From Candidatus Kuenenia stuttgartensis (GTDB taxonomy: Bacteria; Planctomycetota; Planctomycetia; Pirellulales; UBA1268), in NCBI GenBank assembly GCA_945877135.1, contig CAMCQY010000029.1, forward strand, positions 1-32,428: a stretch of DNA of 32,428 nucleotides, in the 5' to 3' direction. The translations under genes were made by a program, and so were the position numbers. The first letter of the stretch is position 1. Each line of letters begins with the position of its first letter. The notes below the pieces were generated by a model. The model was not told the DNA's origin and searched no databases. It was given only the letters and a program-made list of their open reading frames with translations. Positions 1 through 32,428 of the stretch are shown piece by piece.

Positions 1-1475
1 ATGTTCGCCAGCATCCACACCCCCGGAGCCCGGGCCCGCGCCTGGATGTTTTGCAGGGCGATGTCGTCGGTCCGCCAGTCGAGCGGACGGCCCACCGCCG
101 CTGCAGCCAGCCCCCGGTAGTCCTGCACGATGCGTTCCACGTCGAACTCATGAAACTCGGCACCCAGACTTTCCGCCAGCCCCTTGGCGGCGTTTCGGGT
201 CACTGGGCCCGAGTGCGCCGTCGATTGGTAGACGCAGATCAGCACGGCATGGATCAGCCGGCGCATGCCAGCTTCAGCATCGGCGTCAACGGTGTCGTCC
301 AGCGATCCCTCCGCTGATGACCGCGCCACTCCAAGCCGGGAGGCCACCTCAGCCACGGGCATTTCGCGCGCGGCGAATCGCACGGCCAGGGCCACCAGGC
401 AGGCTACGGCAGAGGAGTCGGCACCACCGCTGGCCGAGACGACAAAGCCACGCGAGCGGCTCTTCCGCTGGTAGTCGAAGAGCCCGAGCGCCACGGCCCG
501 GGCAAATTCCTCTTCCTTCACATGGCCAGCCGTCTCCCAGGCGTCGCGCGCGTCGCCCACAGCCGGCTCCCGCTGGGGCGGGAGGACGGCCGGAGTGAAG
601 GAAATGGAGACACAGTCACTGTCGCTATCCCGATCCGGCAGGATCGGCTCGAGCGACAGCCGCGTCTGCGCCAGTCGCGTGGCATCGACATCGACGACCG
701 CGGTCGTGCAGACGTGATCGGTAAATGAGAATCGTCGGCCGACGGCGGCGATCCGGCCGCCTGTGGCGATGATGACGCCACCGTCGTAGATCGCGCGGCC
801 CGCCTCGTTGCCGAGCATGTTGGCATACACATACGTCGCCCCGAAGGCCCGCGATCCCTCGAGCACGAACCGGCGGCGGATCTCGTCTTTGCCGAAGGCA
901 AAATGGCTCGCCGACGGGTTGAGGATCAGATCCACGCCCCGCGCGGCAAGTCCCGCCCCGGGACGGTCGGCCGCCCAGGCGTCTTCACAGATCTCGAAGC
1001 CGACGCGGATGCCGCCGCAGTCGAACCGGAGGTCGCCGATCGGCACGCTCCGCCCGTCGACGACCAGCTGCGCCCGCCGTCCCTTGGGCCACGGCCGGAA
1101 CCATCGCGGCTCGTAGTGAATGCCCTCGCCGGCGAGGTGCTGCTTGCAGGCGAGGCCAGCCAGCCGGCCGTCCGCCAGCACGGCAGTCGCGTCGTAGACG
1201 CCGCTCTCGAACCGCACCGGCAGGCCGACCGCCACGACCATGCCGGCTGTATGCGGTTCGATCTCCTCGAGCACCCGCCACGCCATACGCTGCACACCCG
1301 GCGACTGGAAGGCATCCTCGCAGCCGTAGCCGCTGATGCAGAGCTCCGGCAGGCAGAGGATCGCGACACCGCGTTCCCGCGCCGCCACGATCGCCGCCAT
1401 GATGCGGTCACGGTTGCCGTCCCAGTCGAGCGGCGTCTGGTTGAGGGCGATGCCGCCCACGCGGATCAGGTGCAT
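1..1475 (-). CDS. nadE: Glutamine-dependent NAD+ synthase (3' end outside window)
   Basis: Catalyses the last step of NAD+ synthesis: amidation of deamido-NAD+ with ATP, using ammonia released from glutamine. The visible 491 codons start with a nitrilase-type glutaminase domain (about residues 1-270) with the Glu-Lys-Cys triad: E44 in LCLPELCISGY, K111 in ACKQHLAGEG and C163 in FEICEDAW. The synthetase domain follows, with the PP-loop SGGADSS at residues 347-353. The reading frame stays open to position 1, so the C-terminal part, normally bringing the protein to roughly 600-680 residues, is missing only because the window ends. The ATG at 1475 is chosen because GGAG lies 8 nt upstream and the N-terminus fits the family. 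The gene is last in the minus-strand series; a 136-bp repeat separates it from speA, so it probably has its own promoter, though I see no clear one. Confidence 0.95.
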   Translation of the reverse strand, partial: MHLIRVGGIALNQTPLDWDGNRDRIMAAIVAARERGVAILCLPELCISGYGCEDAFQSPGVQRMAWRVLEEIEPHTAGMVVAVGLPVRFESGVYDATAVLADGRLAGLACKQHLAGEGIHYEPRWFRPWPKGRRAQLVVDGRSVPIGDLRFDCGGIRVGFEICEDAWAADRPGAGLAARGVDLILNPSASHFAFGKDEIRRRFVLEGSRAFGATYVYANMLGNEAGRAIYDGGVIIATGGRIAAVGRRFSFTDHVCTTAVVDVDATRLAQTRLSLEPILPDRDSDSDCVSISFTPAVLPPQREPAVGDARDAWETAGHVKEEEFARAVALGLFDYQRKSRSRGFVVSASGGADSSAVACLVALAVRFAAREMPVAEVASRLGVARSSAEGSLDDTVDADAEAGMRRLIHAVLICVYQSTAHSGPVTRNAAKGLAESLGAEFHEFDVERIVQDYRGLAAAAVGRPLDWRTDDIALQNIQARARAPGVWMLAN

Positions 1476-1524
1476 CGTGCCTACTCCGAACCCTTTCAAT
1501 CTGTTTTTTTCGATCGCCAAACCC

Positions 1525-1660
1525 GTGAGGGGCTGCCCGTGCCCCAAGAGCCGGCCTTGCTGACCAGCGGAGCCATGGATGGCGAAGCGCAGTCAGCATG
1601 GAATGAGCGGAGGCCAGGATGGCCGCAGCGAACGTCCGGCGACGGGGCATGGGCAGCCCC
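1525..1660 (+). repeat. Dispersed 136-bp repeat with 17-bp terminal inverted repeats (copy A)
   Basis: The ends are GGGGCTGCCCGTGCCCC (1529-1545) and the inverse complement GGGGCATGGGCAGCCCC (1644-1660), one mismatch in 17. A related copy lies in opposite orientation at 32002-32134 and also shares the outer GTGA at 1525-1528. Each terminal repeat can itself fold (GGGGC with GCCCC), and there are inner stems such as GCTGAC with GTCAGC. The right end lies 9 nt downstream of the speA stop codon, so the speA transcript probably runs into this structure. No convincing coding capacity. It looks like a small non-autonomous mobile element (MITE) or REP-like element; no target-site duplication is obvious. 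Confidence 0.85.
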
Positions 1661-1669
1661 AGGCAGCGT

Positions 1670-3589
1670 TCAACCCGGCTCCTCGAGGTAGGTGTAGCCG
1701 CCGAGTCCCTCTTCATAAAACTTCAGAAACCGCCCCGCCTGACCGTCGCAGATTCGCCCGTCGCGGACCGCCTGCTCGATCGAGGCCCGCAGCCGCTGCA
1801 CGAGTTGGTTGGGGTCGAACTCGACGTAGTCGAGCACCTCACGAACGGTATCCCCCTTGATCACGGCATCGACGACGACCTCGCCCCGGTCATCCGTGCT
1901 CACGTGCACGGCGTTCGTGTCACCGAACAGGTTGTGAAGATCGCCGAGGATCTCCTGGTAGGCCCCGATCAGAAACGCCCCCAAGTAGTAGGGCTCGTTC
2001 TGCCAGGCATGCAGGGGGAGCGTCCGCTTCACATCCCGGCGGTCGATGAACTGATCGATCTTGCCGTCGGAATCGCAGGTCACGTCGCCGAGCACCGCGT
2101 TGTGCGAGGGCCGTTCGTTGAGCCTGTGAATCGGCATCACCGGAAAGAGCTGCTTGATCGCCCAGCTGTCGGGCATCGACTGAAAGAGCGAGAAATTGCA
2201 GAAATAGGTGTCGGAGAGATTGGCCTCCAGCCCCTCCAGTTCCTCCGGCATGAACTCAAGCTGTTTTGCCATCTTGGCGATCTTTCGACAGATCGCCCAG
2301 TAGAGATTCTCGACGGACGACCGCTGGTCGAGCGGCAGGTAGCCACTGGCGAACAGGTTCATCGCCGTGTCGAGAGACTGCTGCGCGTCGTGATAGCTCT
2401 CCAGCAAGTTGCGGATGTTGATGTTTTGAAAGGTTTCCATCAGGTCGTGCAGCGGCTGCTCAGCGTCGGCCGCGGGCTCGACCAGGTCGCCATTGCCCCC
2501 CTGCTCCGACACGCCCAGCACGCCGAAGATCAGCATGCTGTGGTAGGCGACGATCGCCCGACCGCTTTCCGACACGATCGTCGGATGAGGCACCCCCGCC
2601 TCGTCGCAGGCGTTTTGCACGTGGTAGACGACGTCGTTGGCATATTCCTGCAGACTGTAGTTCACGCTTGACTCGAAGTTTGTCTGCGAGCCGTCATAGT
2701 CCACGCCGAGCCCGCCCCCCACGTCGAGATACTTGAGCCCCGCCCCTCGCTTGACCAGTTCTGCGTAGATCCGCGAGGCCTCGTTGAGGGCCGCCTTGAT
2801 GTGGCGGATGTTCGTGATCTGGCTGCCCTGATGGAAGTGCAGCAGCTGCAGACAGTCTTCCATCCCCTTGGAGGCAAGCAGTTCGAGCCCCTTCACCAGT
2901 TCGCTCGCCGTCAGGCCAAACTTGCTGCGAAAGCCGCCCGACGCCTGCCAACGGCCGCTTCCCCGCGTGGCAAGCTTCACCCGCATGCCGATCCGCGGAC
3001 GCACGCCGAGTTTCTCCGCATATTCGAGCACCATATGCAGCTCGGAGAACCGCTCCACGACCGGAATGATGTGCCGGCCAATCTTCTGCGCGAGCATCGC
3101 CGTTTCGATGAACTCCGCGTCCTTGAAGCCGTTGCAGATGATCGGGGTGTCGTTGTCGGCCAGCGCGATCACCGCGAGCAGTTCCGGCTTGCTGCCCGCC
3201 TCGAGTCCGAAGTGATAGGGACGGCCGAACTTCAGCACTTCCTCCACCACCTGCCGCTGCTGGTTGACCTTCACCGGATAAACACAGCAATACTCGCCCC
3301 GGTAGCCGTTCTCCTTGATGGCCGATGCGAACACTCCGTGGATCTCCCCCAGACGGTGCTCGAGGATCTCGGCAAATCTCAGCAGAATCGGCAGGTCAAT
3401 CCCGCGGATCTGCAGGCGGTCCACGAGTTGCTTGAGGTCGATGCTCTTGGTGGGGTTCTTGTCGGGGTGCACCAGAAGGTGGCCGGTGGGGCCCACCGAA
3501 AAATAGCCGTTGCCCCAGCGGGACACCTCGTAGAGATCGGAAGCATCGGCCGTGCTCCAATGTTCGGTGTCGAGATCTGCTGCTGCCAT
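1670..3589 (-). CDS. speA: Biosynthetic arginine decarboxylase
   Basis: Pyridoxal-phosphate enzyme of fold type III that converts arginine to agmatine plus CO2, the first step of the arginine route to putrescine and spermidine. At 639 residues it is close to the E. coli SpeA length (about 658). The PLP-binding lysine is K107 in the motif CCVYPVKVNQQ, and the family block GGGLGVDYDGS and the C-terminal region are intact. The ATG at 3589 is preceded by GAGAGGG at good spacing. The 91-nt gap to the transporter gene upstream allows a separate promoter; TACACT in that gap is a possible -10 box but no good -35 goes with it. The 3' end abuts the structured repeat at 1525-1660. Confidence 0.97.
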   Translation of the reverse strand: MAAADLDTEHWSTADASDLYEVSRWGNGYFSVGPTGHLLVHPDKNPTKSIDLKQLVDRLQIRGIDLPILLRFAEILEHRLGEIHGVFASAIKENGYRGEYCCVYPVKVNQQRQVVEEVLKFGRPYHFGLEAGSKPELLAVIALADNDTPIICNGFKDAEFIETAMLAQKIGRHIIPVVERFSELHMVLEYAEKLGVRPRIGMRVKLATRGSGRWQASGGFRSKFGLTASELVKGLELLASKGMEDCLQLLHFHQGSQITNIRHIKAALNEASRIYAELVKRGAGLKYLDVGGGLGVDYDGSQTNFESSVNYSLQEYANDVVYHVQNACDEAGVPHPTIVSESGRAIVAYHSMLIFGVLGVSEQGGNGDLVEPAADAEQPLHDLMETFQNINIRNLLESYHDAQQSLDTAMNLFASGYLPLDQRSSVENLYWAICRKIAKMAKQLEFMPEELEGLEANLSDTYFCNFSLFQSMPDSWAIKQLFPVMPIHRLNERPSHNAVLGDVTCDSDGKIDQFIDRRDVKRTLPLHAWQNEPYYLGAFLIGAYQEILGDLHNLFGDTNAVHVSTDDRGEVVVDAVIKGDTVREVLDYVEFDPNQLVQRLRASIEQAVRDGRICDGQAGRFLKFYEEGLGGYTYLEEPG

Positions 3590-3680
3590 CGAAGGCCCTC
3601 TCAGCGCGCTGCGTGGGGAGCGGCACCCATCGTCCGCCTCGTGAGAAGTGTAGCGTTCGCAACGCGGGGAGCCATGGCAA

Positions 3681-5066
3681 TCAAACTCTCACACGCGACC
3701 AGTCTTTTCGCGTGAAGAAGATGAGCATCGCCAGCCCCCGGACCGTCAGGTCGGCTGCCATGGCATACCATGCGCCGATCGCCGCCAGCCCCAGGCCCGG
3801 GATCGTGCCCATTCCGGCTGGCAGCGTGATCGAATCCCAGGCCAGCAGGGCCGCCAGCGGCAGCCGTACCAGGAGCAGCCCCAGGAAGTTGACGGCCAGC
3901 GGCACCCGCGTCGCACCGGCTCCCCTCAGACCTCCGGAAATCACCATCAGCAGCGCGAGCGGCGGCTGGGCGAAGGCAACGATGCGGACGAGTTGGGCGG
4001 TCAACGCCGCCACCTCGGGCTGCCGGGATCCGCCCCCCACGAACCAGGCAGCCAGGCTATCTGCCGTGGCCAGAAAAACGAGCCCGGCGGCCGACATGAG
4101 CGTCATGCAGGCCATGGCCGCCTGCCAGATGCTGCGCCGCGCCCGTCGCTCGTCTCCCGCCCCTAGAAACTGGCCGGCCAGCGTGGCAGCCACCACCATG
4201 AAGGCACTGCCTGGCAGGAACGCGAGCGATTCGATCGTGATGGCGACGGAGTGGGCTGCGGCGGCGACATCTCCCAAACTGTTGACGATCGACAAAAACG
4301 CCAGGTGGCAGGTGGCATTCGCGACGGCATCGACGCCGGCAGGAAGGCCCACGTGGAGGATGCGGGCGAGCCAGCTCCCGTCGGGCTGCCAATCTGCTCG
4401 ACTCGGACGCAGGCCCCTTCCCCGCCGAGACAAGAGCCCGATCACGCAGCCGGCCCCCAGACAGTAGCCAAGGGTCGTTCCCCAGGCCAGACCCTCCCAG
4501 CCCATCCGCGGCAGGCCAATCGCACCAGCTGCCAGGGCAAAGCTCGCCACGGCGTTGACGAGATTGACGACCGACATGGCGAGCAACCCGGCCCACATGT
4601 CTCCCGCGCCACGGAGCACGGCCACGCCGACATGGATGATCATCATCGCCGGGAGTGCGGGCAGGACGATCGCCAGATATCGTGACGCCAATGCCGTGCT
4701 CCCCGGTGGCAGCCCCAGCGCCTGAACGAAGCTCTGGCCAAACACCGCCACCAGACCGAGCACTGCCGCCGTCAGCACCGCAGCCACGAGCAGCGTCTGT
4801 GCGGCCGCCCGCCGGGCACCGGGCAGGTCGCCAGCCCCCACGCTCCGCGACACAATCGCCGTGGCCGCGACAGCTGGGATAGCGAAGAGGCCGGGCAGGA
4901 AACTGAGGCAGTAGGCGACGAGGCCCACCGCAGCCAGAGGCTCGGCACCCTCCAAGAGGTTGCCTGCGAGCCATTTGTCGGTAAAGCCCACCGACAGTCC
5001 CAGCACCTGCTCCAAAAGAACCGGTAACACGAGCACCGGCCAGCCCACCTGCAGCACGGGCCGCAC
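3681..5066 (-). CDS. MATE-family multidrug/solute efflux transporter
   Basis: Integral inner-membrane protein of 461 residues with about twelve hydrophobic segments in two similar halves, typical of MATE antiporters that export cationic compounds with Na+ or H+ entry. The N-terminus (RPVLQVGWPVLVLPVLLEQ, then FTDKWLAG) matches the usual first helix and loop of this family. The start is taken as GTG at 5066; the in-frame codons upstream offer no better start. An ATG at 5110 is in another frame. The gene begins 62 nt after the DUF1501 gene, so it may be co-transcribed with it. The substrate cannot be read from sequence. Confidence 0.85.
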   Translation of the reverse strand: MRPVLQVGWPVLVLPVLLEQVLGLSVGFTDKWLAGNLLEGAEPLAAVGLVAYCLSFLPGLFAIPAVAATAIVSRSVGAGDLPGARRAAAQTLLVAAVLTAAVLGLVAVFGQSFVQALGLPPGSTALASRYLAIVLPALPAMMIIHVGVAVLRGAGDMWAGLLAMSVVNLVNAVASFALAAGAIGLPRMGWEGLAWGTTLGYCLGAGCVIGLLSRRGRGLRPSRADWQPDGSWLARILHVGLPAGVDAVANATCHLAFLSIVNSLGDVAAAAHSVAITIESLAFLPGSAFMVVAATLAGQFLGAGDERRARRSIWQAAMACMTLMSAAGLVFLATADSLAAWFVGGGSRQPEVAALTAQLVRIVAFAQPPLALLMVISGGLRGAGATRVPLAVNFLGLLLVRLPLAALLAWDSITLPAGMGTIPGLGLAAIGAWYAMAADLTVRGLAMLIFFTRKDWSRVRV

Positions 5067-5128
5067 CGTTCCCGCCGTGTTGAAGACACCGCCCGCGCGC
5101 CCACCCGCATGCCTCCCAGCGGGGGCGC

Positions 5129-6406
5129 TCAGGTGAACAACTCCTTGATCACCTTGCCGGAGTTGGCAATCTTCATCGGCCGGCCATTCTTGGCGGTGAA
5201 CGTGGTCTCGAGGGAGATGCCGAGCGACTTGAGCACGCTGGCCATAACGTCTTGCGACGAGTAGGGCTCGGTGACCACCTCCTTGCCGTCCGAACTGGTC
5301 TCACCCACGACTACACCACGCTTGAAGCCTGCGCCACCGACCACCATGCTCCAACTCCGCGCCCAATGGTCACGACCACCGCCGCCGTTGATGTTGGGAG
5401 TACGGCTGAATTCGCCCATCCAGATGATGGCGGTATCGTCGAGCATGCCGCGGTCCGCCAGATCGCTCACCAGCGCGCCCATCGCCTTGTCGAGTTCGGG
5501 CAGTTTCCGATCCGCCAGCGTCGGAAAGATGTCGGCGTGCATGTCCCAGCCGCCCAGATCGACCTCGACGAACGGTACGCCAGCCTCGACGAGTCGCCGG
5601 GCCAACAGGCAGCCTCGACCGAACCCGGTCGTGCCATACTTCTCCTGCACGTCCTTTGGCTCCTTCATCACCTTGAAGGCCTCCATCTGCTTGCTGGTCA
5701 TCAGTTTGACCGTCTTGTCGATCACCTTCTTGTGATCCTCGGCCGAACCGCCCCGCTTCTCGCCAATGAATTTGTTTTCGATCGTCTCGAGCATCCTCAG
5801 CCGCTGGTCCAGCCGGGTGGGATCGATGCCCATGTCGAGATTGCGGACATTGCCGTTGGAATCCACCACGAACGGAGCCCATGTCATGCCCAGGAAGCCG
5901 GGGCCGACGCTACCGCTACCGACCGACACGAATGGCGGAATCTCCAGGTCGGAGACCTGCTCGGCAAGTTCGTGGGCTATCACGGAGCCATAGCCAGGAT
6001 GCTCGACGTTTGGATTGGGCACGTAGCCGGTGTGCATGTAGTAGCGGCCCCGCGTGTGATCGGCCTCGCGGGTGCTCATCGACCGCACGATCGACATGTG
6101 GTGCATCTGCTTGGCCATCAGCGGCATGTGTTCGCAGATGGCGATACCGTCAGCGCTGGTCGAAATCTGCTTGAACTGCCCACCGGTCGGGGCACCAGGC
6201 TTGAGATCCCAGATGTCCATCGTGCTGGGCCCACCACCCATCCAGAGCAGGATCGCGGCCTTGTGTCGCTTCTTGAGGTCGGTGGCATTGGCGAGCAGGG
6301 TGTTGGTAAATGCCGTGGCCGGGGCCGCCATCGCCGCCGCGCCCGCCAGATGGCTCATGAAGTGGCGTCGATTCATTCCCGTGGGCAGATCAAAGATGCT
6401 GGACAT
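5129..6406 (-). CDS. DUF1501 family protein, Tat-exported
   Basis: Member of the DUF1501 family (alkaline-phosphatase/sulfatase-like fold), expanded in Planctomycetota and nearly always next to a DUF1549/DUF1553 gene. Biochemical function is unknown. The frame is open to 6484, but that start lies inside the upstream gene; I choose ATG at 6406 because it puts a Tat signal at the N-terminus: MNRRHFMSHLAG followed by an alanine-rich hydrophobic stretch ending near ATAFTN. Family blocks seen: ILLWMGGGPSTMDIWDLKPG, the READHTRGRYYMHTGY segment, EVDLGGWDMHADIF and MGEFSRTPNINGGGGRDHW; these carry Asp/His residues that could bind metal. It starts 35 nt after the DUF1549 gene ends, so the two form an operon and probably act together outside the cytoplasm. 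Confidence 0.92.
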   Translation of the reverse strand: MSSIFDLPTGMNRRHFMSHLAGAAAMAAPATAFTNTLLANATDLKKRHKAAILLWMGGGPSTMDIWDLKPGAPTGGQFKQISTSADGIAICEHMPLMAKQMHHMSIVRSMSTREADHTRGRYYMHTGYVPNPNVEHPGYGSVIAHELAEQVSDLEIPPFVSVGSGSVGPGFLGMTWAPFVVDSNGNVRNLDMGIDPTRLDQRLRMLETIENKFIGEKRGGSAEDHKKVIDKTVKLMTSKQMEAFKVMKEPKDVQEKYGTTGFGRGCLLARRLVEAGVPFVEVDLGGWDMHADIFPTLADRKLPELDKAMGALVSDLADRGMLDDTAIIWMGEFSRTPNINGGGGRDHWARSWSMVVGGAGFKRGVVVGETSSDGKEVVTEPYSSQDVMASVLKSLGISLETTFTAKNGRPMKIANSGKVIKELFT

Positions 6407-6441
6407 GGTCGTTGTTCCTGGGATGGCGTCGTACTGATTCT

Positions 6442-8187
6442 TCAGTGGTTGATGATGAACTCGTTGGAATTGAGGATCGCCCACCAGATGTCCTGGAGGG
6501 CCCCGATCGCGTCGCCCTTGCGGGCCGCGAGCATGTCGTTGGCGGCCGAGATTTCCTTGGCGGACGGGCTTCTCGCCAGAGCCGACTGATAGAGCGTGGT
6601 GATTTTCGCGGGATTCTTCATGTCGCTTTTCGCCACGCGATCCAGAAATCCACCTTTCCCCGTGTTTGTCGCCTGCTTGATGAGATCGCCGTTGAACATC
6701 ATCAACACCTGAGGGATCGAGCCGTTGAATGTTGTGGAGTCATCACCCTCATCGGTACCGAAGGCGATGATAAACTGCGACAGCCACTCGTCTTTTTTCT
6801 TGGCAGCCTCCTCGCCGCCGCGGGCTTCATCTGCCTCCGTCGCGGTCAGGAGTGATTCGTAGAGGTCTTCCGCCCGCATCTGCCGCAGGTAGAAGTGGGT
6901 GAACTTCGGCTTCTCGCCGAGCGACGGATCGTCCCGCTGGTTCCCTTTGGATGCCTTGCTCGACAGGGAATACGGCCGGGAGAGCACAATCCAGCGAATC
7001 AGTTCCTTCAGGTCGAAGCTCTGCTCCCGAAATCGCTCGGCAAGTCCATCGAGGAGTTCAGGATGTGACGGGGGATTGTGATCTCCGAGATCGTCGACCG
7101 GTCTGGTGAAGCCATAACCCAGAAAGTGCCCCCACATCCTGTTCACGATTGCCTTGGGCATCAGCGGGCTGGCTTTCATGAGATCCGCCAGTTCTTGACG
7201 TCGATGTGCGCCGATCTTCTCCCCCCCCTCGAGCGTGCGAGGGACGTAGCCGGTTCGCGAGATCTCCGTCCCATCCACGAAGACCGGATACGCGACCTTC
7301 ATGAGGCCGTTCCGCAGTTCGTAGTACAGTTCCGCCTCTTCGGCGTTGCCACTCTCGCCGGCAAAATCCTCGTCCACCAGTTCGATCCACTGGATGTCCC
7401 TGGTGCCGTCAAATCGCCGCAACGCTCGGACCTGACGAAAGAAGGCGTTGAGTTCCCAGAACTGATTCTGCTTTCCCTTGTTGAATGGATGGTTGTGACA
7501 CTGCGTGCACTGAACCTGAAGGCCGAGGAAAATTTGGGCCGTCTTGGCGGTGGCCTGAATACCGTTTTCCTCCATTTTTCCACTCAGGAAATTCGCGGCG
7601 CCATTGAACCCGTCGACATTCTTACGATTGGCATTCGCCCCAGTGGCAGTGACCAGTTCCTCCACAAAGCGATCGTACGGGATGTTCTTCGAAAACGACC
7701 GCCGCAGGTACTGCCGCATTCCCGCCCGGCTGACCATTTCGTTCTCGACATCGCGACCGATCAGCACGGTGGTCCATACATCGGTCCAGTGCCTCGCATA
7801 GTCGTCAACGAAATCCTCGCCCAGCAGATGGTCCACGAGGTCAGGCCGCTTTGTGGAAGACGGATCGGCCACGAAGGCCTTCAGTTCAACCAGGGTGGGA
7901 ATGCGGCCGACGACGTCGAGATACACGCGACGGCACCACTCACCATCCGTGGCCTGGTCCGACGGTTTCAGTCCACCATCCACCCAACCGGCGGCGATCT
8001 GGTCGTTGATGAACTTCACCTGCGGAACGCCGAAGTGTTCGTCTTCCGCGGGACCGGCCGCCTGTACGCCGGCGGTGACCGTCATGCCGCCCAACAGCGT
8101 GAGCCATCCAGCCAAGCGCAACGGCCACACACGAGCGGCAGGTTCACGCGGCGACGTTTTGCCCGTCCACATCAAGCCTGAGATCAT
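6442..8187 (-). CDS. DUF1549/DUF1553 domain protein, secreted
   Basis: Protein of 581 residues, characteristic of planctomycetes, function unknown. An N-terminal signal peptide or anchor (hydrophobic stretch about residues 23-43, ending near VQAAG) is followed by DUF1549 (about 50-260, including RRVYLDVVGRIPTL and CTQCHNHPFNKGKQNQFW) and DUF1553 (about 330-560, including NRMWGHFLGYGFTRPVDDLG). CTQCH fits a CxxCH haem-like motif that is conserved in DUF1549; whether it binds haem is unproven. The separate cytochrome-like PSCyt1 domain carried by longer relatives is absent. ATG at 8187 has GAGGG 8 nt upstream. It is the first gene of a pair with DUF1501 and lies 247 nt beyond rplQ, so it is probably transcribed independently of the ribosomal operon. 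Confidence 0.92.
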   Translation of the reverse strand: MISGLMWTGKTSPREPAARVWPLRLAGWLTLLGGMTVTAGVQAAGPAEDEHFGVPQVKFINDQIAAGWVDGGLKPSDQATDGEWCRRVYLDVVGRIPTLVELKAFVADPSSTKRPDLVDHLLGEDFVDDYARHWTDVWTTVLIGRDVENEMVSRAGMRQYLRRSFSKNIPYDRFVEELVTATGANANRKNVDGFNGAANFLSGKMEENGIQATAKTAQIFLGLQVQCTQCHNHPFNKGKQNQFWELNAFFRQVRALRRFDGTRDIQWIELVDEDFAGESGNAEEAELYYELRNGLMKVAYPVFVDGTEISRTGYVPRTLEGGEKIGAHRRQELADLMKASPLMPKAIVNRMWGHFLGYGFTRPVDDLGDHNPPSHPELLDGLAERFREQSFDLKELIRWIVLSRPYSLSSKASKGNQRDDPSLGEKPKFTHFYLRQMRAEDLYESLLTATEADEARGGEEAAKKKDEWLSQFIIAFGTDEGDDSTTFNGSIPQVLMMFNGDLIKQATNTGKGGFLDRVAKSDMKNPAKITTLYQSALARSPSAKEISAANDMLAARKGDAIGALQDIWWAILNSNEFIINH

Positions 8188-8312
8188 GACGGAACCCTCT
8201 GCGGATGCCTATGGCGACGGATCCCATCCACCACCAACGCCACCACCCGGGAACGCGGAACTCCTGATGCGGTTGCGTGCGATCCGGTTACACGCTCCCA
8301 CCAGAAGTCTAT

Positions 8313-8396
8313 CTTCCGGAAGGCTATTCGCCGCCCTGGGTTCAGACTATTCCCGGGAAATTCACCGGGACGCCAAGCCCCCGGGCCAGATGGCCC
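8313..8396. other. Palindromes in the rplQ to DUF1549 spacer
   Basis: The 247-nt spacer 8188-8434 holds three palindromic sites: GGGCCA-GA-TGGCCC (8383-8396), TTCCCGGGAA (8350-8359) and CTTCCGGAAG (8313-8322). The first could mark the end of the ribosomal operon on the minus strand, but no T-run follows, so it is not a standard intrinsic terminator. I see no convincing promoter boxes in the rest of the spacer. Confidence 0.4.
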
Positions 8397-8434
8397 AAGA
8401 CCCACCTTCGGGGCCGAATTCCGCGCAGAATGGC

Positions 8435-9016
8435 TCAGGCCCTGGCCGGCCGAGCAGATTCAACTTTGGGGGCCTGGGAACGGCTGGCAGCCACCTCTGG
8501 ACCGACAAACTCCAGCAATGCCCGTGGGCCGGCATCACCCAGCCGAGGCGTCGCCAGTTTGAGAATCCGTGTGTAGCCACCCGGTCGATCGACATACCGA
8601 GGAGCGATCTTTTCAAAAACGATGCGGGCGGCCTGCTTGTCGCCCAGCAGCTGCACAACGCGACGACGAGCAGCAACTGCTGGCGAGATCGCCTGGGCCC
8701 AATCGGACCACTGCCCGCTCGTTCGCCACTTCTTCCACTCCGCGGAATCGCGGTCTGCAGTGGTTCCAAATGCACGGGCCTTCTCGAGCGATACGAGGCC
8801 CCGCTTCGCGATCGTGATGCAGCGCTCCACCAGAGGCCGCACCTCCTTGGCCTTGGCCACGGTGGTGATGATACGCCCGGCCACCTTCGGAGCTCCCACT
8901 TCCCCAGCTTCGGTTTCGCGCTCGGTGAGCATCAAGGCAGACGCAAGATTCCGCAGCAGCGCCCGCTGATGGGAGGGACTACGGCCAAGAACGCGGCCTT
9001 TACGACGGTGACGCAT
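8435..9016 (-). CDS. rplQ: 50S ribosomal protein L17 (long form)
   Basis: Protein of the large subunit near the polypeptide exit, last gene of the alpha operon. The start is ATG at 9016, giving MRHRRKGRVLGRSPSHQRAL, the standard L17 N-terminus; longer readings of the frame are spurious. The product has 193 residues against about 120-130 in most bacteria. Extra residues are a ~12-residue insertion after LTERE and a ~40-residue insertion before VVQLLGDKQA (rich in Trp, Lys and Ala). The conserved end RPGGYTRILKL is intact and is followed by a short Ala/Pro tail. A strong hairpin lies in the spacer between rpoA and this gene. Long L17 forms are what I would expect in planctomycetes. Confidence 0.97.
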   Translation of the reverse strand: MRHRRKGRVLGRSPSHQRALLRNLASALMLTERETEAGEVGAPKVAGRIITTVAKAKEVRPLVERCITIAKRGLVSLEKARAFGTTADRDSAEWKKWRTSGQWSDWAQAISPAVAARRRVVQLLGDKQAARIVFEKIAPRYVDRPGGYTRILKLATPRLGDAGPRALLEFVGPEVAASRSQAPKVESARPARA

Positions 9017-9078
9017 GGGGTGATCCTCGACAGTCTCAGGTGGATTCAGAAGCTGGTTGGAAGGAACGAAAAGGAACC

Positions 9079-9099
9079 GCGTCCGCACCCGGCGGACGC
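9079..9099. other. Perfect stem-loop between rpoA and rplQ
   Basis: GCGTCCGC and GCGGACGC pair over 8 bp with a 5-nt loop. On the minus strand it begins 16 nt after the rpoA stop codon and is followed by GGTTCCTTTTCG. It may be a partial terminator, an mRNA processing site or a protein-binding site that sets the rpoA to rplQ ratio. The T-run is too weak for a confident terminator call. Confidence 0.5.
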
Positions 9100-9115
9100 A
9101 TCAAATGCGACGGGA

Positions 9116-10105
9116 TCAGGCCTCGGCACCGGCGGGCAGTTGCATCCCGAGATGCATACCGTGCTCCCGCAGCTTGCCTTCGATCTCCTCCAGCGTGGTC
9201 TCGCCGAAATTCCGCAACTCCAAAAGGTCTTCGCGGGTTCGGGAGACCAGTTCGCGAAGCGTGCCAATCCCGCCCTCTTCGAGGCAGTTGTTGGCCCGCA
9301 GCGACAAACGCAGGTCGGACACCAGCATGCCCAGCCGGCTCTCCAGCGGGGCCTCAATCGAAAGCACGCTTCCCGGCGACGACAGGCTGACGGCGGGACC
9401 GGGCTTGGTGTAGCCGACGAACGGGTTGAGGTGCTTCCGAAGAATCTTGGCCGCCTCGACGAGCGCCATCTCCGGCGTCACCGTGCCGTTTGTCCAGATT
9501 TCCAGCGTCAACCGGTCATAGTTGGTCTTTTGACCGACACGGGTCTCCTCAACCTCATACTTGACACGCGTGACAGGGCTGAAAACTGCGTCAACCGGAA
9601 TAATTCCAATCTCTTGCGAGACCTGGCTGTGCTCGCTGGACGGCACGTAGCCACGGCCATTTTCAACGACCATCTCCAACTCGAACGGAACGTCATCGGT
9701 GAGCGTGGCCAGGACGAGGTCCTTGTTGACCACTTCAACCGCGTCGTCAGTAATAACATCAGCACCCGTGATCGGACCCTTGGTGCTTCGCTCGACCCGA
9801 ATCACACGCGTGGAGTCGCTGTGGTTCTTGACGACCAGGCTTTTGACCGCGAGCACGATGTCGGTCACGTCCTCAAGCACACCCTTGATGGTGGTGAACT
9901 CATGGAGCGCACCCGCCAGTTTGATCTGAGTGACAGCACTCCCCTCGAGGCTCGACAGCAACACCCGTCGAAGGCTGTTGCCGACGGTCGTGCCAAATCC
10001 TCGCTCGAATGGCTCGGCAACGAACTTGCCATACGTTCCCGTAAGCGTCTTTTGATCGGGCACAACCGAGCCAGGGAGCTCGAGGCCACGCCAACGAATA
10101 TGCAT
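9116..10105 (-). CDS. rpoA: DNA-directed RNA polymerase subunit alpha
   Basis: Assembly and activator-contact subunit of RNA polymerase, 329 residues, the normal length. The N-terminal assembly domain shows the [22 protein letters not shown] block and [16 protein letters not shown]. The C-terminal DNA-binding domain (about 260-325) shows the paired helix-hairpin-helix region [20 protein letters not shown] and [15 protein letters not shown] at 10105 follows AAGAAGGAG with 7-nt spacing, one of the strongest ribosome-binding sites in the window. Between rpsD and rplQ, as in the alpha operon of most bacteria. Confidence 0.98.
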
Positions 10106-10223
10106 GCGGAACTCCTTCTTGCCACAACTGAACAGGGACGGTGAGAAACAGTGTTCGAATCAGATCGCCATGAAGATCGTCATGTCGGCCACCACAAAAG
10201 CGACCCTATTGCCTGGAGCAAGC

Positions 10224-10850
10224 TTACTTGGAGCAAAGCTCAATGATCAGGTTCGCCTGCACTGGAATGGAAACGTCGTCGGAAACAGGCAGACGATCGA
10301 CACGACCCTCGGGCACGCCGCCCTCGTTCCGTGAAAGAAAGTCCGGGACATCGCGCCGAAACTCAGCCAGCGCCGCATGCACGAGTTGCAGACTCGGCTT
10401 GCGATTCTTGACTCGCACGACATCACCCGCCCGCACCAGGTAGCTCGGCACGTCCACTCGCCGACCGTTGATCGTGATGTGACCGTGCATGACGAGCTGG
10501 CGAGCACCAGCTCGCGACGGCGAAAATCCGAGCCTATGGACAACATTGTCGAGCCGACGCTCCAAGAGGGACATCAGCGACTCGCCGGTGTTCCCCTTGC
10601 CCCGCTCAGCCCGGGCAAAGTACGTGCGGAACTGTCGCTCGAGCACGCCGTAATAGTGCTTGACCTTCTGCTTCTCGCGAAGATGGACGCCGTACTCGGT
10701 GGGCTTCGAACGCCGCTTTTGAACCATGCCAGGAGGCGTGGCCCGACGCTCAAAAGCGCATTTCGGCGTATCGCAACGACTTCCCTTCAAGAACAGCTTG
10801 AGGCCGTCGCGGCGGCAGAGTCGGCAGACAGGCCCAGTGATACGTCCCAT
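10224..10850 (-). CDS. rpsD: 30S ribosomal protein S4, zinc-binding form
   Basis: Primary 16S rRNA binding protein of the small subunit; in E. coli it also represses the alpha operon. 208 residues. The N-terminal region carries four cysteines, C9, C12, C26 and C31 (PVCRLC and SRCDTPKC), the zinc-finger form of S4. The S4 RNA-binding domain follows (LERRLDNVVHRLGF, then ARQLVMHGHITINGRRVD). A 7-bp hairpin lies 27 nt upstream of the start codon (10878-10897) and could be a regulatory target. Confidence 0.98.
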   Translation of the reverse strand: MGRITGPVCRLCRRDGLKLFLKGSRCDTPKCAFERRATPPGMVQKRRSKPTEYGVHLREKQKVKHYYGVLERQFRTYFARAERGKGNTGESLMSLLERRLDNVVHRLGFSPSRAGARQLVMHGHITINGRRVDVPSYLVRAGDVVRVKNRKPSLQLVHAALAEFRRDVPDFLSRNEGGVPEGRVDRLPVSDDVSIPVQANLIIELCSK

Positions 10851-10877
10851 GAATCGCTTCGCTCGTGATGAAAGTGC

Positions 10878-10897
10878 TTCCCGGCAATCCCCGGGAA
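10878..10897. other. Stem-loop upstream of rpsD
   Basis: TTCCCGG and CCGGGAA form a perfect 7-bp stem with a 6-nt loop in the rpsK to rpsD spacer, 27 nt before the rpsD start. Its place in the leader of S4, a known autoregulator in other bacteria, makes an RNA control site possible, but nothing else in the sequence proves it. Confidence 0.4.
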
Positions 10898-10973
10898 ATG
10901 GTGTGTTGTGTGCGTTCTAAAAACCGACCAACCAGCAAGGACGAACCGAATGAAACAGATCGTCAACCCGACA

Positions 10974-11351
10974 TCAAACACGCCGCTTCTTCGGCGGTCG
11001 GCAGCCGTTGTGCGGCAGGGGCGTGATGTCTTCGATGCTCTTGACGTTCATGCCCGCAGCCGTGAGCGCGGTGATCGCACTCTCGCGACCACTGCCCGGC
11101 CCACAGACCCGAACTTCGAGATCCTTGACTCCGAACTTCGCAGCCTTTTCCGCAGCCTGCTGGGCAGCGCACTGGCCGGCGAACGGCGTCCCCTTACGAC
11201 TCCCCTTGAAGCCGCAGGTGCCACCGCTGGCCCAGCAGAGCGTATCACCACGCGGATCGGTGATCGTGACTGTTGTGTTGTTGAAACTGGCGTTGATGAA
11301 GGCGATTCCAGCAGAAACGCTTTTCTTCTTGGCTTTGGCGACCTTGGACAT
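10974..11351 (-). CDS. rpsK: 30S ribosomal protein S11
   Basis: Platform protein of the small subunit that contacts the E-site region of 16S rRNA. 125 residues, normal length. Conserved segments seen are [21 protein letters not shown], the [19 protein letters not shown] region, [17 protein letters not shown] and the basic C-terminus [11 protein letters not shown]. It follows rpsM after 112 nt and precedes rpsD, the alpha-operon order. Confidence 0.98.
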
Positions 11352-11463
11352 GAGTAGTGCTGAATCTCGGAAAAGGAAGATGCTGAAGTGGGAACGATGA
11401 GAGCGATTGAACGAATGCGGCGAGCAGCACAGTGCCGGAGAGGGAGCGGCCCGCAGAACGCCG

Positions 11464-11847
11464 TTACTTGAGATCCTTCACGCCCTTCTTACCGGCGACC
11501 GTCTTCTTCGGTCCCTTGCGGGTGCGAGCGTTGGTGCGAGTCCGCTGCCCCCGCACCGGCAGACCGCGACGATGCCGCAGCCCTCGATAGCTGGCGATGT
11601 CTTTGAGGCGGGAGATGTTTTGGGCAACCTGCCGACGCAACTGGCCCTCGCAGACATAATCCTTGTCGAGCAGGGAGGCCATGCGAGCCAGTTCGTCCTC
11701 GTGCAGATCACGGGCGTTGCTCAGTGGATCAACGCCGGCCTTGTGGCACAACTCGCGCGCGACCCGCGGCCCTACACCGTAGAGGTACTGCAGCGAGTAG
11801 ATCGTCTTCTTTTCCGAGGGAATATCGACGCCAAGCAGACGGGGCAT
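11464..11847 (-). CDS. rpsM: 30S ribosomal protein S13
   Basis: Head protein of the small subunit; contacts L5 across the subunit interface and the P-site tRNA through its basic tail. I start it at ATG 11847 ([19 protein letters not shown]), the family N-terminus, not at an upstream ATG at 11865. 127 residues. Helix-hairpin-helix region [18 protein letters not shown] and the conserved [22 protein letters not shown] segment are intact. Confidence 0.97.
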
Positions 11848-11958
11848 GTCAGAAATCCAGAGCAATGAGTCGGGCTATACAACGAAACACACGATGGCAC
11901 ACGGCGCTGATTGAAACGGCAAGCCGCCGCCAGCAACCTCGCACTGTCTTCCACCAAC

Positions 11959-11982
11959 CATCATCCCTGCCATCATCCCTGC
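11959..11982. repeat. 12-bp direct repeat at the rpmJ 3' end
   Basis: Two exact, adjacent copies of CATCATCCCTGC (11959-11970 and 11971-11982). The second includes the last codons and stop of rpmJ, so the spacer has been extended by copying the end of the gene. Confidence 0.8.
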
Positions 11983-12086
11983 CGCTGTTTGTGGCGAGGA
12001 TCGGCGCACACGACCACCACGACGCCACGGCGGCGGACAATCTTGCACTTATCACACATGCGGCGAACGCTGGCGCGAACCTTCAT
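11973..12086 (-). CDS. rpmJ: 50S ribosomal protein L36, zinc-binding form
   Basis: Smallest large-subunit protein, 37 residues. The minus strand from ATG 12086 to TGA 11973 reads [20 protein letters not shown] and continues to [11 protein letters not shown]. The zinc ligands C11, C14, C27 and H32 are all present (the C+ form). It lies between map and rpsM, the standard place. The infA gene (IF-1) that often sits just upstream is absent; the 172-nt gap to map instead holds a promoter. The last codons are duplicated just past the stop. Confidence 0.96.
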
Positions 12087-12151
12087 GAACAAGTCCGTGG
12101 CGACGGCCAACCACGCCTTCGACAGAAATGGGGTGTAGGGGAGAGTCACAG

Positions 12152-12181
12152 ACTATAGAATCCTTCCCCCGGCCTTCACAA
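12152..12181 (-). promoter_or_regulatory. Candidate sigma-70 type promoter for the rpmJ/alpha operon
   Basis: On the minus strand TTGTGA (12176-12181) and TATAGT (12152-12157) are separated by 18 nt, pointing at rpmJ 66 nt downstream. It suggests that rpmJ-rpsM-rpsK-rpsD-rpoA-rplQ can be transcribed separately from the spc genes. The call rests on box match and placement only. Confidence 0.55.
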
Positions 12182-12228
12182 GGGGGGCACGCCGGACGGC
12201 CCGAAAACAGCGACCACGGTGCTTTTTC

Positions 12229-12253
12229 GGGGATTCCCACGGCGGGGATTCCC
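12229..12253. other. Paired GGGGATTCCC boxes downstream of map
   Basis: Two exact copies of GGGGATTCCC (12229-12238 and 12244-12253) are spaced by 5 nt just after the map stop codon. Because the box is nearly self-complementary, the two copies can also pair as a 10-bp stem (two G-T wobbles in plus-strand RNA; A-C mismatches on the transcribed minus strand). It could be a protein-binding site or a 3'-end structure; function unknown. Confidence 0.4.
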
Positions 12254-12258
12254 GCTGG

Positions 12259-13059
12259 TCAGGCTTCTGTACTGACGGTCTCGCCGGCGGCGGGCGGAGC
12301 GGTAAGCACCAGGGGTCCACCGTCGGTGATCGCCACCGTGTGTTCAAAATGGGCACTGGCGAGGCCATCTACCGTGGATTGGGTCCAGTGGTCGGGCAAC
12401 ACCCGCACCTTTTTGGTGCCGATGTTGACCATCGGCTCCACCGCAATGACGAGCCCGGGTTCAAGCTCGAAATCGTGATTCTTGCGAAACGCCGGGGAGC
12501 AGAAATTCGGAACCTGTGGGTCTTCGTGCATCTTCCGGCCGATGCCATGGCCGACAAAATTTTCGACCACTGAAAAACCGTGATCCCGAACGAATTGAGC
12601 CATCTCCGTGGCGACATCGCTCCAGCGGTTGCGGGTGGCCATCAGCTGGATCGCCAGAGCGAGAACGCCCGAGGTGCAGTCAAGCAACTGCTGTGCTTGT
12701 GGAGAAACCGTCCCCACTGGATGGGTGACGGCGGAGTCGCCGCACCAACCTCCAACGCTGCAGCCCGTATCGATACTGACAACGTCGCCCGCTCGGAGCA
12801 CGCGGCGGCCCGGGATCCCATGCACCACCTCGTCATTGACGGAGATGCAGCAGGCCGCAGGGAACGGCACTTTCCCAGGCACGCCCTTGAACAACGCAAT
12901 CGCGTTGTGCTCTGCAAAGAAGCGATCGACGGCCTGGTCAATCTCCCCCGTGGTCACCCCCGGCTTGACCAACGCAGCGGCCACCTGGTGCGCTCCCCAG
13001 ACCACAAGACCAGCGCGCCGCATCAGGGCTATTTCACGAGCAGAACGAAGATTCACCAC
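12259..13059 (-). CDS. map: Methionine aminopeptidase type I
   Basis: Removes the initiator methionine from nascent proteins; cytosolic two-metal enzyme. 266 residues. The metal ligands are visible in order: the two Asp of SIDTG and GWCGDSAVT, His in NFVGHGIGRKMHEDP, Glu in AVEPMVN and Glu in HFEHTVAIT; the substrate-contacting His is in NDEVVHGIPG. The start is GTG at 13059 (a second GTG follows at 13056), without a strong ribosome-binding site. It follows adk as in most spc operons, after an unusually long 243-nt spacer that holds short tandem repeats and a hairpin. Confidence 0.96.
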   Translation of the reverse strand: MVNLRSAREIALMRRAGLVVWGAHQVAAALVKPGVTTGEIDQAVDRFFAEHNAIALFKGVPGKVPFPAACCISVNDEVVHGIPGRRVLRAGDVVSIDTGCSVGGWCGDSAVTHPVGTVSPQAQQLLDCTSGVLALAIQLMATRNRWSDVATEMAQFVRDHGFSVVENFVGHGIGRKMHEDPQVPNFCSPAFRKNHDFELEPGLVIAVEPMVNIGTKKVRVLPDHWTQSTVDGLASAHFEHTVAITDGGPLVLTAPPAAGETVSTEA

Positions 13060-13129
13060 GCTTCACATACCCACAAACAGGAGACCGGAAAACACCTCGT
13101 CAACGCCATGGCACGATGTCGAGCGGCCT

Positions 13130-13180
13130 TGCATTCCAAACGACCCCGTATTCCAAACAGCCTTGGATTCCAAGGAGTCA
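13130..13180. repeat. Three imperfect 17-bp tandem repeats in the adk-map spacer
   Basis: ATTCCAA recurs with an exact 17-bp period at 13133, 13150 and 13167, within units TTGCATTCCAAACGACC, CCGTATTCCAAACAGCC and TTGGATTCCAAGGAGTC. The spacer 13060-13302 otherwise shows only a TATACT-like -10 box on the minus strand, without a good -35, and the hairpin at 13278-13303. Confidence 0.6.
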
Positions 13181-13277
13181 GGACAGCCGTCCATTCAAGG
13201 CGAGATCTGAAGGCGACATCGCGCGAGTCCGGAGTATACCGCCCAACGGCCCCGCCGCAGCAGCGATCCCACAATGC

Positions 13278-13303
13278 ATCCGCCGTTTGCAACAAAGGCG
13301 GAT
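13278..13303. other. Long stem-loop at the adk stop codon
   Basis: ATCCGCC and GGCGGAT pair over 7 bp and the stem continues with TTTG and CAAA after one bulged base, leaving a 3-nt loop. It begins within the adk stop codon. No T-run follows on the minus strand, so it is more likely an mRNA 3'-end stabiliser or REP-like hairpin than a terminator. Confidence 0.55.
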
Positions 13304-13878
13304 CAACGCCCCTTGGTTGCTCTCTCGAAACGCGTGACGGCCACCTTGACACGTTCAAAAATTTCATCGGCCGTTCCCAGCCCGTCAATACAGGCAAGCT
13401 TGCCCTGGCGATCATAGTATTCGAGCAGCGGAGCCGTCTGCTCTTCAAAGCTGGCGATCCTGCGAGCAAAGATCGCGGGATCGTCGTCGTCCCGTTTTCG
13501 GGCCAGCATCCGCCGGATCAGTTCATCCCGCGGCACGGCCAGTTCGATGACGCCATCGACGCTCATCGCGCGTCGTTCAAGCAGATCGTCCAGGATTTCC
13601 GCCTGGGGGAGCGTCCGAGGAAAGCCATCGAGAAGGCAGCCGTCCCGGCAGTCTCGCGCCTCCAAACGCCGGGTGACCATGCCCACAATCAGTGGATCGG
13701 GCACCAGTTTTCCTTCGTTCATCGCGAGGGCAGCCTGCAGTCCCTCCGGGGTGCCTGCCTTCACAGCAGCCCGCAGCATCTCACCAGTCGACAGGTGCGG
13801 CACCTTCAAAAGGTCGATCAATCGCTGACACTGCGTGCCCTTGCCCGCCCCAGGGGGTCCGATGAGGATGATCCGCAT
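13303..13878 (-). CDS. adk: Adenylate kinase, short form
   Basis: Interconverts ATP + AMP and 2 ADP. The start is ATG at 13878 (MRIILIGPPGAGKGTQC) with GAGGA 8 nt upstream; the upstream in-frame reading is not family-like. 191 residues. P-loop GPPGAGKGT, AMP-binding region LSTGEMLRAAV and LLDGFPRTLPQAE are intact. The lid is short: after RRMLARKR comes DDDDPAIFARRIASFEEQT directly, without the ~30-residue zinc-lid insertion of long adenylate kinases. Positioned between secY and map. Confidence 0.97.
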   Translation of the reverse strand: MRIILIGPPGAGKGTQCQRLIDLLKVPHLSTGEMLRAAVKAGTPEGLQAALAMNEGKLVPDPLIVGMVTRRLEARDCRDGCLLDGFPRTLPQAEILDDLLERRAMSVDGVIELAVPRDELIRRMLARKRDDDDPAIFARRIASFEEQTAPLLEYYDRQGKLACIDGLGTADEIFERVKVAVTRFERATKGR

Positions 13879-13941
13879 GGCGTAATCCTCACGAGCGACA
13901 GGCGGAGGCCAACCAACCAGCCCCACCGCCGTCACATGAGG

Positions 13942-15303
13942 TCAGGATTTTTCCAGGAGACCCGTGTAGTTTCGCATCACGAGATGACTGTCGATTTTCT
14001 GCACGAGGTCGAACGCCACGCTCACGGCGATCAGCAGGCCTGTGCCGCCGTAGAAGCTGGCAATCTGAGAGGGGATACCGAGCGCCCCGCCCACGATCGT
14101 GGGGATCACCGCGACGAGGGCAAGAAACCCTGCACCGACGTAGGTGATCCGCTCCATGACACGCTCGAGATAGTCGGCAGTCCGCTTCCCAGGACGGTAG
14201 CCCGGGATGAACGCGCCGAAGTTCTTGAGGTTGTCAGCCATCTCCTTCGGATTGAAGGTGATCGCCGTCCAGAAGTAGCAGAAAAAGTAGATCAGCACGA
14301 CGTAGAGCACATTGTACAAGAACGATTGTCCGCGGGTGAACGAGTCGTGCAGGGCGCCCAGCACCGTGCTGCCCGGATAGGCGTTGTGCAGATATTGGAA
14401 GAACATCTGCGGAAAGAGCAGCAACGAACTGGCGAAGATGATCGGCATCACGCCAGCCTGATTCACACGCAACGGGAGATACTGACGGGTCCCGCCGTAC
14501 ACCCGTCGGCCGCGGACGTGCTTGGCGCTCTGTGTTGGGATGCGACGCTGTCCCTGGGTCATGAAGACGACGCCAGCCACGACGCCCACGAACAGAGCCG
14601 CAAGCACGAGCAGCGTTTCCACGCCCATCTTCCCGCCACCGCCTCCCAACTCCCAGTTTGTATCACTGCCAAGTTGCACCAGAGCACTGGGCATGGCCGC
14701 TAGAATTCCGGCCATGATTAACAGGCTGATGCCATTGCCGATGCCAAATTCGTCGATCTGTTCACCCAGCCACATGAGAAAGATCGTTCCCGCCGTCATG
14801 GTCATGACCGCCACGAGTTGCCAGACCAGAGGCAACCGCCCATCCACGAGAAAGCTCGGCTGGATGAGGGACATGTCACCGACTCGGGCCGAGGAAAGGA
14901 ATGCCACGTACGCCCAGCTCTGCACGAGGCAGATCAGCACGGTCGCGTAACGAGTGTATTCATTGATCTTTTTGCGGCCAGCTTCTCCCTCCTTCGACAG
15001 CCGCTCGAGCGGTGGCCACACCGTGGAGAGCAGCTGGAAGATGATCGAGGCAGAGATGTACGGCATGATTCCCAGGCCGAAGATCGTGGCCTGGGAGAGC
15101 TGACTCGCGGAGAACACAGCCACAGTCCGCAACAGGTCGCCAATGCCACCCGTCTCAGCGGCGAAAGCGGTCATTGCCTTAGGGTCGACGATCGGGAGCG
15201 GCACCTGCCAACCCACACGGTAGATTGCGAGCAGCCCCAGCGTCAGCAGAATCTTCTGCCGCAGCTCCGGGATCGTGAAGACGATGCGCAACTTTTCAAG
15301 CAC
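13942..15303 (-). CDS. secY: Protein translocase subunit SecY
   Basis: Channel-forming subunit of the Sec translocon in the inner membrane. 453 residues with ten hydrophobic segments. Plug and TM2 region FGLGIMPYISASIIFQLLS, the EGEAGRKKINEYTRY loop and the cytosolic loop FNPKEMADNLKNFGAFIPGY are recognisable. Start is GTG at 15303 with GAGGAG at 8-nt spacing. It is followed by adk after 63 nt and preceded by rplO, the usual spc order. Confidence 0.98.
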   Translation of the reverse strand: MLEKLRIVFTIPELRQKILLTLGLLAIYRVGWQVPLPIVDPKAMTAFAAETGGIGDLLRTVAVFSASQLSQATIFGLGIMPYISASIIFQLLSTVWPPLERLSKEGEAGRKKINEYTRYATVLICLVQSWAYVAFLSSARVGDMSLIQPSFLVDGRLPLVWQLVAVMTMTAGTIFLMWLGEQIDEFGIGNGISLLIMAGILAAMPSALVQLGSDTNWELGGGGGKMGVETLLVLAALFVGVVAGVVFMTQGQRRIPTQSAKHVRGRRVYGGTRQYLPLRVNQAGVMPIIFASSLLLFPQMFFQYLHNAYPGSTVLGALHDSFTRGQSFLYNVLYVVLIYFFCYFWTAITFNPKEMADNLKNFGAFIPGYRPGKRTADYLERVMERITYVGAGFLALVAVIPTIVGGALGIPSQIASFYGGTGLLIAVSVAFDLVQKIDSHLVMRNYTGLLEKS

Positions 15304-15372
15304 GGATAAAGCTCCTCAGCCTCTGGCACTCGGACGGATTCAGGCAGTATTCCTTCCCGCCGGCACACCACC

Positions 15373-15888
15373 CTACCCTGCGGCCGGCTTTTTCCGCGAT
15401 GCCGTTTTGGCGGTTCTCTTGTTTCGCACGACCGGCGCCGGCCCCGGAATCTCGGTGACCGTTCCGCCGGCGGCCAAAATTTTCTCACGGGCCTGTGCAC
15501 TGAAGTGGTGGGCCGAGACCTTCAACGACTTGGCAATCGTGCCATTTCCGAGGATTTTCACCTCGTCCCAGATGCCCTTGGCAAGCCCAACTGCTCGGAG
15601 GCTCTCCGGAGAGACCTCGCTGCCTACAGCAAACCGCTCTTCCAGATCCTCGACGTTGACATCCGTCACGATTCGGCCGTGGCGGTTGTGAAAGCCGCGC
15701 TTGGGGATGCGGCGAATCAGCGGGGTGCCACCGCCTTCAAAAATCGCCGGGGCGCTCCAGCCGGCAAGCTGCCCCTGGCCCTTGTTGCCACGGCCAGCTG
15801 TCCTGCCGCGGCCAGAACCGGGGCCGCGACCAACCCGCAGCCTCCTGCGATTCTTGTGGATTCCCTTGTTCACGTCGTTGAGTTTCAT
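15373..15888 (-). CDS. rplO: 50S ribosomal protein L15
   Basis: Late-assembly large-subunit protein. The start is ATG at 15888 ([20 protein letters not shown]), the family N-terminus; the frame is open further upstream but unlike L15. 171 residues. [19 protein letters not shown] and [16 protein letters not shown] are diagnostic. A basic tail of about 20 residues extends the C-terminus. The upstream spacer to rpsE is only 128 nt, too short to hold rpmD. Confidence 0.97.
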
Positions 15889-16016
15889 GATCTGACCTTT
15901 TCGATTTCTGCTGTATTCACGCCGGGCTCGGACATCCTGACCGCCCCGGCTTGGCGACCGCAGGTCGCTGGTGCTCACCCGGGCATCCAGCCCTGATCAA
16001 TTTTTCGTTTTCATGC

Positions 16017-16550
16017 TCAGGAGAGCGTCACGCCCCTGAGCCGCTCCACATCGGCACGCGTTCGGAGTTGCTTGAGCGCATCCAACGCGGCTTTCACAAG
16101 ATTCACCGGGTTCGTCGAGCCGTGGGCCTTGGTCAGAACGTCGCGAATACCCGCTGACTCGCACACCGCACGAACAGCCGCGCCCGCGATGATACCGGTA
16201 CCGGGGCTGGCGGGCAGCATGATCACCTTCGCCGTGCCGCTGAAGCCTTCCACGCGATGAGGAATCGAGCCCGATTCCACCGGCACTTCAATCAGATTTT
16301 TCATGCCATCCTTGATCGCCTTCTCAACAGCCGGAGGAACCTCGTTGGCCTTGCCATAGCCGCATCCCACTTTGCCGCGGCCGTTTCCGACAACCACCAA
16401 TCCGGCAAAGCTGAACCGCCGACCACCCTTCACGACCGTGGCGCATCGACGCACCTTGACGACCTTCTCGGCAAACTCACCCCCACGGGAATCGCCACCG
16501 CGGGAATCCCGGTCTCTCGAATCCCTGTCTCTGCTGCCACCTGTGGACAC
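16017..16550 (-). CDS. rpsE: 30S ribosomal protein S5
   Basis: Small-subunit protein important for decoding accuracy and for the mRNA entry site. 177 residues, starting at GTG 16550 behind GAGAG. The first ~24 residues are an unusual Arg/Asp/Ser/Gly repeat (RDRDSRDRDSRGGDSRGG). The S5 double-stranded RNA-binding domain follows (VVKVRRCATVVKGGRRFSF, VVVGNGRGKVGCGYGKA), then the C-terminal domain with PASPGTGIIAGAAVRAVCE. The repeat-coded N-terminus probably arose by local duplication. Confidence 0.97.
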   Translation of the reverse strand: MSTGGSRDRDSRDRDSRGGDSRGGEFAEKVVKVRRCATVVKGGRRFSFAGLVVVGNGRGKVGCGYGKANEVPPAVEKAIKDGMKNLIEVPVESGSIPHRVEGFSGTAKVIMLPASPGTGIIAGAAVRAVCESAGIRDVLTKAHGSTNPVNLVKAALDALKQLRTRADVERLRGVTLS

Positions 16551-16631
16551 GATAAGCTCTCTCGGTTGGAAGACTCTGTTTGTATTCGTTTGAAAACGCT
16601 GACGTGAAAAACCGTTGGCACGCTGGCCCGC

Positions 16632-17000
16632 TCAGAACTCCAGCCCAGCCTCGCGCGCCGCTTCGGCCAGGGCAGCGACACGACCGTGATAGCGGAACTC
16701 GCCGCGGTCAAAGCAGACTTTCTTAACACCCACGGCTTGAGCACGCTCCGCGACGGTCCGGCCAATCGCAGCAGCGGCATCCTTGTTCCCGCCAAACCCG
16801 ACGCTGTCGCGGAGTTGCTTGTCCACGGTGCTGGCCGACGCAAGAGTGCGACCCGAGGCATCGTCGATGATCTGGGCGTAGATATGCTTGTGCGCGCGAA
16901 ACACAGAAAGTCTTGGGCGTTCTGCCGTACCGCGGATGAACCGTCGCACGCGGTGGCGGCGGCGGATGCGCTGACGGAGAATCGTACGGGCGTGGTCCAT
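16632..17000 (-). CDS. rplR: 50S ribosomal protein L18
   Basis: Binds 5S rRNA in the central protuberance with L5 and L25. 122 residues, normal length. [33 protein letters not shown] and the C-terminal [20 protein letters not shown] are the family blocks. It lies between rplF and rpsE as in standard spc operons. Confidence 0.97.
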
Positions 17001-17061
17001 GGCGGGTGTTGTTGGCTACGAGGAAGTGGGGGGGGGTGATGTCGTGTCGGAGAACGTGTTC

Positions 17062-17607
17062 TTACTTGGTAACGGCCTTGCCAGCCTTGCGACGTACCTG
17101 CTCCGCCTCGTAGCGAATGCCCTTGCCCTTATAGGGCTCAGGCTTCCTCAGGGCGCGAACGGAGGCGGCGAACTGACCGACGAGTTGTTTGTCGATACCT
17201 TTCACGCTGATGTGCGTCTGATCGGGGCAGGTGACGGTGAGGCCGGCGGGAATCGGCACCTGCAACTCATTCGCAAAGCCGACCCGCAGCTGCAGAACGT
17301 TCTTCTGAATGGCTGCCAGGTAACCGACGCCGACGATCTCGAGCTTCTTCTCGTAGCCCTTTGAAACGCCCTCAACCATGTTGGCGACGAGAGCGCGGGT
17401 CAGGCCATGCAGGCTTCGCGCCACCCGATTGTCATCCGAACGCGTCACGGTCAGTGTCGACGCAGCCGGATCCATGGCGACAGCCACTGCCGGGTGGACG
17501 CGATGCTCGAGCTTTCCGAGCGGTCCTTCCACCGTCAGGCTGCCGGCGTTCACGGCTACCTTCACACCCTTTGGAATTTGTACTGGCGCTTTGCCTATGC
17601 GGGACAT
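17062..17607 (-). CDS. rplF: 50S ribosomal protein L6
   Basis: Large-subunit protein near the sarcin-ricin loop and factor-binding site. 181 residues, normal length. N-terminus MSRIGKAPVQIPKGV, central VEGVSKGYEKKLEIVGVGY and C-terminal RKPEPYKGKGIRYEAEQVRRKAGKAV are diagnostic. Confidence 0.98.
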   Translation of the reverse strand: MSRIGKAPVQIPKGVKVAVNAGSLTVEGPLGKLEHRVHPAVAVAMDPAASTLTVTRSDDNRVARSLHGLTRALVANMVEGVSKGYEKKLEIVGVGYLAAIQKNVLQLRVGFANELQVPIPAGLTVTCPDQTHISVKGIDKQLVGQFAASVRALRKPEPYKGKGIRYEAEQVRRKAGKAVTK

Positions 17608-17730
17608 CGCCTGGGGCCTTTCTTCTACTTGTCTACCGATTCTCGTCTTCAGCCTCGCGCCGGGACTACGGACTCACCCGGCATCGACACGCTGCATCAC
17701 CAGCGTCTTGAAATCACCAAAGCTCCCAAA

Positions 17731-18126
17731 TCACCACAATTCACAGAGCACTTCGCCGCCCAGCTTCCGTTGCCTGGCCTCACGATCACTCACCACTCCA
17801 CTCGATGTTGACAGGATCGAAATTCCCAGCCCGCCGAGCACGGGCCGCAACAAGGCCGAGCGGCTGTAAACACGGTGGCCAGGCGAACTCACGCGACGAA
17901 TGTGCCGAATCAGCCGCTCACCGTTGGGGCCGTACTTGAGTTCCAGTTGCAGTTGGGCAACAGGGGCTGACTCCACCTCTTTCCAATCCCAGATAAATCC
18001 CTCGCGCTTCAGAACGTCAGCCACGCCGCGCTTCACCTTTGAACTTGGAAGTTCCACGGTGGCGCGTTCGACTCGCACCGCGTTGCGGATGCGGGTGAGC
18101 ATGTCGGCGATGGGATCGGTCATCAT
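17731..18126 (-). CDS. rpsH: 30S ribosomal protein S8
   Basis: Binds helix 21 of 16S rRNA; in E. coli it is the repressor of the spc operon. 131 residues. N-terminus MMTDPIADMLTRIRNA (ATG at 18126 or 18123) and C-terminal VLGGLGISILSTSSGVVSDREA plus GGEVLCELW are diagnostic. Spacers on both sides are about 120 nt, long for an spc operon, and contain no gene I can recognise. Confidence 0.98.
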   Translation of the reverse strand: MMTDPIADMLTRIRNAVRVERATVELPSSKVKRGVADVLKREGFIWDWKEVESAPVAQLQLELKYGPNGERLIRHIRRVSSPGHRVYSRSALLRPVLGGLGISILSTSSGVVSDREARQRKLGGEVLCELW

Positions 18127-18246
18127 GTCAGCGGAACCCTCTTGTGAAATCCTCAGACTCGTTCTTGATCGTTTGTTCTGTACGTGATCGCATGCCCGGC
18201 GGTCGTTCGCCCCACTGTGGAGGCTTCAAAACCAGTTTTGATCGGG

Positions 18247-18432
18247 CTACCAACTGGCCTTTCGAACTCCCGGAATACAGCCTTGGTCGGCAAGCTTCCG
18301 AAAACAGATGCGACAAATGCCGAATTTCCGATATACGGCACGCGGCCGTCCGCACAGCATGCAACGCTGCACTTGGCGGGTTGAGAACTTCGGCGGCCGC
18401 TTGGCAGCGGCGATCTTTGATTTGCTTGCCAT
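18247..18432 (-). CDS. rpsN: 30S ribosomal protein S14, zinc-binding (type Z) form
   Basis: Head protein of the small subunit. 61 residues, the short form. Zinc ligands C24, C27, C40 and C43 (QRCMLCGRP and [11 protein letters not shown]) and the C-terminal [15 protein letters not shown] identify it. It lies between rplE and rpsH as usual. Confidence 0.98.
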
Positions 18433-18470
18433 ATGTGTTTCTGGATACGTCTCGACCAGTTCTGATGCCG

Positions 18471-19088
18471 CTACGCCGCGGCACCGCCATCCTCTCCATC
18501 CTTCTTGAGCGGCATTCCCATGGCGACGAGAAACTGCCTGGCCTCGTCATCGGTGTGGGCTGATGTCACCATCGTAATGTGCATTCCCTGGGGCCGCGTG
18601 TAGCGGTCAGGGTTGATTTCCGGAAACACCATCTGCTCCGACAAACCCAGGCTGTAGTTGCCATGGCCGTCGAACGCGGTGTTCGAAAGACCGCGGAAGT
18701 CTCGGACTCGCGGCAACGCCAGCGACACAAGGCGATCGAAGAATTCGTACATGCGACGGCCACGAAGGGTGACCTTGCAGCCGATCGGGAGATTCTCGCG
18801 GAGTTTGAAACCCGCAACGGCAGCTTTGGAAATGGTGGCGATCGGCTTTTGGCCGGTGACCTGCGTCATCGCACCAATCGCCTCCTCGAGATACTTCTTC
18901 TCGGACACCGCCACGCCAACCCCCATGTTCACCACGATCTTCTCGAGCTTGGGAATGGCATGCGGATTGGTTCGATCCAGCGACTTGGCAAGTTGAGGCC
19001 GCACCACATTGACGTAATGCTCCAGCATCCGCGGCGTGCCTGCCGGTGCCGGGGCTGCTGCTTCTTTTTCTTTCGACTTTTTTGCCAT
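18471..19088 (-). CDS. rplE: 50S ribosomal protein L5
   Basis: Central-protuberance protein that binds 5S rRNA and contacts P-site tRNA. 205 residues, about 25 longer than usual because of an N-terminal Lys/Glu/Ala-rich extension ([19 protein letters not shown]) and a short acidic Ala tail. Core blocks [40 protein letters not shown] and the final [17 protein letters not shown] are intact. Confidence 0.97.
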
Positions 19089-19108
19089 CGCCGCGATCCT
19101 GTTGAAGT

Positions 19109-19137
19109 CCTGTACCCGTGAACCCTGTACCTGTGAA
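19109..19137. repeat. Two 14-bp tandem repeats in the rplX-rplE spacer
   Basis: CCTGTACCCGTGAA (19109-19122) and CCTGTACCTGTGAA (19124-19137) match 13 of 14 with a 15-bp period. They fill much of the 69-nt spacer. Confidence 0.65.
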
Positions 19138-19157
19138 TGCCGTGCTGCCTACCGGCC

Positions 19158-19505
19158 CTATGCGCCAGCCTTTTTGTTGCGCGTGGGCCGAACCACGCTG
19201 ATATCTGCCTTGCACTTCTTGCAGACGCGGGCCTTGGAGCCGTCTGCTGCCACCCGCACCCCGATCCGCGTCGCCTTGCTGCAGGACGCGCACACAATCA
19301 GCACATTTGACACGCTGATCGGCATCTCCCTGCTCAGGCGGCCACCCTGCGGGTTCTTTTGGCTCCGCTTCATGTGGCGATAGACGCGATTGACGCCCTC
19401 CACCACAACCTTGCCATCGTCAGTCCGAACGGACAGCACCTTCGCCCGCGTGCCGCGTGCGTTGCCCGATGTCACCTCGACCAGATCGCCCGTATGAATC
19501 AACAT
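19158..19505 (-). CDS. rplX: 50S ribosomal protein L24, with CxxC pairs
   Basis: Assembly-initiator protein of the large subunit, 115 residues. KOW-motif N-terminus (HTGDLVEVTSGNARGTRAKV) and GVNRVYRHMKRSQKNPQGG identify it. Two cysteine pairs, C72/C75 (VCASC) and C95/C98 (VCKKC), can form a zinc ribbon that many L24 proteins have lost. I start it at ATG 19505, whose A is shared with the rplN stop codon (TGATG), a translational-coupling arrangement; GTG at 19508 is possible. Confidence 0.96.
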   Translation of the reverse strand: MLIHTGDLVEVTSGNARGTRAKVLSVRTDDGKVVVEGVNRVYRHMKRSQKNPQGGRLSREMPISVSNVLIVCASCSKATRIGVRVAADGSKARVCKKCKADISVVRPTRNKKAGA

Positions 19506-19873
19506 CACACCACCTCACTCGCAAGGCTGACGATCTTCATGAAGTTTGCATCACGGAGTTCGCGGGCCACCGCACCGAAGATGCGGGTTCCCTTGGGATT
19601 TTTGTCGTTGTCGATGATCACACACGCATTGGTATCGAACCGCACATAGCTGCCGTCTTCCCGCCTGGTCGGCTTCTTGACCCGCACGACGACGGCCTTC
19701 ACGACGGCCTTCTTCTTCACGTCGCTACCCGCGATCACGCTCTTCACGCTACAGACGATGATGTCGCCCAGTCCGGCGGTCCGTTTCTTGCTTCCTCCCA
19801 GCACCTTGAAGCACATGACTTCCTTGGCGCCGGTGTTGTCGGCCACAACGAGCCGCGTCTGCATCTGGATCAT
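19505..19873 (-). CDS. rplN: 50S ribosomal protein L14
   Basis: Large-subunit interface protein; also the docking site of the silencing factor RsfS, whose gene is at 30485-30901. 122 residues, normal length. [36 protein letters not shown] and the C-terminal [23 protein letters not shown] are diagnostic. The first four bases (ATGA, 19870-19873) overlap the end of rpsQ and the stop overlaps rplX. Confidence 0.98.
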
Positions 19874-20241
19874 GTTGCTGCCCGTCCTTCCGTACTCTCG
19901 GTCGCCGTGCCCGTGGCGGCAGCCGCCTCAGCCTTGGCAGCCGTCTCGCGGAGTTGCGTCGCCCTCGCACCACTTCGCAGCGAGGCCACATCGACCGCGG
20001 TGCTCTTCGTTACCACCCGCACAAGCTCCCACCGCTTCAGCCGGCTGCGCGGACGGCATTCGATGATCTCGACCAGATCGCCAGGCTGCGACTCCTCCTG
20101 CTCGTCATGAACGTGGCACACCGTACGGCGATGCTGAATCCTGCCGTACTTCTCGTGCCGTACGACACGCGGGATCTCGACCCGCCGCGTTTTGCTCGCG
20201 GCAGCGCTCGTGACCGTTCCTGTTTCCACACGCTTGGGCAT
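19870..20241 (-). CDS. rpsQ: 30S ribosomal protein S17 with alanine-rich tail
   Basis: Primary rRNA-binding protein of the small subunit. 123 residues against about 85 usually; the OB-fold core ([20 protein letters not shown], then [25 protein letters not shown]) is followed by about 40 residues rich in Ala, Thr and Glu with little complexity. Overlaps rplN by 4 nt (ATGA). Confidence 0.96.
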
Positions 20242-20349
20242 CTTCAGTGATTCCTAACAGTAAACCTGGGAGTACGTTGTTGTCTGCTGATTTGTCTGCT
20301 TCTTGGATGGGGCCATCGATGGCTCACATGCCGCCCCTATGTCCCGCCT

Positions 20350-20733
20350 TTAGGTCCCACTCTGCGTCCGCTTCTTGAATTCGCGCCGCTTCTGCACGCC
20401 TGCCTTACCCGTCGCGTGCACATTCGTCCGACCACTCTCACGATTCTTTTTGGCATGCTTCTCATGCTGCGGAGACGACGCATCGCCACCAACATGGTCA
20501 CTCACGGAATGGTGGCCGCCGGCCTCACTCGCATCCTTTTTGAGGAGCCCCCGCTGCGTCAGGATGGTCTGGCATCGCGCGATGGTTCGGCGGTGCTTAC
20601 GCACTTCGGCGGGCGATGCCAGCTTTTCCGTCTGTGCCTGGATGCGGAGTCGGAACAGCGTTTCGGCAGCGTCCTTCCAGACGAGCCTGATCTGCTCCTC
20701 ACCCATGTCCCTGAGTTCTCGTACCTTCGTCAT
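20350..20733 (-). CDS. rpmC: 50S ribosomal protein L29 with long basic tail
   Basis: Protein at the polypeptide exit that contributes to the trigger-factor/SRP docking site. 127 residues, about twice the usual 60-70. The N-terminal two-helix L29 domain is residues 1-65 (VRELRDMGEEQIRLVWKDA, then KHRRTIARCQTILTQRG). The remaining ~60 residues are a His/Gly/Lys-rich, low-complexity tail with no match I recognise. The tail could reach into the exit region, but this is inference. Confidence 0.93.
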   Translation of the reverse strand: MTKVRELRDMGEEQIRLVWKDAAETLFRLRIQAQTEKLASPAEVRKHRRTIARCQTILTQRGLLKKDASEAGGHHSVSDHVGGDASSPQHEKHAKKNRESGRTNVHATGKAGVQKRREFKKRTQSGT

Positions 20734-20775
20734 GACCGTAGATTCTTTCCCGTGGATCGTTCCGAGCTGTTTCGC

Positions 20776-21192
20776 CTACATCACGCGCCGCTTCACAAAC
20801 CTCACCCTTACCGGCATCTTGTGCGCCAGCCGGGCAAGGCACACGCGAGCCGCATCTTCAGTGACTCCACCAATCTCGTAGAGGATCATGCCGGGTTTGA
20901 TGACGGCAGCCCAATACTCAGGCTCTCCCTTGCCCTTACCCATACGGGTTTCGAGCGGGATCGACGTGATCGACTTGTGGGGAAACACGCGCACGAAAAG
21001 CCGGCCCTCGTTGCGGAGGTACTGCTGGGCCGCGATGCGACCTGCCTCGATCGTGGTTGCCGCCAGCCATCCCGGCTGCTCGGCCTGGAGGCCGAAGTCG
21101 CCGAAGACGACGCGGTTCCCACGCGAGGCGTCACCTCTTATACGACCTCTTTGGCTTTTTCGGTGCTTGACCCTCTTGGGCATCAGCGCCAT
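20776..21192 (-). CDS. rplP: 50S ribosomal protein L16
   Basis: Organises the A-site region of the large subunit. 138 residues. PKRVKHRKSQRGRIRG, GLQAEQPGWLAATTIEAGRIA and the VFPHKSITSIPLETRMGKGKG block are diagnostic. GAGGAG upstream of ATG 21192 supports that start over ATG 21183. The first 62 nt overlap the end of rpsC in another frame. Confidence 0.97.
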   Translation of the reverse strand: MALMPKRVKHRKSQRGRIRGDASRGNRVVFGDFGLQAEQPGWLAATTIEAGRIAAQQYLRNEGRLFVRVFPHKSITSIPLETRMGKGKGEPEYWAAVIKPGMILYEIGGVTEDAARVCLARLAHKMPVRVRFVKRRVM

Positions 21193-21826
21193 CGCCGCTC
21201 TCCTCGTACATACCTTGGTTCACCCACACCTGCACTCCGATGTGCCCCTGCGCCGTGGGAGCTTCGCAGAATCCGTAATCAATCTTGGCCCGCAGCGTGG
21301 AAAGTGGCATCGAGCCGGCAATCGCCTTCTCGCACCGCGACATCTCCGCACCACCAAGCCGTCCCGACAGTTGAATTTTCACACCCTTGGCGCCCGCGTC
21401 CATCGTGGTGTCGAGGGCGCGCTTGAGCGACCGACGAAACGCAGCACGCTTGGTGAGTTGGTCGGCAATGTCTTCCGCAATCAGCTGTGCCTGAATCTCC
21501 GGACGGCTGACTTCTTCGACCTTCAGGTTCACACGCCGGCCGAGCAGTTCCTGCAGTTCCTCTTGCAGGCGATCAGCCTCCTGGCCCTTGCGACCGAGGA
21601 TCACACCCGGCCGTGCCGAATGGACGATGACCTTCACCTCATCTCGCGTTCGCTCGATCTCCACCTTCGGGATCGCGGCGGCACGGTGCTTGGTCTTCAG
21701 GTACCGACGGACCTTGAAATCCTCGAGCAGAAGCTCGCGAAAATCCTTCTTGGCAGCATACCATCGGCTCTTCCAAGGCTCGGTGATACCGGTCCGGAAC
21801 CCGACGGGATTGACTTTCTGGCCCAT
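21131..21826 (-). CDS. rpsC: 30S ribosomal protein S3
   Basis: Head protein at the mRNA entry site. 231 residues, normal length. MGQKVNPVGFRTGITEPWKS, the KH-domain loop GRKGQEADRLQ and the C-terminal RCEKAIAGSMPLSTLRAKIDYG are diagnostic. The last ~20 codons (basic KKPKRSYKR tail) lie inside the first codons of rplP, so the two proteins share 62 nt in different frames. Confidence 0.98.
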   Translation of the reverse strand: MGQKVNPVGFRTGITEPWKSRWYAAKKDFRELLLEDFKVRRYLKTKHRAAAIPKVEIERTRDEVKVIVHSARPGVILGRKGQEADRLQEELQELLGRRVNLKVEEVSRPEIQAQLIAEDIADQLTKRAAFRRSLKRALDTTMDAGAKGVKIQLSGRLGGAEMSRCEKAIAGSMPLSTLRAKIDYGFCEAPTAQGHIGVQVWVNQGMYEESGDGADAQEGQAPKKPKRSYKR

Positions 21827-21840
21827 GTAAATCGCCCTAC

Positions 21841-21885
21841 TGGTGAATCGCTGTGTTGGTGAATCGCTTGGTTTGGAAATCGCTT
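21841..21885. repeat. Three imperfect ~16-bp tandem repeats in the rplV-rpsC spacer
   Basis: TGGTGAATCGCT occurs at 21841-21852 and 21857-21868, with a third degenerate copy TGGAAATCGCTT at 21874-21885. Period 16-17 bp. They occupy half of the 92-nt spacer. Confidence 0.6.
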
Positions 21886-21918
21886 GCGTGATGACTCGCG
21901 CGAACCGTCGTATCCTGC

Positions 21919-22269
21919 TTACTCCGCAGCCTCGACCACCTTTGAGTCGAGCGCCACCTTAATGTGCGACATCCGTCGCTTGATCCCAAAAGCCATGCCG
22001 CGGGCCCGCGGCCGAATCCGCTTGAACATCGGGCCCGGATCGATACGGGCGTCTACGACGACGAGGTCGTCAAGTCCCGCTGCTTGCTTGTTCTCAGCGT
22101 TTCCAAGCGCGCTCTTGATCACCTTTTCCAGCATCCGTGCACCGCGATGCGGCTGAAAGCGGAGGATATCGAGAGCTTCGTCGGCAAACTTGCCACGCAC
22201 AAGGTTGGCCAGATGGCGAACCTTCCGTGGACTGATGCTGGCGTACTTATGCGTGGCTGTGTATGGCAT
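21919..22269 (-). CDS. rplV: 50S ribosomal protein L22
   Basis: Exit-tunnel protein; its beta hairpin lines the constriction. 116 residues, normal length. ASISPRKVRHLANLVRGK, NAENKQAAGLDDLVV and the hairpin RIRPRARGMAFGIKRRMSHI are diagnostic. Confidence 0.98.
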   Translation of the reverse strand: MPYTATHKYASISPRKVRHLANLVRGKFADEALDILRFQPHRGARMLEKVIKSALGNAENKQAAGLDDLVVVDARIDPGPMFKRIRPRARGMAFGIKRRMSHIKVALDSKVVEAAE

Positions 22270-22292
22270 GAATCACCTGGATTGGCTCGTGT

Positions 22293-22586
22293 TCACTTGC
22301 CCCCGCCGGGGGACGCTGCTTCCTTCACCTTGCCGCCGTGACCGCGGAACGTCCGCGTGGGCGCAAACTCGCCGAGCTTGTGACCGACCATGTCCTCGGT
22401 GACAAAAACCTTCAAATGCTGCTTCCCGTTGTGAACCATGAACGTCAGGCCGATGAACTCAGGCACGATCGTGCACGAACGCGACCAGGTCTTGATCGGA
22501 TCCCGCTTGCCGGAAGAGAGTTGTGACTCCACCTTCTCGAAGACGCGAGGATCGATGTAAGGACCCTTTTTTGCGCTACGACCCAT
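22293..22586 (-). CDS. rpsS: 30S ribosomal protein S19
   Basis: Head protein bound with S13 near the A site. 97 residues. [38 protein letters not shown] and [20 protein letters not shown] are diagnostic. Separated from rplV by 23 nt. Confidence 0.98.
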
Positions 22587-22655
22587 GGTTGCTGAATTCC
22601 ATCGTGATTGGTGCTGTGTTTGCCGGCTGCAAGCCGCCGCCGGGTTTTATGTTCC

Positions 22656-22685
22656 GATTACCTGAGCAGTTTCTGATTACCTGAG
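22656..22685. repeat. 11-bp direct repeat spanning the rplB stop codon
   Basis: GATTACCTGAG occurs at 22656-22666 and 22675-22685. On the minus strand the second copy contains the last two codons and TAA stop of rplB, so the spacer repeats the gene end. Confidence 0.7.
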
Positions 22686-23534
22686 CTTCAACTGACCATA
22701 GCGACGGCTCTTTCGCCGACGCAGAATCGCGGCCCCTGAAGGCTTCCGCGGCTTCCTCGTCCCACCGCCCTTGGCACTCTTGCCGGTTGGGCTGACGGGA
22801 TGACGTCCACCCTTCGTGCGTCCCTCGCCACCACCGTGGGGATGATCGATCGGGTTCATCGCCGTACCACGAACCGTCGGACGAATGCCCATCCAACGCT
22901 TGCGACCAGCCTTGCCGAGCACCACGTTCATGTGCTCGGAATTGCCGATGGCTCCGATCGTCGCACGGCACGCGGCCGGCACGCGGCGAATTTCGCCCGA
23001 CGGCAGCGTGAGCTGCGCCCACTGTGCCTCACGGGCCACGAGCACCGCCGACGAACCCGCAGATCGGCAGAGCCGTCCGCCGCGGCCAGCCTGCAGCTCG
23101 ACATTATGCACCTGCATGCCGAGCGGGATCGCCGACATCGGCAGGCAATTCCCCACCTCTGGCGCCGCAGTCTCGCCGCTCTGAACCGTTGCACCAGCCT
23201 TCAGCCCCTCAGGAGCCAGGATGAAACGCTTCTCACCGTCGGCATAGTGCACGAGGGCGATCCGACACGTGCGGTTCGGGTCGTACTGAATCGATTCGAC
23301 CTTGCCAGGGACGCCATCCTTGTTGCGACGGAAGTCGATCAGGCGATAGTGCTGCATGTGGCCGCCGCCACGGTGTCGGGCAGTGATCTTGCCCTGATTG
23401 TTGCGGCCGCCCTTCTTCTTCTTTCGCAGACGCAGCTGCTTGGGCGCAGCCGCGCCGGGCGTCAGCTCGGCGAAGTCGGAGACGCTCGCATTGCGGCGGC
23501 CGGGACTGGTCGGATTGTAGGTGCGAATACCCAT
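22677..23534 (-). CDS. rplB: 50S ribosomal protein L2
   Basis: Conserved large-subunit protein needed for subunit joining and peptidyl-transferase activity. 285 residues. [20 protein letters not shown], the [20 protein letters not shown] block and the C-terminal [22 protein letters not shown], with the histidine linked to peptidyl-transfer function, are intact. Confidence 0.98.
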
Positions 23535-23550
23535 GGGAGTACGTCTGCCT

Positions 23551-23871
23551 TCAGAACAGATTGATCTTGGAATCGGGCTTGAGCGTCACGACCGCCTTCT
23601 TCCAGGCCTTCGTGCTGGTGCGCCGCATGCGACTGCGACGCATCTTGCCAACACGATTTTGGACGGCGACCTTCTCGACCTTGACGTTGAACAGTTCTTC
23701 GACGGCGCGGCGGATGTCGGCCTTGGTGGCCTCCGTGACCACTTCGAAGGTGTAGGCGTTGTAGCGGGTGGCGCGGTGCATCCCCTTCTCCGTCACCAAA
23801 GGGCGAAGAATGACATGATGCGGAGCGAGCCGCGGAGTGAATGCAGGAGGTGGGGGAACTGGAACTGACAT
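23551..23871 (-). CDS. rplW: 50S ribosomal protein L23
   Basis: Exit-site protein that docks trigger factor and SRP. 106 residues. [39 protein letters not shown] and [20 protein letters not shown] are the family blocks. A short Pro-rich N-terminus precedes them. Starts 3 nt after the rplD stop codon. Confidence 0.97.
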
Positions 23872-23874
23872 GTC

Positions 23875-24654
23875 TTATTTCTCCTTCTTCGCTGCCCGCG
23901 CGGCAGACGTGCGACCTTCAGCACGCTTCGAGGCTGCGGGCTTCTCGGCCTTGGCCGACCCACGTCGAGCAGACGGCTTCTTGGTCGCACCAGCCGCCTT
24001 GCCGGCAGCGGCCTTCTTTTCGTCCGCCACTTTCGCCACTGACGCACGAAATGCATCAATGGCCGCTGTGGTCATCAGTACAGCGCGAGGCTGAAGCAAC
24101 GACCAGGCATTGAGATCGCCCACCGGTGACACCGAAACGCCGTCGATGTTGCGGGCACTTTTCCAGAGCATGTCGTCGTGCTTCGCCGGAGCAACCAGCA
24201 CGGTCTTTTCAGAAATCCCCAGGGTCTTGAGCAGCTTGGCAACCACCGACGTCTTGGGAGCACCGAGTTCAAGACCACTGACGAGCTTCACCTCGTCATC
24301 AGCCAGCCGGGCCGCGAGCGCCATCCGTGTGGCAGCCCGCAACGCCTTCTTTGGCATCCGCCAGCCGAAATCTCGCGGACGCTTGGCGAAAATGTGACCG
24401 CCGCCACGACGCGTACCGCTTCGCCTGGCACCGGCACGAGCGTTACCCGTGCCCTTCTGCTTGTAAAGCTTCTTGGTCGAGCCGGCGACTTCGCCACGGT
24501 TCTTTGTGCGAAACGTTCCCTGCCGCTGATTCGCCTGGTACATCACCACGGCGTCATGCAGCAGTTGCTTGTTCACAGATGGAGCCAACTCGGCCGGATC
24601 GATCTCGTAAGAACCGACCTGATTTCCGGAAATGTCATAGACGGCAAGATTCAC
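23875..24654 (-). CDS. rplD: 50S ribosomal protein L4 with Lys/Ala tail
   Basis: Exit-tunnel protein; in E. coli it also represses the S10 operon by attenuation. 259 residues against about 200. The core is intact (QGTFRTKNRGEVAGSTKKLY, QKGTGNARAGARRSG, GGGHIFAKRPRDF). The last ~50 residues are a low-complexity Lys/Ala/Arg tail. Overlaps rplC by 4 nt (ATGA, 24651-24654). Confidence 0.97.
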   Translation of the reverse strand: MNLAVYDISGNQVGSYEIDPAELAPSVNKQLLHDAVVMYQANQRQGTFRTKNRGEVAGSTKKLYKQKGTGNARAGARRSGTRRGGGHIFAKRPRDFGWRMPKKALRAATRMALAARLADDEVKLVSGLELGAPKTSVVAKLLKTLGISEKTVLVAPAKHDDMLWKSARNIDGVSVSPVGDLNAWSLLQPRAVLMTTAAIDAFRASVAKVADEKKAAAGKAAGATKKPSARRGSAKAEKPAASKRAEGRTSAARAAKKEK

Positions 24655-25436
24655 TTGGCACCAGCCTTCTTCTTCGCGCCACCAGTGGGAGCCGGCCCAC
24701 CGCGACGCTTGACCTTGTTGGTCTGCCGCACCACCACGTACCCACCATTGGGACCAGGTACCGCCCCACGCACGAGCAGGAGATTGTTTTCGAGATCGAT
24801 CCTCACCAACTTGACATTCCGCATGGTGGACCGCTCGTTGCCGAACCGGCCAGCCATCCGCTTGCCCTTGAAGACACGACCAGGCGACGTGTTCATGCCC
24901 GTACCGCCCTGATGGCGGTGCACTTTTTTCACACCGTGACTGGCTCGCTGCCCACTGAAGCCATGTCGCTTCATCACGCCGGCCGTGCCACGCCCCTTGG
25001 AGGTGCCTACGATGTCGACGAAGTCCACGCCCTCAAAAAGGTTGACCGTCAACACACCGCCGACCTCCACGCCGGCGTAGACTCCGCGGAGCTCGCGGAC
25101 AAACCGCTTCGGCTCGCAGTCCGCCTTGGCGACAGCCGTCACGCCGGCCTCAGCTGCCCGCTTTGAGCGGCGGCTGTCCAGCTTGGCGACATGCCCGCGA
25201 ACAGACCGACTGGCCAAGCGGCGGGGCTTGTCGAGAAAGCCAATCTGAACGGCCGCGTAGCCGTCCCGCTCGACCGATCGCACCTGCGTGACAGAACACG
25301 GGCCAGCTTCGATCACGGTGACCGGCACCACAGCGCCGTTGGCATCAAATACCTGCGTCATCCCGACCTTGCGGCCGAGCAGGCCTTTCCGACCGGCGGA
25401 ATCAGCCTTTGTTTCTGCAGCCATATGCATCGCCAT
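24651..25436 (-). CDS. rplC: 50S ribosomal protein L3
   Basis: Assembly-initiator protein close to the peptidyl-transferase centre. 261 residues. LLGRKVGMTQVFDANG near the N-terminus, KGRGTAGVMKRHGFSGQRASH and GTGMNTSPGRVFKGKRMAG are diagnostic. Start at ATG 25436, with in-frame ATGs at 25430 and 25424; AGGA lies upstream of the first. A 224-nt spacer containing a hairpin separates it from rpsJ. Confidence 0.97.
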   Translation of the reverse strand: MAMHMAAETKADSAGRKGLLGRKVGMTQVFDANGAVVPVTVIEAGPCSVTQVRSVERDGYAAVQIGFLDKPRRLASRSVRGHVAKLDSRRSKRAAEAGVTAVAKADCEPKRFVRELRGVYAGVEVGGVLTVNLFEGVDFVDIVGTSKGRGTAGVMKRHGFSGQRASHGVKKVHRHQGGTGMNTSPGRVFKGKRMAGRFGNERSTMRNVKLVRIDLENNLLLVRGAVPGPNGGYVVVRQTNKVKRRGGPAPTGGAKKKAGAK

Positions 25437-25527
25437 CGAGACAGCATCCTATCCAGCCAGAAGCATTTCTGCAGCCGGCGGCGGCCCCATCTCTCGATCA
25501 CGCTCGAAGCCGTTGGCTGCGGGAGCA

Positions 25528-25547
25528 CTTGGGCAACCTGCCCCAAG
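25528..25547. other. Stem-loop in the rpsJ-rplC spacer
   Basis: CTTGGGCA and TGCCCCAAG pair over 8 bp with one bulged base and a 3-nt loop. It lies in the 224-nt spacer 25437-25660, which holds no gene I recognise. A control site for the L3-L4 part of the operon is possible. Confidence 0.4.
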
Positions 25548-25660
25548 CCTTACCCGCAACGCCTTCCAAGCATGCCGTGTCGTGCGCTCCTCAGTGTGTT
25601 GAAAATGGTGAAGTTGTACGAAAACGAACCCACGAAAATCATGATCCTTGCCTGCGGCAC

Positions 25661-25987
25661 CTACCGCGACGAGGCCTTGATCTTGATGTCCACGCCAGCA
25701 GGAAGACTCAGCTTATTGAGCGCTTCGATCGTCTTTGCAGTCGCCTGGACGATGTCGATCACCCTCTTGTGCGTGCGAATCTCGTACTGCTGACGGGCCT
25801 TCTTATCGATATGCGGACTCGAGAGCACCGTGTACCGCTCAATCCGCGTGGGAAGCGGAATCGGGCCGTGCACCTCGGAGTTGGTCCGCTTCGCTGTATC
25901 GACGATCTCCGCGGCGCTCTGGTCGAGCACCACGTGGTCGTACGCTTCCATACGAATTCGGATGATTTCTTGAGTCGGACCGGCCAC
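25661..25987 (-). CDS. rpsJ: 30S ribosomal protein S10
   Basis: Head protein of the small subunit and NusE partner in transcription antitermination. I start it at GTG 25987 (translating as [18 protein letters not shown]), because GGAG stands 8 nt upstream and the S10 fold begins there; the frame continues upstream without family similarity. 108 residues. [20 protein letters not shown] and [20 protein letters not shown] are diagnostic. First gene of the ribosomal operon. Confidence 0.96.
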
Positions 25988-26117
25988 GAAAAAACTCCAA
26001 TAACCCGAGATCGGAACGGTGTAACAATCAAAACAGGACAGGTCAAAGCAACGGATGTAACCATCAGTTCGGCGGCTCTCATCGCACGCCTGCACAGGCC
26101 TTTTGCCCGGCAGAACT

Positions 26118-26146
26118 GAAGAAAAGCCTCCGAAAAGGCTTCTTTC
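26118..26146 (-). terminator. Terminator-like hairpin in the rpsJ leader (possible attenuator)
   Basis: On the minus strand AAGCCT and AGGCTT (26136-26141 and 26124-26129) form a 6-bp stem with a 6-nt loop, extended by A/T pairs and followed by TTCTTC. It lies downstream of the candidate S10 promoter and ~130 nt before the rpsJ start. It could end fusA transcription or act as an attenuator in the S10 leader. Confidence 0.5.
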
Positions 26147-26203
26147 TGCGCTCCCTCCTGCGGCCGAAAGGCGCCGCGGGGAGTCGCTGCGGATGAAGAG
26201 CGA

Positions 26204-26232
26204 AATCTATGGTCGCCCTTGCCCCGTGTCAA
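26204..26232 (-). promoter_or_regulatory. Candidate promoter of the S10-spc operon
   Basis: On the minus strand TTGACA (26227-26232), a perfect -35 box, is followed after 17 nt by TAGATT (26204-26209). It lies in the 333-nt fusA-rpsJ spacer (25988-26320) and points at rpsJ. The spacer otherwise contains only the hairpin at 26118-26146 and a weaker TTGACC at 26041-26046. Confidence 0.55.
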
Positions 26233-26320
26233 CACACTGCTTTTCCGCGGCCAAATCCTGCCGGGATCGCCCTCCCGACCGCGGCTTCTTGGCAACAGCG
26301 GCAGCGCCTTTTCGGCCGAT

Positions 26321-28444
26321 CTACACGAACGCCTCGGCCGTTTCGGCCGGTGCGGGGCCATATTTCAGCGGGGCCATCGTGAAACTGGCCCTTCCCTGGC
26401 TCACGCTACGGACCGCGGCGGAGTAACCAAACATGCTCGCCAGCGGCGATTCCGCCGTCAGCACGTTCATTCCGCTCCTGATTTCGGTATTGGTGATGAT
26501 CGCCCGCCGCTGCTGGAGATCGTTGATCACATCCCCGAGGTACTCCTCCGGCACCGTCACCTCCACCCGCATCACGGGCTCGAGGAGCACCGTCCCTGCC
26601 TCATTCAACATGCGGTCGATGCAATCGGCGGCGGCCATCCGGATCGCCACATCGGTCGGCAGCGGCTCCGGCAACCGACTCTCCAGCACCACGATCCGCA
26701 CGGCCCAGAGCGGACAGCCCTTCAGCCCACCCCGCTCGGCGCTCTCGCGAACCGACTGCGTCATCACCGCTGCCGCGGCGGCGGCCGCCTCGGCCTCCGG
26801 AAACCAGCCCTGCTCCACGGTCACCCCGGCCTGCTCGCTGGTCGGCTCGGCCCGCACGGTGACCTCCGCCACCAGCGTCTGGCCCGCCACCTGGCGGTTG
26901 ACATGCCCCGTCACCGTCACGGACCGGGCGAGCGTTTCCTTGTAGCTCACCCGCGGCTTGTGGACGCGGCACCGCAGGTTGAAATCCCGTTCGAGCCTGT
27001 GCCGGATGACCTCCAGATGCAACTCCCCCATGCCCGAAATCAGCGTCTGACCGGTCTCTTCGCTCTCGACGGCCCGGAAGGTGGGATCCTGCCGCTTCAT
27101 CATCTCGAGCACGTCGGCCAGCTTCTTGCGTTCGAGGCTCGTCTCCGGCTCGATCGCCATCGAAATGACTGTCTCGGGAAACTCGATCTGCTCGAGAAGA
27201 ATGGGGTCGTTGCCGTCGCAGAGTGTGTCGCCCGTGATGCTCGATCGGGGACCGATCACGCCCACGATATCACCTGCCTCGGCCTGTTCGATCTGCTCCC
27301 GGCGGTCGGCCTGCACGTGCCAGAGCTGGGCAATGTTTTCCTTCTTCTGCCGGAGCGGATTCCATGCCCGGCTGCCCGCCTTGAGCGTGCCGGAATAGAC
27401 CCGCACGAACGAAAGGTCACCATGTTTTTCGGCTACGATCTTGAAGACGAGACCGCAAAACGGCGCCTTCGGATCGGCCTTTCTCGCAATCACCGCCGGC
27501 GGCGTCACGGCCTTCTTGCCGCCGGCTTGCTTGGACGGATCGATCCCCTCCACCGGCGGCACGTCGGCCGGGCTCGGCAGATACCAGGCCACCGCGTCGA
27601 GCACCGGCTGCACGCCGATGCAGTCGAGCGCCGAACCGCCCATCACCGGCACCACCTGCCGACGAATCGTCGCCTGACGGACTGCCCTCCGGATCACCTC
27701 CACGGGGATTGGCGCGTCGCCCAGGGCCAGTTCGGCCAGCTCCTCAGAAAAGTCGAACAGTGTCGAGACAAGCTGCTCCCGCCATTCCGCCGCGACGTCA
27801 GCCAACTCGGGCGGAATCGGCGACTTCGTCACCGTCGCCGAACCAGCACCGCCCGCGAGGGCATCCTCCTTTGAGGCAAATGTCAGCAGCTGCATCTCCA
27901 CCAGATCGACCAGGCCGCGAAAAGGATCTTTGACATGGGGCGGCCCGAGGCCCAGCGGCACCTGCAGAACGAGCGGCCGGGCTGACAGCCGTTCCTCGAT
28001 CTGCTTGATTGTCCCGAAGAAATCGGCCCCTTCCCGGTCGAGCTTGTTGATCAGCGCAATCCGTGGCACGCCGTATTTGTCGGCCTGTCGCCAGACGGTT
28101 TCGCTCTGGGCCTCGACCCCTTCCCGGGCGGAAAACACCACGACCGCCCCGTCGAGCACCCGCAGGCTCCGCTCCACCTCGGCGGTGAAATCGACATGCC
28201 CGGGCGTGTCGATCAGGTTGACCGTGACATCCTGCCAGCGAAACGTCACCGCCGCGGAATAGATAGTGATCCCCCGCTCCTGCTCCTCCGGATCGAAGTC
28301 GGTGATCGTGGTGCCGCGATCCACGTCGCCGAGCCGATGACTCGTCTTCGTGAAAAACAGCAGCCGCTCGGTGAGCGTGGTCTTGCCCGCATCGATGTGG
28401 GCAATGATCCCGATGTTGCGAATCGCTTCGAGCTGCCGGCTCAT
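26321..28444 (-). CDS. fusA: Elongation factor G-like GTPase, probably EF-G2/spd type
   Basis: Translational GTPase of 707 residues. G1 AHIDAGKT, G3 DTPGH and G4 NKLD are intact and domains II-V follow (GMGELHLEVIRHRLERDFN is in domain III, GVTVEQGWF in the region of domain IV). The switch region reads HRLGDVDRGTTITDFDPEEQ then ERGITIYSAAVTF, closer in my reading to the mitochondrial EFG2 and spirochaete/planctomycete (spd) EF-G group than to classical EF-G. Members of that group split translocation and ribosome recycling between paralogues, so this copy may act in recycling. ATG 28444 has GGAGG upstream and lies 13 nt after argS. The str-operon partners rpsL, rpsG and tuf are not here. Confidence 0.93.
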   Translation of the reverse strand: MSRQLEAIRNIGIIAHIDAGKTTLTERLLFFTKTSHRLGDVDRGTTITDFDPEEQERGITIYSAAVTFRWQDVTVNLIDTPGHVDFTAEVERSLRVLDGAVVVFSAREGVEAQSETVWRQADKYGVPRIALINKLDREGADFFGTIKQIEERLSARPLVLQVPLGLGPPHVKDPFRGLVDLVEMQLLTFASKEDALAGGAGSATVTKSPIPPELADVAAEWREQLVSTLFDFSEELAELALGDAPIPVEVIRRAVRQATIRRQVVPVMGGSALDCIGVQPVLDAVAWYLPSPADVPPVEGIDPSKQAGGKKAVTPPAVIARKADPKAPFCGLVFKIVAEKHGDLSFVRVYSGTLKAGSRAWNPLRQKKENIAQLWHVQADRREQIEQAEAGDIVGVIGPRSSITGDTLCDGNDPILLEQIEFPETVISMAIEPETSLERKKLADVLEMMKRQDPTFRAVESEETGQTLISGMGELHLEVIRHRLERDFNLRCRVHKPRVSYKETLARSVTVTGHVNRQVAGQTLVAEVTVRAEPTSEQAGVTVEQGWFPEAEAAAAAAAVMTQSVRESAERGGLKGCPLWAVRIVVLESRLPEPLPTDVAIRMAAADCIDRMLNEAGTVLLEPVMRVEVTVPEEYLGDVINDLQQRRAIITNTEIRSGMNVLTAESPLASMFGYSAAVRSVSQGRASFTMAPLKYGPAPAETAEAFV

Positions 28445-28457
28445 GCCGCTGCCTCCA

Positions 28458-30455
28458 TCACATCTTTTCGACCGTACCGATACCGAGGAGTTCGAGTCCC
28501 TCGCGAAGAATCCGCCCCGTAAGATCGCAGAGTGCCAGGCGGCTGTTCCGCTCGGCGCCCTCAGCCTTGAGGACGGGCAGAGCGTCGTAGAAGCTCGAAT
28601 AGCAGCCGGCGAGTTCGTAGAGCCAGGCCGTCAGCACGTTGGGACGGTAGTCGATCTCCACGTCCTCGAGCGCCTCGCCGAACCGCACCAGCTCCAGGGC
28701 CAACGCCCGCTCCTGCGGCGTCGACAGCGACACGCCCTGCGCTGACTGCCGCAACGCCGCGCGGTCGATCCCGCCCTTTGAAAAGATACCCTCGACCCGC
28801 GCTACCGCGTATTGCATGTAGGCCGCGGTGTTCCCGGTCAATTGCAGCATCTTGTCGAAGCTGAAGACGTAGTCAGTGGTGCGGTTCTGCGAGAGGTCGG
28901 CGTATTTGATCGCACCCATGCCGACGATTTCGGCCACATGCCGCTGCTCCGCAGCATCCATGGCGGGCCTGCCTTCCGCGCCGGCGTGCTGAGTCGTATC
29001 GCCGTCGTGCTGTGGTCGGCCGTCTGCGGGCTGGGCCTTGTCGCCGTCGTGCTGCGGTCGGCTGTCTGCGGGCTGGGGCTTGTCGCCGGCGTGCTGAATT
29101 CTGCCCGCCCGCTCCACCCCCTCGTCGAGCAGTGCCTCCAGGCCGACGGTGTCGCCAGCTCGCGTCTTGAACGGCTTTCCATCCTCGCCCAGCACGGTGC
29201 CGAAGGCGACATGGACGAGTTCCACGCCGTCGATCCGCTGCCGGTCGCCGCAGCCCCAGAGCTTCGCTGTGGCGAACAGCTGCTCGAAATGCGGGCCCTG
29301 CCGGCTGTCAACCACGTAGAGGATGCGGTCGGGCTTCCAGTGTTCCATCCGCCACTTGAGCGTGGCCAGGTCGGTCGTGGCATAGAGAAACGCCCCGTCC
29401 GCCTTGCGGATCAGAAACGGTGGCGCATCTTCGCCCCCCAGGAAGATGCCGATTGCCCCGCGACTTTCCCGGGCCCCCACGGCCGGATCCGCCATCAGTT
29501 CCGCGACCACGCCAGCCAGCATTGGCTGATAGAAGCTCTCGCCGAGGGCATGGTCAAAAGAGACGTGCAGCCTTGAAAAGATGCGGTCGATCTCGGCCCG
29601 GCAGCAGGGCATGAACTGCTCCCAGAGGGCCCTGTTCTCGGGGTCGCCCTCGTGCAGTTTCGCCGTTTCGGCGAGCACCTCTCGACCGGTGTCGGGATAC
29701 CGCGCCGCGAGGGCCGCTGCCTCGGGATCGCGGGCGAGTTCCTCTGGCTTGGCGTCGGCAACCTTTCTCACAAGCCGGTAGAGGCGGCCTAGTTCGGCAG
29801 TCAGTTCGGCAGTCAGTTCGGCGGTTGGCTTTGCGCTTGGGTCGGCGGTGAATCGGGAGTCGTCTCGGCAGTGTTTCCAGCCCCAGAGGATCATGCCGAA
29901 CTGCGTTCCCCAGTCGCCAAGATGGTTGTCTGTGATCACATGATGGCCGCGAAACCGCAGGATACGGGCCAGTGCGTCGCCGATCACCGTCGAGCGAATG
30001 TGCCCGACGTGCATCGGCTTGGCGACATTCGGCCCACCGAAGTCGATGACGACCGTTTCGGGCTCGGCGACTGGCGCGACTCCCATCCGAGGATCGTGCA
30101 GGGCCGCGACAACCGCCCTGGCCAACGCATCCTCGCGGACGCGCAGGTTGATGAAGCCTGGGCCTACCGGCTCCGTCGGCGGCTCGAACAGGTCTCCCAC
30201 ATCGAGCCGGCGGATGATTTCAACGGCCATGTCCCGCGGCTTGAGCCCCGCCCGTTTGGCCAGTGCCATCGCCATCGTGCCGGAATAGTCGCCAAATTTT
30301 GGATCGGCTGTCTCGCGGACCTGATCGACGAGCCCCGGCAGGTCCTCCGCTGCAATCCTGACGACGCCGTCCGCAGAGAGCCGTTCGAGGGCCGCTTGAA
30401 ACATGCCCCGGACCGCACCGCGCAACGTGCCCCCCCGAAGGGGATCGTGCACCAT
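28458..30455 (-). CDS. argS: Arginyl-tRNA synthetase with tandem-repeat insertion
   Basis: Charges tRNA-Arg; class I synthetase. About 665 residues from ATG 30455. The frame is open to 30539, but that would overlap rsfS, so I prefer 30455; the next Met, in GMFQAALERL, is also possible. The HIGH motif is HVGH in PNVAKPMHVGHIRST. The KMSKS position reads GKPFKTRAGD, as in many ArgRS that lack a canonical KMSKS. The C-terminal DALR anticodon-binding domain is present (TGNTAAYMQYAVARVEGIF to the end). Between FKTRAG and the conserved VGMGAIKYADLSQNR lies an insertion of repeated His-Asp-Gly-Asp and Gln-Pro-Ala-Asp units, coded by a 42-bp tandem repeat. A second repeat (TAEL, 12 bp) lies before the LGRLYRLVRK segment. 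Confidence 0.95.
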   Translation of the reverse strand: MVHDPLRGGTLRGAVRGMFQAALERLSADGVVRIAAEDLPGLVDQVRETADPKFGDYSGTMAMALAKRAGLKPRDMAVEIIRRLDVGDLFEPPTEPVGPGFINLRVREDALARAVVAALHDPRMGVAPVAEPETVVIDFGGPNVAKPMHVGHIRSTVIGDALARILRFRGHHVITDNHLGDWGTQFGMILWGWKHCRDDSRFTADPSAKPTAELTAELTAELGRLYRLVRKVADAKPEELARDPEAAALAARYPDTGREVLAETAKLHEGDPENRALWEQFMPCCRAEIDRIFSRLHVSFDHALGESFYQPMLAGVVAELMADPAVGARESRGAIGIFLGGEDAPPFLIRKADGAFLYATTDLATLKWRMEHWKPDRILYVVDSRQGPHFEQLFATAKLWGCGDRQRIDGVELVHVAFGTVLGEDGKPFKTRAGDTVGLEALLDEGVERAGRIQHAGDKPQPADSRPQHDGDKAQPADGRPQHDGDTTQHAGAEGRPAMDAAEQRHVAEIVGMGAIKYADLSQNRTTDYVFSFDKMLQLTGNTAAYMQYAVARVEGIFSKGGIDRAALRQSAQGVSLSTPQERALALELVRFGEALEDVEIDYRPNVLTAWLYELAGCYSSFYDALPVLKAEGAERNSRLALCDLTGRILREGLELLGIGTVEKM
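28999..29082. repeat. 42-bp tandem repeat inside argS
   Basis: Two units (28999-29040 and 29041-29082) match at 39 of 42 positions, flanked by partial units sharing CGCCGGCGTGCTGA. The period is a multiple of three, so the reading frame of argS is kept and 14-residue repeats are inserted. Confidence 0.85.
29791..29826. repeat. 12-bp tandem repeat inside argS
   Basis: AGTTCGGCAGTC occurs at 29791-29802 and 29803-29814, with a partial third copy from 29815. It codes for TAEL repeats in frame. Confidence 0.8.
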
Positions 30456-30484
30456 CCCGCGGCCCGCATCGCCGCCTGCCGAGG

Positions 30485-30901
30485 TCACCGTGACATTCCC
30501 GTGGCCGCAGTGGCGGAGGGCAGTGGCACGGTCTTGCACCCGCTCCAGAGCTGCTCAAGATCCCAGTATTCTCGCGATTCAGCGTCGAACAGGTGCACGA
30601 CGACGTCGCCGTAGTCGATCACAATCCAGCGGCCATCCTCGTAGCCCTCGACGCCGCGGCGGGTGTCGTGCATCTCTTTCTTCATCACCTGCTCGATCTC
30701 GTCGGCCATGGCGTGGAGTTGCCTGCGGCTCGCGCCCGTGGCGACCACGAAGTAGTCGAAAACGTCGGTCAGCCCACGGAGATCGAGGACATGCACGTCG
30801 GTGCCACGCGTCTCGTCGGCAACCCGCGCCGCCGCGAGCGCCCGCTTCCGGGCATGATCAGGCCTGGAATCAGCCTTTTGTACGGTACTCACTGCGGTCA
30901 T
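30485..30901 (-). CDS. rsfS: Ribosomal silencing factor RsfS (Iojap family)
   Basis: Binds L14 and blocks subunit joining when nutrients are short. The start is taken as ATG 30901 with AGGA 6 nt upstream, giving 138 residues; an ATG at 31006 overlapping the coaX stop codon would add 35 residues unlike the family. Core blocks: HVLDLRGLTDVFDYFVVATG and WIVIDYGDVVVHLFDAESREYWDLEQLW. It lies between coaX and argS; a short direct repeat CCAAAGACT (30972-30980 and 30987-30995) lies just upstream. Confidence 0.94.
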   Translation of the reverse strand: MTAVSTVQKADSRPDHARKRALAAARVADETRGTDVHVLDLRGLTDVFDYFVVATGASRRQLHAMADEIEQVMKKEMHDTRRGVEGYEDGRWIVIDYGDVVVHLFDAESREYWDLEQLWSGCKTVPLPSATAATGMSR

Positions 30902-31002
30902 GGCGTCCTGAATGCGTTGCGGAAAAAAGACCTTATCGCCTTCGGAGTCTACCCGGAATTTTCGAGGCTGCCCAAAGACTTGCTGTCCAAAGACTCGGGC
31001 CA

Positions 31003-31845
31003 TCACCGGGCGCAGGCTCGGTCGGCCGCCAGCGCGATGCCAGCGAGAACCAGTTCCGGCATCTCGATCGCGCCGGGCAGGGCGTCGCGAACTGCCCCTC
31101 GCCAGCCGCCGGTGAGGATGACGTCGGCCTCCGCCCCGATCGAGGCCCGAGCCTCGTCCACGAGCTTCGCGATCGCTCCGCGAATTCCCCAGCCGATTCC
31201 GGCGGCAATCGCCTCCTGCGTCGAGCGGCCGGGCATGGCCGGAGGTGCCTCCTGCTCGAGCGCAGCCACGGCCGGCAGCCGGCTCGTGCCCTCTGCGAGC
31301 GCCCGAGCCATCAGGGCCGGCCCGGGCAGAATGGCGCCCCCAACGAATCCGCCGGCCGGCGACACGACGTCCACCGTGGCGGCAGTGCCGCAGTCCACGA
31401 TGATCACGCCGCGGCCCGGCCGCCGCACCACGCCGGCAGCGGCAGCAGCCGCCAGACGATCGATCCCAACCTTGTGAGGCTCGGCAACGTGCACCTCCAG
31501 CGGCAGATCCCCGTGCCCGATCCTCCGCTGCCTCAAGACACGATGTCGGGTGGCGGAGAGTTCGGCGATGGCGGCCTCGAGCCTGGCCGCGGCACCGTCA
31601 TGCACGCTGGCCACGAGCACCACGGCGGCCGAGGGCGCGGCCTGACTGAGCCACTTTTCCAGGTTGGCAGTGCGAAATTCGCGGCTGTCGAGGTCCTGCC
31701 GCTTGGCTACCGTCGGCAGCCGCCGCACCCCCGAGGCGTCGACGCCGTGGTCCGACACCGCGGCGAGCTTGATCCGCGAGTTGCCCACGTCGGCCAACAG
31801 CACGGTATCGCCCAGACAAACGGGAACTTTTGCGGATGCTGTCAT
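31003..31845 (-). CDS. coaX: Type III pantothenate kinase
   Basis: First step of coenzyme A synthesis, pantothenate to 4'-phosphopantothenate; the CoaX type needs a monovalent cation and is not feedback-inhibited by CoA. I choose ATG 31845 with GAGG upstream; the longer frame to 32013 reads through the repeat region and is unlikely. 280 residues. The ASKHA-type motifs are present: LADVGNSRIKLA with D19, the HKVGIDRLAAAAAA block, and VDCGTAATVDVVSPAGGFVG. The C-terminal ILTGGWRG glycine motif fits the fold. First gene of the coaX-rsfS-argS-fusA series. Confidence 0.94.
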   Translation of the reverse strand: MTASAKVPVCLGDTVLLADVGNSRIKLAAVSDHGVDASGVRRLPTVAKRQDLDSREFRTANLEKWLSQAAPSAAVVLVASVHDGAAARLEAAIAELSATRHRVLRQRRIGHGDLPLEVHVAEPHKVGIDRLAAAAAAGVVRRPGRGVIIVDCGTAATVDVVSPAGGFVGGAILPGPALMARALAEGTSRLPAVAALEQEAPPAMPGRSTQEAIAAGIGWGIRGAIAKLVDEARASIGAEADVILTGGWRGAVRDALPGAIEMPELVLAGIALAADRACAR

Positions 31846-31930
31846 GGAGGGGGCCTCACGCCCAAGAGCATATACCCGCCATCCAATCGTTGCATGCACC
31901 ACACGGCGAAAACCACAGCAAACGCCGACG

Positions 31931-31975
31931 CGCCGCCGGATCGGCAGAAGGACTTCGTCCGCCGATCCGACGGCG
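31931..31975. other. Long imperfect hairpin upstream of coaX
   Basis: The arms CGCCG-C-CGGATCGGC (31931-31945) and GCCGATCCG-A-CGGCG (31961-31975) pair at 14 of 15 positions, and the interior GGAC-TTC-GTCC forms a further stem. It lies 86 nt before the coaX start and 27 nt from repeat copy B. It may be the end of an upstream transcript or part of the repeat cluster. It has no T-run. Confidence 0.6.
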
Positions 31976-32001
31976 GAGGGGCTCGTCCATGGCGACACGA
32001 C

Positions 32002-32134
32002 GGGGCTGCCCATGCCCCGTCGCCGGACGTTCGCTCCGGCATCCTGCCTTCGCTCACTCGATGCTGACTGCGCTTCGGCATCCTGCCTGCGCTGGTCAGC
32101 AACGCCGGCTCTCGAGGCATGGGCAGCCCCTCAC
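32002..32134 (-). repeat. Dispersed 133-bp repeat with terminal inverted repeats (copy B)
   Basis: Reverse-oriented relative of the element at 1525-1660; most positions match. Ends are GGGGCTGCCCATGCCCC (32002-32018) and GAGGCATGGGCAGCCCC (32114-32130). Inner stems CCGGA/TCCGG, GCTGA/TCAGC and two GGC-AGGAT-GCC hairpins are visible on the minus strand. Small reading frames through it are repeat-derived and not treated as genes. Confidence 0.85.
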
Positions 32135-32135
32135 C

Positions 32136-32428
32136 GTAGCCGGGATCGGCGAAGGTGGAGGAGACGAGGAGGATGTCCGACTTGTTGTGCGTGCCATTCC
32201 GTCCCGGGTGGCAAGTCGGAAGCTCCGAGCGACGGAAGCTTTGCCGTCCCGGCGGCGCATCGCCGCAGCAGTAAATGCCCGCATTCGGCAAGTTGAAAAC
32301 TCGCCGCCCTGGGGGAAGGGTAGCCGGGATCGGCGAAGGTGGAGGAGACGAGGAGGATGTCCGACTTGTTGTGCGTGCCATTCCGTCCCGGGTGGCAAGT
32401 CGGAAGCTCCGAGCGACGGAAGCTTTGC
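32136..32428. repeat. Tandem repeat, 184-bp period, continuing past the window
   Basis: 109 bp at 32136-32244 recur without a mismatch at 32320-32428, where the window stops. Between them lies 75 bp (32245-32319). Whether the whole 184-bp unit is repeated further cannot be seen. It begins 2 nt after repeat copy B. I recognise no protein domain in the frames across it. Confidence 0.9.

Follow-up and report, generated by a model that had tools for sequence, protein, structure and literature searches.

The window analysed here, a stretch of 32,428 nucleotides, is the whole of one contig (C29) in a draft genome of 240 contigs and 3.92 Mb. It carries two copies of a dispersed repeat, which we judge on balance to be a non-coding, non-autonomous, structured mobile element that is restricted to one lineage, lies downstream of genes, decays there and is moved in trans. 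Judging by the collections and open-access literature searched, the family is apparently undescribed. Short structured repeats shape bacterial intergenic space, and few have been described beyond Proteobacteria and Bacilli; the present family spans most sampled genera of one planctomycete family, and the covariation in its branched fold is unusually strong.

The two window copies, at 1529–1660 on the plus strand and 32002–32130 on the minus strand, were about 88% identical and mutually inverted, the latter as a first-pass annotation had stated, with 1525–1660 aligning end to end with the reverse complement of 32002–32134. The 17-bp arm is exact in both right arms and has one mismatch in both left arms (Table 1). 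The inverted arms were 97%, 89% and 88% complementary across three ungapped blocks. Bounded by the stem, the copies are 132 and 129 bp long; the extra bases GTGA/TCAC that the annotation had included are part of a conserved left flank and fall outside the stem-bounded element. Folding z-scores were −6.2 and −6.7. The first copy sits between the stop codon of speA and the start (1475, minus strand) of an NAD-synthase-like gene, while the second has coaX on one side and a tandem repeat at the contig end on the other; the names speA and coaX given earlier were correct.

Table 1. Parts of the two repeat copies and the named neighbouring genes, in window coordinates.
Feature	Position	Strand	Remarks
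Conserved left flank, copy 1	1521–1528	+	ACCCGTGA here; consensus ATCCGTGA; kept in most own copies
Outer stem, left arm, copy 1	1529–1545	+	GGGGCTGCCCGTGCCCC
Second stem, 5′ side, copy 1	1550–1554	+	GCCGG; consensus fold
Branch A hairpin	1555–1601	+	TGCTGAC...GTCAGCA plus tip hairpin; compensatory changes
Branch B hairpin	1603–1633	+	Tip of GGCCAGGATGGCC type, differs among copies; compensatory changes
Second stem, 3′ side, copy 1	1636–1640	+	Consensus fold
Outer stem, right arm, copy 1	1644–1660	+	GGGGCATGGGCAGCCCC; 9 nt past speA stop codon
Right arm, copy 2	32002–32018	−	Minus-strand element runs 32130 to 32002
Left arm, copy 2	32114–32130	−	
Left flank, copy 2	32131–32138	−	TACGGTGA on minus strand
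speA	1670–3589	−	Stop codon at 1670
coaX	31003–31803	−	

When the genome was searched with the 17-mer arm, allowing up to two mismatches, 79 + 77 matches (156 arm ends) were obtained, against 0 + 0 for the reversed control, giving a total of about 75–80 copies. Nearly all examined arm ends paired within 240 bp, except contig-end and broken copies, and 66 arm pairs were extracted with their flanks; spacing was mostly 129–133 bp, with several length variants having identical ends. The pair of repeats with 17-bp terminal inverted repeats is thus confirmed by the 156 arm ends, and the earlier proposal of a dispersed, non-coding, non-autonomous family is supported by some 78 copies and the extracted pairs, which lie outside known gene or RNA families.

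Of 60 sampled genomes from the GTDB family to which this one belongs, 51 carried the repeat, and these covered 11 of 12 genera. A covariance model search of 147 genomes of the order gave 21 positives, all within this family (f1); all 124 genomes representing the order's other families lacked the repeat. A known RNA family was rejected: Rfam gave no match at the gathering threshold and chance-level matches below it. Viral or plasmid carriage was likewise rejected, as PLSDB, INPHARED and IMG/VR (the last by an exact 30-base pattern) gave no match. Related records with organism titles were nearly all freshwater planctomycete MAGs, the lake origin being taken from isolate names. The family pattern is matched perfectly in one record titled Candidatus Kuenenia stuttgartiensis (CAMDDA010000030.1), which is likely a misnamed or mixed MAG, given that the repeat is absent from the order's other families.

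Folding of 60 aligned copies with RNAalifold gave an 18-bp outer stem, a 5-bp second stem and two branched hairpins, forming a three-way junction. Changes on both sides were found in 24 of the 44 pairs, compared with 8.2 in shuffles. With 114 aligned matches, double changes rose to 33 of 44 pairs (13.8 in shuffles) and 98.4% of cells were paired (31–44% in slid controls), in an alignment that was fitted to the structure and takes in nine weak reverse-strand matches. Whole stems were swapped in step, for example TGCTGAC/GTCAGCA, TGTTGAC/GTCAACA, TGGCGGC/GCCGCCA and AGGAAAC/GTTTCCT. This covariation across copies shows, on comparative grounds, that the branched fold is maintained by selection while copies multiply. 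At their branch tips, some copies (L084, L088, L093, L054, L056 and L092) have additional alternative hairpins (GCGGAGGCGATCTGGCTC; GCGGGCACCGATCCGTCTAAGCGGATTGGTCGACGAA), as though these tips were modular.

Non-Watson–Crick cells were unevenly distributed on the chosen strand, with 115 G.U against 19 A.C. Pair changes confined to a single copy were balanced (9 versus 10), while shared ones were 15 versus 2 (Fisher p = 0.014). Two frequent columns supply part of the asymmetry (35 of 70 G.U cells in one count), and distinct columns alone gave 24 versus 12 (p = 0.065); the asymmetry is suggestive, not proof, of selection on one single strand during spread. A possible, though clearly less probable, reading is that the element spreads by itself, replicating as one folded single strand (RNA or ssDNA) whose junction is read by the mover, with neither RAYT nor DDE enzyme. 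If this were true, selection during single-strand spread would keep G.U but reject A.C mismatches.

Sequences beyond the stem were also conserved. In own-genus copies ATCCGTGA precedes the stem and GAACCGT follows it, so that the end motifs are asymmetric, with GTGA on the left and GTTC (the reverse complement of GAAC) on the right. The idea that these flanks are a target duplication was rejected: the left motif is constant CCGT and the right varies within copies. About half of the own copies are preceded, at a constant distance, by a terminator-like hairpin of one of three interchangeable types (CCCGTCGCTTGCGCTCAGGGCTT; CCCCCGGCTTCCGCCGGGGGCTTTT; CCGGCCCTCCGGGCCTGGCGCT; left flanks of, for example, L002, L018 and L011) with the common spacer TATGGGACTCGGAAGCATCCGTGA, and the hairpin type at one site can differ between congeners.

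Occupancy was compared between congeners at about 14 sites. Window copy 1 was absent from the orthologous nadE–speA site in G018, G026 and G008. At C41:10197, G018 carried the copy with another tip hairpin, G026 lacked it, and G008 had a bare terminator hairpin instead of the repeat; the C41:17465 copy was common to G018 and G026, and the C97:8418 copy was absent in G026. In a tree of copies from eight genomes, grouping was mostly by genome, a pattern that suggests recent spread, or else homogenisation, inside lineages. Among the exceptions, copies L261–L265 of G038 (genus g4) mostly group with genus-g1 copies, reflecting either transfer between genera or bin contamination. Presence and absence between congeners, together with the clustering of copies mostly by genome, support the mobility proposed in the first-pass annotation, and on this comparative basis the dispersed family probably consists of mobile repeats.

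No target duplication was seen at the compared sites (window copy 1, C41:10197 and C97:8418), where the empty sites are not clean; the flanking duplications that had been suggested as a check did not appear. Because other repeats fill the empty intergenic sites, the insertion footprint and any target rule are unreadable. Another dispersed intergenic repeat (GGTTCAACGGTGCCATAGCCGGTCGGAGGCACGCGCAGGAGTCCGGTGAATT...) lies in the right flank of L004 (own contig C26) and has about 21 occurrences in G018 and 17 in G026; what seems to be a relative of it lies at the site orthologous to copy 1 in both genomes.

Classic MITEs and ERIC/Correia-like repeats are short and intergenic, have inverted termini and often lie downstream of genes. 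On one reading the family is a classic MITE, derived from a DDE-type IS by internal deletion and moved through its terminal inverted repeats by the IS transposase, which would suit its inverted arms, its length of about 131 bp, the many non-coding copies and the length variants that carry the same ends. We consider it unlikely, however. Besides the missing duplications at unclean sites, neither a parent IS nor any longer element with the same ends was seen among the copies examined in this draft genome, in which repeats are broken, and the conserved flanks are unlike at the two ends. Moreover, the interior is conserved by compensation, of which DDE movement has no need.

The gene context of the copies was then considered, using gene calls from a home-made caller: 25 copies lay in convergent gaps, 27 in co-directional gaps and one in a divergent gap. 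Convergent and divergent gaps are about equally frequent in any genome, so that 25 versus 1 is a strong bias (p = 8 × 10−7 under equal gap frequencies, the measured background, a small set biased towards element loci, being left out of the test). The median distance to the oncoming stop codon was 24.5 nt from the right end, and the left-end median was 130 nt. This position directly behind stop codons and almost never in divergent gaps, the strong covariation, and the tolerance of G.U over A.C on one strand would all fit a structured host RNA, that is, a 3′-UTR or terminator-like unit whose copies are kept for stabilising or ending transcripts. Such a role is rather improbable, since there is no U-tract and the strand on which the fold is preserved usually runs antisense to the closest gene, the stop codon of which faces the right end. 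Sites are also gained and lost among close relatives, and copies cluster mostly by genome, not by locus.

REPINs, or REP doublets, of Pseudomonas (PMC3116915) resemble the family in their inverted palindromic ends, whole-unit hairpin, compensatory changes, extragenic location, high copy number and detectable unit deletions. Arms forming a long hairpin, compensatory spacer changes and location downstream of genes are REPIN/REP features (PMC3116915, PMC3733652), and two inverted palindrome-like 17-bp arms joined in one hairpin by the outer stem are present here, as in a REPIN. In contrast to REPINs, the interior is a conserved three-way junction instead of a free spacer, the unit is about 131–146 bp with asymmetric end motifs (GTGA, GTTC), and it has no associated RAYT. 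A strict REPIN, in which two inverted REPs are moved by a RAYT (Y1 tyrosine transposase), predicts such an enzyme, and the genome does contain one RAYT-like Y1_Tnp fragment at a contig edge (C150:118–333). However, Y1_Tnp matches were found in only 22 of the 60 relatives and do not track the repeat: G001 has four and no repeat, while G012, G014, G022, G030 and G052 have many copies and no Y1_Tnp match. None of the 20 RAYT loci scanned had repeat ends nearby, and the palindrome has no directly adjoining GTAG or CGTC tag, its motifs differing between the ends. From the Y1_Tnp distribution and from scanning RAYT flanks for arms and neighbouring hairpin types, the RAYT link was rejected, and a strict REPIN is improbable. 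About 70 nt downstream of the Y1_Tnp fragment on own contig C150 (L105:1–423) lies one AAGCCCGAAGCGCGAGCGAGAGG hairpin.

Two other known systems were compared. TIRYT-associated repeats (PMC3733652) are likewise dispersed terminal-inverted-repeat families with G-rich ends (GGGGWSAS) outside the GTAG REPs, but they adjoin a tyrosine transposase gene, whereas 0 of 20 such genes here had the ends. The bcr1-type repeats of the Bacillus cereus group (PMC6542083, PMC3446304) share a length of 100–400 bp, tens of copies, lineage restriction, the lack of coding capacity and an unknown mover; bcr1, called MITE-like, averages 39 copies with a maximum of 130, and some bcr families have conserved RNA structure (PMC6542083, PMC3446304). 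The present family differs in its unrelated lineage, the lack of a TTTAT motif and its long GC-rich terminal arms. It is, like bcr1, lineage-restricted and multicopy with conserved structure and polymorphic sites, which is an analogy of kind, not homology. The family works like a REPIN or bcr1 and by test belongs to neither. Of the first-pass label 'MITE/REP-like', the repeat family stands, and a plain MITE or REP/REPIN is not established: no duplication was seen, and no transposase with these ends was found in the assembly, where repeats are broken and an autonomous copy could be missing, or beside the 20 RAYT genes.

The mechanism that we favour for a repeat moved in trans is as follows. The element comprises about 131 bp between the outer ends of the 18-bp stem, with short conserved flanks, and one strand folds into the outer stem, second stem and two hairpin branches. 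Copies multiply inside each genome and settle directly downstream of genes, as the copies described above show. The enzyme would act in trans, and we rate as most likely a single-strand (HUH-type) transposase that recognises hairpins, like the one proposed for REPINs; our preference for single-strand transposition comes from the fold, from the asymmetry between strands and from the failure to see duplications. Resident copies then decay in three ways: they acquire point mutations, exchange or gain tip hairpins, and lose the left arm and interior by deletion, which leaves a 17-bp remnant.

Remnants of this kind were found at four sites, three in G018 and one in G026, where nothing but the right arm, GGGGCATGGGCAGCCCC or a close variant of it, remains between the two flanks; no such short form was found in the window's own genome, G008 or G034. 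At the C25:7516 site the outgroup G008 carries the long form, and at a third site (G018 C1) G034 is long while G008 and G026 retain interior sequence. The long outgroup states at two sites indicate that the short form arises by internal deletion, with polarity supported at these two sites. The reverse, a 17-bp ancestral unit that received the interior, was rejected as the main reading on the same two outgroup comparisons and the rarity of short forms. The deleted stretch is bounded by two 5-bp GGGGC direct repeats, and slippage across the hairpin between them would fit the remnants; alternatively, an enzyme may be at work that spares the right arm every time (4 of 4). Presence, absence and 17-bp remnant at a site are natural replicates for studying spread without an evident transposase.

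The first-pass annotation had also read the window copies as bracketing the ribosomal locus and able to invert it. The bracketing looks coincidental, since contigs break at repeats and the mean copy spacing is about 50 kb: the window is a whole contig that stops within a repeated unit, a contig end is found within 500 bp of 17 of the 74 listed copies, and inverted copies at contig ends should be read with caution as an assembly effect. That the pair, inverted and about 88% identical as it is, forms a recombination switch for the 30-kb locus is very improbable, given that an inverted pair is expected around any region with about 78 copies genome-wide, that the window ends are contig ends, that near-identity extends over about 39 bp at most, and that the nadE–speA junction is unchanged in the three congeners, none of which has a copy there, leaving no sign of inversion.

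A repeat with a 184-bp period begins 5 nt past the second element and reaches the contig end (32136–32428), with exact 109-nt copies at 32136–32244 and 32320–32428; it probably caused the assembly break at the window end. The same unit also lies beside the copies at C81 and C41:17465, with two occurrences at the orthologous G018 site.
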